Assembly: GCF_000233695.2 (NCBI RefSeq) | Contig: NZ_CM001488.1 | Coordinates: 2,412,279 to 2,476,278 of the forward strand | Direction: 5' to 3' | DNA length: 64,000 nt | Source: Desulfobacter postgatei 2ac9 | GTDB lineage: Bacteria > Desulfobacterota > Desulfobacteria > Desulfobacterales > Desulfobacteraceae | In this document: positions 1 through 64,000 of the stretch, one piece after another | Layout of the letters: each line of letters starts with the position of its first letter | How positions within the stretch are numbered: position 1 is the first letter of the stretch | Program-made: the position numbers and the translations under genes | Notes under the pieces: generated by a model | What the model saw: the letters and a program-made list of their open reading frames with translations, nothing else | What the model was told of the DNA's origin: nothing | Databases searched by the model: none

Positions 1-330
1 TGTAATATCAAAATAAAGCCTACCCCTATGATAAAGAATTTTGCCATACTCCAGAATGTGGTTGCGCAAATCGGGGTTAGTTAGAGTTTCAAAATGAAGG
101 CAGTACAAAAAAATATAGGAAACAGGGTTTCTTCTTACCAAATAGTTATGGATTTTTTCTACAAGTTCTGACGTCACTTTTAATCCGCTGATCGCAAGAT
201 CTATATCCGAGCCTGGTTTTTCGTTTCCCATGGCTCTGGAGCCGAACACGATAACTTTTTCAATCTCCGGATAGGCTGAAAAAATTTCTATCAGCTGGCT
301 GATTGTTTTCTGAGGCAGGTTAATATGCTT
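1..330 (-). pseudogene. MNT-type nucleotidyltransferase, 5' end disrupted, runs off left edge
   Basis: Reading the minus strand from about 330 to the edge gives a protein with the nucleotidyltransferase signature GSRAMG followed by SDIDLAI, the metal-binding G-S-x10-D-x-D core of small antitoxin-like nucleotidyltransferases. The reading frame stays open to the window edge. It lies just downstream of the HEPN-type partner gene at 1468-1869, and an IS630 element now sits between the two. No ATG or GTG start in frame lies between the insertion site and the conserved domain. The start codon was therefore either lost on insertion or is a rare codon such as ATT. Known family role: the partner in HEPN/MNT toxin-antitoxin pairs, where the nucleotidyltransferase neutralises the HEPN protein. 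Whether it is still expressed is unclear. Confidence 0.7.
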
Positions 331-335
331 AAGTA

Positions 336-1451
336 GGTGGACAAATATAATTCCTGTATAATCTTGCTTTGCAACAAATCATTGTTTTTTTAAATTTGCA
401 TAGCAAGGATATCAGATGAGACGTACGGGTAAAAAATTTATTTCTCCAATTGAGCCGTTGGCATTAAAATGGCTGTCACTTATTGAATTTTCGGATGAAG
501 AGTCAAACCGTACTAAACTCAGGGCTCAAGCAATCCGATTGAGCAACTCTGGGTATAGTATCAGTCAGATTTCACAAATATGTTTGACCACTCAGGAAAC
601 AGTTTCGAAGTGGATTGATGGATGGGAAAAATATCAATTTGACTCTTTAATTGATAAACCACGTTCTGGAAGAACGCCGCTGATCCATAGTGAGATGCAT
701 GATGAAGTTATTGATATTGTGAAGAAAAATCCAAGACAACTTAAAAGTGCCATTACTGAAATACAGGAAAAATTTGGTAAAAAAGTCAGCGTAAAAACCC
801 TGAAACGGATTATAAAAAAAAAACTGCGTTGGTGTCGAGGACGGAAATCTCTCAAAAGCAAACGCAATGAGAACGAGTTCAGGGAAGCGCAAAAGGAAAT
901 TGAAATCTTGAAAGATGAAGATCAGGCAAATATCATTGACTTGTATTATTTTGATGAATCTGGCTTTACCGGCGTGCCTGAGATTCCATATGCCTGGCAA
1001 GATGAGGATGAGCAGCTTTTGCTTCCGAGTGGAAAAACCTCAAGAATCAATGTGTTGGGATTCTTGAATAAGCAAAATGATTTCTTTCCTTGCGTTTTTG
1101 ACTGCTCAGTTACTTCAGATATTGTAACCGCCTGCTTTGATGCGTTTTCACGTTACATAACAAAAAGAACCATTGTTGTTCTGGATAATGCTCCAATACA
1201 TCACAGCGCCATTTTTAAATCTCAAATTGGGACATGGGAAGAAAGAGGCCTTTTTCTATACTTTATCCCCAAATATTCACCGGAGTTGAATCTGATTGAA
1301 ATTTTATGGAAACATATCAAGTACTTTTGGCTATCAACATCTGCTTATAAAGGATTTGAATTTTTGAAAACTGAGTTGAATAATATATTGGCAAGCGTCG
1401 GTAAGGAATTTACAATTTCGTTTTCTTAACCTGGATTTATATTTGTCCATG
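336..1451 (+). mobile_element. IS630-family insertion sequence with TA target duplication
   Basis: The element is 1116 bp. Its ends carry matching inverted repeats: TGGACAAATATAA starts 2 bp inside the left end, and the same 13 bases occur in inverse at the right end. They are flanked by TA at 334-335 and TA at 1452-1453, the dinucleotide target duplication typical of IS630/Tc1-mariner elements. It encodes one full-length DDE transposase. It has inserted between the two genes of a minus-strand nucleotidyltransferase/HEPN pair. Confidence 0.88.
416..1429 (+). CDS. IS630-family transposase
   Basis: This is a DDE transposase of 337 residues, normal length for IS630. The N-terminal third holds a helix-turn-helix region (ISQISQICLTTQETVSKWI), then a winged-helix/homeodomain-like part. 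The catalytic domain shows the first Asp in YFDESGF, the second in VVLDNAPIHH and the Glu in SPELNLIEILWKHIK, the usual IS630 DDE arrangement. The frame is intact with no stop, so the element may be active. It starts about 80 bp inside the left inverted repeat and ends 22 bp before the right end. The sequence is AT-richer than the downstream chromosomal genes, as expected for a mobile element. Confidence 0.92.
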   Translation: MRRTGKKFISPIEPLALKWLSLIEFSDEESNRTKLRAQAIRLSNSGYSISQISQICLTTQETVSKWIDGWEKYQFDSLIDKPRSGRTPLIHSEMHDEVIDIVKKNPRQLKSAITEIQEKFGKKVSVKTLKRIIKKKLRWCRGRKSLKSKRNENEFREAQKEIEILKDEDQANIIDLYYFDESGFTGVPEIPYAWQDEDEQLLLPSGKTSRINVLGFLNKQNDFFPCVFDCSVTSDIVTACFDAFSRYITKRTIVVLDNAPIHHSAIFKSQIGTWEERGLFLYFIPKYSPELNLIEILWKHIKYFWLSTSAYKGFEFLKTELNNILASVGKEFTISFS

Positions 1452-1467
1452 TACTTACCAGTCACTC

Positions 1468-1869
1468 CTACTCCTGCGCTTTAAACCATTGTACAAGGGC
1501 TTTAACTGGTGACGCATATTCATATTTAATTGATCTATACGCCTCGGAAGCAATTTTTTCGTCATATGTGTGGGACAGCAGGTTTCTTTTCCCCAGCATA
1601 TCCAGCCATATTTCTCCAGCTGAAATAAGTTGATACTGAAAGGCCTGCTTGATTACATCCCTTGGGAATTGGCAAGCTACACCTTGTGCTTCAAGATAAT
1701 CCTTCATGGTTTTCCAGGAAAGATCAAATGTGAATTCAAAGCTTTGAATGATTCCCTGCTGTTCAATATCACTCGGCGTTTTAATAGCCAACCCCCGTTG
1801 TAATTGTTCAAAGGCTTTGTTTAAATTTTGAAATCGCTGCCGCCACCGGATGTTTTTAAAATTATCCAT
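1468..1869 (-). CDS. HI0074-type nucleotidyltransferase substrate-binding (HEPN-fold) protein
   Basis: A 133-residue helical protein of the HI0074 family, the partner of small nucleotidyltransferases. The C-terminal half shows RNLLSH, an R-x4-H motif of the kind found in HEPN ribonuclease toxins, in the usual context (KRNLLSHTYDE). HI0074-like proteins form a helical bundle that binds the nucleotidyltransferase, and the pair is often interpreted as a toxin-antitoxin module. The cognate nucleotidyltransferase lies next in the same orientation (1-330), but the IS630 element at 336-1451 now separates them. If the HEPN gene is transcribed from its own promoter above 1870, the insertion would uncouple it from its partner. 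Function is assigned by family, not shown. Confidence 0.85.
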   Translation of the reverse strand: MDNFKNIRWRQRFQNLNKAFEQLQRGLAIKTPSDIEQQGIIQSFEFTFDLSWKTMKDYLEAQGVACQFPRDVIKQAFQYQLISAGEIWLDMLGKRNLLSHTYDEKIASEAYRSIKYEYASPVKALVQWFKAQE

Positions 1870-2011
1870 CTACCCTCTTATTATACATTATTGTGGTTCA
1901 CTTCACTTTTTTTTGTAGATTATAAATTTTGGCACAAGTTATCAACCCCCAAAAAGGCAAACTTCGAATTCCGGGACAGCATACGTAATTCCATCCACAA
2001 GTTAAAACAGA

Positions 2012-2087
2012 AGAGGTCAGACTCGATATTTTGATATTCTACTGAGATCAAATCCATATGGCAAGAAAACCAAGATTACATTATTGA
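2012..2087 (+). pseudogene. 5' remnant of a RAYT (REP-associated tyrosine) transposase
   Basis: An ATG at 2058 starts the peptide MARKPRLHY and then meets TGA at 2085. MARKPRLHY is the characteristic N-terminus of IS200-like REP-associated transposases (usually continuing to a PGALYHV-like motif). The 45 bases before it (ggtcagactcgatatttt followed by an imperfect palindrome) resemble the leader usually found before such genes. Everything after residue 9 has been replaced by unrelated sequence. A second, longer RAYT remnant lies at 62279-62640. Confidence 0.5.
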
Positions 2088-2274
2088 TGCCGGGTTTAAA
2101 GGCGAGATCCTCCGCACCCATGCCACCAAAGCCCTGCTGCCCCCCATGCTCCGGGGTGCCATGTCTTTTTCTTCCCGGTTCGACGCTCGGATCCGGGACA
2201 TGCAAGCCCGGGTCGACGACCCGTCCCCGTCGAAATTCCGCTGCACCTGCTGTCAGACAGCGAAACGCAACATG
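2080..2274 (+). pseudogene. Possible fragment of an MBL-fold/beta-CASP RNA-processing protein
   Basis: The frame beginning at 2080 reads IIDAGFKGEILRTHATKALL and continues with PPMLRGAMSFSSRFDARIR before losing coherence. The pattern GFKG-I-x-T-x-AT-x-LLPxML resembles the segment of metallo-beta-lactamase/beta-CASP RNA exonucleases that usually reads GF(K/R)GxIYxTxATxDL. There is no start codon and both ends are missing. GC content rises sharply here relative to the preceding 100 bp. The match is from memory of the family only, so it is offered with low confidence. The rest of 1870-2430 shows no convincing gene. Confidence 0.28.
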
Positions 2275-2464
2275 AGCCAAAATTTTAATGCGTTTGCTCT
2301 GCTGACCATATTTCATGCTCTTGATAATCTTTTCATTTTTTGCTATATTTTCTCGGTAAAAAAAAGAAAGTTCCTATCCGTAAAAAGGGGGCATGTTCCT
2401 GTAATCTCAGGTCATTCCCTGGGCCGTTTTTCAAATGCCTTCAATATTTAAAGGAGTTTTATCC

Positions 2465-3385
2465 ATGCTTTACCTGACCCCCAAAAAAATGACCCTGGCC
2501 GCATTTGCCGCGGCCGCTCTTTTTCTGTTCACCGCCTTTGCGGAGGTGGCCGACGCCAAGTCCCGTTCCGGGGGGCGCTCTTTTAAAAGGCCCTCCCAGA
2601 CCTCGAGGCAATCCACCCAGGCTGTTCAGCAAAAGCCTGCGGCCTCACCCCGGGCCCCCATGTCCGGCGGCTCCTCTTTGATGCGGGGGCTGGCCGGCGG
2701 CATCATGGGCGGAGTCCTGGGCGGCCTGCTCTTTGGTGGCCTGGCCCACGGCATGGGCATGGGCGGACTGGGCGGCAGCGGCATCGGGCTGTTTGAGATT
2801 CTTCTGATGGCGGGACTGGCATATGCGGCCTTTCGGATATTTACCAGGAAAAAGGCCCTGGCCGGCCATGGAAGCAATGAGGCCCCCGCGGCCGCCGGTT
2901 TTTTCTCCGGCAGTCCCGGACAAACCGACCCGGAGGCGGATCCCCTGGTCATGGGGGTCAAGGAAATCTGGGCGGTGTATCCCTCCTTTGATCCCGAAGG
3001 GTTCAAGGAAACGGCCCAAGACCTCTTCTTCAAGGTCCAGGCGGGCTGGACCCGGCGGGATACGGCGGTCCTGGACCCCTATGTGGGAGAGCAGCTTCTG
3101 GCAGAATATGACCGCCATTTCCGGGAAATGCGGGAGCAGGGCGTGATCAACCGGCTGGAAAATATTGCGGTGCGCAGCGTGGACCTTACGGCTGCAGGGG
3201 TGGACGGTCCTGAGATGTTCGTCACGGTCCGGTTTTTGGCCAACCTTCTGGACTACACTGTTGACGAAGCCACGGACCGCGTGGTTTCCGGAAATCCGGA
3301 CACCGTTGTCAAGTTCAGGGAAGAGTGGACCTTTGCGGCCCCGGCCGGGATCCCGTCCTGGAAGCTTGAGGGCATCGGGTCCTGA
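2465..3385 (+). CDS. Tim44-like domain protein, membrane-associated
   Basis: A 306-residue protein. The start at 2465 is chosen because AAAGGAG lies 8 bases upstream; an in-frame ATG at 2435 has no such site. The order is: signal peptide or membrane segment (about residues 8-30), a basic Ser/Arg/Gln-rich linker, a very Gly/Met-rich hydrophobic stretch with GG repeats (about 65-105), a second membrane segment (about 110-125), and from about 160 to the end a Tim44-like domain (MGVKEIWAVYPSFDPEGF, FREEWTF). Bacterial Tim44-like proteins are of unclear function; the domain binds membranes in mitochondrial Tim44. The next gene follows after 175 bp. Family assignment is good, function unknown. Confidence 0.8.
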   Translation: MLYLTPKKMTLAAFAAAALFLFTAFAEVADAKSRSGGRSFKRPSQTSRQSTQAVQQKPAASPRAPMSGGSSLMRGLAGGIMGGVLGGLLFGGLAHGMGMGGLGGSGIGLFEILLMAGLAYAAFRIFTRKKALAGHGSNEAPAAAGFFSGSPGQTDPEADPLVMGVKEIWAVYPSFDPEGFKETAQDLFFKVQAGWTRRDTAVLDPYVGEQLLAEYDRHFREMREQGVINRLENIAVRSVDLTAAGVDGPEMFVTVRFLANLLDYTVDEATDRVVSGNPDTVVKFREEWTFAAPAGIPSWKLEGIGS

Positions 3386-3560
3386 CCCGGATCTGGTCAG
3401 GGGGGCAGATGCCTGCCTTTCTCTGCCCCTGGATGCAGACCTGCTGGCAGCACAGATTCTGGTGGTCCAGCGGAAAGGCGCCCACAGACTTCTTGGCCGG
3501 CGTGAGCCGCCCTTTTCCGAAACCCATAAATCCTTTGACCCCTGTTACGGACAATATCAC

Positions 3561-4625
3561 ATGATTCTGCTCTTTGCATATCTCTTCCTGGCCCTGGGGG
3601 TCTCCTTCATATGTTCAATCCTGGAGTCGGTCCTGCTTTCCACTCCCCAGACCTTTCTGATGGTCAGTCAGGACGAGGGGCACAAGTGGGCCGAGGCCTT
3701 CACCGAGTTTAAAAAAAACATTGACAAGCCCTTGTCCGCCATCCTCTCCTTAAACACTGCCGCCCACACAATCGGGGCTGCCGGCGTGGGAGCCCAGGCA
3801 GTCAAAATTTTCGGTGAGGCCTCGTTCGGATGGATTTCCGCACTTCTGACCCTTCTGATCCTCGTCTTCACTGAGATTATCCCCAAAACCATCGGGGCCC
3901 AGTATTGGAGCAAGCTATCCAGGGTTTCAACGGCCGGAATTCATGCTGTCATCTTCATGACCTATCCGCTGGTCTTCATCTCCGCTGCCATCACTAAACT
4001 GATATCAACCTCCGGAAATGTTCGGAGTACCAGCCGTGAAGAGATTGCAGCCCTGGCAAGCATTGGGGTCGATGAGGGGATCTTTTCGGAAAAAGAGTAT
4101 AAAATCATTCAGAATATTCTGAAGCTCAAAAACGTTAAAGTTAAAGAGATCATGACCCCAAGGGTCGTGGTGACTGCGGCTGACGAAAGTCTGACCCTGA
4201 AGGAGTTTCTGGCAAGCAAAAACTATTTGAAATTTTCCAGAATCCCTGTATATGCCGAAAAGCCCGAGAATATTAAAGGATACGTATTCCGGCAGACCGT
4301 ATTTGAAAAACTGGCCGAAAACCGGCATGACCTGACTCTCAGGGATATCAAAAGGGAGATCCTCATTATTCCCTCTACATCTGCCCTATTCTCGCTGTGG
4401 GAGAAACTATTGGAAAGCAAGGAACATATCGCCCTCCTCGTCGACGAATACGGCGGGCTGGACGGAGTCGTTACCATGGAAGATATTATTGAAACCCTTC
4501 TGGGACTTGAAATCATAGACGAGAAAGATACCATCACCGACATGCGCAAATATGCCAGAGAACGTTGGGAAACGCGGCAGGCCAAGTATAACCTGCTGGA
4601 CCGTCTGGACTCTGGCAAAGATTGA
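3561..4625 (+). CDS. CNNM/CorC-type transporter-associated protein (DUF21 plus CBS pair)
   Basis: A 354-residue membrane protein. The start at 3561 is where the first membrane helix begins (MILLFAYLFLALGVSF); the frame is open further upstream, but that part overlaps the end of the Tim44-like gene and is not protein-like. Residues 1-175 form the four-helix CNNM (DUF21) domain, with the conserved TEIIPKTIGA. A CBS-domain pair follows, marked by VKEIMTPRVVV and by LLVDEYGGLDGVVTMEDIIETLLG, both typical of the hemolysin C/CorC family. The C-terminal CorC_HlyC cap seen in longer members is absent. Members are implicated in Mg2+ or Co2+ handling. No strong ribosome-binding site was seen, so the start could shift slightly. 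Confidence 0.85.
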   Translation: MILLFAYLFLALGVSFICSILESVLLSTPQTFLMVSQDEGHKWAEAFTEFKKNIDKPLSAILSLNTAAHTIGAAGVGAQAVKIFGEASFGWISALLTLLILVFTEIIPKTIGAQYWSKLSRVSTAGIHAVIFMTYPLVFISAAITKLISTSGNVRSTSREEIAALASIGVDEGIFSEKEYKIIQNILKLKNVKVKEIMTPRVVVTAADESLTLKEFLASKNYLKFSRIPVYAEKPENIKGYVFRQTVFEKLAENRHDLTLRDIKREILIIPSTSALFSLWEKLLESKEHIALLVDEYGGLDGVVTMEDIIETLLGLEIIDEKDTITDMRKYARERWETRQAKYNLLDRLDSGKD

Positions 4626-4639
4626 CCCGGGCGATGGCT

Positions 4640-4790
4640 CAGATCTGCCACCCAGAACCTTGTACAAATTGACCAGGTTGCTGAGCCAGGCCAGGCAGAT
4701 GATGATGCCACCCTGTTCGGAGACAAAAAGGGTCCCCTGGGAATCCAGGACCGAAAGGAAATTATTCACGCCTGAAATGGATCTGGGCTG
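4640..4790 (-). pseudogene. C-terminal remnant of a TolC/NodT-type outer-membrane efflux protein
   Basis: On the minus strand about 50 codons read SGVNNFLSVLDSQGTLF and end in SNLVNLYKVLGG. This matches the highly characteristic C-terminal pattern of RND-type outer-membrane factors (usually G-x2-x-FLxVLDAQRxLF ... LVxLYKALGGGW). The start, all other parts of the barrel and the terminal GGW are missing. It lies downstream of the CNNM gene in opposite orientation, in a 334-bp stretch (4626-4959) with no intact gene. The rest of that stretch shows no recognisable coding sequence. Confidence 0.55.
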
Positions 4791-4959
4791 ATGGTGCTTA
4801 TTCCGGCAACCGTAGAATGACTAATTTTTAAACAGGCGCTTAAAATACTTCCTGAAAACACAAAACCGATTAATATTGTGCAGCTATTTGAAAAGATTCC
4901 TGTCTTAGGACGGACTCATGGGGAGAAAAAGGGCTTAATGGCGAAGGAATTGTACATCC

Positions 4960-5898
4960 ATGACATTTAAACCATCCATAGCGTTTAGGGCCAAGGCCAA
5001 AGCCGGGGAGGCAATGGTGGAGGCTTTTTTTAAAAAAAACGGAAAGCAGCTGGGTGTGAATCTTCATACCCATGAAGGACCGCCACTTATTTCGTGGGCC
5101 AAAATAGGATCGGACAAAAAAGAGACGTTGGTTCTGATTCATGGGTTTGGAGACAGAAAAGAAAGTTTTTATTTTATTTCAGAATTTTTAAAAGAAAAGC
5201 TAAATCTCATCATCCCGGATTTGCCTGGATTTGGAAATTCCGGTATGGACCCGCAACTTGTTTATAGTCTGGATAATTATACAGATTGGTTCGGGCGATT
5301 TATTGAACAAACCGGACTGGACTCTTTCCATCTTGCCGGTTGTTCCATGGGGGGTGCCATTGCCGTAAAGCTTGCGGCCCAATTCCCTTCCAAAGTCAAA
5401 TCCTTATCTTTGGTGGACCCGGCCGGTTTTTACCTGCCCGGCAAACACTCTGTTTACGATGAGGCGGTGGCCGGATCCAATATTTTTCATATAAATTCTC
5501 CCGAGGATTTCGAAACCTTACAATCCAGAATTTTTAAAAAAAGCCCGCCGCTTCCTGCTTGTGTCAGGGAGTATATGATTTTGAAGGCCATAGGGGACCG
5601 GCAGTGGTTTGCCAAAATATTTGATGAATTGATGGATATGGAGTCAATAAAGTCCGGCACAATATCCCTGGAACAGGCCTCGTTAAACCATCTTTGCAAA
5701 GATATGACCATGCCTGTCATGCTGTTTTGGGGGCGCCATGATTCTCTTTTGCCGTGGGAAACAGCGCCGTTTGTAAATGAGTTGCTTCCCCGTTCACAGG
5801 TTCATATATTTGATGAATATGGCCACGCGCCCCATTTGGAAGGCCCCCGGAAACTGGCCGAGCGCATGCTGGATTTCATCAGGGATGAAAAAATATGA
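4960..5898 (+). CDS. Alpha/beta-fold hydrolase
   Basis: A 312-residue alpha/beta hydrolase of the MhpC/epoxide-hydrolase-like group. Visible motifs are the oxyanion-hole loop LIHGFGDRKESF, the nucleophile elbow GCSMGG (Ser nucleophile), the acid in FWGRHDSLLP and the catalytic His in EYGHAPHLEGP, in the canonical order. The lid region contains a helical insert (about residues 175-240). There is no signal peptide, so it is probably cytoplasmic. It overlaps the next gene by 4 bases (ATGA), implying translational coupling to the Nudix hydrolase. The substrate cannot be told from sequence. Confidence 0.87.
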   Translation: MTFKPSIAFRAKAKAGEAMVEAFFKKNGKQLGVNLHTHEGPPLISWAKIGSDKKETLVLIHGFGDRKESFYFISEFLKEKLNLIIPDLPGFGNSGMDPQLVYSLDNYTDWFGRFIEQTGLDSFHLAGCSMGGAIAVKLAAQFPSKVKSLSLVDPAGFYLPGKHSVYDEAVAGSNIFHINSPEDFETLQSRIFKKSPPLPACVREYMILKAIGDRQWFAKIFDELMDMESIKSGTISLEQASLNHLCKDMTMPVMLFWGRHDSLLPWETAPFVNELLPRSQVHIFDEYGHAPHLEGPRKLAERMLDFIRDEKI

Positions 5899-6341
5899 CC
5901 CCCCCACCTGACAGCCGCCCCATACAATATCCTCTCCGCCCCGCCCTTGCCGTGGGCGCCGTTGTATTCAAAGACAACAGGGTGTTGCTGGTCAAACGGG
6001 GGAACCCTCCGGCCAGAGGCGTCTGGGCAATACCCGGCGGCAGTGTGGAATTGGGAGAAACCCTTCAAAAAGCGGCTGAAAGGGAAGTTTTAGAGGAAAC
6101 CGGCATTGTCATCAAGGCCGGGGAACCCGTATTGTCATTTGAATCCATTCACAGGGATGACAATGATCGGGTCAGGTTTCATTATTATATTGTGGATCTT
6201 GCAGCCACTTATATCAGTGGAGAGCCCTCTCCCGGAGATGATGCCCTGGATGCCGGGTGGATCTCCGGAGAAGCGCTTGGTCGTCTTAACGTCAATCCCA
6301 TCACCCTTAAACTTCTTCGCCAGACCTTCAACTTCCGATAA
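5895..6341 (+). CDS. Nudix hydrolase
   Basis: A 148-residue protein with a complete Nudix box: GGSVELGETLQKAAEREV continuing into LEETGI, which satisfies G-x5-E-x7-REUxEExGU. The N-terminus (YPLRPALAVGAVVFKDNRVLLVKRG) and the WAIPGG stretch place it among ADP-ribose pyrophosphatase/MutT-like proteins. It hydrolyses a nucleoside diphosphate linked to another moiety; the substrate is unknown. The gene starts inside the stop of the alpha/beta hydrolase (ATGA overlap), so the two form an operon. It converges on the sirtuin gene, another enzyme of NAD/ADP-ribose chemistry, but on the opposite strand. Confidence 0.9.
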   Translation: MTPPPDSRPIQYPLRPALAVGAVVFKDNRVLLVKRGNPPARGVWAIPGGSVELGETLQKAAEREVLEETGIVIKAGEPVLSFESIHRDDNDRVRFHYYIVDLAATYISGEPSPGDDALDAGWISGEALGRLNVNPITLKLLRQTFNFR

Positions 6342-6346
6342 CCGCC

Positions 6347-6383
6347 ATGGGCTGACCTGGTCTATTACCCAGGCTCAACCCAT
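6347..6383. repeat. REP-like imperfect palindrome, family B, copy 1
   Basis: Arms ATGGGCTGACCTGG (6347-6360) and CCCAGGCTCAACCCAT (6368-6383) pair with one bulge and one mismatch around a 7-base loop. It lies between converging genes, so it could also serve as a bidirectional transcription end. A second copy with the same CCAGGTCAGCCCATGGC core occurs at 20143-20180, which suggests a dispersed palindromic repeat. Confidence 0.5.
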
Positions 6384-6400
6384 AACAAAACATGAACGTC

Positions 6401-7219
6401 TTATGGTTCCCAAAGGGAGAGCAGTTCGGGTAAAAATTTACCCCCGGGTCCGTCAAGGACAATTCCCCGGTCGTGCCCGGCGGCAAACTGCCTGAAGGGA
6501 TTATCGCTGAGGTTGATGTCCACAATGACCGCTTCAGGATTTCGGGCGACCATCATGCCGATCTGCATGGGAAGGTTTGTGGCGCCTGCTGTGCCCACCA
6601 CCAGGAGAAGATCGGTGGATGTGGCCCATCCCATCGCGGATTCGGCCTTGTACCAGGTTTCGTTGTAACATTCATCAAACCACAGGATATGGGGCCGGGC
6701 AAGGCTGCCGCACCTGGGGCAGGTCAGCAGTTTTTTTTCTTCCTCAGTAACCGGCTGGTCTTTTTTCTTATCTACGATGCCCTCCGGGAATTCAAAAAGC
6801 CTTGGGGTGCATTCTCCTGCACACCGTGTATAATTAATGTTCCCGTGGATCTGAAAGGTTCGTTCAAGGCTGTTGCCGGCCCGTAAATGAAGACCGTCCA
6901 CATTCTGGGTGATCAGACAGAATCTGTCTTTGAAAAGTTCTTCCATCCGGGCAATGGCATGGTGACCTGAATTGGGTTTTGCATTTTTACACACGGTATG
7001 CCGGTAAAGGTACCAGGCCCAGACTTCCCAAGGGTTTTGGGTAAACATGCTGTGGGTGGCCATCTCTTCGGGCCGGTACTCTCTGGACCCCACAGTCCAG
7101 TACCCTTCAGGCCCCCGGAATGTCGGGATGCCGCTTTCAGCTGAAATCCCGGCCCCGGTTAAAACGGTGATCCGTTTGTTGTTATCCTTAAACGGCTCAA
7201 GCAGCTTGGCTGTATCCAT
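6401..7219 (-). CDS. Sir2-family NAD-dependent protein deacylase
   Basis: A 272-residue sirtuin. The NAD-binding motif GAGISAESGIPTFRG is at residues 22-36, the catalytic segment TQNVDGLHLRAG with HGNI follows, and four zinc ligands are visible as C-x3-C (CAGEC) and C-x2-C (CPRCG). The stretch WAWYLYRH carries the Tyr-x-x-Arg pair that marks class III (CobB/SIRT5-like) sirtuins, known for removing succinyl or malonyl groups besides acetyl. A roughly 25-residue charged insert (VDKKKDQPVTEEEKK) sits between the zinc cysteine pairs. It lies in the same orientation as, and 106 bp from, the RlmN-type gene. Specificity is inference from the motif. Confidence 0.9.
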   Translation of the reverse strand: MDTAKLLEPFKDNNKRITVLTGAGISAESGIPTFRGPEGYWTVGSREYRPEEMATHSMFTQNPWEVWAWYLYRHTVCKNAKPNSGHHAIARMEELFKDRFCLITQNVDGLHLRAGNSLERTFQIHGNINYTRCAGECTPRLFEFPEGIVDKKKDQPVTEEEKKLLTCPRCGSLARPHILWFDECYNETWYKAESAMGWATSTDLLLVVGTAGATNLPMQIGMMVARNPEAVIVDINLSDNPFRQFAAGHDRGIVLDGPGGKFLPELLSLWEP

Positions 7220-7325
7220 CTTCCTGCCTCCTTGTTTGTGTCAATTGATAAGTGTGATGCAAATACCTTTCTGTTGATCAAATTACATAACAAATTTATA
7301 TGATGATCGTCACGTTTAACCCATA

Positions 7326-8405
7326 TCAAATTTTTCCCAGCTGGCCGCATCCGGCACTGACGGACCTGCCTTTGCTCCATCTTTTGATTACAAAAATCCC
7401 TTTGTCGGTGAGCGTTTGGGCAAAGTCATGCATCTGTTCATCACTGGGGCTTTGATGGTCAAAACCGGTTACGGGGTTGTAGGGAATCAGATTCAGGCGC
7501 ACGGGCAACGGGTGGATGAAGCGGGCCAGCGCCTGGGCATGCTCCCTTGAGTCGTTTACCCCTTTGATCAGGATATATTCAAAAAGAAAGACCCCCCTTG
7601 GGGGCAGGGGGTACGCGTCAAGGCTTTTTTTCAGTGCAGCAAGGGGCCAGTGACGATTCACCGGCATCAGGGCTGACCGGGTGGCATCGTCCGGTCCGTT
7701 TATTGAGACTGCCAGGCGGATATTGGGCAGATTCATCAGTGCCAGGCGCTCAATCCCCGGCACCACGCCGCAGGTGGAGATGGTCATGTGGCGCAGGGCA
7801 ATATCGCATCCTTTCTGGCTGTTGAGCACCCTGACAGCAGTCATGACCGCATCAAAATTGTCAAATGGCTCTCCCATGCCCATAAAAACAATATTTTTTA
7901 TATCATGGCCAAGGAGATGCCGGGCATTAAACACCTGGCCCACAATTTCGGATGTTGTCAGGCTGCGTTTAAATCCCATGCGGGCGGTCTGGCAGAATTT
8001 GCATCCCATTTTGCATCCCACCTGGCTGGAGACGCAAAGGGTATTGTGCCGGGTCATGGGGATTATGACGGATTCAATGGCCAGTCCGTCGGACAGGCGG
8101 GTAATGAATTTAACCAGGCCCTCTTCTTCAATGGTTTTTTCCACCCGGCCGGGTAAAAGGCGGATTGCCTTTTCAAGCGCACTCCACAGCCTGGGAGATC
8201 CTTTGAACTCCGGGGCGTGGCCAATATCGGTCCCCCCTTTTTTAAACACTTCACGATACAGCGCTTCGGCATGAAAAGGCCCTTTGCCGTATTGTACCTG
8301 CATGACATTGACAAGTTTATCCAAGGGCAGGCCAAGGATATCTATCTTCTCTTCTTTCAGGGAGTTCATGAACTGACAGGTACCATTATAATTAATGTGC
8401 ATCAC
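7326..8405 (-). CDS. rlmN: RlmN/Cfr-family radical SAM rRNA methyltransferase
   Basis: A 359-residue radical SAM enzyme. The cluster motif is GCKMGCKFCQTARMG (C-x3-C-x2-C), then FMGMGEPFDN, and the C-terminal methyl-carrying cysteine lies in SAGCGQL. This is the RlmN/Cfr layout: C2-methylation of adenosine (A2503 in 23S rRNA and A37 in some tRNAs) through a methylated cysteine. Some motifs depart from textbook RlmN, such as MGEPFDN for the usual MGEPLLN and RWSKGRSVSAGCGQL for RxxxGxDIxAACGQL, so this may be a paralogue. The start is uncertain: GTG at 8405 or ATG at 8369, neither with a clear ribosome-binding site. It is divergent from terC. Confidence 0.82.
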   Translation of the reverse strand: MMHINYNGTCQFMNSLKEEKIDILGLPLDKLVNVMQVQYGKGPFHAEALYREVFKKGGTDIGHAPEFKGSPRLWSALEKAIRLLPGRVEKTIEEEGLVKFITRLSDGLAIESVIIPMTRHNTLCVSSQVGCKMGCKFCQTARMGFKRSLTTSEIVGQVFNARHLLGHDIKNIVFMGMGEPFDNFDAVMTAVRVLNSQKGCDIALRHMTISTCGVVPGIERLALMNLPNIRLAVSINGPDDATRSALMPVNRHWPLAALKKSLDAYPLPPRGVFLFEYILIKGVNDSREHAQALARFIHPLPVRLNLIPYNPVTGFDHQSPSDEQMHDFAQTLTDKGIFVIKRWSKGRSVSAGCGQLGKI

Positions 8406-8511
8406 TCTGATAAAATGTTTGTATTTGACACATCGTCATAGATTTACAATATTGATCAGGTTCAATCAATGATGAATTGAAAATAATACCCATACCATAG
8501 AGAGGAATGAA

Positions 8512-9222
8512 ATGACGGATTCGCTGGCTATGCTGGCCCTGCTGATCGGCCTGGAACTGGTTCTTGGTATAGACAATATTCTCGTAATCTCCATCCTGGT
8601 CTCAAAAATTGAAAAGGCGAAGCGGGATTTTGCCAGAATCCTCGGCCTTGCCCTGGCAATGGCGGTACGTATTCTCATGCTCTTTATACTGCTAAAACTG
8701 GCGAGCCTTACCAATCCAATTATTTTGCTGTTTTCGATTCGAGATCTCATATTAATGGCAGGGGGCATGTTCCTGCTTTGGAAAGCAGTATCCGAAATTC
8801 ATCACACCATTGAAAAGGAGGAAGAACTCGACGAAGAACATTCAGGCGCCTCAGTTGTTATGACCGCCGTCGTTTCCCAGATCGTACTGCTGGATATTGT
8901 CTTTTCGGTAGATTCGGTGATCACCGCCATAGGCCTTACCGACAAAGTATGGGTGATTATCACCGCTGTGATTGCCTCTTTTGCCGTGCTGCTTTTCTTT
9001 GCAAAACCTGTGGGGGAGTTTATTCTCAAGCGTCCATCAATTAAAATCCTGGCGCTCTCCTTTCTGATAACCATCGGTATCACCATTTTCATGGAAGGGA
9101 TGCACAAGCATGTGCCCAAGGCCTATATTTACCTGCCCATGGGGTTCGCTCTCTTTGTGGAGGCCCTGCAACTCAGGTATGAACATAACAAGGTCAAAAA
9201 GAAAAAAGTCGGCTCCCCTTAA
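8512..9222 (+). CDS. TerC-family integral membrane protein
   Basis: A 236-residue polytopic protein of the TerC family. The two hallmark acidic membrane motifs are LELVLGIDNILVI near the N-terminus and DIVFSVDSVITAIG in the middle. About seven hydrophobic helices are visible, and a short acidic loop (EKEEELDEEHS) lies between helices 3 and 4. The C-terminus is basic (KVKKKKVGSP). GAGAGGA lies 7 bases before the ATG. The family has been linked to tellurite resistance and, in characterised members, to manganese export. It is transcribed divergently from the RlmN-type gene, with 106 bp between them. Confidence 0.88.
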   Translation: MTDSLAMLALLIGLELVLGIDNILVISILVSKIEKAKRDFARILGLALAMAVRILMLFILLKLASLTNPIILLFSIRDLILMAGGMFLLWKAVSEIHHTIEKEEELDEEHSGASVVMTAVVSQIVLLDIVFSVDSVITAIGLTDKVWVIITAVIASFAVLLFFAKPVGEFILKRPSIKILALSFLITIGITIFMEGMHKHVPKAYIYLPMGFALFVEALQLRYEHNKVKKKKVGSP

Positions 9223-9224
9223 GG

Positions 9225-9258
9225 GCCATGGAAATATTAAAATTTCCTTTTCCATGGC
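9225..9258 (+). terminator. Hairpin downstream of terC
   Basis: Perfect 10-bp arms GCCATGGAAA (9225-9234) and TTTCCATGGC (9249-9258) enclose a 14-base AT-rich loop directly after the terC stop. There is no T-run after it on the plus strand, so intrinsic termination is only possible, not clear. Confidence 0.4.
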
Positions 9259-9342
9259 TGTATTGCTGCTTTCAGCAAATAACCGAAAAGAGGGGGCTTG
9301 AATTGTTGGCGCCCAGTGCCCATGGGATGCGCAGAACCTAAA

Positions 9343-10659
9343 TTACCCGAGGTTGAGAACGATTTTAACGGTATCACCGGCTTTCAAATCACTGGCCCGT
9401 TTTAGCCTGTTGAGTCGGATCAATTTTTCTACTGATATTCCATTGTATCTTTTAGAAATCTTCCAAAGCGTATCGCCGGGCAGGACTTTGTAGTAAATAA
9501 CGGTTGTCTGGGCGGGTCGAGGCATTAAGGTACAAATTGCGCCGGAATTTTTGTGTATGCGCAATTTCTGCCCCGGATGGATCTCACTTCCTCTAAGGCA
9601 GTTCCAACTTTTCAATTGTTCAACCGAACATCCATGCTGTTTTGCGATACTATAGAGGGTATCTCCCTTTCCTACCCGATGGCAAGTCTCTGCGTCGCGA
9701 GCAGAATGGGTCCCTTTGGGTTTGATGGCTATGGCTGAGCTGGTTTTGGGATCCAGAGATCCCATGCCTAAAGCGATATAGGATTGGGAAAGTATACTGC
9801 CGACAAATCGATTTCTCACGGACCTGCATGCAACACCCAACGCAATGGCGATCATCCGTCGGCCGTTTTTTTCCGAAGTGGCCGCCAGGCAGAATTTCGC
9901 ATTATTGGTGAACCCTGTTTTTAATCCGTCCACCTCTTCATAGGTTACCACAAGTGGGTTATGATTTCTCAGCCGTATGCGTTTTCCACTTTGCGAGATC
10001 ACGGATTCACCCATGCGGGTGATTTGCAGCAACTTATCATATTTGAGCATTTCCCTGCAAAGCAGAAGAAGATCCGAAGGAGTGGAATAATTGTCATTAT
10101 AACTGTTCCGAGCGGGCATGCCCGTGGCGTTGGAAAAACCCGTTGACGCCATGCCCAGTTGTTTCGCGCGCCGGTTCATGCGATACACGAAATTTTTTTC
10201 AGTACCCCCCAAATACTGGGATAAAAGATATGTCGCATCATTGCCCGAGGATATAAGGGCTGCTTTCATTAGGTCCTCCACGCAAAGAGAGCGGCCTGAT
10301 TTCAGCCCGACCATGGAGCCTCCCACACGGGTCGCTTCCGGGGTGACCCGAATGGGCGTATCCCAGGATATTTTCCCGGCACGAATATCTTCAAAGACCA
10401 ACAGCCCCACCATCATTTTGGTCAGGGATGCAATGGGATACGTGTGATGCATATTCTTATTCCATACAACGGTGTCTGTAGAAAGATCGTACAAAAGTCC
10501 GGCCCGGACCGCCTGGTCGTTAATTCGAACCCTCGGGGGGAGTAAAGCCGATTTAGATTGTGCGGCGGAAGCGGCATATCCTTGAAATAAAAGTAATATA
10601 AATGTAAAGAAAAGAATATAAAACCGTTTCAAATTGTGTGATTTTTCTGTTTGCGGCAT
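9343..10659 (-). CDS. D-alanyl-D-alanine carboxypeptidase with two C-terminal LysM domains
   Basis: About 438 residues from the ATG at 10659, which begins just before a signal peptide (FYILFFTFILLLFQGYAASA). The S11 peptidase (PBP5-like) domain carries the catalytic SxxK in ASLTKMM, the SGN motif in ISSGNDAT and KTG in DGLKTGFTN. It would trim the terminal D-Ala of peptidoglycan stem peptides in the periplasm. In place of the usual C-terminal PBP5 beta domain and amphipathic anchor there are two LysM repeats (CHRVGKGDTLYSIAKQHG and YYKVLPGDTLWKISKRY), which should bind glycan strands. The frame is open 26 codons further upstream, but no ribosome-binding site supports that start. Confidence 0.87.
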   Translation of the reverse strand: MPQTEKSHNLKRFYILFFTFILLLFQGYAASAAQSKSALLPPRVRINDQAVRAGLLYDLSTDTVVWNKNMHHTYPIASLTKMMVGLLVFEDIRAGKISWDTPIRVTPEATRVGGSMVGLKSGRSLCVEDLMKAALISSGNDATYLLSQYLGGTEKNFVYRMNRRAKQLGMASTGFSNATGMPARNSYNDNYSTPSDLLLLCREMLKYDKLLQITRMGESVISQSGKRIRLRNHNPLVVTYEEVDGLKTGFTNNAKFCLAATSEKNGRRMIAIALGVACRSVRNRFVGSILSQSYIALGMGSLDPKTSSAIAIKPKGTHSARDAETCHRVGKGDTLYSIAKQHGCSVEQLKSWNCLRGSEIHPGQKLRIHKNSGAICTLMPRPAQTTVIYYKVLPGDTLWKISKRYNGISVEKLIRLNRLKRASDLKAGDTVKIVLNLG

Positions 10660-10977
10660 TATCACAAGATATTTAAGGTAAATAAAGAATGGCCTTTTTA
10701 TTTGACAAAATATAGGCGGATCAATCTTTCGTGTCAAGTGTTAAGCCAAACGCGGCATGCAAAATATCGACACCCATAGCTTACTAAAAAATTAAGCTTT
10801 TTACCATAGAACAGTACAAAGAGTTGATCTGGGCCAACCCTCAAGCCGGGTATGTTTATGACAATCGTTGATGAGCTGATTTTTTACATGCCCTTGCCCT
10901 GCTCAAGCGGTTGATACATTGAATTTTTGAATCATACCTGATAAATATAATGGCTTAAATTTTTAAGGGGATACACA

Positions 10978-11847
10978 ATGCACTACGAAGGTATGATAAT
11001 CAGGCCTCCCAGCGAGGCGAACAGCATACTGCTCCAGGTTACGCTGGGCTGTTCCCATAATAAATGTACCTTTTGCGGGACCTATAGGGAAAAACGCTTC
11101 AACATAAAAAAAGATGATGTGATCTTTTCAGACATAGAATTTGCAAGGGCGCACTGCCGTCGGCAGAACCGCTTGTTTCTATGTGATGGGGATGCTTTGA
11201 TCCTTCCTATGAAACGCCTGGTTCCCATCCTTGAAAGGATCCGGGACCGGCTGCCCTGGGTGGAGCGGGTGGGCGTCTATGCCAACACCAAAAGCATCAG
11301 GATGAAAACCGATGAAGAGCTGGCCCTGCTTCACAACCTTGGACTCAAGATTGCCTACATGGGCCTTGAATCCGGTGACAACAAGGTGCTTGAAGCCATC
11401 CGCAAGGGTGCGGATGCGGATAAAATGATCGCCATGGGAAAAAAGTTAAAAAAGGCCGGCATCAAGGTTTCGGTCACGGTTTTGCTTGGGCTTGGTGGCC
11501 GCAAAGGTTCCTTGGACCATGCCCGGGAGACCGGCAGGGTACTTACGGCCATGGACCCTGACTTTGTCGGTGCGTTAAGCCTGATGCTCATCCCCGGCAC
11601 AGAACTGCATGACCAGTATGTCAAAGGAGACTTTCAGCTGCTCGGGCCGGATGAGATGCTCACCGAGCTTGGGGCCATGATTTCTGCCACCAACCTGACA
11701 GACGGCCTTTTCCACGCCAATCATGCATCCAATTATTTACCCATACGGGCGCATTTGCCCCGGGATAAAGAAAAAACCCTTGAACTTATATCCCGGGCCC
11801 TGGACGGCAAAGTTGCGTTGAAACCCGAATATATGAGAGCTTTATAA
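10978..11847 (+). CDS. Radical SAM protein
   Basis: A 289-residue radical SAM protein. The cluster motif is [13 protein letters not shown]-x4-C-x2-C rather than the usual C-x3-C-x2-C, as in the elongator-protein-3/MiaB-like superfamily subgroup with an N-terminal [12 protein letters not shown] leader. Further radical SAM elements are [18 protein letters not shown] (SAM-binding GxES) and [15 protein letters not shown] lies 9 bases before the ATG. Close relatives are usually annotated only as radical SAM proteins, and the substrate is not known. The stop lies 29 bp before the transketolase start, in the same orientation, so cotranscription is likely. Upstream (10738-10977) I see no gene. Confidence 0.85.
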
Positions 11848-11876
11848 TTTTTAAATTTTTTACAGGAGAACTATCC

Positions 11877-13880
11877 ATGGCTGATGCCGAAAACAACAAC
11901 CAAGACCAGCTCACCGTCAACACCATCCGCGCTCTGTGCATGGACATGGTCCAGAAAGCCAATTCCGGGCATCCCGGTGCCCCCATGGGCCTGGCACCTG
12001 CCGCTTATGTGGTTTTCAAACACTTTTTAAAACAGAACCCGGCCAATCCATCCTGGGTAGACCGGGATCGTTTTGTTCTGTCCGGCGGGCATGCATCCTC
12101 ATTGTTGTACGCTCTTTTATATCTGTTTGGCTACGGGTTAACCCTGGATGACTTAAAAAATTTCAGACAGTGGGGCTCCAAAACCCCGGGACATCCCGAG
12201 TACGGAGAGACTCCGGGTGTGGAAACCACCACCGGTCCCCTTGGACAGGGCGTGGCCAATGCCGTGGGCATGGCCATTGCCGAACGCCATATGGCGGATC
12301 GGTTCAACAAGGATGACCAGTATGTGATTGATCATTACACCTATGCCATCTGCGGTGACGGGGATCTCATGGAAGGGGTCGCGCTTGAAGCCGTTTCCCT
12401 GGCAGGGCATCTGGGGCTTGGCCGTTTGATCCTCATTTATGACGACAATCAAATCACGATCGAAGGCAAAACCGGCATCGCGTTTACCGAAAACACCCGG
12501 GCCAAATTCGAGGCCATGAACTGGCATGTGGTCGAGGTGGCGGACGGCAACGATCTTTCTGCCATTGAAAAGGCAATTCGGTCAGCCAAGGATGCGGTTT
12601 CCAGGCCCTCGTTAATAAAAATTCGTACGCATATCGCCTATGGCAGCCCCAGCAAACAGGATTCACCGGATGCCCACGGCTCACCCCTGGGTGAAGAAGA
12701 GATCAAAGTGGTGAAAAAATTCTATGGTCTGCCCGAAGATAAGGATTTCTATGTGCCTGATGAAGTTCTGGACAACACACGCAAGGCATTGGCATATGGG
12801 GAGGGGTATGAGAAAACCTGGCAGGAGGCGTTCACAAAATTTAAGACCCTCTACCCCGAAGACGCCAATCTGTTTGTGGATGCCATCACAGGGTTTTTAA
12901 CCAAAGGATGGGACAAGGATATTCCTGTGTTTAAGCCCGAGGACGGACCTGTGGCCACACGGGCTGCTTCAGGTAAGGTGCTCAACGCCATCGCACCGAA
13001 CCTGCCGGCTTTGATGGGCGGATCTGCCGACCTTGCGCCTTCCAACAAAACTTACATGACCTGTGCCGAGGAGTTCCAGAAAGAGGTGTGGGGCGGCAGA
13101 AACATTCGTTTCGGCGTCCGGGAACATGCCATGGGTGCCATCATGAGCGGCATGTACCTGCATGGCGGGGTCCGGCCCTTTGGCGGTACCTTCCTGGTGT
13201 TTTCCGACTACATGCGGCCAGCCATCCGGGTGGCATCCCTGATGCGGCTGCCCATCATCTATGTGTTTACCCATGACTCCGTGGCCGTGGGCGAAGACGG
13301 TCCCACCCACCAGCCCGTGGAACATGTGGCTGCGCTGCGCGCGATTCCCGGGCTTACCGTAATCCGGCCGGCAGATGCCAATGAAACGGTCTTTGCCTGG
13401 AAAAAGGCTTTGGGCACCTTGAACAGCCCCACGGCCTTGATTCTTTCCCGGCAGAAACTGCCCACCCTGGATCTGTCCAATTCAGACGGAGATATGATAT
13501 GGGGCGGATACACCGTAAAAAGTGCGGGCAAAACCCCTGATATGCTGATCATTGCCACGGGCTCAGAGGTTCACATCAGCGTGGCGGCTGCAGATATTTT
13601 GGAAAAAGAACACAATATCAAGGCGTCTGTGGTTTCCCTGCTCTCCTGGGAACTGTTTGAACAGGCGCCTGTGGCATATAAAGAAAGAATGTTACCCGCC
13701 TCCGTTACCAAACGCCTCACCGTTGAGGCCGGTATTTCAATGGGTTGGGAAAAGTATGCCGGCAGCCAGGGTAAATGCATCAGCATTGAACGGTTCGGCG
13801 CATCAGCCCCGGGCGGCAAGGTACTTAAAGAGTTTGGTTTTTCCGTGGACAACATCGTAAAAACCGCCCTGGAAATGTAA
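11877..13880 (+). CDS. tkt: Transketolase
   Basis: A full-length transketolase of 667 residues. Motifs are the N-terminal [10 protein letters not shown], the thiamine-diphosphate-binding GDGDLMEGV followed by the distal Asn in [10 protein letters not shown], and the C-terminal [12 protein letters not shown] and [18 protein letters not shown]. It transfers two-carbon ketol units between sugar phosphates in the non-oxidative pentose phosphate pathway and needs thiamine diphosphate and Mg2+. AGGAG lies 7 bases upstream of the ATG. It sits 29 bp after the radical SAM gene and 34 bp before yjbQ, so the three probably form one transcript. Confidence 0.96.
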
Positions 13881-13914
13881 ATTAAAAGCGAATCAGGGGG
13901 GATTAAATAGACAG

Positions 13915-14307
13915 ATGCAGTTTTCAATTAAAACCGGGGCCAGGACCCAGATGATGGACATTACCGCCCAGGTCCGGGACATTGTCCGGCAGTCCGGCGT
14001 ACGCAACGGCCTTGTGCATGTATTTTCCATGCACACCACAGGTGCTGTGACTATTAATGAAAATGCGGATCCGGCAGTGCCTGTCGATATTTTATCCTGC
14101 ATCAACAAAGTGATCCCCTTTGATGACAATTTCAAGCACATGGAAGGCAATTCAGCGGCCCACATAAAGGTAAGTCTGTTCGGACCCTCTGAAACCGTTG
14201 GCCTTGAAAATGGAAATCTGGTCCTGGGTACCTGGCAAAGTCTTTTTTTCTGCGAGTTTGACGGGCCCAGAACCCGAAAAATCAACGTGACAATTGTCGG
14301 CGCATAA
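13915..14307 (+). CDS. YjbQ/UPF0047 family protein (secondary thiamine-phosphate synthase-like)
   Basis: A 130-residue single-domain protein of the YjbQ (UPF0047) family. Conserved features are FSMHTTGAVTINENADP, FKHMEGNSAAHIK and GTWQSLFFCEFDGPRTRKI, with the His/Glu metal-site residues in place. Some members can replace thiamine-phosphate synthase when overexpressed, and the physiological role is unsettled. The gene follows a thiamine-diphosphate enzyme (transketolase) by 34 bp, with GGGGG ahead of the ATG, which is suggestive though not proof of a thiamine link. Confidence 0.9.
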   Translation: MQFSIKTGARTQMMDITAQVRDIVRQSGVRNGLVHVFSMHTTGAVTINENADPAVPVDILSCINKVIPFDDNFKHMEGNSAAHIKVSLFGPSETVGLENGNLVLGTWQSLFFCEFDGPRTRKINVTIVGA

Positions 14308-14318
14308 CATCTTCAATC

Positions 14319-14347
14319 ATACCGGCTCAGTTAATTTTATCCGGTAT
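14319..14347. terminator. Hairpin between converging genes
   Basis: ATACCGG (14319-14325) and CCGGTAT (14341-14347) form a 7-bp stem with a 15-base AT-rich loop between yjbQ and the converging TPR gene. The T-run is weak on both strands. Confidence 0.35.
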
Positions 14348-14438
14348 TAAAAATTGCCCCGTCAAGCCTTCGAAATGGAGATGAACACAACGTGGCCGAT
14401 GTTATGATCAAGCCCGCATATTTCTTTTTCCCATTATT

Positions 14439-16730
14439 TTATTGAGTTATTTCCTCTATCAATTTTTTTGCGTCACTGGCCCCGGGGAAATTATCATTAA
14501 GCTCCAGGGCCTTGGACAGCTCTTTGAGTGCCTGCTGTTTTTCCCCTTTTCCGTAATACGCCAGCCCTAAATGGTAGCGGATAATGGGATGGTTTGGTTG
14601 TTTTTCCAGGCAGTCCAAAAATTCGGCAACGGCATTTCCGTACAACCCTTTTTTATAATAGGCAAATCCCATCGTATCCATGATGCTCGGATCTTCGGGA
14701 TAAAGGGCTTTCGCTGTTTTTGCCAAGGCCAGGGCCTCGTCAAATTTATCTGTCCGGCTTGCCAGGTAAAATGACAGATTGTTGGCGGCGGCGGCATAGT
14801 TGGGATTGATTTCAAGGGCTTTACGGTAATGGGTTTCTGCGTCATCAAATTTGTTTTCCGCTTCAAGAAGGACGGCCAGCAACATATGGGGCGGGGCCAG
14901 TTTATCATTTTTTTCAATCATGGTCAGATATTGTTTTTTTGCGTCCTCAATATTTTTCTGGGACAGGTATATTTTTGCCAGCGTTCCGTAGGGACTCAGA
15001 TAATCCGGGGCAAGGTCAACGGCTTTCAGCAGTTCTGATTCTGCCTGTTTCATATCCTTCTGGGCCAGATAAATATTTGCACGGGTGCTGTGCACAAGCG
15101 CTTTTAAATTATTGTTATCCGTGAATGCATCCATCTGCTGAGTACACAGGGCATGGGCAGTATCAAATTCTTTCTGGACCACGGCGTTTCTGATTCTCAG
15201 GGTAAATACGTCAATGAGTTTGTTGTTCAGGGACCAGGCCTTTTCCAGCAGAGGGGCTGCCTGGTCAAATTGCCTCAGCGCAGATTTTAAGTAGGCAAGC
15301 CGGTAATATCCTGCCGGATTGTCAGAGCCGATTTCAATCATTTTTTTATAATCGTCTTCAGCTTCCTTAATTTTTTTCAGGGCCACATAGGCGTTACCCC
15401 GGAGCATATAGGCCCGATAGATTTTGGGATCAAGCTTAATTACCGCGGTGGTCTGATTTACGGCAAGATCATAGGCGTGCTGGCGCAAATAAATTTCAGA
15501 CATCAGCAACCGGGCCTGGGTATACTCCGGTTTCAGCTCCACCGCCTTGACCAGGGCTGATGCCGCCTGGTTCGGCTCCCCTATTCCGATATAAGAAAGG
15601 CCTTTAAAATATTGAACCCTGTGGGCATTTGGTTCTTCCTTTTCAAGGGCGATAAGGATATTGAGCGCATCCTGATATTTTTTTTGAAAAATCAGAATTT
15701 CGCTTTTCAGCATTCTGGCATCCGGCAACTTGGGCCGTTTTTTGAGAATGCCGGCGACCAGGTTCTCCGCTTCGTCTATTTTTTTCTCCTTGTACAGGAA
15801 TCTTGCCAAGATCATCTGGCTATTGCTGTCTTCAGAATCAAGAGCAGCGGCTTTCCTGTACAATTCAAGGGCCTTATCCTTTTGGTCCGTCACGTTATAG
15901 AATCCGGCCAGTATAACCATGGACCGGGGAGTATCCGGTTGGATCTCAACCGCCTTTTTAAACGCGGTCTCAGCTTCTTGGAAATTTTTTGTTCTCAGAT
16001 AAAAATTACCCAGAAGAATCTGGTGCCCTGGATTTTCAGGATGCTCTGCCGCTGACAGATGTAATTGTTCCTCTGCTTTATCCAATTGTTTTCGCAGAAT
16101 ATAGAACTGAGCCAGGACGTTTCTGGGCGTTGTTGTATCTTTGCCTGATTCCACAGCTTTGAGCAAAAAAGCTTCAGCCTCGTCGAATTTTTTTTGGCCG
16201 GCTTTTATGGCGGCCATGGCATGGAGGGCTCCCACATGGCTGTTCTGGATTTCAAGAATTTTTTCAAAAACAATCCGGCCATCTTCAATCTGATTCTTTC
16301 TGATCAGAACCTGTCCTTTGAGAAAGAGCGCGTCCAGGTTTTGGGGGTCCTTTTTCAGAATATTATCGATCCTGGCCTGGGTTTCCGGCAGTTTTTTATC
16401 CAGAAAATAAAATCTCGATAATTTCACCAGGGCTTCAATATTTTCCGGATCAAGTTTTTCTACGCTGGAATAGAGGGCAAAGGCCGATTTTAACTGCCCT
16501 GTCTTCATGAATGTGTCGCCAAGCTTCAAAAGGACTGCCGTATCTTTATTGTCTATCTGGAGCGCGTTCTTATATTCTATTTCAGCCTTTTTATACTCCC
16601 TTGCATCAAAGTATTCGTCACCCTTTTTTACATGGGCTGCTTTTTTTTCGTCCTTGTTTGCGCATCCAAATCCGGTGCAAGTAATCAATGTGATGAAAAT
16701 GACTAATATAATTTTGGAACAGGTTTTCAT
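14439..16730 (-). CDS. Large TPR-repeat lipoprotein
   Basis: About 763 residues from the ATG at 16730, which has AGAGG 6 bases upstream. The N-terminus is a lipoprotein signal: a basic start, hydrophobic core IILVIFITLITCTGF, then GCANKDEKK with the likely lipidated Cys. The remainder is a continuous array of about 20 TPR motifs, for example EYKKAEIEYKNALQIDNKD and FDDAETHYRKALEINP. The last repeats contain DTMGFAYYKKGLYGNAV, a pattern shared with the TPR protein at 17709-20054. It resembles the TPR lipoproteins (PrsT-like) of exopolysaccharide/PEP-CTERM loci, but no exosortase or polysaccharide genes lie here. It is divergent from the 16858-20054 pair, and a scaffold role in an envelope complex is inferred. 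Confidence 0.82.
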   Translation of the reverse strand: MKTCSKIILVIFITLITCTGFGCANKDEKKAAHVKKGDEYFDAREYKKAEIEYKNALQIDNKDTAVLLKLGDTFMKTGQLKSAFALYSSVEKLDPENIEALVKLSRFYFLDKKLPETQARIDNILKKDPQNLDALFLKGQVLIRKNQIEDGRIVFEKILEIQNSHVGALHAMAAIKAGQKKFDEAEAFLLKAVESGKDTTTPRNVLAQFYILRKQLDKAEEQLHLSAAEHPENPGHQILLGNFYLRTKNFQEAETAFKKAVEIQPDTPRSMVILAGFYNVTDQKDKALELYRKAAALDSEDSNSQMILARFLYKEKKIDEAENLVAGILKKRPKLPDARMLKSEILIFQKKYQDALNILIALEKEEPNAHRVQYFKGLSYIGIGEPNQAASALVKAVELKPEYTQARLLMSEIYLRQHAYDLAVNQTTAVIKLDPKIYRAYMLRGNAYVALKKIKEAEDDYKKMIEIGSDNPAGYYRLAYLKSALRQFDQAAPLLEKAWSLNNKLIDVFTLRIRNAVVQKEFDTAHALCTQQMDAFTDNNNLKALVHSTRANIYLAQKDMKQAESELLKAVDLAPDYLSPYGTLAKIYLSQKNIEDAKKQYLTMIEKNDKLAPPHMLLAVLLEAENKFDDAETHYRKALEINPNYAAAANNLSFYLASRTDKFDEALALAKTAKALYPEDPSIMDTMGFAYYKKGLYGNAVAEFLDCLEKQPNHPIIRYHLGLAYYGKGEKQQALKELSKALELNDNFPGASDAKKLIEEITQ

Positions 16731-16791
16731 GAACAACCTCTTTAAAAGTGAATTGGCTTTTTAATTACTTTATGATAACGCTCAAATGTTA

Positions 16792-16806
16792 AATACAATT
16801 TGTATT
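16792..16806. promoter_or_regulatory. Palindromic operator candidate between divergent TPR genes
   Basis: AATACAA-T-TTGTATT is a perfect 15-base palindrome with 7-base arms. It is near the middle of the intergenic region separating the TPR lipoprotein gene from the divergent two-gene unit. A second short inverted repeat (CGAAAT at 16829-16834, ATTTCG at 16839-16844) lies just before the 16858 start. Such a position suits a shared repressor or activator site, though no regulator is recognised nearby. Confidence 0.4.
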
Positions 16807-16857
16807 ATGGGATACTCAGTATTGTCAACGAAATAAAAATTTCGACATTGTAGGAAC

Positions 16858-17712
16858 ATGGAACGAGATATGCGGACGCGGTATTTGATTTTAAACATTT
16901 TGGGGACGCTGTTTTTTTTGTGCTTAACCCAGGGAAAAACGTATGCCTGGTTTCATTTTTCCGACACATGCGAAAATTGTCCCGTTTTCGAGTCGCCCCG
17001 AATCGCAGAGGAGGTCTCCAAAACCTATGCCTTTCTGCCGAATACCCCGGATGCTGACTCAGAAATCCGCCTGTATAGAACATTTTCTAAAGAGTCGTCT
17101 CCGGCAAGCGCCGGAGAGCTTAAGATTGATATTCCTTTTAATCTTTTATCCGCATCAGAGACAAACGTTCAAGCCTCGCTTGACCGCCGGATTGCCGCAA
17201 ATCTCAGGTTAAAAAATCTTATAGAGCAATACCGGGCGCTACAAAAACGAAATGCCGAACTGTTAAAGGATTTGAGCATCCCTTATCTTGAGGCAAAAAA
17301 AAGCCGCAAAACAGCGGCAGCGGTATCTGATGCCAAAGAATTGGTGCCTGCCGACAGCCTGAAACGGGAAGTGGCAGAGGTGATTCTTTTTCAGACCGAC
17401 GGAAAAGTAAGCCTGCCTGTTCAAGAGAGCCGAGATCTTCAGCCGGTCCAGGCAGAAAAAAAAGGCAGGGAGGATTCAATGCCTGCCCTTGAAAAATACG
17501 AGGCGTTGAGTTTAGAAGAGGTGTATTCGAAAAATCCGGTAGGCAGCGGCGCATATCACCAAACCTATGGCCGGGATACGGAAGTACCTTCGATTTTTTC
17601 CTTGGGACTCAAGCTGCTGCAGGCTCTGGCAAACAATAAAATTGAAATTCTTTCCTGGGCGGCTGTTATGGCCGTTATCGGTCTGGTCGGTCTGATTGTG
17701 GTGAAACGATGA
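16858..17712 (+). CDS. Unknown secreted protein with C-terminal membrane anchor
   Basis: A 284-residue protein with no family I recognise. It starts with a signal peptide (LILNILGTLFFLCLTQGKTYA), then has a CxxC pair (DTCENCPVF). A charged, coiled-coil-prone middle follows (about residues 105-150, RIAANLRLKNLIEQYRALQK), then a low-complexity region, and finally a C-terminal hydrophobic helix (ILSWAAVMAVIGLVGLIVV) ending in KR. This signal-peptide/anchor layout with a terminal basic pair resembles sortase- or exosortase-type C-termini, but no sorting motif is evident. It overlaps the next gene by 4 bases (ATGA). The ATG at 16870 is an alternative start with better ribosome-site spacing. Confidence 0.7.
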   Translation: MERDMRTRYLILNILGTLFFLCLTQGKTYAWFHFSDTCENCPVFESPRIAEEVSKTYAFLPNTPDADSEIRLYRTFSKESSPASAGELKIDIPFNLLSASETNVQASLDRRIAANLRLKNLIEQYRALQKRNAELLKDLSIPYLEAKKSRKTAAAVSDAKELVPADSLKREVAEVILFQTDGKVSLPVQESRDLQPVQAEKKGREDSMPALEKYEALSLEEVYSKNPVGSGAYHQTYGRDTEVPSIFSLGLKLLQALANNKIEILSWAAVMAVIGLVGLIVVKR

Positions 17713-20054
17713 CGCGTAAACGCAAAAAAATAGCTGTTGCCGCCACAGGCGTGTTGATTTCCGCTTTAATGATAGGGATCCTTGTGGGCTGTTTTTTGAT
17801 CTGGGAGTTTGGAACGCCCCAGGATCATTTTGAGAATCAAGGCGACCAGGCTTTTGAGCGCGGTGATTATGCCGATGCCCTTCAATACTGGCTAAGAGCA
17901 AAGGAGCCGGTCGGGCAGTCCGGCCGCGTATATGCGAAGATGGGCGCCGTTTATCTGAAATTGTCCAACCTGGACCAGGCTGAGATATGCTTTAAAAAGG
18001 CACTGGAAAAAAATCCCGAAGATGTTGACACGCAACAGCAAATTATCCGGATCGCCTTGGTTCGCGGGGATACGGCAGCGGCGGGAAATTTGTTGTCAAA
18101 GCGTCTCAAGAACCATGATTCAGATCCCCTCCTTTTCATGCTTTCCGGCGATCTTGCCATGCTACAGACTGAATTCAAAACGGCAGAAGCGGCTTATGAG
18201 AAAGCTGCAGCGCTTTTACCCGGCCAGATTGGCCCCAGGCTCAAGCTGGCCATCTGTTTTCAGGAACAAAAAAAGGACGTTGAGGCCGAAAAGATCATCA
18301 CCCTTTGCCGCACCCAGGGTATTAAAACACCCATGGATCTCATGCTTGCTGCAGATTATTATGCCCTTGCAGGAGATGATACCAGGGCCGAAAGGTACCT
18401 CCTCATGGCCGTGGATTCAGATCCTGGAGACCTTGAATTTAAAACCCGGCTTTGCCTGTTTTATCGCGTTGCCGGGAAGTTAGAAAAGGCAGCGGCCTAT
18501 TTAAAAAAACTAATTGCCGAGTATCCTGAAAATACCGGATTTAAAATGATGCTGGCCGATTTTTATCTTGCGATTGAAGAGATGGCAGGCGCCGAAAAGC
18601 TGCTGGATCAACTTGCCCAGGCAAGCAGGGATGCGCCGGGGTATCATCTACTGATGGGAAAATTCTGGTTATTCAAGGGACTGTACTCCCATGCCGTGTC
18701 ATATCTGAAAACCGCATTGGACAAAGACTACGGCCTTTTGTCCGCCCATTATCTTCTGGGCGTGGCCTATTTTGCGGGGGGCCAGAGTAAGCTGGCTGAA
18801 AAAGCGTTTCTTCAGGCACTGATGCTGGACCAGGATCATGAGGAGTCCATATTTGCCATGGCTGCGCTGAATTATAAGCGGAAGGATTACGGCCTGGCAG
18901 ACCAATATGCGGATCAATTTCTGGGACGGGAACCGTCCAGTGCCCGGGCCTGGAAGCTCAAAGGGCTGTGCGCCCTTGGCCGCAGGGATCCTTCCTGTGC
19001 AACAGGTCCTTTGTCCAAGTCGTGGCATCTGGGAGACGTTTCGGCCCACTTTTTTCTGGGACAGGCCTTTGAGGCCCAAGGCATGGTTCAGGAGGCGCTG
19101 ACAGCTTACAGCCAGGTCTTTGAAGATGCACCCCTCATCTATCCGGCCTTGTACGCGTATGCCCGGCTCGCTTCAGATCAGGGCCTGGGAGAGAGGGTCT
19201 TTGAAAAGATAGATGCGCTGGCGGGTCATGACGCGAATCCGGCTGTTTACTATACTGCGGCAAAAATTTGCCTTGGGCTCAAAGACTATGACCGATGCCA
19301 GGCATATATAGACAAAGCCATGGCGAAAAAAGAGGTGTCAGGTCCTTTTTTTCTTTTGCAGGCAGCACTTTTTGAAGCGACAGGAAAGGATGACGGCGTC
19401 GAGAAAACACTGACCGAATGCATAACAAAGCTGCCGCAGTATGTCGGGGGGTGGCTTAAGCTGTCAGCGTATTATATGAAAAAACAACGGATATCGGATG
19501 CCGCACAGGTGATGGAACAGGCGCTTAATTCCTTTCCGGATCACCCTGAAATTAGAGGAAACCTGGCCTGGCTGCTGCTGGAAGAGGAGACCGATTTTGA
19601 CCGGGCCCTTGATTTGGCAAGAGAAGCCTATGACAAACTGCCGGGCCAAGCCTGGCTCATGGATACCCTCGGGTGGGCCTATTACCATAAAAAAATCTAT
19701 TCCCAGGCACAATGGATGCTGGAGCAGGCCGAAGAATTAACGCCTGGAAACGGAATGATCCAGTATCACCTGGGCATGGTGCTCTACCGCCGGGGAAAGC
19801 TTTTTCAGGCCAAAACAAAACTGGAATCAGCTCTGAGAGATATATCGCTTGATACGCGGCAAAGGGATGAAGCTGAAAGCCTGCTTGCAGGATTGAAGGG
19901 AAAAGAGGGGTTAAAAGATGAAGGGGGAAATATGATATTTAATCCCGAGGCCACCCCTTCCCTGGATTTAGAATCTCAAATACCTTTGGAAACAGACGAG
20001 AGTGAAGATATATTAAAACCGGACTGGCGTAATATGGATTCAATAGGATATTAA
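17709..20054 (+). CDS. Membrane-anchored large TPR-repeat protein
   Basis: A 781-residue protein. It starts KRKKIAVAATGVLISALMIG, a positive-inside N-terminal membrane helix (about residues 8-34) that would place the rest outside the cytoplasm. About 18 TPR repeats follow, such as SNLDQAEICFKKALEKNPED. Near the C-terminus DTLGWAYYHKKIYSQAQ and YHLGMVLYRRGKLFQAK parallel the last repeats of the divergent TPR lipoprotein (DTMGFAYYKKGLYGNAV, YHLGLAYYGKGEKQQAL), so the two are probably related by duplication. The tail after about residue 735 is acidic and unstructured. It is translationally coupled to the preceding unknown protein (ATGA overlap). I infer a protein-binding scaffold at the inner membrane working with that partner. 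Confidence 0.82.
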   Translation: MTRKRKKIAVAATGVLISALMIGILVGCFLIWEFGTPQDHFENQGDQAFERGDYADALQYWLRAKEPVGQSGRVYAKMGAVYLKLSNLDQAEICFKKALEKNPEDVDTQQQIIRIALVRGDTAAAGNLLSKRLKNHDSDPLLFMLSGDLAMLQTEFKTAEAAYEKAAALLPGQIGPRLKLAICFQEQKKDVEAEKIITLCRTQGIKTPMDLMLAADYYALAGDDTRAERYLLMAVDSDPGDLEFKTRLCLFYRVAGKLEKAAAYLKKLIAEYPENTGFKMMLADFYLAIEEMAGAEKLLDQLAQASRDAPGYHLLMGKFWLFKGLYSHAVSYLKTALDKDYGLLSAHYLLGVAYFAGGQSKLAEKAFLQALMLDQDHEESIFAMAALNYKRKDYGLADQYADQFLGREPSSARAWKLKGLCALGRRDPSCATGPLSKSWHLGDVSAHFFLGQAFEAQGMVQEALTAYSQVFEDAPLIYPALYAYARLASDQGLGERVFEKIDALAGHDANPAVYYTAAKICLGLKDYDRCQAYIDKAMAKKEVSGPFFLLQAALFEATGKDDGVEKTLTECITKLPQYVGGWLKLSAYYMKKQRISDAAQVMEQALNSFPDHPEIRGNLAWLLLEEETDFDRALDLAREAYDKLPGQAWLMDTLGWAYYHKKIYSQAQWMLEQAEELTPGNGMIQYHLGMVLYRRGKLFQAKTKLESALRDISLDTRQRDEAESLLAGLKGKEGLKDEGGNMIFNPEATPSLDLESQIPLETDESEDILKPDWRNMDSIGY

Positions 20055-20100
20055 ACCGGTTTACTCCGGATCCTTTCATCTTATCCTCTATTTTTTATAT

Positions 20101-20131
20101 GAAAGATCTGTGTAACCTACACAGATCTTTC
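20101..20131 (+). terminator. Perfect 14-bp hairpin after the TPR gene
   Basis: GAAAGATCTGTGTA (20101-20114) and TACACAGATCTTTC (20118-20131) are exact inverse complements around the triloop ACC. It lies 47 bp past the TPR gene stop and is probably its transcription end, though the T-run after it is short. A perfect stem with such a small loop could also be an operator or an RNA-processing site. Confidence 0.5.
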
Positions 20132-20142
20132 AACCTTCGTTG

Positions 20143-20180
20143 TGGGCTATGTCTGGCAGTTGATATGCCAGGTCAGCCCA
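20143..20180. repeat. REP-like imperfect palindrome, family B, copy 2
   Basis: TGGGCTATGTCTGGC (20143-20157) pairs imperfectly with GCCAGGTCAGCCCA (20167-20180). The right arm plus flank, CCAGGTCAGCCCATGGC, also occurs inverted at 6344-6360. It lies between the TPR gene and the HAD-like gene and argues against a start for the latter before 20180. Confidence 0.45.
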
Positions 20181-20206
20181 TGGCTGTTCTTAAAAAGAAA
20201 GGCGGC

Positions 20207-20602
20207 ATGCTGTCAGTCATAAAAAAATTTTTAACAGGCATGGTTCACAATTGGCCCGACAATACGGATACCGTATCAGGTAGCTCTGCCCCCGGCCCCT
20301 GGTACGGCGTGGATCTGGACGGAACCCTGGCGGTCTGGGACGAGAACTCAACCCTTAGTCGTATCGGAGCCCCCATACCGTCCATGGTGGATATGGTCCT
20401 ACGCATGGTGGACAACGGCATCCGGGTTAAAATTTTTACGGCCCGAGCGTGTGACCCTGCCCAAATTCCAAAAATCCAGGCCTGGATGAATCAGAACGGG
20501 CTGCCGGACCTGGAAATCACCAATGTGAAGGATTATTACATGGAGCGTCTGTATGATGACCGGGCCATACGTGTGGAGCGCAATACCGGCAGAATCCTTT
20601 GA
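20207..20602 (+). CDS. Small HAD-like phosphatase domain protein
   Basis: About 131 residues from the ATG at 20207, preceded by AAAGG. The frame is open back to 20099 but runs through two hairpins there. Motif I is YGVDLDGTLAVWD (nucleophile D and D+2), and motif II is KIFTAR in the context GIRVKIFTARACDP. The later part (EITNVKDYYMERLYDDRAI) supplies the acidic DD pair. The layout, with no cap domain, resembles HAD proteins of the polynucleotide-kinase 3'-phosphatase-like or phage-type group. It converges on ydcF with a gap of 4 bp. The substrate is unknown. Confidence 0.65.
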   Translation: MLSVIKKFLTGMVHNWPDNTDTVSGSSAPGPWYGVDLDGTLAVWDENSTLSRIGAPIPSMVDMVLRMVDNGIRVKIFTARACDPAQIPKIQAWMNQNGLPDLEITNVKDYYMERLYDDRAIRVERNTGRIL

Positions 20603-20606
20603 TCCC

Positions 20607-21422
20607 TCACCGTCCGGATACAGCGGATGGAAACAGGGTGTCGGTTTTGCCGGTAATATAATAGGCTGCAAGCCCGGTCCATTCAGTTGCTGCCGTGACC
20701 AGCCTTCCCAGATTCCGGGAAAAATTAAGGCCTAATCCGAACTTCCTGTCAGGTCGGGTATAATGATCCACAGGATAGGGAATCACGGACCACCCAAGGC
20801 GGTTAAAGACCCCGACAGACCGGGGAACGTGTGCGGCTGTGGTCACAAGCACCCAGGTCTGCCCGGGTTCAGGATGAACCATGTTTTTTGAAAACAACCC
20901 GTTTTCATAAGTATTTCGAGATTGATCCTCAAATATCATGCCTGAGATATCCAGGCCCATATCCATAAATACCTGTCGGGCCGTATTTGCATCTTTCCAT
21001 TCCTGATGCATGGGGCTTGCTGACCCGCCGGTAAAAAGATGCACCGCATCCGGATATGCTCTGACAAGACGGGCAAACCCGATATACCGGTCAGCGGCAT
21101 CGTTTATTTCAGGTTGATGCCACAGATGGGTCAAAAAATTGTTTTCCGCTCCGCCAAGTATGATAACACCGTCCACTTTTTCCGGCAGGACCGGGTTTGT
21201 GGAAAATCTGTGCTCCAGGGGAGCCAAAAGAATAGTTCCTAAAGGAAAAACAGTGATAACGAGCATCGACAGCACCACACACCCAAGCATCCATTTTGCC
21301 TTTTTCTCTGCTCCTGAAAACAAAAACAACATCCCCATTACGGCAAAAGCAACCAAAAGAAAATCCGGGCGGATGAACATCCAACCCAGCTTTGACAACC
21401 AGAAGAACAATGACCCTGCCAT
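20607..21422 (-). CDS. YdcF/SanA-family (DUF218) membrane protein
   Basis: A 271-residue protein. The start is ATG 21422, with GGGAGAGG 6 bases upstream. Two N-terminal membrane helices (LLVAFAVMGMLFLFSG and WMLGCVVLSMLVITVFPLGTILL) precede a DUF218 domain. That domain shows VDGVIILGGAE, the acidic/His region, HLFTGGSASP, DQSRNTYENGLFS and VLVTTAAHVPRSVGVFNRLGW. Members such as ElyC and SanA affect envelope integrity and peptidoglycan or polysaccharide precursor metabolism. The domain is outside the membrane by prediction. Function here is by family only. Confidence 0.87.
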   Translation of the reverse strand: MAGSLFFWLSKLGWMFIRPDFLLVAFAVMGMLFLFSGAEKKAKWMLGCVVLSMLVITVFPLGTILLAPLEHRFSTNPVLPEKVDGVIILGGAENNFLTHLWHQPEINDAADRYIGFARLVRAYPDAVHLFTGGSASPMHQEWKDANTARQVFMDMGLDISGMIFEDQSRNTYENGLFSKNMVHPEPGQTWVLVTTAAHVPRSVGVFNRLGWSVIPYPVDHYTRPDRKFGLGLNFSRNLGRLVTAATEWTGLAAYYITGKTDTLFPSAVSGR

Positions 21423-21454
21423 ACTCAACCTCTCCCGAAAAATTGAACTCAGAC

Positions 21455-21477
21455 CCGGCTCAAAGAGCCGGTTTTTT
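21455..21477 (+). terminator. Strong intrinsic terminator pointing away from ydcF
   Basis: CCGGCTC-AAA-GAGCCGG (21455-21471) is a perfect 7-bp stem followed by six T on the plus strand. No plus-strand gene ends here: the upstream ydcF is on the minus strand and starts at 21422. It would therefore end antisense transcription into ydcF's leader or a short RNA. Confidence 0.7.
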
Positions 21478-21565
21478 CTATGCCATACTATATCAGTCCG
21501 GTTTTCTTTGGTATCCCAATATTTTAAAAATATAAATTACATTTTAGTCATCCGGGCATTAAGCA

Positions 21566-21594
21566 TTGATCCGGTTCACCGTTTAAGATAATAT
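21566..21594 (+). promoter_or_regulatory. Sigma70-like promoter for the RHH/ABC operon
   Basis: TTGATC (21566-21571) and TAATAT (21589-21594) are separated by 17 bases, about 80 bp before the first gene of the operon. AAAGGAG lies before its ATG at 21672. Only consensus similarity supports this. Confidence 0.45.
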
Positions 21595-21671
21595 ACGCAG
21601 TCATAATAAATATGAATTACTTTTTTGGACTGCCAATATGGAGTAATGAAATGTCCTGAAAAGGAGAACAC

Positions 21672-22247
21672 ATGGCTAAATCCAATGACCCCTTTGCCGA
21701 ACTATCCATGCTTGATTTAAGGGGCAAACAATCGGTGAGGGCAACATTCAAGCTCTCTCAGAAAGCCATTGATGCCATCGGCCTTGTGGCCGTTCACATG
21801 GGCATCAAGCAAAAATCCCTGTTTGATCACATTATTGAAGATCATGCAGCATTGGATCAGCTGGCCCGATCCATCCGGATACGCCAGTTCAAGCAGCTGG
21901 ACAGAAAGCAGAAAACTTTTGTTCTCAGCCGTAAAACAATTGAGGCATTGACGGCCATCTCCGAAACCTATAGTATGCCCCGGGATGCGCTTGTTGAGTA
22001 TTCCATCAAAAAACTGGAATCCGTTATCCAGTCTGAAAAAATCAGACACGAAGACCGAAAAAAACTGGCCGGAAATTTGGAGAGCCGTTTCAACGACATT
22101 CTTTCACTTTACAGGGAATCGGCGCTAACTTTAGGCAAAGACGACCCTTTTTGCCGGCATCTTGAAAAACTGATAGACCATATGAAACGAACAACCCAGG
22201 ACGTGGATGCGTTCCTTGAAAAAAGCAAAGTACTTGAAGATTTTTAG
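21672..22247 (+). CDS. Protein with two ribbon-helix-helix-like segments, first gene of an ABC operon
   Basis: A 191-residue protein not assigned to a named family. Two segments of similar layout stand out: SVRATFKLSQKAIDAIGLVA...MGIKQKSLFDHII at about residues 20-55 and KTFVLSRKTIEALTAIS...YSMPRDALVEYSIKKL at about 80-115. Each has a short beta strand then two helices, as in ribbon-helix-helix DNA-binding folds. The C-terminal third is helical and charged. It lies 9 bp before the ATPase gene, which initiates with TTG, and the ribosome site for that gene overlaps this stop codon. A role as autoregulator of the transporter operon is inference. Confidence 0.65.
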   Translation: MAKSNDPFAELSMLDLRGKQSVRATFKLSQKAIDAIGLVAVHMGIKQKSLFDHIIEDHAALDQLARSIRIRQFKQLDRKQKTFVLSRKTIEALTAISETYSMPRDALVEYSIKKLESVIQSEKIRHEDRKKLAGNLESRFNDILSLYRESALTLGKDDPFCRHLEKLIDHMKRTTQDVDAFLEKSKVLEDF

Positions 22248-22256
22248 GAGAAGACA

Positions 22257-23201
22257 TTGATTGATGTTCAGAATCTGACCAAGTATTACGGCGATTTCTG
22301 TGCTGTTGACGGCATCAGCCTCACCATTGAACCCGGCCGGATACTTGGCCTTCTCGGCCCCAACGGGGCCGGCAAGACGACCACTTTGAGGATGCTCACA
22401 GGATTTTATACCCCTACATCCGGCACGATCAGGATCAATGACCTCAAAATGCCGGAAGATACCCTGAAAATAAAATCCATGATCGGATATCTGCCCGAAT
22501 CCGCGCCGTTGTACCATAATATGCTGGTATATGATTACCTGGATTATGTGGCACGGCTTAAAGGGATGGATGATCCCGGGCGCAGGCTGTCCCGGTTCAG
22601 GGAATTGGGCAGGCTGTGCGGGCTCTCCGGTATCATGGCCAAGCCCATCGGCAATCTGTCCAAGGGCCTTCGCCAGCGGGTAGGGTTAGCCCATGCCATG
22701 ATGTCCGACCCGGATATCCTGATCCTTGACGAACCCACCTCGGGCCTTGATCCCAACCAGATCGCAGAGATCCGTGATATCATCAAAAGCATCGGCAGGG
22801 AGAAGACCATTATCTTTTCCACCCATATCCTTTCCGAAGCCGAAGCCACCTGCGACAGGATCGCCATAATCAACAAGGGCAAAAAAGTGGCGGACGACAG
22901 CGCCGAACATTTAAAACAAAATGCCCGGCACCGCAGTGTGGTCCGCCTGACATTGCAGGGTGCGGAAATAACCGAGGCCCTTGCCCATCTTAAGGCCTTT
23001 GACTCAAGCATTGACATCACTGTAACAGATACACCTGCAAGTGAAGGTATAAGCTTTGAACTGTGCTGCAAAGAAGATAAAGATATCCGCCAGGACCTTT
23101 ACCTGTCCATTAAAAAAACAGACTGGATTATCACCGAACTTGCAAGACAATCTTTAGCCCTTGAGGAAATCTTCCACGAACTGACACGGGAGAGCGCTTA
23201 A
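22257..23201 (+). CDS. ABC transporter ATP-binding protein, GldA-like
   Basis: A 314-residue ATPase. Walker A is GPNGAGKTT, the Q-loop region is IGYLPESAPLY, the signature is LSKGLRQRVGLA, Walker B is ILILDEPTSGLDP, and the switch His lies in FSTHIL. The last 90 residues form the C-terminal extension seen in ABC-2 type ATPases. The start codon is TTG at 22257 with AGGAG overlapping the previous stop. It overlaps the permease gene by one base (TAATG). With the following GldF-, GldG- and DUF4340-type genes it makes up a Gld-like ABC system, known in Bacteroidetes gliding but widespread in non-gliding bacteria with an unknown substrate. Confidence 0.92.
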   Translation: MIDVQNLTKYYGDFCAVDGISLTIEPGRILGLLGPNGAGKTTTLRMLTGFYTPTSGTIRINDLKMPEDTLKIKSMIGYLPESAPLYHNMLVYDYLDYVARLKGMDDPGRRLSRFRELGRLCGLSGIMAKPIGNLSKGLRQRVGLAHAMMSDPDILILDEPTSGLDPNQIAEIRDIIKSIGREKTIIFSTHILSEAEATCDRIAIINKGKKVADDSAEHLKQNARHRSVVRLTLQGAEITEALAHLKAFDSSIDITVTDTPASEGISFELCCKEDKDIRQDLYLSIKKTDWIITELARQSLALEEIFHELTRESA

Positions 23202-23905
23202 TGACACCGATCAAAACCATCGCCTTAAAAGAATTTAAAGACTATTTTATTTCGCCCATTGCGTATATTGTTATTTCCCTTTTTCTTATTGTTACGGGGT
23301 GGTTTTTCTTTTCCACCTTTTTTATTTACGGGCGGGCCGACCTAAGAGACTTTTTTGCCCTTCTGCCCATGACCTTCTCCTTTTTTATTCCCGCCGTGAC
23401 CATGCGCATGTTTGCCGAGGAAAAAAACGTGGGATCTTATGAGAGTCTTTTGACCATGCCGGTCTCCTTTACCCATATCGCCCTGGGCAAATTTTTTGCG
23501 GCAACCGCCTTTGCTGCGGCCATGCTGCTGCCCACCCTCTCCTACCCGCTGTTCATTTCCTTCATCGGAGATATGGACTTTGGGCCTGTGGCCGGGGGGT
23601 ATCTCGGGGCGATACTCCTTGGCGGGGCATACTGCAGCATAGGGCTGTTTGCCTCGGCGCTGACCCGGAACCAGATCATCGCTTTTATCATCGGGTGCGC
23701 CATGTGCTTTACCCTGACCATCATTGACCGGATGCTTTTTTTCATCCCCGAACCTCTTGTGCCGGTTATGGAATACATCGGTGCCAATGCCCATTTCACA
23801 AACATTTCCAAAGGCATCATCGATTCAAGGGATCTTATTTACTTTACATCCGTGATCTTTATCTTCATTTTCTCAACCGATATCGCCATGAAAGAAAAAA
23901 ATTAA
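23201..23905 (+). CDS. ABC-2 type permease, GldF-like
   Basis: A 234-residue membrane protein with six hydrophobic helices. The N-terminus (TPIKTIALKEFKDYFISPIAYIV) is characteristic of GldF-type ABC-2 permeases, as is FIPAVTMRMFAEEKNVGSYE followed by LLTMPVS. It forms the membrane channel partner of the ATPase at 22257-23201, with a TAATG junction between them. The GldG-like gene follows after 9 bp with GGAG before its ATG. Confidence 0.9.
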   Translation: MTPIKTIALKEFKDYFISPIAYIVISLFLIVTGWFFFSTFFIYGRADLRDFFALLPMTFSFFIPAVTMRMFAEEKNVGSYESLLTMPVSFTHIALGKFFAATAFAAAMLLPTLSYPLFISFIGDMDFGPVAGGYLGAILLGGAYCSIGLFASALTRNQIIAFIIGCAMCFTLTIIDRMLFFIPEPLVPVMEYIGANAHFTNISKGIIDSRDLIYFTSVIFIFIFSTDIAMKEKN

Positions 23906-23914
23906 GGAGTCACC

Positions 23915-26098
23915 ATGGGTAAGCCTTTCCTTAAAGAATATTATCTGAAATTTATCCTGTACGCCGTTGTTATCGTTTTGTTGAATGTGGCCGGATTAAG
24001 CCTGTTTTTCAGATTTGATCTGACCGCCAACCGGATCTATTCCCTGTCCGATGCCAGCAAACAGGCCGTCTCCACCCTGTCCGAACCGTTGAACATCAAA
24101 GTATTTTTCTCAAAAAACATGCCTGCTCCTCACAATAATACGGAACGGTATTTAAAGGATCTGCTCACGGAATACGCAGCCCAGGCCGGACGATATTTCA
24201 ACTTTACCTTTTATAATGTATCTCAGGAAACCGACATGGGGGACCAGGCAAACCAGAATCGTGAAATGGCACGGGATTATGGAATATCTCCGGTTCAGAT
24301 CAGGGTGATGGAGAACGATGAGCTGAAATTTAAAAACGCTTATATGGGCCTGGTTATCCTCCATGGAGATCTCATCGAAAAGATCCCGGCCATCACCACC
24401 ACGGACGGACTTGAATATCAACTGACCTGCGCCATCCGAAAACTGAACAATAAGGTCTCGGCACTTTTGCGCCAGACGGATAAAATTAATATTACGATGT
24501 ATATCTCCCCCGGACTTAATGCCATAGGGCCTTTAATCGGGTTGGACGGGCTCCCGCAGCTTGGCGATGAAGTGGCCGCGGCTGTGGGCAACCTGAACAG
24601 TAAAAACTTAAATATTTTCCAGTTTGAGCGCAAGGATATCTCAGATCCGGATGAACTTGAAAAGGTCTCAAAAAAACATGATCTCATGGCCCTGCGCTGG
24701 CCTGACCTGCCCGAAAAAAATATCCGGGCAGGCTCCGGCACAGCCGGCCTTGTGGTGGAATATAAAGGCAAGGCCTGGACCTTACCCCTGATCACAGCAG
24801 TGGAGATTCCGATCATCGGCACCACCTATCAAATGGCGGACCCCCGGGGACTTGAAGAAGAGATTACGGCGGTCATGGAAAAACTGATCGGCATCAACAA
24901 GGATATCGGCTATCTGTCCGATCATGGGGGCCCCACCCTTGGACCGGATCGCATGGCCATGATGCAGGGCCGGCCCGGAAACGGTCTTTCCGTTTTTGAT
25001 CAGCTTGTGGGCTCAAGATACAATATCAGACAGATTCCCCTTAAAGATGAAGGTATCCCCGAAGGCCTCAACTGCCTGGTGATTGCCAAACCCACCAAAC
25101 ACTTTTCCGATTATGAACTGTTCCGGATTGACCAGGCCCTGATGAAAGGCACAAATATCGCTGTTTTTGCCGATGCCTTTGAAGAGCAGCAGGGCCAAGG
25201 CGGAATGATGGGTATGCCCTCCTTTGCCCCGATTGATACCGGCCTTGAAAAACTTCTGGCCCACTATGGCATTCAGATCCAAAAAGCCTATGTGCTGGAC
25301 AAAAATTCATATAAACAGCAATTGCCCCAGTCCCAGGGAGGCGGAGAGCAGACCATCTATTTTGCGCCGGTGATTAAAGAGAACGCCATCAACAACGATC
25401 CTCTATTCATGAAAAATATCAAAGGGCTTGTGGCCATGCAGATATCCCCGCTCAAGCATGTCAAAGGCAACCAGGACGAGGCAAAGGTCCGTGCGATCCG
25501 TCTTCTGTCCTCATCTGACCAGGCATGGCTCATGGAAGACAACATCAACCTGAATCCCATGTTTTTAAGCCCGCCCCCCTCAGATAGCGATCTTTCCACC
25601 TATGACCTGGCATATCTTCTGGAAGGGCAATTTACATCTTACTTTAAAGGCAAACCCGTCCCCGAAAAGGAGGCTGGAGAAACCGACATCCAAGACGAAG
25701 AAAATGAGGAAGGCCCCCAACCGCCTGAGAAGTCGTCCAAAAACATTGAAGGGCTTGAAGCCGGCAACCGGGTAATCGAGACATCAGCACCTGCAAAAAT
25801 ATTTGTACTCGGATGTGTGCAGATGCTGCACGACAACATGCTGGACGAAGAGGGCCGCACCACCAATGCCACCTTCCTGCTCAACGTTATAGACCACCTC
25901 AACGGAGATGACGGCACAGCTCTTTTGAGAAGCAAGCAGCAAACCTTGAACCCCATTTCCGACACCGATCCTTTAACCAAAAACATCATTAAGGGATTCA
26001 ATGTTATAGGGCTTTGTGTGCTGGTTTTCCTCTTCGGTCTGGGTGTCTGGTTTTTCAGAAGCATAAAAAAGAAGAAAATTGCACATATGTTTGGTTGA
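23915..26098 (+). CDS. GldG-like auxiliary transport protein
   Basis: A 727-residue protein with one N-terminal membrane helix (about residues 11-32) and one C-terminal helix (IIKGFNVIGLCVLVFLFGLGVWFF) ending KKKK-like, so the bulk should be periplasmic. The N-terminal part (FDLTANRIYSLSDASKQAV, LSEPLNIKVFFSKNMPAP) is the typical start of the GldG/ABC-type uncharacterised transport domain. The domain with LSDHGGPTLG and ALMKGTNIAVFADAFEEQQG follows. An acidic, Pro-rich loop lies at about 585-615. It belongs to the operon 21672-27837. Known relatives form a complex with GldA and GldF; the cargo is unknown. Confidence 0.87.
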   Translation: MGKPFLKEYYLKFILYAVVIVLLNVAGLSLFFRFDLTANRIYSLSDASKQAVSTLSEPLNIKVFFSKNMPAPHNNTERYLKDLLTEYAAQAGRYFNFTFYNVSQETDMGDQANQNREMARDYGISPVQIRVMENDELKFKNAYMGLVILHGDLIEKIPAITTTDGLEYQLTCAIRKLNNKVSALLRQTDKINITMYISPGLNAIGPLIGLDGLPQLGDEVAAAVGNLNSKNLNIFQFERKDISDPDELEKVSKKHDLMALRWPDLPEKNIRAGSGTAGLVVEYKGKAWTLPLITAVEIPIIGTTYQMADPRGLEEEITAVMEKLIGINKDIGYLSDHGGPTLGPDRMAMMQGRPGNGLSVFDQLVGSRYNIRQIPLKDEGIPEGLNCLVIAKPTKHFSDYELFRIDQALMKGTNIAVFADAFEEQQGQGGMMGMPSFAPIDTGLEKLLAHYGIQIQKAYVLDKNSYKQQLPQSQGGGEQTIYFAPVIKENAINNDPLFMKNIKGLVAMQISPLKHVKGNQDEAKVRAIRLLSSSDQAWLMEDNINLNPMFLSPPPSDSDLSTYDLAYLLEGQFTSYFKGKPVPEKEAGETDIQDEENEEGPQPPEKSSKNIEGLEAGNRVIETSAPAKIFVLGCVQMLHDNMLDEEGRTTNATFLLNVIDHLNGDDGTALLRSKQQTLNPISDTDPLTKNIIKGFNVIGLCVLVFLFGLGVWFFRSIKKKKIAHMFG

Positions 26099-26119
26099 TT
26101 TTTGAATCAAGGAAGAATC

Positions 26120-27121
26120 ATGAAAAAAGAATATATCATTTTAATCATCCTAATCATCGGCTTGATTGCCTATCTTGGTCTTAAAAAGGACAACCAGGTC
26201 CATTATGAATTGCCAACGATTCCCCAGGTGGATACCACCCGCATTGACCGGGTGGAAATCTCAAAGGCAGACCGCCTGGTAGTCCTTAATAAAGGAGAAA
26301 ATGGCTGGACCGTTACCGACAAAAAATTTTCGGCAAACCCCGAAGACATAGAGCAGATGATCGGCACATTAAAGGCGATAAAACTGTCCGCCCTTGTATC
26401 AGAGGCAAAGGACCTTGCAAGGTATGAACTGGATGACACCCATGCCGTAAAGGTCAAGGCCCTGGCCGGAAAAGAGGCGGTACGCAGCTTTGTCATCGGC
26501 AAAACAGCGCCCAGCTACAACCATACATTTATCTATCTGGATGACAAGGATCGGACCGTATACCAGGCCAACGGCAATTTCAAAAGTCAGTTTGACAAAG
26601 AAATTGCGGATTTCAGGGATAAAAAAGTGCTTGAATTTGACCCGGCCGGCGTAAACAAGCTTACATTGGAGAAGCAGGGACAAATCGTCACTTTGATAAA
26701 ATCCCAGACACCTGAAACAACCGATCAGGAAAAAGAGGAAACCAAAAAGGATTTGATCAAAAAAAAGCCGGTCCCCCAAGAATCGATCTGGAAAAAAGAA
26801 GACGGTTCTGTTACAGATCAAAAAACGATATCAGATCTTTTGTCGTCTTTGTCAAAGCTTGAATGCCAGGCCTTTTTGGATGAAGACAAGGCTGCCCGGT
26901 TAAAGGAGATACAACCCTCATATAAAATTTTACTTGAAAACGATAAAACTTTTATTTTAAATCTGTTCAACAAAAATGAGAATCAGGATGTGGAAGGGTC
27001 TTGTTCATACACACCCTATGCCTTCACCTTGACCAGCTATAAAGCCGAAGATATTGTTTCATACGCGGACAAACTTTTGGGAATTCAACAACAGGACAGC
27101 ACTGAATCCGGCGAGGAGTGA
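26120..27121 (+). CDS. DUF4340-domain protein
   Basis: A 333-residue protein from ATG 26120, which has AAGGAAG 5 bases upstream. One N-terminal membrane helix (EYIILIILIIGLIAYLGL) precedes a DUF4340 domain with DTTRIDRVEISKADRLVVL, GWTVTDKKFSANPEDIEQM and the repeated beta-rich pattern (VKALAGKEAVRSFVIGKTAP). A highly charged Lys/Glu linker lies at about residues 200-225. DUF4340 proteins almost always follow GldG-like genes and are thought to be periplasmic partners of that transporter. The stop overlaps the next start (GTGA). Confidence 0.87.
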   Translation: MKKEYIILIILIIGLIAYLGLKKDNQVHYELPTIPQVDTTRIDRVEISKADRLVVLNKGENGWTVTDKKFSANPEDIEQMIGTLKAIKLSALVSEAKDLARYELDDTHAVKVKALAGKEAVRSFVIGKTAPSYNHTFIYLDDKDRTVYQANGNFKSQFDKEIADFRDKKVLEFDPAGVNKLTLEKQGQIVTLIKSQTPETTDQEKEETKKDLIKKKPVPQESIWKKEDGSVTDQKTISDLLSSLSKLECQAFLDEDKAARLKEIQPSYKILLENDKTFILNLFNKNENQDVEGSCSYTPYAFTLTSYKAEDIVSYADKLLGIQQQDSTESGEE

Positions 27122-27837
27122 ACGCTTTATTTAAAATAGCTTACCAGCCCTATAAATGGCTCATTGTTATCCCAGCCATAATTTTAAACACCCTGGTCAT
27201 GGCGCTGAGTTGCATCTTTGTCGGGGCTGTTTTCAGCCCTGACAAAGCTGATGCGCTGGCCGTGACCTGGGCCAGAATAGTCTGTGCCATTGCGTTTATA
27301 CGGGTCAGAATCGAGGGCAAGCAAAATTACAATCCCCAATCATCCTATGTGGTGGTGGCCAATCACAAAAGCATGGTGGACATCCCTGTGCTACAGGGAT
27401 TTACAGGGCTGACCATCAAATGGGTGATGAAAAAGGAACTCAAAAAGATCCCTGTTTTTGGTACAGCCTGTGCGTCTCTTGGCTGCATATATGTAAACAG
27501 ATCCAATGGTCAGGCTGCTGTGGAATCCATAAAAGCGGCAAAAAAGAACTTGTCGGACAAGGCGAGCGTGCTTTTTTTTCCCGAAGGGACAAGATCCAGG
27601 GGCAATCTTCTGCCTTTTAAAAAAGGCGCGTTTGTCTTTGCCATGAATTCAGGACGGCCTGTTTTGCCGATAACCATTAAAAATTCAGAACATATCTTAC
27701 CCTCTGATACCCTTGCCCTCATGCCGGGTACGGTGGATCTGATCATCCACCCCCCAGTGTATATTCCTAACTGCAGCAAGCCAGAACTGAATAATAAAAT
27801 TGATCAGATTCATCAGACCGTAGATAGCGTGGTTTAA
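27118..27837 (+). CDS. plsC: 1-acyl-sn-glycerol-3-phosphate acyltransferase
   Basis: A 239-residue PlsC-type acyltransferase. The catalytic H-x4-D motif is VVANHKSMVDIPVL, the substrate motif is FFPEGTRSRG, and VLPITIKNSE is motif IV. An N-terminal membrane helix (WLIVIPAIILNTLVMAL) anchors it to the inner membrane. It acylates lysophosphatidic acid in phospholipid synthesis. It starts with GTG overlapping the DUF4340 stop, so it is translationally linked to the Gld-like transport operon, which hints that the transporter may act on lipids or the envelope. The following 280 bp (27838-28115) contain no gene except the control region of mraZ. Confidence 0.92.
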   Translation: MNALFKIAYQPYKWLIVIPAIILNTLVMALSCIFVGAVFSPDKADALAVTWARIVCAIAFIRVRIEGKQNYNPQSSYVVVANHKSMVDIPVLQGFTGLTIKWVMKKELKKIPVFGTACASLGCIYVNRSNGQAAVESIKAAKKNLSDKASVLFFPEGTRSRGNLLPFKKGAFVFAMNSGRPVLPITIKNSEHILPSDTLALMPGTVDLIIHPPVYIPNCSKPELNNKIDQIHQTVDSVV

Positions 27838-28032
27838 TCTGTCTTTACCTAACCTAAGTTAAAGTCTGACCAAAATTCGTCGATCGTCTACTCTCCTCCA
27901 CATTGTACCACCAATTCCACCCACAATCCGCCACGCCCCCATACTGACATATAACTATTTAATTTTAAATCAGGTACACCGCCCTTCCCCCGACACAACC
28001 CTATATCTTAAAAAAATATTCTTTTTTTTAAC

Positions 28033-28085
28033 TTGACTTCTCTTATATTTTTCGTAAAAGTGGCAGCTATGTGGGTACAAAGTGG
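28033..28085 (+). promoter_or_regulatory. mraZ promoter with three MraZ-box-like repeats
   Basis: A -35-like TTGACT (28033-28038) is followed by three GTGG units starting at 28060, 28071 and 28082, spaced exactly 11 bases apart; two have the fuller form AAAGTGG. MraZ proteins bind arrays of short direct repeats (TGGGA-type in Escherichia coli, AAAGTG-type in Mollicutes) just upstream of their own gene. This array ends 30 bp before the mraZ start and would overlap the -10 region, fitting autorepression. Confidence 0.65.
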
Positions 28086-28115
28086 ATGTAGCATTCTATA
28101 GAAAAGGCCGCTCAA

Positions 28116-28556
28116 GTGTTTCGATCCAGTTCCTGTCATACAATTGATGACAAAGGAAGACTCATTATCCCGGCACGATTCAGAAAAGTGCTCAAAGCGG
28201 AGGATGATTACGGAATCGTGGTCTCATGCAAGGACGGCTGCATATTTGCCTTTACCTTCACCGAATGGAAGGCTATTGAGGATCGTTTAAAAACGGCTAA
28301 GACCTCAACCATGCAGAAGTTCAAACGCTTTTTCCTGGGAAATGCCTGCCCACTGACATGCGACAAGCAGGACAGGGTGTTAATTCCCCAGAATCTAAGA
28401 ACCTATGCAGGGATAAACAAAGAGGTTGTTCTTGTGGGTGTTCTGGATCGGTTTGAAATCTGGGCCAAAGAAAAATGGGAGCAGGAGCAGAAGGCAATGG
28501 AGCAAGAGCTTGAGCGGGAGGAAGTCAGAGAAGAGATCGCTTCCATAGGGTTGTAA
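28116..28556 (+). CDS. mraZ: Transcriptional regulator MraZ
   Basis: A 146-residue MraZ, starting at GTG 28116 (MFRSSSCHTIDDKGRLIIP). Both tandem SpoVT/AbrB-like halves keep the DxxxR signature: DDKGRLIIPARFR near residue 11 and DKQDRVLIPQNLR near residue 84. The C-terminal tail is an unusually long acidic helix (EQEQKAMEQELEREEVREE). MraZ controls the division and cell wall cluster that follows and its own promoter. It is the first gene of a 17-kb run of same-strand genes with gaps or overlaps of a few bases. It ends 1 bp before rsmH. Confidence 0.95.
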   Translation: MFRSSSCHTIDDKGRLIIPARFRKVLKAEDDYGIVVSCKDGCIFAFTFTEWKAIEDRLKTAKTSTMQKFKRFFLGNACPLTCDKQDRVLIPQNLRTYAGINKEVVLVGVLDRFEIWAKEKWEQEQKAMEQELEREEVREEIASIGL

Positions 28557-28557
28557 T

Positions 28558-29496
28558 ATGGGTTTTGAACATATCTCTGTCATGCCGAATCAGGTGCACG
28601 CATATCAGAATCTTAAACCCGGAGACATATGTGTGGACTGTACCCTCGGCGGATGCGGACACGCGATGTCAACGCTCAAGGCCATAGGTTCCGACGGGTT
28701 GCTCATCGGCATTGATCAGGACATGGATGCCATTGCCAACGCCCGAAGCACACTTCATCTTTTCGAAGACAATATCCGGCTGTACCATAATAACTTCAGT
28801 GATCTCCCCGACATTCTCAAAGATGCCGGTATTAATGGAGTTAACAGCATCCTTCTCGACCTGGGCTTTTCACTCAACCAATTGACCCAAAGCAAACGAG
28901 GGTTCAGTTTTAAAAAAGACGAACCGTTGGATATGCGGATGGATGTCCGCAATTCGTTAACCGCACACCAGGTGGTAAATACATATTCGGAAAAACAATT
29001 GGCTGATATTTTTTTTACATACGGGGAAGAACGCTTTTCAAGACGGATGGCCAGGGCAATCACTGAAAAACGAGTCTGTTCCCCCATTGCCACCAGCCTT
29101 GAACTGGCCAGGGTCATTGAGGAAGCCGTACCTGCCGGTGCAAAGGCAAAACAAAAAATTCATCCGGCCACCCGGGTGTTTCAGGCCCTGCGGATTGTAG
29201 TCAACCGGGAGCTTGAACGCTTAGAAAAATTCATGCAGGCGGTTCCTTCGATGCTGGTCAAGGGCGGGCGTGTGAGTATCATCACGTTTCACTCCCTGGA
29301 AGACCGCATTGTCAAACAGCGGTTGCGGGCCTTTGAAAAAGGATGCACATGCCCAAGACAATTTCCCCAATGCATATGCGGGTTTGTAAAACAAATGGAA
29401 TCCGTTACCAGAAAACCCGTGACAGCCGATCCGGACGAACTTAAAGCAAATCCCATGGCAAGAAGCGCAAAGCTGCGGGTGGCCCAGAAAATATAG
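28558..29496 (+). CDS. rsmH: 16S rRNA (cytosine(1402)-N4)-methyltransferase RsmH
   Basis: A 312-residue RsmH (MraW). SAM-binding motif I is CVDCTLGGCGHA, followed by LIGIDQD; other conserved elements are ILLDLGFSLNQL, RGFSFKKDEPLDMRMD, FQALRIVVNRELERLE and the C-terminal ITFHSLEDRIVKQ. It methylates N4 of C1402 in the 30S P site. It holds its usual place between mraZ and ftsL, separated from mraZ by 1 bp. Confidence 0.96.
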   Translation: MGFEHISVMPNQVHAYQNLKPGDICVDCTLGGCGHAMSTLKAIGSDGLLIGIDQDMDAIANARSTLHLFEDNIRLYHNNFSDLPDILKDAGINGVNSILLDLGFSLNQLTQSKRGFSFKKDEPLDMRMDVRNSLTAHQVVNTYSEKQLADIFFTYGEERFSRRMARAITEKRVCSPIATSLELARVIEEAVPAGAKAKQKIHPATRVFQALRIVVNRELERLEKFMQAVPSMLVKGGRVSIITFHSLEDRIVKQRLRAFEKGCTCPRQFPQCICGFVKQMESVTRKPVTADPDELKANPMARSAKLRVAQKI

Positions 29497-29512
29497 AAAA
29501 GGCAAACCAGCT

Positions 29513-29824
29513 GTGAACACACCACAACAACAGATTGATTCCATCCAGAACCGAAAAGGGTTGCTGTGGTTTTTTCTTATCATGGTGCTGGCAGCCGAGC
29601 TTATTTGCAACGCCTGGATCAGGAGCGAATCCAACCAGGCAATGATCATGATTGCAAAAACTGAAAGCCGGATCCGGAATCTGACAGATTATCGCCAGGC
29701 CTTGGGCATGGAAATAGAGCGCCTTAAATCCGAAGCACGTATCACCCATATTGCCCGCACCCAGTTGGGACTGGCACCGGACATCTTTAATCAAACCATT
29801 TACCTGCCCAAAGGAACGAACTGA
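29513..29824 (+). CDS. ftsL: Cell division protein FtsL-like
   Basis: A 103-residue bitopic protein starting at GTG 29513. It has a short cytoplasmic tail, one membrane helix (LLWFFLIMVLAAELICNAWI) and a periplasmic coiled-coil-prone segment (about residues 45-85), ending with RTQLGLAPDIFNQTIYLP, the motif seen at the end of FtsL/DivIC proteins. Sequence conservation in this family is low, so the call rests on size, topology and position between rsmH and ftsI. It overlaps nothing and stops directly before the ftsI ATG. Confidence 0.8.
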   Translation: MNTPQQQIDSIQNRKGLLWFFLIMVLAAELICNAWIRSESNQAMIMIAKTESRIRNLTDYRQALGMEIERLKSEARITHIARTQLGLAPDIFNQTIYLPKGTN

Positions 29825-31561
29825 ATGGCGGCAAACCCTTGTGAAAAAATCGGTTTACGGATTTGTTTTATCCGTTTTTTTCTGCTGCTGTGCCTGGCAG
29901 GTATTGTCATCCGCTCCTTTGATATCCAGATTCTCCAGGGTAAAGCGCTTAAAAAAAAAGCTGAAAACACCTATGTCCGGCGGATCACGATCCAGGGTGA
30001 CCGCGGACTGATCCTTGACCGCAACTCAAATAAGCTGGGTGCCAGCACCGAGGCCCCCGACATCACCGCCGATCCCACCCAGATCGCAAATGTCCGGCAG
30101 GCGGCAGGTCAACTGGTACAGATCATTGGCGGTAGCCAGGCTGAAATAGAGAAAAAACTTTCCCAGAAACGCCGGTTTGCGCTTCTGGCAAGCAGGGTGG
30201 CGCCTCATAGGGCAGACGAGGTAAAAAAGCTGAACATTGTCGGTATATATATACAGGATAACTCCAAACGGTTTTACCCCAACCGGAGCCTGGCAGCCCA
30301 GGTCATCGGATTCACAGGGAAAGATGATCACGGCCTTGAGGGGCTTGAATTCTCATATAATGACTTTCTGGAAGGCCTAACCCTGAAGACAGAAGAATAT
30401 AGGGACGGCCAGGGAACAGTCCTTGATACGGGAAAAAAGAAGCGGGAAAGCCTTAAAGGATCCACTATTGTTTTAACCCTGGATAAGAAAATCCAGTTTT
30501 TCAGCGAACAGGCCCTTGAACAGGCCGTGAAAGAACATCGAGGAACATCAGGCATGGCTCTGGTCATGCAGCCGGCCACCGGTGAACTTCTGGCCGTGGC
30601 CCATTACCCGGAATTTAATCCCAACAACTATGGCGATTTCAGCAGGAAGCGGTACAGAAACAGAGCGGTAGCCGACCCCTTTGAGCCCGGTTCCATTATG
30701 AAGGTGATCACTGTGGCTGCGGCCATTGAACGGGGCATGCCTGCCACAACCATTATCAATTGTGAAAAAGGCCGTTACCGTATTGGCAGATCCGTGATCC
30801 ATGATACCCATCCCTATGATTATCTGACCCCGAGCCAGATTGTAAAAGTTTCCTCCAACATCGGGGCTGCAAAAATAGCCCAGGATGTAGGTCCAAAGGC
30901 CATGTACTACTATCTGAATGCCTTTGGATTCGGCACAAAAACCGGAATCAACTGCTCTGCAGAAAGTTCGGGCGTTCTTCTGCCTTTGAACCGCTGGACA
31001 AACATTGATGCCGTGGCCATGTCGTTTGGCCAGGGCATGTCGGTGACGGCGCTTCAGCTTGTAAGTGCCGTATCAGCCATAGCCAACGGCGGCAAACTGA
31101 TGAAACCCATGCTGGTTAAAAAAATCCTTTCAAATTCAGGTGAGATTATCCAAGACAATAAACCCTGTGTGATCCGTCAGGTTATTTCTGCCAAAACTGC
31201 AGGGATTATAAAAGAGATGATGTCCACAGTGGTCGAGGAAGACGGGACCGGAACCAAGGCAGCTATCCCCGGCTACCGGGTATGCGGAAAAACCAGCACA
31301 GCCCAGAAAGCAGACAAAGAGACAAAGCGCTACTCCCATACCAAGTTCACTGCGGCATTTGCAGGCTTTGCCCCCCTTGACAACCCGGCCTTGGCCATCC
31401 TGGTGGTGGTGGACGAGCCCAGACAGAATCATTACGGCGGCATTGTGGCGGCACCGGCTTTTAAGGATATCATGGCCCGCTCCTTTAACTACCTCAATAT
31501 TCCTCCCCAAACAGACATGGTCGCGGCATTACCCCGGGAGGTGTCCCATGAAGTTGAGTGA
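29825..31561 (+). CDS. ftsI: Peptidoglycan D,D-transpeptidase FtsI (PBP3)
   Basis: A 578-residue class B penicillin-binding protein. It has one N-terminal membrane helix (FIRFFLLLCLAGIVIRSF), the pedestal domain with RGLILDRNSNKLG, and a transpeptidase domain with SxxK in PGSIMKVI, SxN in VSSNIGAAK, and the third motif as KTS in CGKTSTAQ instead of KTG. There is no PASTA domain. It cross-links septal peptidoglycan with FtsW. The C-terminus overlaps the murE start by 14 bases. The ATG follows the ftsL stop immediately. Confidence 0.94.
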   Translation: MAANPCEKIGLRICFIRFFLLLCLAGIVIRSFDIQILQGKALKKKAENTYVRRITIQGDRGLILDRNSNKLGASTEAPDITADPTQIANVRQAAGQLVQIIGGSQAEIEKKLSQKRRFALLASRVAPHRADEVKKLNIVGIYIQDNSKRFYPNRSLAAQVIGFTGKDDHGLEGLEFSYNDFLEGLTLKTEEYRDGQGTVLDTGKKKRESLKGSTIVLTLDKKIQFFSEQALEQAVKEHRGTSGMALVMQPATGELLAVAHYPEFNPNNYGDFSRKRYRNRAVADPFEPGSIMKVITVAAAIERGMPATTIINCEKGRYRIGRSVIHDTHPYDYLTPSQIVKVSSNIGAAKIAQDVGPKAMYYYLNAFGFGTKTGINCSAESSGVLLPLNRWTNIDAVAMSFGQGMSVTALQLVSAVSAIANGGKLMKPMLVKKILSNSGEIIQDNKPCVIRQVISAKTAGIIKEMMSTVVEEDGTGTKAAIPGYRVCGKTSTAQKADKETKRYSHTKFTAAFAGFAPLDNPALAILVVVDEPRQNHYGGIVAAPAFKDIMARSFNYLNIPPQTDMVAALPREVSHEVE

Positions 31562-34550
31562 CATCCTGAACACAATTGACATCGTGCTCACGCCTGATCA
31601 GGAACAGGCAGGCATGGTCACCACCTCCATTTCCGATATTACCTGCGATTCCAGGCAGGTGGTGCAGGGGGCTTTATTCATTGCCGTGGACGGTCACACA
31701 GCAGACGGCCATGATTATATCGCCCAGGCCTTTGACAAAGGGGCAGCGGCGGTTCTGGCCCAAAAAATTCCCCAGGGAGTGACCCGGGATCAGGCCCTGC
31801 ATATTGTTCTTTCAAAGGACACCCGCAAAGATACAGCCATTGCGGCCGCAAACTTTTTTGGCCACCCATCAAAGGATCTGGTGCTTGTGGGCATCACCGG
31901 AACCAACGGCAAAACCAGCATTACCTGGCTTTTGGAACAGATTTACCAGACTTGCGGCATCACCTGCGGCGTCATCGGTACGATAAATATCAGATACCCG
32001 GGCACCACCATTGACAACCCCGTCACCACCCCGGATGCGGTTTGCCTGCAAAAAACCATGCACGACATGAAACTTGCCGGTGTCACCCATGTCATCATGG
32101 AGGTCTCTTCCCACAGCCTGAACCAGCATCGAGTGGATGGATGCGAATTTAATGCAGCCGTGTTCACCAACCTCACCCAGGATCATCTGGATTACCATGA
32201 CGGATTCGAAGATTATTTTGCCTGCAAGAGAGTACTGTTCACCAGGTGCTTAGGGCCCTTTGGGGACGGAACCCGGGGCAAGGCCGTTATCAACATTGAT
32301 AATGAATACGGCACCCGGCTCGCGGACAGCCTTAACCTGCCCGCAATCCGGGTCAGTGCGGATCGTGAAGCCGATATCCGGGCAATTGACATCACAGATG
32401 ACATCCATGGACTGAGAGCCATCCTGGATTTCAGTGGTGTACACGCGCCCATGACTTCGGTACTCACGGGCCGCTTCAACTTAGAAAATATTTTATGTGC
32501 GGCCGGTGCGGCTTTGGCCACAGGTATCTGCCCTGAATCCATTGCCCGGGGCATTGCGGCCCTTGAACGGGTACCGGGCCGGCTTGAAAAACTTCCCACA
32601 GAACTGAACCGGCATATCTTTGTGGATTATGCCCACACCCCGGATGCCCTTGAATCCATCCTGAAAACCCTTGCCGGTCGAGCCCCTGCACGACTGATCA
32701 CGGTGTTTGGGTGCGGCGGAGACAGGGACCGCACCAAACGCGGCCCCATGGGTGTCATTGCCTGCAAATACTCGGACATCGCGATTGTCACCTCGGACAA
32801 CCCGAGAACCGAAAATCCGAATGCCGTTATTGACGAAATTATAGACGGTATCCGTGCCCAGGGATTCAAAGAAATCGACCCTTACAGCCCCGGTGCCTGT
32901 GAAAAAGGATATATCCGGATGACCGACAGGGCCAAAGCACTGGCTTTAGCCGTGCGGATTTCAAAACCCCAGGACATTATCGTGGCGGCAGGTAAAGGCC
33001 ATGAAACATACCAGATCACCAATGCAGGCACCATTCACTTTGACGACAAGGAGCACTTAACCAATGCCTGCACCAACGCATTGACGCCCAGACCATGGGA
33101 TCTTGCGGATCTTTCCAACGCCATCGGGTGTGACGCCGTAACCGTTTGGGGACAAAAAACGGTTACCGATGTCAAGAGAGCGGTTTTCAAAGGAATCAGC
33201 ACCGATTCAAGAACCATCTCTCCGGATATGGTATTTCTGGCATTGGCAGGGGAACATTTTGACGGACACAACTTTATTCCGGACCTGGCAGAAAAGGGAA
33301 TCATCGTTTTTGTTGTCAGGCAGGGTTACCTGAACACCTTTGATTTAAATCAAAAGCGACTGATGGACAAACCCCGTGTCTGCTTTTTTGAAGTGCCGGA
33401 CACCCTGGCTGCCCTGGGACGCCTGGCCCGCTATCATAGAATGCGCTCCAATGCGCGGGTGGCAGCCCTGACAGGTTCGAATGGAAAAACATCCACCCGG
33501 AAAATGGCCGAAGAGATCTTTTCTCTGCACCATGACACCCTGGCCACCCAAGGGAACCTGAACAATGAAATCGGCCTGCCCCAGACCTTGCTCAGACTGG
33601 CAGATATCCATGAATGGGCCGTGGTGGAGATGGGCATGAGCAACCCGGGCGAAATCGCACGCCTTTCCGCCATTGCCAAGCCCGACATTGCCCTGATCAC
33701 CAACACCCATGGTTCGCACATGCAAGGTCTGGGCTCATTGGATAACGTGGCCCGGGCCAAAGCTGAAATTTTTAAAGGCCTGAACCCCGGCGGCACAGCC
33801 ATCCTTTTTGCTGATGACCCAAGACTTGAAATCCTTGTCCAGGGTGCAAGGGAAAACCCGACCACAGGCAGCGTGATGCTTTTCGGCACACAAAGCAAAA
33901 GCGATGTACGTTTATCGGAAATCAACACAACGGATCACCGCATCACCTTTTCCCTTACCATAGATGGGCATGCCCGCCAATATGCGCTCCCCTCCCCTGC
34001 TGCGTTCATGGCCTTTAATGCAGCCGCTGCCGCTGCCCTGGCAAAGGCCGCCGGTATTGATGAAACAGATATTGCCCAGGGGCTTGAAGCGTTTGTCCCG
34101 GTCAAGGGCAGAATGCGTTTGAGGCATCTTGACAACGGCATTCATCTCATTGACGACACCTACAATGCCAACCCCTGTTCCATGAACCAGGCCCTGCAGG
34201 TCTTAAACCGGCTGGCGGGCAGTAACCGGGGCATTGCCGTGCTGGGTGACATGCTGGAATTGGGAGATCAGACCCAACTGCACCACCGGCAGGTGGGACA
34301 CCTGGTGGCAGCGCTTTCACCGGCAAAGCTTTTACTGTTCGGCACCCAGGTCGCCCAGATCCGGGAAGGTGCTTTGGAAAAAGGATACCCGGATGCCCAC
34401 ATCGTCATGGGCTCCAAACAAGAGTTGGCACAAACCCTGAAGAAATCAATAAAACAAGAGAATTGGGTACTGATTAAAGGCTCCAGGGGCATGACCATGG
34501 AAACGCTGATTCCGGTACTTGAAGAAATCCCTGCTGAAAGGGCAGATTGA
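31548..34550 (+). CDS. murE-murF: MurE-MurF fusion: meso-DAP-adding and D-Ala-D-Ala-adding ligase
   Basis: One uninterrupted frame of 1000 residues. Residues 1 to about 500 are MurE: ATP loop GITGTNGKTSITW, HVIMEVSSHSL, and the meso-diaminopimelate selectivity motif DNPR in VTSDNPRTENP. From about residue 515 (PRPWDLADLSNAIG) the sequence is MurF: STDSRTISPDMVFLAL, ATP loop LTGSNGKTSTRK, GNLNNEIGLPQTLL, DDTYNANPCSMNQAL and KGSRGMTMETLI. The joint is short, with no stop codon or restart signal. The protein would add meso-DAP to UDP-MurNAc-dipeptide and then D-Ala-D-Ala. The start at 31548 is inside the end of ftsI; the frame is open further upstream but that part is non-coding shadow. mraY follows after 4 bp. 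Confidence 0.95.
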   Translation: MKLSDILNTIDIVLTPDQEQAGMVTTSISDITCDSRQVVQGALFIAVDGHTADGHDYIAQAFDKGAAAVLAQKIPQGVTRDQALHIVLSKDTRKDTAIAAANFFGHPSKDLVLVGITGTNGKTSITWLLEQIYQTCGITCGVIGTINIRYPGTTIDNPVTTPDAVCLQKTMHDMKLAGVTHVIMEVSSHSLNQHRVDGCEFNAAVFTNLTQDHLDYHDGFEDYFACKRVLFTRCLGPFGDGTRGKAVINIDNEYGTRLADSLNLPAIRVSADREADIRAIDITDDIHGLRAILDFSGVHAPMTSVLTGRFNLENILCAAGAALATGICPESIARGIAALERVPGRLEKLPTELNRHIFVDYAHTPDALESILKTLAGRAPARLITVFGCGGDRDRTKRGPMGVIACKYSDIAIVTSDNPRTENPNAVIDEIIDGIRAQGFKEIDPYSPGACEKGYIRMTDRAKALALAVRISKPQDIIVAAGKGHETYQITNAGTIHFDDKEHLTNACTNALTPRPWDLADLSNAIGCDAVTVWGQKTVTDVKRAVFKGISTDSRTISPDMVFLALAGEHFDGHNFIPDLAEKGIIVFVVRQGYLNTFDLNQKRLMDKPRVCFFEVPDTLAALGRLARYHRMRSNARVAALTGSNGKTSTRKMAEEIFSLHHDTLATQGNLNNEIGLPQTLLRLADIHEWAVVEMGMSNPGEIARLSAIAKPDIALITNTHGSHMQGLGSLDNVARAKAEIFKGLNPGGTAILFADDPRLEILVQGARENPTTGSVMLFGTQSKSDVRLSEINTTDHRITFSLTIDGHARQYALPSPAAFMAFNAAAAAALAKAAGIDETDIAQGLEAFVPVKGRMRLRHLDNGIHLIDDTYNANPCSMNQALQVLNRLAGSNRGIAVLGDMLELGDQTQLHHRQVGHLVAALSPAKLLLFGTQVAQIREGALEKGYPDAHIVMGSKQELAQTLKKSIKQENWVLIKGSRGMTMETLIPVLEEIPAERAD

Positions 34551-34554
34551 TCTA

Positions 34555-35634
34555 ATGTTTTACCAATTTTTATACCCGTTACATGAACATTATACCGTTT
34601 TCAATATTTTTCGGTATATTACCTTCCGCACCATATACGGAGGGCTGACCGCCTTTATCATCTGTTTTATTCTCGGCCCCATTGTGATCCGGCAGCTGCA
34701 GATCATGCACTTCGGCCAAATCATCCAGACCGATGGCCCGCAGTCCCACTTAAAAAAGCAGGGCACCCCCACCATGGGCGGCATCATGATTCTGTTTTCC
34801 ATTTTTGTTTCCACATTTTTATGGGGAAACTTCACCAACCACTATGTGGGAATATTGCTGCTGTCCACCCTGCTTTTCGGTGCCATCGGTTTTATTGATG
34901 ACTACCTGTCGCTGATGAAAAAAAGGAATATGGGATTCACGGCGAAAAGCAAATTCCTTCTCCAGATCCTTTCCGGCCTGCTCATCGGTTTTCTGATTTA
35001 TATCAGCCCGGACTTCAATACCGTGCTCACGGTACCGTTCTTCAAAGACGTGGCCATGAATTTAGGTATCTTTTATATCCCCTTTGCCTGCCTGGTTATT
35101 GTGGGCACATCCAATGCCGTGAACCTCACGGATGGTCTGGACGGATTGGCCATCGGCCCCTTTATCGTGGCATCACTGACGTATATGCTGTTTGCCTATG
35201 TGGTCGGTCATGCCCAGTTTGCCGAGTATCTGCAGCTCCGTCACATTCCCGCAGCCGGTGAAGTATCTGTCATCTGCGGCATTCTGGCCGGTGCAGGCAT
35301 GGGATTTTTATGGTTCAATGCCCATCCGGCCCAAATTTTCATGGGCGATACCGGCTCTATCCCCCTTGGGGCCATCCTTGGCACCATTGCCGTGGTCACC
35401 AAACAGGAGATCATGCTGGTACTCGTGGGCGGACTTTTTGTCATGGAAGCGTGTTCTGTGATTCTTCAAGTCTCCTATTTTAAACTCACCCACGGCAAGA
35501 GAATCTTCAGAATGGCCCCCCTGCACCACCATTTTGAATTAAAAGGCTGGCATGAATCCAAAGTTATTGTCCGGTTCTGGATTATTGCCATTTTCCTTTC
35601 GGCCATAGCGTTGAGTACATTGAAGATAAGATAA
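34555..35634 (+). CDS. mraY: Phospho-N-acetylmuramoyl-pentapeptide transferase
   Basis: A 359-residue polytopic enzyme with about ten membrane helices. The catalytic motifs are the Asp-rich GFIDDYLSL, NAVNLTDGLDGLAIGP, and the HHH-type loop with PLHHHFELKGW; the N-terminal part has GTPTMGGIMIL. It makes lipid I from UDP-MurNAc-pentapeptide and undecaprenyl phosphate. The ATG at 34555 is 4 bp after the murE-murF stop. It lies 1 bp before murD. Confidence 0.96.
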   Translation: MFYQFLYPLHEHYTVFNIFRYITFRTIYGGLTAFIICFILGPIVIRQLQIMHFGQIIQTDGPQSHLKKQGTPTMGGIMILFSIFVSTFLWGNFTNHYVGILLLSTLLFGAIGFIDDYLSLMKKRNMGFTAKSKFLLQILSGLLIGFLIYISPDFNTVLTVPFFKDVAMNLGIFYIPFACLVIVGTSNAVNLTDGLDGLAIGPFIVASLTYMLFAYVVGHAQFAEYLQLRHIPAAGEVSVICGILAGAGMGFLWFNAHPAQIFMGDTGSIPLGAILGTIAVVTKQEIMLVLVGGLFVMEACSVILQVSYFKLTHGKRIFRMAPLHHHFELKGWHESKVIVRFWIIAIFLSAIALSTLKIR

Positions 35635-35635
35635 T

Positions 35636-37006
35636 ATGCCAAACCTTACTGATACATATGAACTGATTGTGGGCTTAGGCGCCTGTGGGCTTTCCATGGC
35701 CCGTTTTTTGCGTTCCCGTGGACACTGCGTGGCAGCCACGGATATTGACGGAACAAAGACAAGTGAAGCTGCGGCCTTAAAAAAACTGGGGATCCCGGTA
35801 AGAATCGGCAGCCATGGCCAGAAGATGTTTGACCAGGCGTCCGTAATTATCCCAAGCCCAGGCATTCCCTTAGACATGCCGTTCATCAAGTCTGCCCGGG
35901 ACAAGGGCGTACCTGTAACAGGCGAGCTGGATATTTTTGCCCAGTACAACACCACGCCCGTGATCGCAATCACAGGCACCAACGGAAAAACCACCACCAC
36001 GGAGCTGACGGCAGCCATGCTTGAGGCATCAGGAATTTCCTGCTTTGTCGGCGGGAATATCGGCACCCCCCTGGTGGAATATCTCATGCAGGAGACCCCA
36101 AAGGATGTTGTTGTCGCCGAAGTCTCCTCCTTCCAGCTTGATCTTGCGGATGCGTTCCGGCCGGATGTGGCAGCACTTCTCAATCTTGCCCAGGATCACC
36201 TGGACCGGTATCCGGATTTTGCGGCTTACGCCGATTCAAAATGGTCTGTTTTTAAAAATATGACTGCCCTGGATACTGCCGTGGTTAATGCCTCCATCAA
36301 AGATTTTTCAACACGGACCAAAACCATTTGCGCCGATATTCTTGAATTTTCATCCACCGGTCCTGTACCCCGGGGAGCAAGCGTTCACAAGATGGGAATC
36401 GACATCCGGCAAAAAAAAATCAGCGACACCCTTACAGCAGAAACCTTGGACAGGCTTCCCGGTATGCATAACAGGGAAAATGTTGCGGCAGCGGTCCTTG
36501 CGGCCCTGAGCTGCGGTGCCTCCATGGCAGGTATCAGACAGGCCTTAAATGCGTTTATCCTGTCAGAACATCGTATCGCCTTTGTCCGGGAGGTTGACGG
36601 CATACGTTTTTACAACGACTCCAAGGCTACCAATGTAGATGCCGTGCTTCGGGCCCTGGAATCCTTTGAATCCAATGTCATTCTCATTCTCGGCGGCAGG
36701 GAAAAGGGCCTGGATTTTGCCCCCCTGGTGCCTGAAGTGAAAACCCGGGCCAAAGCCGTTATCGGCATGGGCGAAGCTACCGGTCATGTTATGGAGACAT
36801 TTGAAGGCATCTGCCCCGCATACGCCTGCAGGGACATGTTGTGCGCCGTTAACAAGGCAGTGTCTGTGGCAGGCAAAGGCGATGTGGTCCTTTTATCCCC
36901 GGCCTGCGCAAGTTTTGATCTTTATGCCAATTACCGGGAACGGGGAAAGGATTTTGCCCGCATTGTCAACGCGATAGTTCCGAAACAGGAGATATGCCAT
37001 GGCTGA
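35636..37006 (+). CDS. murD: UDP-N-acetylmuramoyl-L-alanine--D-glutamate ligase
   Basis: A 456-residue MurD. The N-terminal UDP-binding fold (ELIVGLGACGLSMARFL) is followed by the ATP loop AITGTNGKTTTTEL, NIGTPLVE, AEVSSFQLD, LNLAQDHLDRY, and late motifs YNDSKATNVDAV and LILGGREKGLDF. It adds D-Glu to UDP-MurNAc-L-Ala. It overlaps ftsW by 8 bases, as is common in compact dcw clusters. Confidence 0.96.
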   Translation: MPNLTDTYELIVGLGACGLSMARFLRSRGHCVAATDIDGTKTSEAAALKKLGIPVRIGSHGQKMFDQASVIIPSPGIPLDMPFIKSARDKGVPVTGELDIFAQYNTTPVIAITGTNGKTTTTELTAAMLEASGISCFVGGNIGTPLVEYLMQETPKDVVVAEVSSFQLDLADAFRPDVAALLNLAQDHLDRYPDFAAYADSKWSVFKNMTALDTAVVNASIKDFSTRTKTICADILEFSSTGPVPRGASVHKMGIDIRQKKISDTLTAETLDRLPGMHNRENVAAAVLAALSCGASMAGIRQALNAFILSEHRIAFVREVDGIRFYNDSKATNVDAVLRALESFESNVILILGGREKGLDFAPLVPEVKTRAKAVIGMGEATGHVMETFEGICPAYACRDMLCAVNKAVSVAGKGDVVLLSPACASFDLYANYRERGKDFARIVNAIVPKQEICHG

Positions 37007-38150
37007 TACCCTGCACATCGGCGAATACTTCCCGGGCCCTCTTCACCCTTTTTTCAGGGAAAAAACCATTCTTTTCCCGGTGCTTATTCTCACGGGAATC
37101 GGCCTGGTCATGGTGTATTCAGCCTCCTGCTCCATCTCCATGGATGAGCATAACACCTTGTTTTATTACCTGAAACGCCAGTCCATATTTCTGCTTGTCA
37201 GCTTTGTCATCATGTATATCACCGCTTCTTTGCCTTACAGATTATACAAAAGCATGGCTTATATCATCTTGTTTGCAGCCATCGGCCTTCTGGTTGCCGT
37301 GCTTATCCCGGCTTTCGGCATTAAGGCCAACAATGCGCGGCGCTGGCTTAATTTCGGGCTGTTCGCATTCCAGCCTGCAGAATTTGCCAAGCTTGCCATG
37401 ATCCTTTTCATGGCCTACTCTCTGTCCAAAAAAGAGGAAATGGGAAAACTGAGGGAATTTTCCATTGGCGTTGTGCCCCATGCCGTGGTATTCGCCCTCA
37501 TGGCCGTACTCATCTTGTGCCAGCCCGATTTCGGCACCATCGTGGTCATGGGGATGATCTGCTGGGGAATGATGTTCATTGCAGGCGTGCCCTTACTGCA
37601 CCTGCTCAGCCCGTTGCCGCTGGTCATTCCTATGGCATATTTTCTGGTCGTCAAAGTCCGTTACCGGCTCGATCGGGTCCTCGGATTCATGGACCCCTGG
37701 AAAGATCCCCTCGACATCGGCTTCCAGCTCACCAACTCCCTTAAGGCCTTTGGATCGGGCGGTTTGTTCGGCAAAGGCGTAGGGCTTTCCATGCAGAAGA
37801 TGCACTTTTTGCCTGAACCCCATACGGATTTTATTTTCTCCATCATTGGCGAGGAACTTGGCCTTGTCGGGGTGACGGCAATCCTGGCGCTTTACGGCCT
37901 CATCCTCCACACAGGCACCCGCATTGCCCGGCAGTCAGATACTTTTTTCGGGGCCGTAACCGCCACGGGCATCACCCTCTATTTAGGACTTCAGGTCATC
38001 ATCAACACCGGCGTGACATTAGGCGTACTTCCCACCAAGGGTCTGACCCTGCCCTTTATTTCCTACGGCGGAACATCGCTGATCATCAATATGGCGGCCA
38101 TGGGTATTTTAATGAACATAGGAGCATCGGCAAACCATGCCAAAAAATAG
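36999..38150 (+). CDS. ftsW: Septal peptidoglycan polymerase FtsW
   Basis: A 383-residue SEDS-family membrane protein with about ten helices. Conserved elements are MVYSASCSIS in helix 1, RRWLNFGLFAFQPAEFAKLA, the polymerase loop with DPLDIGFQLTNSLKAFGSGGLFGKG, HTDFIFSIIGEELG with the catalytic Asp region, and LPFISYGGTSL. It polymerises lipid II glycan at the septum together with FtsI. It overlaps murD by 8 and murG by 14 bases. Confidence 0.95.
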   Translation: MADTLHIGEYFPGPLHPFFREKTILFPVLILTGIGLVMVYSASCSISMDEHNTLFYYLKRQSIFLLVSFVIMYITASLPYRLYKSMAYIILFAAIGLLVAVLIPAFGIKANNARRWLNFGLFAFQPAEFAKLAMILFMAYSLSKKEEMGKLREFSIGVVPHAVVFALMAVLILCQPDFGTIVVMGMICWGMMFIAGVPLLHLLSPLPLVIPMAYFLVVKVRYRLDRVLGFMDPWKDPLDIGFQLTNSLKAFGSGGLFGKGVGLSMQKMHFLPEPHTDFIFSIIGEELGLVGVTAILALYGLILHTGTRIARQSDTFFGAVTATGITLYLGLQVIINTGVTLGVLPTKGLTLPFISYGGTSLIINMAAMGILMNIGASANHAKK

Positions 38151-39273
38151 ACATGTCATCATTGCCGGCGGGAAAACAGGGGGACATCTTTTCCCGGGCA
38201 TTGCCGTAGCCCAGGCCCTGATGGAAAAAGACCCGTCCACAAAAATCCTTTTTGTGGGCACCAGCGCGCCTTTTGAAACAGACACCCTTGCGCGGTACGG
38301 ATTTGCCCATAAATCAATTATTGCAAGGCCCATAAAGGGAAAAAACATCTTTGCAAAGGCCTGGTCCGCCAGTCTTGTGGGTATCAGCCTGTTCCAGGCC
38401 CTGGTGATCATTATTGCGTTCAGGACGGATTTCATTCTGGGCGTGGGCGGATTTTCATCCTTTGCCCTGGTGCTGGGCGGGCGCATCCTTTTCAGAGACA
38501 CAGCCATCCACGAGCAGAATGCCTTTCCCGGCATGACCAACCGCATGCTGTCCAAAATTGCCCGGACCCGGTTTATCTCCTTTAAAGAGACAAAGGGTAT
38601 GCCGGAAAATGAAACCACCTTGCTGGTCGGCAACCCGGTACGCCGACCTTTAAGCACGCCTCTTGAAAACATCAAGAGTGATGACAGTATCCTCAACCAA
38701 ATCAACGCGGATGATTTTCTTATTCTTGTCACCGGCGGCAGCCAGGGTGCAGCCTCCATCAACAGGGCATTTACTGATGCCGCAGCAATGATGAAAGATA
38801 CCCGTCAGCTTTTCATCATTCACCAGACCGGAAAAAACGCCGAGGCACAGATACAGCAATTTTATGCTACCGGGGATATCCGGCACAAGGCCGCAGCCTT
38901 TTTTTATGACATGCCGGCCATTCAGGACCGGGCAGACCTGGTTATCAGCCGGGCAGGCGCCGGCACGGTCTCGGAACTGTGCATCAAGGCAAAACCCGCC
39001 ATCCTTGTCCCCTACCCCTATGCGGCAGACGATCACCAGACCGCAAACGCAAGATTCCTGGCCGACCAGGGTGCCTGCATCATGATTGCGGACAAAGACC
39101 TGACAGGCGAAACCTTATTGGCAGCCATTGAGGATCTGCAACACGATACGAATAAAAGATCCCGCATGGCAGACACCATGAAGGCGCTTGCCATGCCCCA
39201 TGGCGCAGACCTGATTGCAGACCGTATTCTCGGGGGCAATATTTCAAAAAAGGAAAACAATGTATCAGCATGA
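38137..39273 (+). CDS. murG: Undecaprenyldiphospho-muramoylpentapeptide N-acetylglucosaminyltransferase
   Basis: A 378-residue GT28 glycosyltransferase. The first glycine-rich loop is AGGKTGGHLFPGIAVAQ, then HEQNAFPGMTNRML, the second loop GGSQGAASINRAF, and the UDP-GlcNAc site RAGAGTVSELCI with PYPYAADDHQTANA. It converts lipid I to lipid II at the inner face of the membrane. It starts inside ftsW and ends 14 bases into murC. Confidence 0.96.
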   Translation: MPKNRHVIIAGGKTGGHLFPGIAVAQALMEKDPSTKILFVGTSAPFETDTLARYGFAHKSIIARPIKGKNIFAKAWSASLVGISLFQALVIIIAFRTDFILGVGGFSSFALVLGGRILFRDTAIHEQNAFPGMTNRMLSKIARTRFISFKETKGMPENETTLLVGNPVRRPLSTPLENIKSDDSILNQINADDFLILVTGGSQGAASINRAFTDAAAMMKDTRQLFIIHQTGKNAEAQIQQFYATGDIRHKAAAFFYDMPAIQDRADLVISRAGAGTVSELCIKAKPAILVPYPYAADDHQTANARFLADQGACIMIADKDLTGETLLAAIEDLQHDTNKRSRMADTMKALAMPHGADLIADRILGGNISKKENNVSA

Positions 39274-40627
39274 TTATCACATACACTTTGTAGGCATCGG
39301 CGGCATCGGCATGAGCGGCATTGCCGAGTTGCTGTTAAATCTTGGCTATACCATATCCGGGTCTGATCTCAAACTGTCCCACATCACAGACCGTCTCAAA
39401 GCCAAGGGTGCGGTGATTTACAAGGGTCATGCCAAGGAAAACATCACAGATGTCAATGTGATGGTGACCTCTTCGGCCATATCCTCCCAGAACCCGGAAG
39501 TGATCCGGGCAAAAGAGCTGGGCTGTCCCATCATTCCCCGGGCCGAAATGCTGGCCGAACTGATGCGCATCAAATATGCCATTGCCGTGGCAGGGGCCCA
39601 TGGCAAAACCTCCACCACGGCCATGATATCCCAAATCCTTAATACCGCCGGCCTTGATCCGACGGTAATCATCGGCGGCCTGCTCCAGGGTCTGGACACC
39701 AATGCCCTGCATGGGTCAGGCGAATTTATTGTGGCCGAGGCAGATGAAAGCGACGGATCATTTCTTAAATATGCCCCCTCCATTGCAGCTGTGACCAACA
39801 TTGACCTGGAACATCTCGACTTTTACAAGGATATCGAAGATATAAAGGATAAATTTGTCCAGTTTATCAACTCCGTGCCCTTTTACGGCCTTGCCATTCT
39901 ATGTCTGGACAACCCCCATATCCAGGACATTCTGCCCAGGATCACGGTACGCTACATCACCTACGGCATGACAGCCCAGTCCGAACTGCAGGCACGACAC
40001 ATCCGGTTTGAAAACGGTAAATCCCTGTTCAACGTATTCAAGGGAAAACAGGACCTGGGCCATATTCTTTTAAACATCGGCGGCCAGCACAATATTCTCA
40101 ATGCCATGGCCGGCATTGCCACGGGCCTGGAACTTAAGGTCCCCTTTGACACCATTAAAAAAGCGCTGGAGGAGATTAAAGGCGTTAAACGTCGCCTGGA
40201 GATCAAAGGGAAAACCAAGGGTATCACGGTGATGGATGATTACGGTCATCACCCCACAGAGATCAAGGCAACTTTGACGGCGGTCAGGGAGAGCTATCCG
40301 GACAAACGAATTATTGTATTGTTCCAGCCCCACAGATACACAAGGACAAAAGCGTTGTTCCAGGAATTCACCCGGGCCTTTTATCAGTCCGACGTACTCA
40401 TTGTGCTGCCCATCTACGCGGCTTCGGAAGCCCCCATTGAGGGCGTGGACTCGGAAAAACTTGTGGCAGGTATCAAGGCCCATGGACACAAGGAAGCCTG
40501 CTTTGCCCCGGATTTCACCCAGGCACTATCCATCATCACCCATAAGGCAAAGCCGGGAGATATGGTGCTCACCCTAGGGGCCGGGGATGTATATACCCTT
40601 GGGGAAAAACTGGTGGAGATTTTGTAA
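39260..40627 (+). CDS. murC: UDP-N-acetylmuramate--L-alanine ligase
   Basis: A 455-residue MurC, from ATG 39260 with AGGA 6 bases before it. It begins with the dinucleotide-like fold HFVGIGGIGMSGIAELLLNLG. The ATP loop is AGAHGKTSTTAM, and later motifs are AEADESDGSFL, YGHHPTEIKAT, FQPHRYTRTKAL and LTLGAGDVY. It adds the first amino acid to UDP-MurNAc. It overlaps the murG end by 14 bases, and murB follows after 19 bp. Confidence 0.96.
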   Translation: MYQHDYHIHFVGIGGIGMSGIAELLLNLGYTISGSDLKLSHITDRLKAKGAVIYKGHAKENITDVNVMVTSSAISSQNPEVIRAKELGCPIIPRAEMLAELMRIKYAIAVAGAHGKTSTTAMISQILNTAGLDPTVIIGGLLQGLDTNALHGSGEFIVAEADESDGSFLKYAPSIAAVTNIDLEHLDFYKDIEDIKDKFVQFINSVPFYGLAILCLDNPHIQDILPRITVRYITYGMTAQSELQARHIRFENGKSLFNVFKGKQDLGHILLNIGGQHNILNAMAGIATGLELKVPFDTIKKALEEIKGVKRRLEIKGKTKGITVMDDYGHHPTEIKATLTAVRESYPDKRIIVLFQPHRYTRTKALFQEFTRAFYQSDVLIVLPIYAASEAPIEGVDSEKLVAGIKAHGHKEACFAPDFTQALSIITHKAKPGDMVLTLGAGDVYTLGEKLVEIL

Positions 40628-40646
40628 TACGGAGACTTTGCAACAC

Positions 40647-41585
40647 ATGGTGATAGGCGATGACATAAAAAAGATGTTCGCTTCCTTTGCGCCGGAAACG
40701 CACAAGGCCATGGACCGGTACACCAGTTTCAGGGTGGGCGGACCCGCGGATCTTCTGGTACTGCCGCAAAACATCGAACAGGTGATCTGCCTTGTTAAAA
40801 CCGCAAAAAAAATTGAGCTGCCAATTACGATTATCGGCGGCGGCACCAATGTGCTTATATCCGACAAAGGAATCAGGGGGCTTGTGATGGTTCTCACCCG
40901 GTTGAAACAGGGAATTGAGCAAACCACACCGCTCATAAACACAGGCGGTGACTCACCGGACCGGATCTATTTGACAGCTCTTGCCGGAGAGTCTCTTGGT
41001 CATATTTGCAGATTCGCTGCTGACTCAGGCCTGGCCGGTCTGGCGTGGGCAGCCGGGATTCCAGGCACCATTGGCGGTGCCGTCATGATGAATGCAGGGG
41101 CCTTTGGCAGCGACATGAGCCAAATTGTAACACAAATCGAGGTATTGGACCTTACCACCTTGGAAACAGTGGTTCTCCCGAGAAACAGTCTTCACTTTTC
41201 CTACCGAAAACTTGCCCTTGAAAACAGTATTGTGCTCAAGGTCAAACTTGGGCTGACCAGGGCTGACGCCGAAACCGTCAAGGATGAATTTTACCGCAAC
41301 CTTAAAACAAAACAATCTACCCAGCCGGTGTCCCAGGCATCTGCCGGGTGTTTTTTCAAAAATCCCCCGGGTTCTAAATCAGCAGGCTTTCTCATTGAGC
41401 AGGCCGGCATGAAAAAAGCCCGATGCAACGGGGCCATGGTCTCTGATCTGCACGCCAATTTCATTGTCAACCACGGCAACGCCTGCGCAAAAGATATCCT
41501 GGACCTGGCCGGCCAGGTAAAAAAAAGCGTATATGAAAAATTTGGGATTAACCTTAAAGAAGAGGTGAAAACCATTGGCAACTAA
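40647..41585 (+). CDS. murB: UDP-N-acetylenolpyruvoylglucosamine reductase
   Basis: About 312 residues from ATG 40647 with GGAG 12 bases upstream. FAD-binding motifs are SFRVGGPADLLVLP, IIGGGTNVLIS and GIPGTIGGAVMMNAGAFG. The proton-donor segment reads SAGCFFKNPPG. Here the donor position is Cys, as in some type II MurB enzymes, instead of the more common Ser. It reduces enolpyruvyl-UDP-GlcNAc to UDP-MurNAc. No ddl gene follows, unlike many dcw clusters. Its last 11 bases overlap ftsQ, which starts with TTG. Confidence 0.94.
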   Translation: MVIGDDIKKMFASFAPETHKAMDRYTSFRVGGPADLLVLPQNIEQVICLVKTAKKIELPITIIGGGTNVLISDKGIRGLVMVLTRLKQGIEQTTPLINTGGDSPDRIYLTALAGESLGHICRFAADSGLAGLAWAAGIPGTIGGAVMMNAGAFGSDMSQIVTQIEVLDLTTLETVVLPRNSLHFSYRKLALENSIVLKVKLGLTRADAETVKDEFYRNLKTKQSTQPVSQASAGCFFKNPPGSKSAGFLIEQAGMKKARCNGAMVSDLHANFIVNHGNACAKDILDLAGQVKKSVYEKFGINLKEEVKTIGN

Positions 41586-42540
41586 AAAAATCTCTCAAAA
41601 CAGGTACAAAGTGCAGCCTAAAAAGGTCAGCGGCGCGGGCCTGGCAGCCACAGCGCCAGCTCAAAACAAGTACAAGGTCCAGGTTAAAAAGACCCGGAAA
41701 CTTAAACCTTTTTTGAGAGACAAAGCCTTTTGGGGAAAAATTTTTCTTACTCTTTTTGTCGGTGCTATGAGTTTTGGCTGCATCTACATACACGATGCGC
41801 TTCTCCAGAGCCCGCCTTTTGATGTTAAAACCATTATGATTGATGGTCTTAACCGAGTGACCAGAGACGAGGTTCTGGCGCGGACAGGACTTGACAAGCC
41901 GGCCAATATTTTTGAACTGCAACCGGATATGCTTGAAAAAGAGCTGAATACCCATCCATGGATTCGCATCTCCACGGTGAAACGTCAGCTTTTATCAACC
42001 ATTTCGATTAAAATTGAAGAGCAGGAACCCTTGGCCATCGTGACCATTGAAAACCTGGCAGACATTGTCATCAACGCCCAGGGAGCGCCCTTTAAGGAAT
42101 ATGAACCGGCCAAGGATAATCTAAAGGCGTTGCCGGTTATATCCGGGGTGGATTTAAGCCTGTCCAACAGTACTTACCTGTTTGAAGGCGAGTTGTTCAA
42201 TGCAGTTATGGAAATTTTAAAAATAAAAGGGTTTGGACAGATCCAGACCATTTTCGGAGACGAAAATACCGGTATCCTCATAAACATATTAAACACACAT
42301 CCGAATACAGGTTTCACAGAAAATCCCGGCGAAACGGAATCTGAAAACAAGACGGTTCTTCCGGTTAAACTCGGGTTTGACAGATTTGAAAAAAAACTTG
42401 CAAGGGCCAGGCAGATCCAACGCTATATGGAGACAAATTATCCGGATAAAACCATATCGGCCATAGATCTTTTCAGCCTGGAAAAGGTGTTTGTTACAAC
42501 TGAGGATGCTGCCCAAAATACAATAGCAAAGGGGGTTTAA
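41575..42540 (+). CDS. ftsQ: Cell division protein FtsQ/DivIB
   Basis: A 321-residue bitopic protein starting at TTG 41575 inside murB. It has a long basic cytoplasmic tail (about 55 residues, with the duplicated pieces QNRYKVQPKK and QNKYKVQVKK), one membrane helix (IFLTLFVGAMSFGCIYI), then a POTRA domain (IMIDGLNRVTRDEVLARTG, HPWIRISTVKRQL, KIEEQEPLAIV) and the beta FtsQ domain. It links the septal synthases to the early divisome. Position before ftsA supports the call. The gap to ftsA is 1 bp. Confidence 0.92.
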   Translation: MATKKISQNRYKVQPKKVSGAGLAATAPAQNKYKVQVKKTRKLKPFLRDKAFWGKIFLTLFVGAMSFGCIYIHDALLQSPPFDVKTIMIDGLNRVTRDEVLARTGLDKPANIFELQPDMLEKELNTHPWIRISTVKRQLLSTISIKIEEQEPLAIVTIENLADIVINAQGAPFKEYEPAKDNLKALPVISGVDLSLSNSTYLFEGELFNAVMEILKIKGFGQIQTIFGDENTGILINILNTHPNTGFTENPGETESENKTVLPVKLGFDRFEKKLARARQIQRYMETNYPDKTISAIDLFSLEKVFVTTEDAAQNTIAKGV

Positions 42541-42541
42541 C

Positions 42542-43768
42542 TTGCAGGGAAACGAAAATTTAATAGTGGGACTTGACATCGGTACCACCAAAATCTGCGC
42601 AGTCGTAGGTGAAATGTTTGACGATGAGATCAACATCATCGGTGTGGGCTCTCATCCCTCCACGGGGCTTCGCAAAGGATCCGTGGTCAACATAGAGTCC
42701 ACGGTGGATTCTATTAAAAAGGCTGTGGAGGAAGCCGAACTTATGGCCGACTGCAATATATCTTCGGTTTTCGTGGGGATTGCAGGCAACCACATCAAAG
42801 GATTCAACAGCCATGGCATCATTGCCATCAAAGGCCGTGAAATCACCGAAATGGATGTGGAACGTGTCATTGACGCGGCCAAGGCGGTTGCCATTCCCCC
42901 GGACAGGGAAATTCTGCATGTAATTTCACAAGAATTTATTGTGGATGAAATGACCTCCATCCGCAACCCCGTGGGCATGACGGCTGTGCGGCTGGAAGCC
43001 AAAATCCATATTGTCACAGGTGCGGTCTCTGCAGCGCGCAACATTGTCAAGTGCTGCCAAAAGGCAGGGCTTGAGGTCTGCGATATAGCCCTTCAATCGC
43101 TGGCCTCGGGCTATGCGGTTCTCACCAATGAAGAAAAGGAACTTGGCTGCATCCTGGCCGATATAGGCGGCGGAACCACAGACCTGGCTCTGTTCAAGGA
43201 CAACAATTTAAAATTCATTTACGAACTCACTGTCGGCGGCCAAAACCTGACCAACGATATTTCCGTAGGGCTTCGTACCCCCTTGCCCGAAGCGGAAAAA
43301 ATTAAAAAAAGACACGGTACCTGCATACCGCAACATGTCAAGGCCCATGATGTCATTGATGTGCCTGCGGTGGGGGGCAGAGCACCCAAGCGTCTGCCCA
43401 AGACTATTCTTTCTGAAATCCTGGAACCCCGGGTGGAGGAGATCTTTTCCCTGCTGAAACAGGAGTTGTTTTCAAATGGACTTGAAAACAGCTTTCCTGC
43501 CGGATTTATACTCACCGGCGGCAGCGTTGTCATGGACGGCATTGCTGAAATGGCAGAATCCGTATTCAACGTACCCGTTCGTATTGGTCAAGCCAACCGT
43601 ATTGGTGGACTCAAGGATATTGTTAGAAACCCCGCATACGCCACAGGCGTTGGACTTGTCATTTTCGGATCAAAAACAAGTTGCCGTATCCAGGAGGTCA
43701 AGTCCGATTCCAGTGGGATGCAGATGATTTTAAATAAAATGAAACAATGGTTTAAAAATATAATTTAA
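42542..43768 (+). CDS. ftsA: Cell division protein FtsA
   Basis: A 408-residue actin-like protein starting at TTG 42542. Phosphate 1 is IVGLDIGTTKICAVVGE, the SHS2 insertion follows (HIIGVGSH region to NHIKGFNSHGI), then LADIGGGTTDLALF for phosphate 2 and FILTGGSVVMDGI for the adenosine site. The last 12 residues (LNKMKQWFKNII) form the amphipathic membrane-targeting helix. It tethers FtsZ filaments to the membrane. The ftsZ gene starts 19 bp further on behind a strong AGGAGG. Confidence 0.96.
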   Translation: MQGNENLIVGLDIGTTKICAVVGEMFDDEINIIGVGSHPSTGLRKGSVVNIESTVDSIKKAVEEAELMADCNISSVFVGIAGNHIKGFNSHGIIAIKGREITEMDVERVIDAAKAVAIPPDREILHVISQEFIVDEMTSIRNPVGMTAVRLEAKIHIVTGAVSAARNIVKCCQKAGLEVCDIALQSLASGYAVLTNEEKELGCILADIGGGTTDLALFKDNNLKFIYELTVGGQNLTNDISVGLRTPLPEAEKIKKRHGTCIPQHVKAHDVIDVPAVGGRAPKRLPKTILSEILEPRVEEIFSLLKQELFSNGLENSFPAGFILTGGSVVMDGIAEMAESVFNVPVRIGQANRIGGLKDIVRNPAYATGVGLVIFGSKTSCRIQEVKSDSSGMQMILNKMKQWFKNII

Positions 43769-43787
43769 ATCTTTCAAGGAGGTGGAT

Positions 43788-45086
43788 ATGACTTTTTCTT
43801 ATGTGGAGAACAACAACACGGCAAAAATTAAGGTCATCGGTGTCGGCGGGGCCGGCGGCAACGCGGTCAACAATATGATTGATGCCAAACTTCAGGGAGT
43901 TAAATTCATTGCGGCCAACACCGATGCCCAGGCCCTTGAGCATTCCAGGGCGGAAATCAAAATTCAAATGGGCACCCAGCTTACCGAAGGCCTTGGAGCC
44001 GGTGCAGATCCAAATGTGGGCAAAGACGCTGCCTTGGAAAGCATGGAGGAGCTGCGTGAAGCACTTGCAGACAGCCATATGGTTTTTATTACCGCCGGAT
44101 TCGGCGGTGGTACCGGTACAGGTGCCGCACCCGTGATTGCAGAAATATGCAAGGACCTTGGCATTCTTACGGTAGCGGTTGCTTCCAAACCCTTTTCCTT
44201 TGAGGGGAAGAAAAGGGAACGGGCAGCCCTGGACGGCTTAAAAAAACTGCAGGAAATTACGGACACCGTCATCATCATTCCCAATGATCGGCTTCGCGGC
44301 ATTGCCGGCAAAGGAGCACGCATGAAGGACATGTTCATCAAAGCCGATGAAATTTTGCACCACTCCGTTAAAGGCATCACTGACCTGATCATGATGCCCG
44401 GTCACGTCAATCTGGACTTTGCCGACGTAAAAACCACCATGCAGAAAGCAGGCAAGGCGTTAATGGGTATTGGGATCGCCTCAGGGGAAAACCGGGCCAC
44501 GGAAGCGGCTGAACGGGCCATTTCACATCCGCTGCTGGAAGATATCTCCGTATCCGGTGCCAAGGGCGTACTGATGAATATCACATCAAGTTCTGATCTG
44601 ACCCTTGACGAAATGACCGAAGCCTGCGACCGCATCTATCAGGAAGTCGGTGACGATGCAGAAATCATCTGGGGCCAGACCTTTGACGAAGAGCTTGGCG
44701 ATGAAATCCGCATCACCGTCATCGCCACAGGTATCGGTATGGAAGAGCCCGCATTTGCTGAAAATATGCGCAGATTTGACCCCAAAACAGCCCAGACCCA
44801 GCAGATGTCTGCGGCCAACGGCACATATGGCTCATACCGGGCCCAGGCCTATGGCCAGGGCGCACCCGAAATGGGACAGAGCATGCCTACCTGCCAGCAG
44901 GAACCCATTGCCAGGGGTGTTATAAGGGACGCCACAGAAGAGGATATGGCCAGCTGGGATGAACCGGTGCGTGTTGTTCCCCACAAACGCATGGTGGGGG
45001 ATGACAACCAGGCCCAGGACTACGGCATGAATTATGACAATGACGATCTTGAGATTCCCACCTTCTTAAGACGCAAAGCCGATTAG
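43788..45086 (+). CDS. ftsZ: Cell division protein FtsZ
   Basis: A 432-residue FtsZ. The start is ATG 43788 with AGGAGG 5 bases upstream, the best ribosome site in the cluster; GTG 43782 lies inside that site. The tubulin signature is GFGGGTGTGAAP, with GVGGAGGNAVNNM at the start and NPADFADVK-like synergy residues (HVNLDFADVKT). A Gln/Gly-rich linker (about 335-420) precedes the conserved C-terminal peptide EIPTFLRRKAD that binds FtsA. It polymerises into the Z ring. It is the last gene of the dcw cluster. Confidence 0.97.
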   Translation: MTFSYVENNNTAKIKVIGVGGAGGNAVNNMIDAKLQGVKFIAANTDAQALEHSRAEIKIQMGTQLTEGLGAGADPNVGKDAALESMEELREALADSHMVFITAGFGGGTGTGAAPVIAEICKDLGILTVAVASKPFSFEGKKRERAALDGLKKLQEITDTVIIIPNDRLRGIAGKGARMKDMFIKADEILHHSVKGITDLIMMPGHVNLDFADVKTTMQKAGKALMGIGIASGENRATEAAERAISHPLLEDISVSGAKGVLMNITSSSDLTLDEMTEACDRIYQEVGDDAEIIWGQTFDEELGDEIRITVIATGIGMEEPAFAENMRRFDPKTAQTQQMSAANGTYGSYRAQAYGQGAPEMGQSMPTCQQEPIARGVIRDATEEDMASWDEPVRVVPHKRMVGDDNQAQDYGMNYDNDDLEIPTFLRRKAD

Positions 45087-45117
45087 TCAATGAAGAAGAG
45101 GCACCAAGCCTTGCGGG

Positions 45118-45141
45118 CCCCGGTCTTGTAAAAAACCGGGG
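45118..45141 (+). terminator. Hairpin after ftsZ, probable end of the dcw transcript
   Basis: CCCCGGT (45118-45124) and ACCGGGG (45135-45141) form a perfect 7-bp GC-rich stem with a 10-base loop, 32 bp after the ftsZ stop. The T-run is only AATTTT. The next gene lies 250 bp away with its own control signals. Confidence 0.55.
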
Positions 45142-45351
45142 ACCAATTTTCATTTGAGAACGATCTTTTAATTCTTGATCGTATGTTTCGGGCAGCAGGC
45201 TTTCCCCTGTGGTCATCTGACCGACACCACATCCACCCTCTGGTAGCTGCAGGGGGACGCCTGCGGTCACAAAATAAATAAAAGAACTTGCATTTTATTA
45301 AAAATTCGTATATTTATAAACGTTTTATTTTTAGTTAATATTGATATACAG

Positions 45352-45374
45352 GGCTGGCAACGCCGGCCTTTTTT
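45352..45374 (+). promoter_or_regulatory. Intrinsic terminator (attenuator) in the helicase leader
   Basis: GGCTGGC-AAC-GCCGGCC (45352-45368, one G-T pair) is followed by six T (45369-45374). It ends 16 bases before the DEAD-box gene start and just before its AAGGA ribosome site at 45381. No gene ends here. Upstream, 45280-45345 is very AT-rich and could hold the promoter (TTGCAT, then TATTTA). The position suits attenuation or autoregulation of the helicase. Confidence 0.6.
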
Positions 45375-45390
45375 GCTTTTAAGGAAAACT

Positions 45391-47082
45391 ATGCCCCATA
45401 AAAATCTAAAACAGACCGGGTTCGACGAAATGAACCTAAGCCCGGATGTTTTTGCGGTCTTACAGACCGTTGGCTATGAAATCCCGACACCGATCCAGAC
45501 ACTGACCATTCCTCGCATGATTGAGTGCAAAGACCTGTTGGGTCAGGCCAGGACCGGAACCGGAAAAACAGCCGCCTTTGCACTTCCGCTGCTTTCCCGC
45601 ATCAATCTTGAAAACAAAAGACCCCAGGTTCTTGTGGTCACCCCGACCCGTGAGCTTGCCATCCAGGTGGCTCAGTCTTTCAATGACTATGGCGCAAAAA
45701 TGAAGGGCCTTAACGTTCTGGCTGTATATGGTGGCCAAAGCTATAGTGTTCAGTTGAACCAGTTAAAACGGGGCGCACACGTGATCGTGGGGACACCGGG
45801 ACGCCTCATGGACCATATGCGGCGTAAAACCCTCTGCCTTGCTGACCTTACAGGCCTGGTGCTGGATGAGGCGGACGAAATGCTGCAGATGGGATTTATT
45901 GATGATGTTGAATGGATTTTATCCCAAATACCACAACCTACCCAGATCGCACTTTTTTCCGCCACCATGCCGGCCCCCATCCAAAAAATTGCAGGCAAAT
46001 ACCTTAAAAATCCTGAAAAGGTTATTATCCGTCAGGAGTCAGATGTCACTAACACCATTCACCAAAAATTTTTAATGGTGAAAAATATAAATAAAAGTGA
46101 TGCACTCGTCCGGATACTTGAAGCATCCTTCCATGATGGTGTCATCGTATTTACCAGAACCCGGAATGACACAATGACGTTGACAAAAATTTTGGAAGAA
46201 AAAGGATTCAAAACAGAAGCCCTGAACGGAGAGATTGCCCAGGCAGCCCGGGAACGGACGGTTAACCGATTGAAAAACGGAAGCATTGATATTCTTGTGG
46301 CCACGGATGTGGCGGCAAGGGGACTTGATGTTGACCGGATTTCTCACGTCATCAACTACGATATGCCTTCCAAAATCGACCCCTATATTCACAGAATCGG
46401 GAGGACCGGTCGGGCCGGACGAACCGGTGAAGCCATTCTATTTGTCCAGCCAAAAGAAAAATGGATGTTAAAACAGATCGAAAAAGCCACCCTCCGGAAG
46501 ATTGAAGAGATAGCCCTGCCATCCAACAGGGAAATCAATGAAAAACGGATGGATGATTTTAAAAATAAAATTTATCAGACCATCGGCACCGAAGATCTAT
46601 GCGTTTTTACGGATCTGGTGGAGTCGACTGCAAAAGAACAGGATATTTCGATTTCGCAGGTGGCGGCAGCCCTGGCAAAAATGCTCCAGGGAAACACACC
46701 GTTTCTGCCTGAAACGATGGCTCATAAATCTGCAGCTAAAAAAAAGGGAACAAAAGCCGAAATAAAAGCCAAATCACCAGTTGCACCAAAACAGAAGCAG
46801 ACTCCTGCCCGGCTTACCCCCAATAAAATTGCGCCGACTGAAAAAGGGATGGAACGATATCGCATTGAAGTTGGTCACAAGCATGGGCTTAAACCCGGTG
46901 ATGTCGTTGGCGCCATTTCAAACGAATCCGGTTTGGAAAGCAAGTTTATCGGTGCCATCAATATTGACTATGATTATTCTCTGGTGGACCTGCCTTTCGG
47001 CATGCCTAAAAACATCTTTAATCTGCTGAAAATGACCTGGGTAAAATCCCAAAAGATGTCAATTTCGAAATATGCTTGCTAA
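45391..47082 (+). CDS. DEAD-box ATP-dependent RNA helicase with DbpA-type RNA-binding domain
   Basis: A 563-residue helicase of the CsdA/DeaD type. Motifs are the Q motif (GYEIPTPIQ), I (ARTGTGKTAAF), Ia (PTRELAIQ), Ib (GTPGRLMDH), II (DEADEML), III (SAT), and V-VI (ATDVAARGLDVD, HRIGRTGRAG). A basic linker (about residues 450-480, KKKGTKAEIKAK) leads to a C-terminal RRM-like DbpA domain (ERYRIEVGHKHGLKPGDVVGAI, IGAINIDYDYSLVDLP), which binds structured RNA. The function is RNA unwinding in ribosome assembly or cold adaptation. The ATG at 45391 has AAGGA 5 bases before it and sits right behind a terminator-like hairpin. Confidence 0.92.
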   Translation: MPHKNLKQTGFDEMNLSPDVFAVLQTVGYEIPTPIQTLTIPRMIECKDLLGQARTGTGKTAAFALPLLSRINLENKRPQVLVVTPTRELAIQVAQSFNDYGAKMKGLNVLAVYGGQSYSVQLNQLKRGAHVIVGTPGRLMDHMRRKTLCLADLTGLVLDEADEMLQMGFIDDVEWILSQIPQPTQIALFSATMPAPIQKIAGKYLKNPEKVIIRQESDVTNTIHQKFLMVKNINKSDALVRILEASFHDGVIVFTRTRNDTMTLTKILEEKGFKTEALNGEIAQAARERTVNRLKNGSIDILVATDVAARGLDVDRISHVINYDMPSKIDPYIHRIGRTGRAGRTGEAILFVQPKEKWMLKQIEKATLRKIEEIALPSNREINEKRMDDFKNKIYQTIGTEDLCVFTDLVESTAKEQDISISQVAAALAKMLQGNTPFLPETMAHKSAAKKKGTKAEIKAKSPVAPKQKQTPARLTPNKIAPTEKGMERYRIEVGHKHGLKPGDVVGAISNESGLESKFIGAINIDYDYSLVDLPFGMPKNIFNLLKMTWVKSQKMSISKYAC

Positions 47083-47210
47083 AAAGATATATGGACAGCC
47101 ATGGCATTCGCCGGAACGACAGTATCTGCTGATCTCCGGTGATCATTCCATCTTTATGTTCTTCCCGTAACAGAAAATAGGGCCGGTCAAGTTTATTCAT
47201 CAAGCAGGAA

Positions 47211-47264
47211 TCAGGTCTTAAATTGTTAATTTTCGTTATCAAAATTTTATAATTAAAGACCTGA
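47211..47264. repeat. REP-like palindrome, family A, copy 1
   Basis: The 54-base unit begins TCAGGTCTTAAATT and ends AATTAAAGACCTGA, and the inner parts (AATTTT / AAAATT) also pair. A related unit lies at 47679-47735. The CAGGTCTT...AAGACCTG pattern is of the kind that accompanies RAYT transposases, and two RAYT remnants occur in this window. Confidence 0.6.
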
Positions 47265-47286
47265 TCCCAAGCGATACGCTTTCCAC

Positions 47287-47399
47287 CCAACACGCTAAAT
47301 GAGTCGACCACAACGCGCAGGAGCGTTTTCGTAAAAAGACCAAAGCCATGTGCTAAAAGCAACGCAGTGTTGTGGGTTGACTGTATGTGATTGTTAGCC
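47287..47399 (-). other. attC-like imperfect palindrome
   Basis: Outer arms GCTAA (47294-47298) and TTAGC (47394-47398) and inner arms at 47302-47317 (AGTCGACCACAACGCG) and 47363-47382 (CGCAGTGTTGTGGGTTGACT) pair with small bulges on one side, as in integron attC sites. On the minus strand it begins GGCTAAC, and the TAA in it is the stop of the reading frame 47394-47612, the way gene cassettes end. The opposite core is not a good GTTRRRY match at the expected place. No integrase was seen. Confidence 0.33.
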
Positions 47400-47612
47400 T
47401 CGCAATATGAGTTGCCCTCCGACAACTTCTCGGGTTGGTATACTGGATCGATCAATGTCACCCTGCAATGTTAGAAAAAGATCTTTCGCAAATACAGCAT
47501 CATCAAAATGCCAGGAGTGCGACCATGTACCAGATGCTTCACTCTCTTCTTCTTTAAGCGTAGACCAATATTCCCCAACATTCACAGACCCGGACGCCTG
47601 GTTTTCCTGCAT
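47394..47612 (-). CDS. Unknown short open frame, possible cassette-borne gene fragment
   Basis: A frame of up to 72 codons reads, after about residue 10, VNVGEYWSTLKEEESEASG and then WSHSWHFDDAVFAKDLFLTL. It is rich in Trp, acidic residues and Ser and does not match a family I know. The first residues lie inside a group II intron-like hairpin, so the true 5' end is missing or starts at the GTG near 47586. It ends with its stop codon inside the attC-like palindrome. It may be a truncated gene or no gene. Confidence 0.3.
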   Translation of the reverse strand: MQENQASGSVNVGEYWSTLKEEESEASGTWSHSWHFDDAVFAKDLFLTLQGDIDRSSIPTREVVGGQLILRG

Positions 47613-47640
47613 CCGGGTCCTCGGTTATACTCGGTTTAGT
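47583..47640 (-). mobile_element. Group II intron RNA fragment (hairpin)
   Basis: On the minus strand a stem with arms CCCGGATGCAGG and CCAGGCGTCCGGG around AAAA, followed by TCTGTGAATG, matches the conserved hairpin of bacterial group II introns (usually CCGGATGCGGGAAAACCGCA and so on). Only about 60 bases are recognisable, so it is a fragment. The rest of 47083-47806 has no convincing gene. Confidence 0.5.
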
Positions 47641-47678
47641 GTAAGACATCTGTTTATGTAAAAATTCGAGGAAGGAGG

Positions 47679-47735
47679 CAGGTCTTGAATTGTCAGTTTT
47701 TCTTCGATATGAAAACCTTATAATTCAAGCTCTGA
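47679..47735. repeat. REP-like palindrome, family A, copy 2
   Basis: Begins CAGGTCTTGAATT and ends AATTCAAGCTCTGA, with inner TTTT/AAAA pairing. It aligns with the copy at 47211-47264 in sequence and orientation, 468 bp away. The two bracket the attC-like and intron pieces. Confidence 0.6.
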
Positions 47736-47806
47736 CCACAAACTTATTTTTGTTTTGTTTTTCTTTTTCATATATTATGCCCCGGCTTTCACCGGGGCGG
47801 TTTGCT

Positions 47807-48013
47807 CTATCTTTCAGGTTCTATCCATTCAGTGTCATGTTCAAATTTTAGAGCCACGGGATCGCTGGAAGAATCGTTATCCTCACCCTCTAATATCCAG
47901 ATACTACCGAATCCGTAACCAGCGTGTTCTGAAGCTTGTTTTTTTGCTTCAACCAAAGTTTTTGCGTTTGAAATAAAGGATACACCTGTATTATAAATGA
48001 TTTTGTAAGGCAT
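47807..48013 (-). CDS. Small conserved-looking protein of unknown function
   Basis: A 68-residue protein, start ATG 48013 preceded by GGAGGAG with good spacing. It reads MPYKIIYNTGVSFISNAKTL and later SEHAGYGFGSIWILEGED, with an acidic C-terminal half (SSSDPVALKFEHDTEW). The alternating beta/alpha pattern suggests a small globular domain. I do not recognise the family. A GC-rich hairpin (GCCCCGG / CCGGGGC, 47779-47798) lies 9 bp past its stop and may end its transcript. Confidence 0.6.
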   Translation of the reverse strand: MPYKIIYNTGVSFISNAKTLVEAKKQASEHAGYGFGSIWILEGEDNDSSSDPVALKFEHDTEWIEPER

Positions 48014-48174
48014 CTTTTCTCCTCCTTTTTTATTTTTGATCATGGCTTCATTCAGCCTGTTCATTTCCCCTTTTTTTGAAGCGAACCCTTCGCTTCAGCC
48101 GCGCTGCTTTTTTGCGTCAGCTGAAAGCGACTTGTGTACCGAACACGGCACATGTTCTTAAAAGTGAGTCAAAT

Positions 48175-48545
48175 GTAATGGATTTCCAAACATTTGGCAA
48201 GTCTTAGACCCAGCCGGATGGAGGCGAAGGGGGTAGCGGTAGTGCAACGGCGTGCCGCTGAGGGTGCTTTGGGAGAAAGGTCTTGCTGAGACAAGGTACC
48301 GCGAAGGTACGGGATGAGGTACAGAAATCGAGTATTGGGTAAATTGTGGTGGTGAGTAAGCAGATGGCTTTTATGGGAGCAATGCGGCAGTGGTCGAAAT
48401 TTGCATAGCATGACTCTTCCCACAATCAGATAAAATTCGGTGGGACAACCTACAACCGATTATATTAATACCAGCCGAACCGCCTTGATACGAGATCGCC
48501 GGGTGGTGTGGGAAAGCGCCTCAGAGATGGGGAGTCCTATCCCGA
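48175..48545 (+). mobile_element. Group II intron remnant without reverse transcriptase
   Basis: About 370 bases show group II intron RNA features: GTCTTGCTGAGACAAGGTAC, GGTACGGGATGAGGTA, and near the end CCGAACCGCC...CGCCGGGTGGTGTGGGAAAG, with a last stem formed around GGGGAGTCCTATCCC. The GGGTGGTGTGGGA pattern is typical of the 3' part of bacterial group II introns. The reverse transcriptase/maturase gene is missing entirely. It ends directly at the stop codon of the minus-strand gene 48546-48941. Confidence 0.6.
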
Positions 48546-48941
48546 TTATGCATCTTTTATTTGGACACTGTAATATAAATCTCCCAACAAACGAACCAAT
48601 ACAAACAACAGGTTATTTGTTATTGATATAGCCTTTTTCCGGGCACTTTTAAATGATGCATATTTTACCACCTCGCTCTCCAAATATTTCAAAAGATTAA
48701 GTTGAATTTTTGACTCAAGGCTTTGCTTAACAAACCTTTTCTGCAATTTCGTTCTAAACTTTTGATCCATTGGGATTTCTGCGGTAATAGATTTAAGTTC
48801 TGCATCAATTTTTGATAAATGGCCTAAGACGCAATCCTCCTCATTTTTTAATTCAGGAAGCCTGCCAAACACAGTATTGAAAACCCATATCACATCACAA
48901 GACAAATCCAGATATAAATTGGCCATATCCATATTAATCAT
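48546..48941 (-). CDS. Hypothetical helical protein
   Basis: A 131-residue, mostly helical, charged protein of no family I recognise (starts MINMDMANLYLDLSCDVIWV; middle LSKIDAELKSITAEIPMDQK). It has no signal peptide; a mildly hydrophobic stretch (ITNNLLFVLVRLLGDLYYSV) lies near the C-terminus. There is no strong ribosome site. The stop codon directly abuts the 3' end of the group II intron remnant, so the gene may have been cut by the intron's arrival. It may be a fragment. Confidence 0.4.
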   Translation of the reverse strand: MINMDMANLYLDLSCDVIWVFNTVFGRLPELKNEEDCVLGHLSKIDAELKSITAEIPMDQKFRTKLQKRFVKQSLESKIQLNLLKYLESEVVKYASFKSARKKAISITNNLLFVLVRLLGDLYYSVQIKDA

Positions 48942-48984
48942 GGCAATGCCATCTGATGGTTCACCGAAAATAAACTGATAAATA

Positions 48985-49170
48985 AAGCTTTATGACGTTG
49001 ACACCCCCGTCATTTCGCAATGTATAATCTGCAGTCACATGGGACAATCCTCGCTCAAATGAATGGTCCAATCTTGCAATTTCATACCACGTCCCAGATA
49101 TTTTTCTAAGTTGAAATTATTAACGGGTTTAATATTTTCAGGTATTCCAGTGCATCCAATCAGAAATGAC
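48985..49170 (-). pseudogene. blc: Frameshifted Blc-type lipocalin lipoprotein gene
   Basis: On the minus strand one frame reads the lipobox-like FLIGCTGIPENIKPVNNFNL and EKYLG, and after a one-base slip near 49087 another frame reads YEIARLDHSFERGLSHVTAD, YTLRNDGGVNVI. Together these match the N-terminal half of Blc lipocalins (VTNFDLxRYLGxWYEIARLDHSFERGL). The signal peptide upstream is broken by a stop, and the sequence ends after about 60 residues. Blc proteins are outer-membrane lipoproteins that bind lysophospholipids. It is divergent from the SDR/DUF2867 gene, with IS1380 in between. Confidence 0.78.
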
Positions 49171-49209
49171 ACTCATTTTCTTGATTAATCAGTCTTTTTA
49201 TCAGTATAA

Positions 49210-50932
49210 CCTGGATTCCCGGCATAAAATTTGCTTAGCCAACCCTTGCGCTCTGATACATAAAAATCTGCTGAGGCTTGGCCTCTGCAAACCCTGACCC
49301 AAGATCATATTTGATGACTTATTGGCCAGCAATCTTAGCTAATCCATTTTTTTACTGAACTATACTTGATTACCCATGGTCAAATCACGCCAGATAGGCA
49401 CAGTTCACCATTAGCGCTCTGCGCATAACTTCTCCATCCCGATTTTTTACCCAATAATGTGCTTATCCTGGAGAACAACGTAACCGGTACAATACGTTCT
49501 CAGCCAATTGGGCAAACGGGTTGATCTTACCAAATGAAATGCTCCACCGCCGACCACTATATATTAAACGGCCAGCCATATACATTAAATCCTGCATAAC
49601 TGTTCTTAACCTCCTTCGTGAGACTTTTTTTCTACGGTTGATCGGAAGATTGTTCTCATCCTGCTCCTCAAGGCTAATTTGGCCTATGATTCTAAGAATG
49701 TTATACGCCAAAAGAGCAAGATGGAGAATCAGGCTGTTGCTGCTAAAACGGCAACTGGGGAAGCGTTCTAACCCAAGATCACTTTTGATTTCTGAATGAA
49801 ATTGTTCACTGGTTCCATGATCATGGTATAAATTGATGACCTCTTGGGGGCTCAGCCCGGCGATGGTAACCCAATAGGTCTCGACTTCAATTGTGGGAAA
49901 AAGCAGGGGCTCCCCTTTTTCTTCATATCGTTCAGTCACTTTGAAGACAATCGGACGTGGCAATGCCCGCCCTTTTGGGTCAACAGTTGTTTGCCCGACC
50001 CACACACTTTTGTGTCCACAGCGAATCAATCTAACGCTTTCAGTATTCTGGGCCAGGATAAGCCAACCATCCAAAGATTCTTTACGTAAATTGCGCTTAA
50101 CCAAGACATCAACACCTTCGCATGTTTTTATTACTTCAAAATTATCCTGACTGTCATTTCCTGAATCAAGACGGATAAGAAGAGGTTCCTGGGTAATCTG
50201 CCTGGTTAATTTTAATATTTCTTGAATGAATTCCGGGGTGTTTTTTTGACAATGCTGGCTGCCTTCTCTAAGCTCTACATTGATTAAGTATCCTTCAGTT
50301 CCTAAATATCCGAACATTGGTGCATAGCCATCACAGCCTTTGTATGTCCTGGAAACTCCCTCTTTTTCGTTTTTGAATTGTCAAAAGGGCTAACGTCCAG
50401 ATCTAAGGGAATATAATTGCCGACACTCGTCTGAACCGGTGAAATGGCGGGTGCTTTGCCTCGAATCATTTCAACTGAAGCCTCCTTGATAAGTTCATTG
50501 GCAGATTCCCCGATCAGGTCAATGCGTTCACGCAATGTTGATTGAGAAGGACAATTGCTGATTCCCAGAGATTGTGTAAAGAAAAATGGATCCTGCCTGA
50601 AAATTTCAATAGCGATATAGTCTGGCTTACCAACACAAATAAGTCCCAACATGGACGAAAGGATCTCTCCATGAGAAATATTAGGATCAACACAATGTAC
50701 ATCCGGTAAATTTTTGAACCGCTGGGCAAAATTAATCGACTTAAGCAATGCACCTACAGGGAGCAATCCGCTTTGACTGACAAGGTTTTCATTTCCATGT
50801 TTTACATTGATAGTGGTCGGCATCGGTCTTCACCTCCGAAGTGAATGTTTTTTTAATGCCATTGTATTAATTTTATATTAAAATTTCAATATGTTATAAT
50901 TAAAAAAGCAATCTTTATGCCGCTAACTCAGG
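49210..50932 (-). mobile_element. IS1380-family element with 5-bp target duplication
   Basis: The ends match as inverted repeats: CCTGGATTCCCGGCATAAA at 49210-49228 and its partner CCTGAGTTAGCGGCATAAA inverted at 50914-50932 (14 of 19 identical). TATAA flanks both sides (49205-49209 and 50933-50937), a 5-bp target duplication. The length of 1723 bp fits IS1380. The transposase is in two frames. It lies between the dead lipocalin and the SDR/DUF2867 gene. Confidence 0.88.
49463..50823 (-). CDS. IS1380-family transposase in two overlapping frames
   Basis: The N-terminal frame (50823-50302, 173 residues, to DLDVSPFDNSKTKK) continues in the -1 frame as EGVSRTYKGCDGYAPMFGYLG and then LGTEGYLINVELREGSQHCQ to 49463. 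The whole is about 450 residues, normal for IS1380. Catalytic context is visible: DVSPFDNS, RLDSGNDS and the C-terminal E region (HSEIKSDLGLERFPSC). The switch occurs at codons AAA AAG (about 50362-50369), an A5G stretch where a -1 slip restores the frame exactly. It may be a programmed frameshift or a disabling one-base loss. There is no other lesion. Confidence 0.8.
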
Positions 50933-51001
50933 TATAAGTAATTTACAAACAACTTTTCCATTTTTTGATTTCGGCAACAAATTATTTCAGGGGGGGCCCG
51001 G

Positions 51002-52537
51002 ATGAATAACGTAAAACCTATTCTGGTGACAGGAGCAACCGGTTATGTTTCCGGGCGTCTTATCCCATTATTATTGGCGGACGGATACAAGGTGAAAGCC
51101 ATGGGACGTTCGATCCCAAAGATGAAAGACCGACCATGGGGGCAGGATCAAAATGTAGAACTGGTTAAAGGAGATATTCAAGATGTAGAATCGCTGAAAA
51201 ATGCGGCAAAAGGTTGTGGTACCGTTTATTATCTTGTCCACTCCATGATCTCCCAAAAAGGCAAATATCGAAATGCAGATAAAAACGGTGCAAGGAACAT
51301 GGTTCAAGCCGCTACACAGGAAGGTGTAGATCATATTATATATTTAGGCGGCCTTGGAGACATAAACCATAAAAATATCAGCAAACATCTCATTTCCAGA
51401 AATGAAGTTGGTAAAATTTTTATGGAAAGCCCCGTTCCTGCAACTATACTCCGAGCCGCCATGATTCTGGGATCAGGCAGTGCCAGTTTTGAAATACTAA
51501 GATATCTTACTGAACGATTACCTATAATGATAACGCCCAAGTGGGTTAGCATGCCAACCCAGCCAATCTCAATAACCAACGTTTTAGGATATTTAAAAGG
51601 CTGTTTAGAGCATCCCGAAACAAAAGGAAAAATATTTGATATTGGTGGACCCGAGGTGATCACATACCGCGATTTATTCCGCCTCTTTGCCAAAGAGGCA
51701 AATTTACCTGCACCATTTATAATTCCGGTTCCTCTGTTAACGCCTAAATTCTCCTCACTTTGGATTCACCTTGTGACACCAGTGCCTGCCGCCATCGCAC
51801 AACCCCTGGCAGAAGGATTAAGCTTACCCACTACCTGCACGGAAAACAGCATAACCCGGATTATTCCGCAAGATCTGATTTCGTGTTCTGAAGCAATTCG
51901 AAGGGCACTTGACCGGGTTCGTCAGGAGCAGGTCGACACCTGCTGGGCTGATGCCGGTGAAATCAAATACCCTGAATGGTCGTACTATGGAGATTCTGCC
52001 TACTCAGGAGGTACCATTCTTTCTTGCGGCTACCAGGCTACTGTAAAAGGAAGGCCAGGCAATTTATGGAAGTCTATTGAAAAAATTGGTGGTCGGACCG
52101 GGTATTACGGTGCGGATTTATTGTGGAAAGTTTACGGTATCATAGATATATTTACCGGAGGGGTTGGACTATCCCGCGGCCGCCGTTCCGAGAAGGAACT
52201 CAGGGTCGGGGATGCACTTGATTTTTGGAGAGTCCTTGAAATAGAAACCGAATCAAAGCTGATTTTATTGGCTGAAATGAAAATACCGGGCGAAGCGCTT
52301 TTAGAGATCAAAATGGAGGCTATGAACAATGATCTTTGTAACGTCAGTTTACTCGCACGTTTTTTGCCTAAAGGTTTAGTCGGACTTGTCTATTGGTATG
52401 CCCTGCATCCATTCCACCAATATGTATTCACGCAAATGTTGAAAGGGTTAGTAAACGCCTCTAATTCAAAATTTGTAAAAAAACCGAACAAATACTCTCC
52501 TGGTCCGGCAAATACATGTAGATTGTCAGATCAATAA
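51002..52537 (+). CDS. NAD(P)-binding SDR-like protein with C-terminal DUF2867
   Basis: A 511-residue protein. The N-terminal extended-SDR/NmrA-like fold begins ILVTGATGYVSGRLIPLLL, with GDIQDVESLKNAAKGCGTVYYLVHS and IYLGGLGD. From about residue 330 a DUF2867 domain follows (RTGYYGADLLWKVYGIIDIF, LRVGDALDFWRVLEIE, LVYWYALHPFHQYVF). It is a soluble oxidoreductase by fold; substrate unknown. Homologous two-domain proteins are commonly encoded near cyclopropane synthase/DUF1365/lipocalin genes. GGGGGG lies before the ATG. It is the first gene of the plus-strand run to 58607, 70 bp past the IS1380 end. Confidence 0.87.
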   Translation: MNNVKPILVTGATGYVSGRLIPLLLADGYKVKAMGRSIPKMKDRPWGQDQNVELVKGDIQDVESLKNAAKGCGTVYYLVHSMISQKGKYRNADKNGARNMVQAATQEGVDHIIYLGGLGDINHKNISKHLISRNEVGKIFMESPVPATILRAAMILGSGSASFEILRYLTERLPIMITPKWVSMPTQPISITNVLGYLKGCLEHPETKGKIFDIGGPEVITYRDLFRLFAKEANLPAPFIIPVPLLTPKFSSLWIHLVTPVPAAIAQPLAEGLSLPTTCTENSITRIIPQDLISCSEAIRRALDRVRQEQVDTCWADAGEIKYPEWSYYGDSAYSGGTILSCGYQATVKGRPGNLWKSIEKIGGRTGYYGADLLWKVYGIIDIFTGGVGLSRGRRSEKELRVGDALDFWRVLEIETESKLILLAEMKIPGEALLEIKMEAMNNDLCNVSLLARFLPKGLVGLVYWYALHPFHQYVFTQMLKGLVNASNSKFVKKPNKYSPGPANTCRLSDQ

Positions 52538-52579
52538 TGTTAAAACTCGATCATCGAGTAAAATGTATAGGATTATTAT

Positions 52580-53095
52580 ATGAGTGATGACACCCAACAG
52601 ATATTAAAAAATATTGCGCAGCTATTTGAATCACAGAGCTTTGCTGTTCTTTCCACCCAGAAAAACGATCAGCCATATTCAAGCCTTGTTGCATTTGCTG
52701 TAAACCCTGATCTTAATTATTTTTATTTTCTAACCCCCAATACAACCCGTAAATACGACAATCTGAAAACAAATCCGAAAGTCTGTATTCTTGTTAACGA
52801 CAGCCAAAATAATGCCGATGATGTTTACAATGCAGTTTCCGTTACCGGCACAGGTGTTGCGGAAACTATTGATAAATCAGTTGAGCAAAAAGCACTTGAT
52901 TTATTCCTGAGAAAGCATCCTCATTTAAAAAATTTTTCCAAGGCACCTACCACAGCGTTCGTCCGTATCTCTATGAAGCGGTACTTTATGGTGAACCGAT
53001 TTCAAAATGTCGTTGAAGTTAAGGTCAAACATGGGAATCAGATAACCGTTGACGGATACCTGGGCATCATCACCTGCCACACTGAAGATCTGTGA
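52580..53095 (+). CDS. Pyridoxamine 5'-phosphate oxidase-like (split-barrel flavin) protein
   Basis: A 171-residue protein of the PNPOx-like FMN-binding split barrel. It shows AVLSTQKNDQPYSSLVAFAV, YFYFLTPNTTRKYDNLKTNP and VCILVNDSQN, the usual strand pattern of the family. The C-terminal YFMVNRFQNVVEV completes the barrel. FMN or heme/F420 binding and substrate are unknown. It lies 42 bp after the SDR/DUF2867 gene, and its stop overlaps the GTG of the histidine kinase (GTGA), so the two are translationally linked. Small flavin barrels next to kinases may act as redox sensors, but this is inference. Confidence 0.83.
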   Translation: MSDDTQQILKNIAQLFESQSFAVLSTQKNDQPYSSLVAFAVNPDLNYFYFLTPNTTRKYDNLKTNPKVCILVNDSQNNADDVYNAVSVTGTGVAETIDKSVEQKALDLFLRKHPHLKNFSKAPTTAFVRISMKRYFMVNRFQNVVEVKVKHGNQITVDGYLGIITCHTEDL

Positions 53096-55239
53096 ATTTC
53101 GGGACTTATGATTTGATGAAAAAAAACGTATTTGAAACCACAATCACCAAACGCAAACAAGCGGAGCTAAACTTGAATAAGAGTGAGGAAAAGCAACGCA
53201 TCCTCCTGGAAGAACTCAGGTACCGCAACATCATCGCCACAGCCATTGCAAAAGCCTCCAGTTTTTTTATTTCCCCCGATAAAGTGGACTACCAGGCCAT
53301 ACTCAGAACAATGGGAGAGAGTATTTCGGTCAACAGGGTTTATATTTTTGAGATAACGGGTAATGGCCGCACCCTTTCCAATACCCATGAATGGTGTGCC
53401 AAAGGAACCGCACCCCAGATAGAAAAGCTCAAAGAACTTGATGCCTATGCCTTTTCATGGTGGACGGACCAATTGCAGGATGGAAAGAATATTGTCATAG
53501 AAGATGTGGCCAACCTTTCAAGCCGGGCGGCCGCTGAAAAACAGATCCTCCAGAGCCAACAGATCCAGAGCCTTGTCTGTGTTCCGATCTGGGCAAAAGG
53601 GAAAAAATTGTGGGGATTCATGGGGTTCGATGATACACAAAAAAAACGCAAATGGACAGAAACGGAAATCGAGGCCCTGCAGATTATAGGAGAGATGATC
53701 TCCGGTGACCTGGAGCGAAACGCATCTGAAAAAAGGCTGGAATTTGAAAGAAAGCAACTGCTGTCCATATTTGACAGCCTGGACGGAAATATTTTCGTAT
53801 CCGATCCCCATACATATGAAATACTCTATGTAAACAAAGCCTTGAAAAAATATTTTGACCATGAGTTGATCGGAAAAATATGTTACAGGGAGTTTCAGGG
53901 GCTTGATTCACCCTGTTGTTTTTGCAGCAATAAACAGATCCTTGAAGAAAAGCCAAAAATTCACAGATGGGAATTTTACAATGCCATGATGGACAAAACA
54001 TTTTCCATTATGGACCGGATCATTCGCTGGCCGGACGGACGTGATGTCAGATTTGATTTGGCCATTGACATAACAGAAAAAAAACAGATTGAATCCTGTC
54101 TCAGGCAGGCCCAGAAAATGGAAGCCATCGGTACCCTGGCAGGGGGCATTGCCCATGATTTTAATAATATTCTTTCCGGGATTTTGGGATATCTTCAGTT
54201 GGCCCAATTCCATATTCACGAGCCGGAACTGGCCGAAAAAGACCTCCAAAAAGTTTTAGAAGGCGCCAAACGGGCCGCCTTGCTGACCAAGCAGATTCTT
54301 ACTTTCAGCCGACATAAAGGAAATGACCGCCAGCCTCTGGTCGTATTTCCTTTGGTTCAGGAAACCTTAAAATTACTTCGGTCCGTGATTCCCGCGAACA
54401 TTGACATTAAAAACAATGTTGTTTCAAAAGCCATGATACTTGCTGATTCAACCCAAATCCATCAGCTGGCACTGAATTTGTGTACCAACGCGTATCAGGC
54501 AATGGGCGACGAGCGCGGGGTGTTGACCATCAGCCTAAATGAGGTGGTCCTTGGCAAGGACCAATTGGGTCAGGAAAATAATCTGTTACCGGGTAAATAT
54601 TTAAAGTTTGAAGTTTCCGATACCGGGCCCGGTATCGAAAAAGCCATCCAAAATAAAATATTTGATCCCTATTTTACAACAAAAAAAATGGGCAAAGGAA
54701 CGGGGCTGGGGCTTGCCATGGTCGCAGGAATAGTCAAAAAGCACAATGGATTCATCACCGTGCACAGTCAACCCGGAGAGGGAGCCAGTTTCAAGGTTTT
54801 TTTACCGATTATTGCTTCCAAACTGTCTATAGAAAAACCAAAAATAGAGGGAAATCTCAGCTCATACAGTGGAAAGGAAGCCGTCATGCTTGTGGATGAC
54901 GAAACCGACATTCTTATTTCCCAGGAAAAATTTTTGACTGGTCTGGGATATAAGGTGTCAAGCTTTGAGAACGGACAATCTGCTTTACAGGCGTTTTTAA
55001 ACCATCCGCATTCATTTGATCTGATTATCACGGATATGACCATGCCACGGATATCAGGGGACAAGCTGTCCAGAGAAATTTTAAAAATAAAACCCGATAT
55101 TCCGATCATCCTGTGTACCGGATACCATGAAACCTTTACCAGGGAAGTCGCTCTGGAACTTGGCATACGAAAATATGTCCAGAAACCCATAGAAGTCGCC
55201 CTGCTGTCCAAAATGATTCGGGATATTCTTGACGCTTAG
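53092..55239 (+). CDS. Hybrid sensor histidine kinase (GAF-PAS-HisKA-HATPase-REC)
   Basis: A 715-residue cytoplasmic kinase without membrane helices. Order: short coiled lead (RKQAELNLNKSEEKQRILLE), GAF domain (about 45-205), PAS domain (about 220-340, with a C-x5-C-C-x-C cluster in CYREFQGLDSPCCFCSN), HisKA with the phospho-His in LAGGIAHDFNNILSG, HATPase with NLCTNAYQAM, SDTGPGIE and GTGLGLAMV, and a receiver domain (about 600-715) with VMLVDDETDI, the Asp in IITDMTMPRISG and QKPIE. The four-cysteine cluster could bind metal or sense redox state. Start GTG 53092 overlaps the previous stop; ATG 53116 is the alternative. No separate output regulator is seen nearby. Confidence 0.88.
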   Translation: MNFGTYDLMKKNVFETTITKRKQAELNLNKSEEKQRILLEELRYRNIIATAIAKASSFFISPDKVDYQAILRTMGESISVNRVYIFEITGNGRTLSNTHEWCAKGTAPQIEKLKELDAYAFSWWTDQLQDGKNIVIEDVANLSSRAAAEKQILQSQQIQSLVCVPIWAKGKKLWGFMGFDDTQKKRKWTETEIEALQIIGEMISGDLERNASEKRLEFERKQLLSIFDSLDGNIFVSDPHTYEILYVNKALKKYFDHELIGKICYREFQGLDSPCCFCSNKQILEEKPKIHRWEFYNAMMDKTFSIMDRIIRWPDGRDVRFDLAIDITEKKQIESCLRQAQKMEAIGTLAGGIAHDFNNILSGILGYLQLAQFHIHEPELAEKDLQKVLEGAKRAALLTKQILTFSRHKGNDRQPLVVFPLVQETLKLLRSVIPANIDIKNNVVSKAMILADSTQIHQLALNLCTNAYQAMGDERGVLTISLNEVVLGKDQLGQENNLLPGKYLKFEVSDTGPGIEKAIQNKIFDPYFTTKKMGKGTGLGLAMVAGIVKKHNGFITVHSQPGEGASFKVFLPIIASKLSIEKPKIEGNLSSYSGKEAVMLVDDETDILISQEKFLTGLGYKVSSFENGQSALQAFLNHPHSFDLIITDMTMPRISGDKLSREILKIKPDIPIILCTGYHETFTREVALELGIRKYVQKPIEVALLSKMIRDILDA

Positions 55240-55365
55240 GAATGAGACCGAAATAATTTAACCCGGGATATAGCAAAACGAATTTGAGCATGTTATTTTC
55301 CGTAATGGGATAGCTTAATGACTCGGATATCTTTAAATCGTTCTATATCTGCAAAGGTGGTTGCC

Positions 55366-56646
55366 ATGGACTTAAAACAACAAAGCAACTTGAATATCGC
55401 CATTATTGGTTCCGGCATCTCCGGTATTTGCGCCGCATATCTTCTCCAAAAACGGCACAAGGTGACGCTGTTTGAAAAAAATGATTATTTCGGAGGCCAT
55501 ACCCATACGATTATCCTCCCGGACGGTCCTGATACAGGCACCCCTGTGGATACGGGTTTTATCGTACTCAATGAGCGGACCTATCCTAATTTTATAAAAT
55601 TTTTGTCACTGCTCGGCGTTGAAAAATGCCCAACCGATATGTCATTTTCCTACTTTTGTGAAAGAACAGGTCTTTGTTATGCCAGCCAAAATCTGAATTC
55701 CATATTTGCCCAGCGTGCTAACATATTTAAGCCTAAATTCCTCCGGTTTGTTTACGAAATGGTACGCTTTCTGCGGATACTGAGAAAAGCATATCGTTCC
55801 AATGGCCTGCCGGCTGTCACACTGTCTGAATATGCACGACAAAAAGGACTTCACCGTGAGGTCATTGACCAGTTCATCATCCCCATGGCAGCAGCCATAT
55901 GGTCGGGTTCAGATTTTCAGATCAGCCGTTTCCCCATCCGAACCTTTGCCCAGTTTTATGAAAATCACGGCCTTTTAGGCGTAACCGGCCATCCGCCCTG
56001 GTATTTTGTCAAGGGAGGCAGCCATTCCTATGTCAATGCCTTTCTGAAATCATTCAAAGGCAGGGCCGTTAAAAGCAGTGCCGTGAGTCGAATATCCCGT
56101 AAGCCGGACGGCATTACCCTGGATTTTAAAAATGACGGCCCCCAGGATTTTGATGCCGTTGTGGTCGCCACCCATGCAGATCAGGCCTTAAAGCTGCTTG
56201 AAACCCCAAGTGCCAGGGAAAAAGAACTTTTAGGAGCCTGGTCTTATTCAAAAAACAAAACCTTCCTGCATACGGATACAAGCGTCATGCCCCCCAGCAA
56301 AAGGGCCTGGGCCAGCTGGAATTATACACGTCACAAAAAATCCAAACCGGATGCCCCGGTAACGGTAAGCTATGACATGACCCACCTGCAGAGACTGAAG
56401 ACACGGCAGCGATATTTTGTAACCCTGAATCCACAAAACCAGATTCCCCAATCCCATGTAATCAAAGAAATTAATTACACCCATCCTCAATATTCTTTTG
56501 AAGCATTTAGCTCACAGAACGAATTGCCAACCTTAAACGGAAAAAATAACACTTTTTTCTGCGGGGCATATTTCGGGTTTGGATTTCATGAAGATGGGGT
56601 TAAGTCTGCATTATGTGTTGGGAAGAAATTTGGGGTGACCTTATGA
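55366..56646 (+). CDS. FAD-dependent amine-oxidase-like protein
   Basis: A 426-residue flavoprotein from ATG 55366, which has AAAGGTGG 5 bases upstream; an earlier in-frame ATG at 55318 lacks one. The dinucleotide motif is IAIIGSGISGICAAYLLQ, followed by VTLFEKNDYFGGHTHT, VDTGFIVLNERTYPNF, and a C-terminal FCGAYFGFGFHEDGVKSAL that binds FAD. This is the NAD(P)/FAD amine oxidase (COG2907) that is encoded beside DUF1365 and cyclopropane synthase in many proteobacteria. Its stop overlaps the next start (ATGA). It probably acts on the fatty acyl chains of membrane lipids with its neighbour, but the reaction is not established. Confidence 0.9.
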   Translation: MDLKQQSNLNIAIIGSGISGICAAYLLQKRHKVTLFEKNDYFGGHTHTIILPDGPDTGTPVDTGFIVLNERTYPNFIKFLSLLGVEKCPTDMSFSYFCERTGLCYASQNLNSIFAQRANIFKPKFLRFVYEMVRFLRILRKAYRSNGLPAVTLSEYARQKGLHREVIDQFIIPMAAAIWSGSDFQISRFPIRTFAQFYENHGLLGVTGHPPWYFVKGGSHSYVNAFLKSFKGRAVKSSAVSRISRKPDGITLDFKNDGPQDFDAVVVATHADQALKLLETPSAREKELLGAWSYSKNKTFLHTDTSVMPPSKRAWASWNYTRHKKSKPDAPVTVSYDMTHLQRLKTRQRYFVTLNPQNQIPQSHVIKEINYTHPQYSFEAFSSQNELPTLNGKNNTFFCGAYFGFGFHEDGVKSALCVGKKFGVTL

Positions 56647-58607
56647 ATTCTAAAATTTTTACAGGAAAAATAAAACATCGTCGTTATTGGCCTGTGGACC
56701 ATGATCTGTCCTACCCTGTGTACCTGTATGCCTTTGATCTTGATGAATTTTCCGGTCTTAATCGACGATATCCCCTTTTTGGGTACAACAAATTGGCTGT
56801 TACATCCATCCATGACAGGGATTACCTTCAGCCCGGCAATCTTCCGATAAAAGAAAAACTATCTGAATTGCTCCGCCGGCACCAGATCAAACAGTCTGTT
56901 TCCAATATTATCATGATCACATCCGCCCGGTATTTTAATTATGTGTTTAACCCGGTCAGTTTTTATTACTGCTATACTGACGATCATGCACTTGCGGCAA
57001 TCATTGCTGAAGTCAACAATACCTACGGCGAGCGTCATCCCTATGTGCTTAAAGCCGGAACGCCGGGGGCAGGCAAGTGGATTGCAACATTTCAAACCCC
57101 CAAAGTATTCCATGTCTCCCCATTCAACAAAGTCGAAGGCATTTACCGCTTTTATTTTTCAGATCCCAAAGATCAATTGGAAATTAAAATTGAACTGTTC
57201 AATAATAACAAAAAAATAATGACCGCAGAGTTTAAGGGTGCCGGGGTGCCTATGACCGCTGTCAATCATTTAAAAACAATAATGGAATATCCTTTTGCTC
57301 CCCACTTAAGTATTCCCAGAATATATGCCCATGCATTTAAGCTGTTTTTCAAAAAAAAGTTAAGCTTTAATGATAAACCCATTCCCCAAAGCCCCATGAC
57401 AATGAAAAAACAAACCCCGGGTATTTTTGAAACCCTCTGTCAAAAACTTGTTTTCAAGGCACTGAGAAAAATCACCATCGGCGGCTTTAAGATTAAGATG
57501 CCGAATCAGGAAATAATTAGTTTCGGCCATCCCGAAGATTCCCATCCTGTGATCATGAAAATAGAGGACTACAATTTTTTCCCAAGAGTCATTTTGGATG
57601 GTGAAATCGGATTCGGTGAAGCCTATATGCATTCTGAATGGGATACCCCGGACCTTTTGAAATTGTTAAAGATCTTAATTCAAAACCGTGATCATTTTTC
57701 AGACGGCAACCTGCTGCTTTCGTTTTTCACCCGGATAAAGGAAAAAACGGCCCATGACGGGCGGATAAATTCCATAAAAAACACCCCGGAAAACATCCGG
57801 GCCCACTATGATTTGAGCAATGCCTTTTATGAACTTTTCCTGGATAATCAGATGATGTATTCATGCGGCATTTTCGAACAACCGGACGATTCCCTGGAAA
57901 AATCGCAGGAGCAGAAAATGATGCGTATTTTGACCCAAGCGGATATCCGGGAGACCCATCATATTCTTGAAATCGGATGCGGGTGGGGTGGTTTTGCGGT
58001 ATTTGCCGCCCAAAAAACCGGTTGTCATGTGACCGGCATTACAGTTTCCAAAGCCCAGTATGACAGGGCATGTCAGCGAATAATTGATGAAGGGCTTGGG
58101 GACCGGGTCACCATCAAGCTTCAGGACTACCGCCATATAACAGGCAAATTTGACCGGATTGTCTCCATAGAAATGATCGAGGCTGTGGGACCACAGTTTT
58201 TTTCCACATATTTCAAGCGTGGGCAAGCCCTTCTAAAACCCGGCGGCAGGATGCTCTTTCAGTCCATCATAATTGAAGATAAACGATATAAGAACTATTG
58301 CAAAGAAAGGGACTGGATTCAAAAACATATTTTTCCGGGCGGTCATCTGCCATGCCTGAAAATTCTTAAAGAGACCATATCAGAACATACCGATTTTCAT
58401 ATATCAAATGTTCATCATATGGGCGCCGACTATGCCGTAACCCTGTCGCACTGGCGGGATCGCTTCCTGTCAAATAAAGAGAATATCGTCAGATTGGGCT
58501 TTGACGAGATATTCTTCAGAAAATGGATCTATTATTTTTCTATCTGTGAAGCAGGGTTTACCGTTGGTGGCATTGACGATATCCAGGTCAGCTTAGAGCT
58601 TGTTTAA
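56643..58607 (+). CDS. DUF1365 - cyclopropane-fatty-acyl-phospholipid synthase fusion
   Basis: A 654-residue protein from ATG 56643, overlapping the amine oxidase stop. Residues 1 to about 260 are DUF1365 (KIKHRRYWPVDHDLSYPVYL, YFNYVFNPVSFYYCY, VEGIYRFYF, MTAVNHLKTIMEYP). After a short linker (about 260-275) residues 280-654 form a cyclopropane synthase/mycolic-type SAM methyltransferase: RAHYDLSNAFYELFLDNQMMYSCG, the SAM loop EIGCGWGGFA, GITVSKAQYDRA, IEMIEAVG and HIFPGGHLPC. Cyclopropane synthases modify the double bonds of membrane phospholipids using SAM. The two parts are normally separate adjacent genes; here they are one polypeptide with no internal start signal. Confidence 0.92.
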   Translation: MNSKIFTGKIKHRRYWPVDHDLSYPVYLYAFDLDEFSGLNRRYPLFGYNKLAVTSIHDRDYLQPGNLPIKEKLSELLRRHQIKQSVSNIIMITSARYFNYVFNPVSFYYCYTDDHALAAIIAEVNNTYGERHPYVLKAGTPGAGKWIATFQTPKVFHVSPFNKVEGIYRFYFSDPKDQLEIKIELFNNNKKIMTAEFKGAGVPMTAVNHLKTIMEYPFAPHLSIPRIYAHAFKLFFKKKLSFNDKPIPQSPMTMKKQTPGIFETLCQKLVFKALRKITIGGFKIKMPNQEIISFGHPEDSHPVIMKIEDYNFFPRVILDGEIGFGEAYMHSEWDTPDLLKLLKILIQNRDHFSDGNLLLSFFTRIKEKTAHDGRINSIKNTPENIRAHYDLSNAFYELFLDNQMMYSCGIFEQPDDSLEKSQEQKMMRILTQADIRETHHILEIGCGWGGFAVFAAQKTGCHVTGITVSKAQYDRACQRIIDEGLGDRVTIKLQDYRHITGKFDRIVSIEMIEAVGPQFFSTYFKRGQALLKPGGRMLFQSIIIEDKRYKNYCKERDWIQKHIFPGGHLPCLKILKETISEHTDFHISNVHHMGADYAVTLSHWRDRFLSNKENIVRLGFDEIFFRKWIYYFSICEAGFTVGGIDDIQVSLELV

Positions 58608-58664
58608 AAATTGGTTCTCATTCTCATGTGATTCCAGCCGATTCATCTATTTTTAAACAGGCTC
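58596..58664. terminator. Long inverted repeat between converging genes
   Basis: GAGCTTGTTTAAAAAT (58596-58611, including the synthase stop) and ATTTTTAAACAGGCTC (58649-58664) pair at 15 of 16 positions around a 37-base spacer. It directly joins the ends of two converging genes and would work as a transcription end on either strand. The right arm is related to a sequence at about 4825-4845. Confidence 0.45.
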
Positions 58665-60089
58665 TTAACCCTTTGACACAAAAGCGTTTAATTTTTCCCA
58701 GAGAATCTGCCTTTCCTGTGCTGATTCACAGGTCCCGGGAAAGATGACGGTTTCATGGGGACGCCTGTCCAACCAGAACAACCCTGTATATTGCCCTGCC
58801 CGCTTTGAAGTTGCCAGCCAGACAATGGTATCGGCACCTTGTTCCGGCGTTCTTAAAATTCTTTTCACCCGTTCATGAAATCCAGGCAGGGACCGTTCAA
58901 TACCCGGAGTATCCACCCACCCGGGATGCATGGCATTTACCCGTATCCCATGTGTTTTAAACTGCTCAGCCCAGATTTGAGTCAAACTGACGACACCCCT
59001 TTTCGCACGGGCATAGGCTTTGGCCCCGTTATACTGCCCCTGGCTGTTTTCAAGATCGTTTACCTCAATTTTCTGGGTATACATGCCGCCGGATGATACA
59101 TTGATAATTCTTGGAGATTCCGATGCAGCAAGGGCATCCTTTAAATATTGTGTCAACAGGAATACCCCCAGAAGATCCGTCGCAAACGTCTGCTCCAATC
59201 CTTCCGGGGTATTTTTACGCTCATTAAACAATGCACCGGCATTGTTAATGAGGATATCGATGTTCTTTTTAAAAGCTTTAAGGGCTTTTGAGACCTCCCT
59301 GATCTCGTCCATCAGGCTTAAGTCTGCAATCAAAAAATCAATATGCGGGTTACCGGTCTTTTCAACAATTTCCTGACGAACCTGTTCAGCCTTTACACGG
59401 TTCCTTGCGATAATGGTTAAAAAGGCTTTTTTTTCTGCGAGTTTAAAAGCGGCCGCCTTTCCAATTCCGGAGGTGCCGCCTGTCAATACGATCTTTTTTC
59501 CGTATAGCACCCCCTTTGGTTCTGACCAGAATCTTTTGCCCAAGGCATACCCAAATCGGCTGAACAGGATCATTCCGGGGATAATTAAATGATCTGCAAG
59601 ATAATCAGGCAGGCCGCTCCCTGATTTAAACCACATCGCTTTATTGGGCAGACGTCGGGTTCCGGCAAGTTTCTGTTCAAGGCCTGCCATGGCTTTTTCA
59701 CCTGTTTTTTTCATGACCGGAAACAGAAGTTTCTCAATAAGGTTACCAAACCGATGAAAGCGGATATCTGCCTGGTAGTCGATTTGTGTTCCAATGGCTG
59801 TTTTTGTAAAAACAATGGTATCCATTGCCGTGAAGGACTCACCCACCCCTTTCAATACAACCCTGGAAAAAGGGTCATACTCAATAATTTCATATTTCAT
59901 TTTCGGACGAAAGGGGCCAAACTTCAAAACAAGATCATATTGTGAACCAACGCCGATTTTTTTCTGATCAACCCTGACCGAAGAAACCACCCCTGGGTCC
60001 CAGGCCTGAATATGGCTGAAATCGCTGGTATATTCAAAGACATAATTTAAGGATCTTTCAACGAGAATGGACTCTTTTAATCTTATCAT
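58665..60089 (-). CDS. SRPBCC - short-chain dehydrogenase fusion protein
   Basis: A 474-residue two-domain protein. Residues 1-145 are an SRPBCC (polyketide cyclase/START-like) domain (IRLKESILVERSLNYVFEYTS, HIQAWDPGVVSSVRV, IDYQADIRFHRFG). From about 195 there is a classical SDR like DHRS12: cofactor loop LTGGTSGIGKAAAF, LINNAGALFNER, INVSSGGMYTQ, catalytic YARAK and HPGWVDTPGI. SRPBCC folds bind hydrophobic ligands, so the protein could hold a lipid-like substrate for reduction or oxidation by the SDR. It converges on the DUF1365-synthase gene and is read in the same direction as the selenoprotein gene 94 bp upstream. The reaction is unknown. Confidence 0.88.
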   Translation of the reverse strand: MIRLKESILVERSLNYVFEYTSDFSHIQAWDPGVVSSVRVDQKKIGVGSQYDLVLKFGPFRPKMKYEIIEYDPFSRVVLKGVGESFTAMDTIVFTKTAIGTQIDYQADIRFHRFGNLIEKLLFPVMKKTGEKAMAGLEQKLAGTRRLPNKAMWFKSGSGLPDYLADHLIIPGMILFSRFGYALGKRFWSEPKGVLYGKKIVLTGGTSGIGKAAAFKLAEKKAFLTIIARNRVKAEQVRQEIVEKTGNPHIDFLIADLSLMDEIREVSKALKAFKKNIDILINNAGALFNERKNTPEGLEQTFATDLLGVFLLTQYLKDALAASESPRIINVSSGGMYTQKIEVNDLENSQGQYNGAKAYARAKRGVVSLTQIWAEQFKTHGIRVNAMHPGWVDTPGIERSLPGFHERVKRILRTPEQGADTIVWLATSKRAGQYTGLFWLDRRPHETVIFPGTCESAQERQILWEKLNAFVSKG

Positions 60090-60183
60090 CAGGCCCCCTA
60101 ATTTTTAAATATGCTCTTAATTTTCACCTATGAAATAAACTTTATTTTAAATGATTCACTTATCCTCGGGTACTCAAAGACGG

Positions 60184-60723
60184 TTATTGCCCAATTGCCA
60201 GTACCAAATCATCAACCGTTGGGTGATCACCGGCTTTTTTAGATGAAAAAAAATAGCGTACCGCGCCTGACTTATCTACGACAATCGCGCCACCAAGCTG
60301 AAATGTGCTTCCCTGAATCGAACCCTGCCGATGGCCTTGCTTGAATGCCGACGCAGCCTTAAATACAGATCCTATACTCACAAATCCTTTCAAGCCGTTT
60401 GAAAACCCTAAAGCTGAAAAAGCGTTGAGTGAGGGATCGGAAAAAAGTAATCCGCGATATCCTGTTTTTTCCCGGAATTCCGTGAAGTGAACAGGATCAC
60501 CCGACCCGATTACGACAAGATTCGCCTTGTGTTCACTGAATCGCTCTGCGTTATCGGCAAGATCAGCAACCTGCTGACGGCAGAAGACTCATCCAAAATG
60601 TCTGACAAACACTAAGGCCGCTGTTTTTTCATGCCACAGCGTTGATATTTTCACCTGTTCTCTGCGCTCGTTTAGAACAGTCAGTTCACCAAGAACTTCA
60701 GTTGAAACATTTTCATATGCCAT
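60184..60723 (-). CDS. Peroxiredoxin-like (AhpC/TSA_2, PRXL2-type) selenoprotein with Sec45
   Basis: From ATG 60723, preceded by GGGGG, the frame runs 179 codons to TAA at 60186-60184 with one in-frame TGA (60591-60589, codon 45). The context is LVFVRHFG-TGA-VFCRQQ, exactly where peroxiredoxin-like AhpC/TSA_2 proteins have the first Cys of their CxxC (FVRHFGCPFCR). The frame is coherent on both sides: MAYENVSTEVLGELTVLNER before, GYRGLLFSDPSLNAFSALGF and QGSTFQLGGAIVVDKSGAV after. A SECIS-type hairpin follows 17 nt after the TGA. I read it as selenocysteine in a U-x-x-C redox motif. The product should reduce hydroperoxides using thiols. Confidence 0.85.
60562..60578 (-). promoter_or_regulatory. 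Bacterial SECIS element candidate
   Basis: On the minus strand GTCAGCA-GGT-TGCTGAT forms a 7-bp stem (outermost pair G-T) with the loop GGT. The loop begins 18 nt after the in-frame TGA at 60591-60589, within the distance known for bacterial SECIS elements, and has G as the first loop bases, as SelB recognition needs. Confidence 0.68.
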
Positions 60724-60752
60724 TTTTACCCCCTTGAAACCGTAAAATAACA

Positions 60753-60784
60753 AAAGGCCTCAATTTTTGAGAACTGAGGCCTTT
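60753..60784 (-). terminator. Intrinsic terminator of the coiled-coil protein gene
   Basis: AAAGGCCTCA (60753-60762 on the plus strand) and TGAGGCCTTT (60775-60784) form a perfect 10-bp stem. On the minus strand it is followed by T-rich sequence (TTTTGTTATTTT). It ends the gene 60818-61120 and lies just before the selenoprotein gene. Confidence 0.78.
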
Positions 60785-60817
60785 AACGTGTATTTAAGAC
60801 TAAAAATTATGAGATTT

Positions 60818-61120
60818 TCAACCGCCGACGTTACCACCTTCAAGATCCATCCAGGCCCTGTTAACGCTGCTGCCCACTGTTCCGAACAACTCATCCAGTT
60901 CATTTTTCATCGGAGACCAGTCTGACGGGCATTCATTTTCCAGTTGATCAACGCGAGCCTGAGCAGTCGTTACCTCTTGTTCAAGTTGTCCTATGAGTGG
61001 TAAAATCTTTTCTTTTTGTGCAGAACCATAAGTATCTGCGACCTTTTTCATCGCTTCTAATTTCTTTTTCCAAGCAGTCACTTCAGCCAACATTGCTTGA
61101 CAATAGTCTTTAACGTCCAT
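60818..61120 (-). CDS. Small coiled-coil protein of unknown function
   Basis: A 100-residue protein, start ATG 61120 with AGGAG 7 bases before it. Most of it is predicted helical coiled coil (AWKKKLEAMKKVADTYGSAQ, LEQEVTTAQARVDQLENE), ending with LFGTVGSSVNRAWMDLEGGN. It resembles short stress-related coiled-coil proteins found near membrane or redox genes, but I do not recognise a named family. The C-terminal motif is repeated in a broken second copy at 61300-61425. It has its own strong terminator, so it is monocistronic. Confidence 0.75.
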   Translation of the reverse strand: MDVKDYCQAMLAEVTAWKKKLEAMKKVADTYGSAQKEKILPLIGQLEQEVTTAQARVDQLENECPSDWSPMKNELDELFGTVGSSVNRAWMDLEGGNVGG

Positions 61121-61299
61121 GATTTCTCCTCTCAATTAGATTAATGAAATGTTGCGTTCAGACACATATAACCTTTATAAAGACTAAGAAAATCGTCGTA
61201 CCATAACAAATCAGAACAGGTTTCGAATATCCAGGCAACAACTGACGAAAATCTCATAAAGTTATATGATTATTTACTATACAAGATTCACAGATAATT

Positions 61300-61425
61300 G
61301 CAACCCTATATTTTTAACCGCCGACGTTAACTGTTCAACCCCTACCCAGCCCGTGTCAAAATCGCTCCAGGCCCTCTCAACGATAGTGCCGAATGTTCCG
61401 AATAACGACCATCTCCTGACAGACA
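61300..61425 (-). pseudogene. Broken second copy of the small coiled-coil protein (C-terminal part)
   Basis: The minus strand reads LFGTFGTIVERAWSDFDTGW followed by VGVEQLTSAVKN, which parallels LFGTVGSSVNRAWMDLEGGN at the end of the neighbouring gene. There is no N-terminal coiled-coil part or start codon. The piece lies between aqpZ and the intact gene, and the remaining sequence of 61121-61448 shows no other gene. It is probably a degraded tandem duplicate. Confidence 0.6.
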
Positions 61426-61448
61426 CAGCAAACAATGAACGATGTCAA

Positions 61449-62135
61449 TTATTTCTCACTGCCGATAAAACGATAGATTACAGCGCCAAGCATACCGCCA
61501 ATGATCGGGGCCACCCAGAACAGCCAAAGCTGTGCAATCGCCCAATCGCCTACGAAGAGCGCAACACCAGTGCTGCGCGCAGGATTTACGGAAGTATTTG
61601 TTACCGGGATGCTAATTAAATGGATCAGAGTCAGGCACAAGCCAATTGAAATAGGTGCGAAACCTTGTGGCGCCCGTTTGTCAGTGGCACCCAGAATGAC
61701 AACAAGAAACATCATCGTCATAACTACTTCAGTGATCAGGGCAGCCGACAAACTATACCCACCCGGTGAATGGGCGCCGTAGCCGTTTGAAGCAAACCCC
61801 GCGGAAAGGTCAAACCCCGCCTTACCACTGGCAATCAGATATAGAACACCACCCGCTGCTATACCGCCCAAGACCTGCGCAATAATGTAGGGCGGTAGCT
61901 CTTTTGCCGGGAAACGTCCACCGGCCCAGAGACCAAACGAAACCGCTGGATTCAGATGACAGCCTGATATGTGTCCGATGGCGAAGGCCATGGTAAGGAC
62001 GGTAAGGCCAAATGCCAGTGATACACCAAGCAGCCCTATACCAACATTTGGAAAAGCAGCCGCTAAAACGGCGCTACCGCAGCCGCCGAGAACCAACCAG
62101 AATGTTCCAAAAAACTCTGCACCATACTTGTTCAT
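61449..62135 (-). CDS. aqpZ: Aquaporin Z
   Basis: A 228-residue major intrinsic protein with six membrane helices. Both NPA boxes are present ([11 protein letters not shown] and SVNPARSTG). The N-terminus ([27 protein letters not shown]) and the pore Phe/His/Arg/Thr-type positions match AqpZ rather than glycerol channels. It conducts water across the inner membrane. AAAGGAGAAATG gives a good start at 62135. It is read in the same direction as the coiled-coil gene but separated by 300 bp containing the broken duplicate. Confidence 0.94.
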
Positions 62136-62278
62136 ACATTTCTCCTTTTTCTTGTTTATTATGATATTAATCCCGGGGACATAATCCCGGACACCTTACC
62201 TATTTTCCTTCGACCCGGCTTCTTTGGCCTAAGCCATCTGTCTAAAAGAGTCTCCAATTGTTTTACAAAAGTGGTTTT

Positions 62279-62640
62279 TCAAGGACCGACCAGTCCGTTC
62301 ATGCTTTCTGAACAATTCGATTTCAGATTCCTTATACCGCGTGCATGCCGGCAAGTAACTTTCTTCCATGATAAATGACCGCGCCAACCTTCCCTGAAAT
62401 TGATCATCCTCGTATATCGCGGGTGTGCTTCCCCAACGGCCGGATTTAATCCATCCTTGGTTTCATGAACTGCAATCGGGTGAATACGATTGGTCATCGG
62501 GCAATAGGCCCATATTTCGACCTTATACTTCAAACCCCATTTCGCCGTCAACGCAAAATAGGCTTTAAAGTCCTGATCACTGAAAAAATGTCTGCTGCCT
62601 TCTATTCCCTCCCTTTTTTTTGTCTAATGTGATGGGGAAA
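62279..62640 (-). pseudogene. Degraded RAYT (IS200-like REP-associated) transposase
   Basis: The minus strand reads SRHFFSDQDFKAYFALTAKW, WGLKYKVEIWAYCPMTNRIH and GEAHPRYTRMINFREGWRGH, the central part of RAYT/TnpA_REP transposases. The catalytic HUH motif, normally PNHIHLI, is TNRIHPI here, so one essential His is gone. The N-terminal MARxxR part is missing and the C-terminus diverges after WRGHL. It is inactive. REP-like palindromes elsewhere in the window could be relics of its family's activity. Confidence 0.8.
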
Positions 62641-62835
62641 CCTGGCGCCACCGCCCTTGCGATTGGTGCCATGAAAGGGTTTAAACAAATACTCTAAATG
62701 TCACCAGATTTCCCAAATTCAAAAAGTTACATTCTTTCGCAATACGTTTGCCAAATTGAATAATCAGGAATTTACAAATAAATTTCAGATAGCAATATAA
62801 AAATGTTGCTATTTTCTGATTATCACTTTCAAAAT

Positions 62836-62961
62836 TCATTTGATTAAAGAGTCAGATTTTATCCTTTGGGATTTCTTCTCTTTTTTTTCATTACGCTTTT
62901 CTTTCAACGTTTTTTCTGCTTTTTTCTTAACGGTTTTTTGTGCATCTCTTCCTTTAGCCAT
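62836..62961 (-). CDS. Lysine-rich micro-protein
   Basis: A 41-residue protein from ATG 62961, with AGGAG 7 bases upstream, to TGA at 62838-62836. It reads MAKGRDAQKTVKKKAEKTLK, then EKRNEKKEKKSQ and ends DSLIK; 14 of 41 residues are Lys. Very similar short MAKG-x-x-x-KK-type proteins occur widely, with no known function. They may bind nucleic acid or the ribosome because of their charge. The good ribosome site and the conserved start make it likely to be a real gene. Confidence 0.65.
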   Translation of the reverse strand: MAKGRDAQKTVKKKAEKTLKEKRNEKKEKKSQRIKSDSLIK

Positions 62962-63039
62962 GAGATTCTCCTTTTTTCAGTCAGTTAAATATATTTATTT
63001 GTTGCATTTCCATCATAATCAGACAGAGTGTGAAAACAC

Positions 63040-63205
63040 ATCTCGCGGCAGGAACGTCGGCCACCCGGCGCCCCCCGCACAGTCCCGGACGTGCGGTTTT
63101 CCCGCATCCGGTTCTTTGGTTAGACTCGCTTCCGCGCGAACCTTGACAGTTACCCGTTTCAAGGTCCAGTTGCTGTTCTGCGCAGTGAGGTTTGCTCGTA
63201 TTACT
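63040..63205 (-). mobile_element. Group II intron RNA fragment
   Basis: The minus strand carries GGTTCGCGCGGAAGCGAGTC, AACCAAAGAACCGGATGCGG and a stem CCGGATGCGGG/CCGCACGTCCGG around AAAA, then GACTGTGCGGGGGGCGCCGG. This is the well-conserved structure of bacterial group II introns. The reverse transcriptase and the rest of the intron are missing. An open frame across it (DAGKPHV pattern) is a by-product of the RNA sequence. Confidence 0.75.
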
Positions 63206-63244
63206 CCAGGCAATACATTTTTTGCTATATAAAGCTATCCCTTG

Positions 63245-63263
63245 CGCTATTTTCTAAATAGCG
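63245..63263 (-). repeat. Right-end hairpin of the IS605-like element
   Basis: CGCTATTT (63245-63252) and AAATAGCG (63256-63263) form a perfect 8-bp stem with a TCT loop that overlaps the TnpB stop codon. IS200/IS605 elements carry such subterminal hairpins near the end of tnpB. Confidence 0.5.
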
Positions 63264-64000
63264 GGGGTCTTTCCCAAAGCATAATCTTCGGTTAAAAATT
63301 TAACCAGAATATTATGCGCTCCTACCAAATCTCTGTCATCATAGACCTGTTTTGCAGTTTTATCCACTTTTCAAAACCGATATTTTTTACTTGGCCTGTT
63401 TGTGGATGTGTCTTGCTTGTGTAGGCTTCGCAAACATCAAGCACCGTTTTCCCGAACTTTTTTGCTATCCATTTTAAACGCTGCTTGAATTTAAAATTGT
63501 TAAAGCCCAGCATGGAACGCACGGTTTTGGTTCTGATTTTCCTGTTATTTTTTTCAACCATCTGTTTGATTTCGTAAGTCGGCATCAAAATAACGGAAAA
63601 ATTTTCACATAAAAACCTTGCGGTTTTCCAATGCAGCTCGTCTATTAAGTTTTTAATTTTGGCAGACAGGCGACGGATAGCTTTGGTCAGGGACTTTTTA
63701 TTTCTTGTGTTGGCTTGGCCCTTTTGGAATAGAGTTGATCCAAGTGCAACAATAATCTATACATTCTTGAAAAACCACCTTCGCCGATCTTACCGGAAAT
63801 ATCGGGAGAATAAAACGCGGCAAACGTTCTGACACCGGGGTCTATGGCAACAAGCCCACTGACTTGGTTCTCGCTGCGGGGGATCGTTTGTTTAAACGGC
63901 ACAGATATCCACCACTTTTCGTCTCTCCAGATTAACCTGCTATCCATAGGAAATTCAGGTAAAGATTCATGGAACTTCAATCCTTTCCCAGAGACCTTCG
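63254..64000 (-). pseudogene. TnpB-like RNA-guided nuclease gene, frameshifted, runs off right edge
   Basis: Three frames together give the C-terminal two-thirds of TnpB. Part 1 (63980-63687) has LVAIDPGVRTFAAFYSPD with the first RuvC Asp. Part 2, after a frameshift near 63690, runs RNKKSLTKAIRRLSAKIKNL to VCEAYTSKTHPQTGQVKNIG. Part 3, after a frameshift near 63350, reads YDDRDLVGAHNILVKFL with the last RuvC Asp, and ends in TAG. The zinc-finger CxxC of the family (usually SKTCSxCG) reads SKTHPQTG, so both cysteines are lost. Glu of RuvC-II is not clearly seen. It is inactive as written; the N-terminus is outside the window and no tnpA is visible. Confidence 0.78.

Follow-up and report, generated by a model that had tools for sequence, protein, structure and literature searches.

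A conserved in-frame TGA in a peroxiredoxin-like gene of Desulfobacter postgatei is almost certainly a selenocysteine codon

The split gene and its surroundings

The window analysed here, a stretch of 64,000 nucleotides of Desulfobacter postgatei 2ac9, carries on its minus strand a peroxiredoxin-like gene that runs from an ATG at 60723 to a TAA ending at 60184. The frame encodes 179 residues and contains exactly one internal stop, a TGA at codon 45, which we read as a probable selenocysteine (Sec) codon. The features of the locus are the following.

60184..60723, minus strand: peroxiredoxin-like (AhpC-TSA_2) predicted selenoprotein gene, 179 residues, with TGA as Sec at codon 45 (from translation, PF13911 and homologues)
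60589..60591, minus strand: in-frame TGA, putative Sec45 that opens the UxxC motif (from translation and the TGA found in 84 of the 85 loci scoring at least 200)
60580..60582, minus strand: codon of Cys48, at +3 from Sec, variable across the wider family (from the +3 counts among 87 TGA loci)
60562..60578, minus strand: bacterial SECIS-like hairpin, stem GTCAGCA/TGCTGAT with apical GGT (from pairing that persists in homologues despite base changes)
60724..60738, minus strand: ribosome-site-like stretch 5' of the ATG (direct reading)

A sequence-only reading of this DNA had drawn attention to the TGA within FVRHFG-TGA-VFC, which gives the motif UVFC, and to coding that continues on either side of it. 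Both observations stand, the TGA being the sole internal stop of the minus-strand frame. The gene it described is real, while the strand had been omitted; the plus strand of 60184-60723 contains no open reading frame. The good ribosome site that it saw at the start corresponds to an AAGGGGG 5 nt ahead of the ATG, and its expectation that conventional gene calling would split the gene agrees with the standard list of open reading frames, which cuts it into two pieces (60753-60589 and 60393-60184).

The downstream neighbour is a Polyketide_cyc2 plus short-chain dehydrogenase gene, the upstream one a gene for a 105-residue protein without Pfam match (60818-61135, minus strand). These neighbours were recovered near the Sec gene in 9 and 8, respectively, of the 33 other loci searched, counts that do not establish their absence elsewhere because the flanks covered were about 1.5 kb or less. 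Shared neighbours may reflect local gene order rather than function. A short piece resembling the C-terminal part of the 105-residue protein is found upstream of it (61277-61435, minus strand), and three other loci (L018, L019 and L022) have two matches each to this protein. After the upstream gene sits a terminator-like hairpin (60753-60784, minus strand) with 13 pairs followed by a T-rich tail, which ends about 30 nt before the ATG of the Sec gene; a similar sequence occurs upstream in L018 and L019. It could terminate the upstream gene or act in leader control. Further along the window, short open reading frames at 63322-63980 (minus strand) resemble pieces of a TnpB-like transposon protein.

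Codon 45 among homologues

Homologues were matched in 20 of 86 genomes of the family (E 0.001), 101 of 389 of the order (E 1e-5) and 16 of 395 of the phylum (E 1e-8), these three samples overlapping. As 66 of the 86 family genomes gave no match, including 29 of the 42 with the highest completeness, the gene is dispensable in many lineages. The nearest named relative, a Desulfobacter MAG, shares 89% protein identity. A scan of genome contigs returned one relative, a tblastn search of plasmids (E 1e-5) returned no homologue, and the genome itself yielded no second copy, only a weak match at E 0.4.

Codon 45 was aligned in 108 extracted loci, with 91 TGA, 16 Cys and 1 TAA; without two repeat extractions, the 106 remaining loci have 89 TGA, 16 Cys and a single TAA, in a copy damaged at the site (L061). 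The order search gave 13 further places outside the extracted set, mostly partial or weak, seven with one TGA and six with none. The unselected counts for TGA conservation are those of the 85 loci scoring at least 200 (same order plus phylum, own gene included), of which 84 have TGA, none has Cys and one is the damaged L061 with TAA. The best Cys homologue scores 199; with a C at codon 45 of the query and every TGA counted as C in scoring, the similarity score does not favour TGA over Cys. The placement of the TGA at the first catalytic cysteine, as put forward in the sequence-only reading, is borne out by the 16 more distant homologues and by the nearest solved protein, all of which have Cys there.

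For comparisons among Sec forms, we used a set of 87 genes, own gene included, that comprises the TGA loci minus two very distant ones with TGA at the position (L036 and L132); this set was chosen for having TGA and is therefore not itself evidence of TGA conservation. Also outside it are four repeat extractions (L037, L040, L122, L125), two loci in which codon 45 is unaligned (L032, L038) and L061, whereas L022, which is damaged and keeps the TGA, belongs to the set but was used neither in the tree nor for counting stops. Immediately before Sec stands RHFG in 71 genes, RHYG in 14 and RHLG in 2. At +3, Cys is found in 49 genes, Ala in 34 and Ser in 4, so that a redox pair of Sec and Cys is not a general feature.

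An unrooted maximum-likelihood tree of 104 rows places all 16 Cys homologues on one side of a branch (support 100/97), with no Cys homologue interspersed among the Sec rows. No Cys form was found inside the Sec clade among the extracted loci, and Cys forms may exist elsewhere. The distant TGA locus L036 sits beside the Cys clade, although its place and that of L132 are unsure because of their long branches (2.27 and 3.42). Both are labelled SecN in the tree, as is L019, only because they are outside the hairpin set.

Two related copies are damaged, L022 from the same genus by extra stops and L061 by a stop at the site. Judging from these, some lineages seem to be losing the Sec gene by decay.

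A hairpin in two registers and the selenocysteine machinery

The hairpin with a GGT loop that had been noticed after the TGA is present at +11 to +27 (GTCAGCA-GGT-TGCTGAT, 7 pairs counting the outer G-T) and is conserved across homologues far above chance. The folding energy of the 47 nt of the gene itself is not significant (z -1.29, 20 of 200 shuffles as good), and their minimum free energy fold differs from the proposed hairpin. Conservation was assessed on 86 distinct 48-nt sequences, the 87 minus L019, whose 48 nt are identical to those of L018. At least 4 of 5 pairs form in 60 of the 86 with the loop at +17 to +21 (register A) and in 24 with the loop at +26 to +29 (register B), the groups being assigned by best fit and the registers chosen after inspection of the same sequences; in two (L047 and L050) neither register reaches 4 pairs. 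Counting either register, full 5-pair stems occur in 79 of the 86 (92%; 7 are without), a figure that is fairer, yet not fully blind because of that choice of groups and registers. Synonymous shuffles (n=300, from the pooled codons of the set) reach a full stem in 3.6% on average and 11.6% at most.

The stems vary by paired substitutions: TCAGC-GCTGA occurs 26 times, GCAGC-GCTGC 24 times, TCGGC-GCCGA 4 times and GCGGC-GCCGC once. When the 3' arm is slid by 1-3 bases, the pairs fall from 298 to 28-232 of 300 in register A, a slide of -3 still leaving 232, and from 117 to 21-72 of 120 in register B. The loop of the gene itself reads AGGTT, and 59 of the 60 register-A loops contain GG or GT. On this pairing evidence, the hairpin is found at two places in two subgroups. 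One locus with 4 pairs in both registers, L105, was assigned to register A and lies among register-B rows in the tree.

Could the TGA be a mutated Cys codon, arisen by decay of the gene or by sequencing error and leaving the downstream part untranslated? The two visibly damaged related copies speak for such an origin. Against it, the same TGA is kept in 84 of the 85 loci scoring at least 200, even where identity drops to about 30%, the aligned frame is otherwise open in all but L022, and the conservation of the hairpin exceeds that of synonymous shuffles. The conservation of the TGA across genera refutes a pseudogene or error, to which we leave hardly any probability. A TGA present by chance was likewise rejected from the conservation of both the TGA and the hairpin across homologues. 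The gene carries the marks by which a bacterial selenoprotein is recognised, namely an in-frame TGA at a redox position that is Sec or Cys in homologues, and a hairpin with a G-containing apical loop just 3' of it.

The genome, a single contig of 3.97 Mb rated 100% complete, encodes the full machinery, the best match to each of selA, selB, selC and selD being above its curated cut-off: selA with 598 bits (cut-off 268), selB with 353 (242), selD with 374 (125) and the tRNA-Sec gene with 73 (gathering score 47). The latter lies elsewhere in the genome, and neither Rfam at gathering threshold nor ARAGORN returned anything within the 64-kb window. The sequence-only reading had named two results that would speak against it, a genome lacking selB or selC and homologues with neither Cys nor Sec at the position; neither appeared. 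All 15 family genomes whose Sec homologue aligns over codon 45 have selB, a co-occurrence that discriminates little because most genomes have this gene (above cut-off in 76 of the 86 same-family genomes). The selD gene (L117) itself contains one in-frame TGA and is a second likely selenoprotein of this genome.

A UGA read as another amino acid, such as Trp, through general reassignment or suppression would also keep the frame open. No point in its support was found. Past the aligned region, the frame first ends on TGA in 38 of 86 genes (TAA in 33, TAG in 15), so TGA is not reassigned wholesale; besides, homologues outside the clade have Cys and not Trp, and a full Sec machinery is present. General reassignment was rejected on these three grounds, and we regard this way of decoding as extremely improbable.

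Proposed function and relation to known selenoproteins

The apparent premature stop is almost certainly a Sec codon at the active site of an enzyme. The sequences themselves show where the TGA lies, that it is conserved, that a hairpin is conserved as well and that the Sec machinery is present; from there we infer the actual insertion of Sec, the chemistry and the substrate. SelB with Sec-tRNA(Sec) would bind the hairpin that starts 11 nt 3' of the UGA, and selenocysteine would be inserted at position 45, where PRXL2/AhpC-TSA_2 proteins carry the first (nucleophilic) cysteine. The selenolate would attack or reduce a peroxide or disulfide substrate, and Sec would be recycled by Cys48 where present, otherwise by an outside thiol system. 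As a whole, the explanation by a peroxiredoxin-like oxidoreductase with a predicted thioredoxin fold, with Sec directed to codon 45 by SelB and the hairpin and used in selenolate redox chemistry, seems to us very highly probable on sequence grounds.

The family assignment rests on PF13911 (AhpC-TSA_2), the highest Pfam score with 51.4 bits (cut-off 27), which places the protein in this family; PF00578 (AhpC-TSA) with 42.2 bits (cut-off 26) and PF08534 (Redoxin) with 32.9 bits (cut-off 26.6) are passed as well. The closest solved protein is a prostamide/prostaglandin F synthase (PDB 9us9/9usa; E 1.4e-14, residues 22-175), which we take to be PRXL2B, and the earlier assignment to PRXL2/SelU-like proteins agrees with both results. 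The FGC-VVC of the synthase aligns with FGU-VFC, with Cys in place of Sec in that chain. PRXL2B reduces prostamide H2. Our AlphaFold model (two sequences) had a mean pLDDT of 47, too poor to use; a thioredoxin-like fold of the PRXL2 type is suggested by the sequence match to 9us9.

With Sec inserted all the same, the enzyme might act chiefly as a thiol:disulfide oxidoreductase, or reduce a special substrate as PRXL2B does, rather than serve as a peroxidase. The UxxC motif and the match to prostamide synthase point that way, and a review, in its entry on UxxC Prx-like proteins, calls them thiol:disulfide oxidoreductases (PMC13188914). Ala in 34 and Ser in 4 of the 87 genes at +3 argue against it, the Sec-Cys pair not being general. 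We give this version of the function slightly less than an even chance. On the preferred reading of a Sec-containing peroxiredoxin-like oxidoreductase, this work confirms one more gene that standard calling splits. The 87 TGA genes with their two hairpin registers may help in studying how SECIS elements shift and what makes one peroxiredoxin-like lineage keep Sec; apart from those questions, the gene belongs to ordinary selenoprotein biology.

The protein resembles the NCBIfam model of SelL-related redox proteins (NF040769), which 35 of 35 aligned members match at E up to 0.001, and its own 109.7 bits lie below the curated cut-off of 120, outside that family. Selenoprotein L itself has the motif UxxU with two Sec residues. 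This motif is absent here, position 48 being Cys and the TGA being single, so that the protein does not belong to it; selenoprotein L is entered in an ocean survey as a Prx-like protein of prokaryotes and eukaryotes (PMC2398784). Literature searches on SelL-related/NF040769 proteins, SelL in Deltaproteobacteria, a peroxiredoxin in the Desulfobacter selenoproteome and prostamide/FAM213B gave nothing useful, and the word 'AhpC' was not found in the main texts of PMC8318568, PMC5029168 and PMC12013277.

The selenoprotein is of an already known kind, Sec-containing AhpC-TSA_2 and UxxC Prx-like families being in print, and is not a new one because reviews list such families. Their tables include an AhpC/TSA selenoprotein (pfam13911/cd02970, motif UxxS) credited to the paper on the Olavius algarvensis symbiont (PMC9312934, PMC13188914). 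It shares with our protein the Pfam family and the position of Sec, first in the redox motif, but by its table description, the sole basis of this comparison, it is UxxS instead of UxxC (UVFC). The same reviews list a pfam00578 Prx-like thiol:disulfide oxidoreductase with UxxC or UxxU (PMC9312934, PMC13188914), and the ocean survey tabulates Prx-like 1 (pfam00578) and Prx-like 3 (pfam08534), both UxxC (PMC2398784). These three have UxxC as here and correspond to Pfam cut-offs that our protein passes, although, as far as table descriptions allow, it differs by scoring highest with PF13911; since all three Pfam cut-offs are passed, the gene may already fall under a named family. In contrast, the TxxU of typical Sec peroxiredoxins, as tabulated in the survey (PMC2398784), does not apply here, where Sec comes first and Cys fourth.

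Finally, a eukaryotic parallel is selenoprotein U, which has the same Prx-like2 domain and Sec members. SelU1-3 are introduced in PMC3473315 as Prx-like2 proteins with Sec members in animals, SelU3 being commonly called prostamide synthase, and the SelU reads entered in the ocean metagenome survey are assigned to eukaryotes (PMC2398784). A broad bacterial PRXL2/SelU Sec clade (RHFG-U, with C/A/S at +3), in which Sec is obligatory, the Sec codon is fixed and the SECIS element has shifted by ~9 nt between two subgroups, might even represent the bacterial equivalent of animal SelU, or its origin, a proposal that we advance tentatively and consider rather unlikely. In contrast to eukaryotic SelU, the gene described here carries its hairpin, of bacterial type, within the coding frame and directly behind the TGA.
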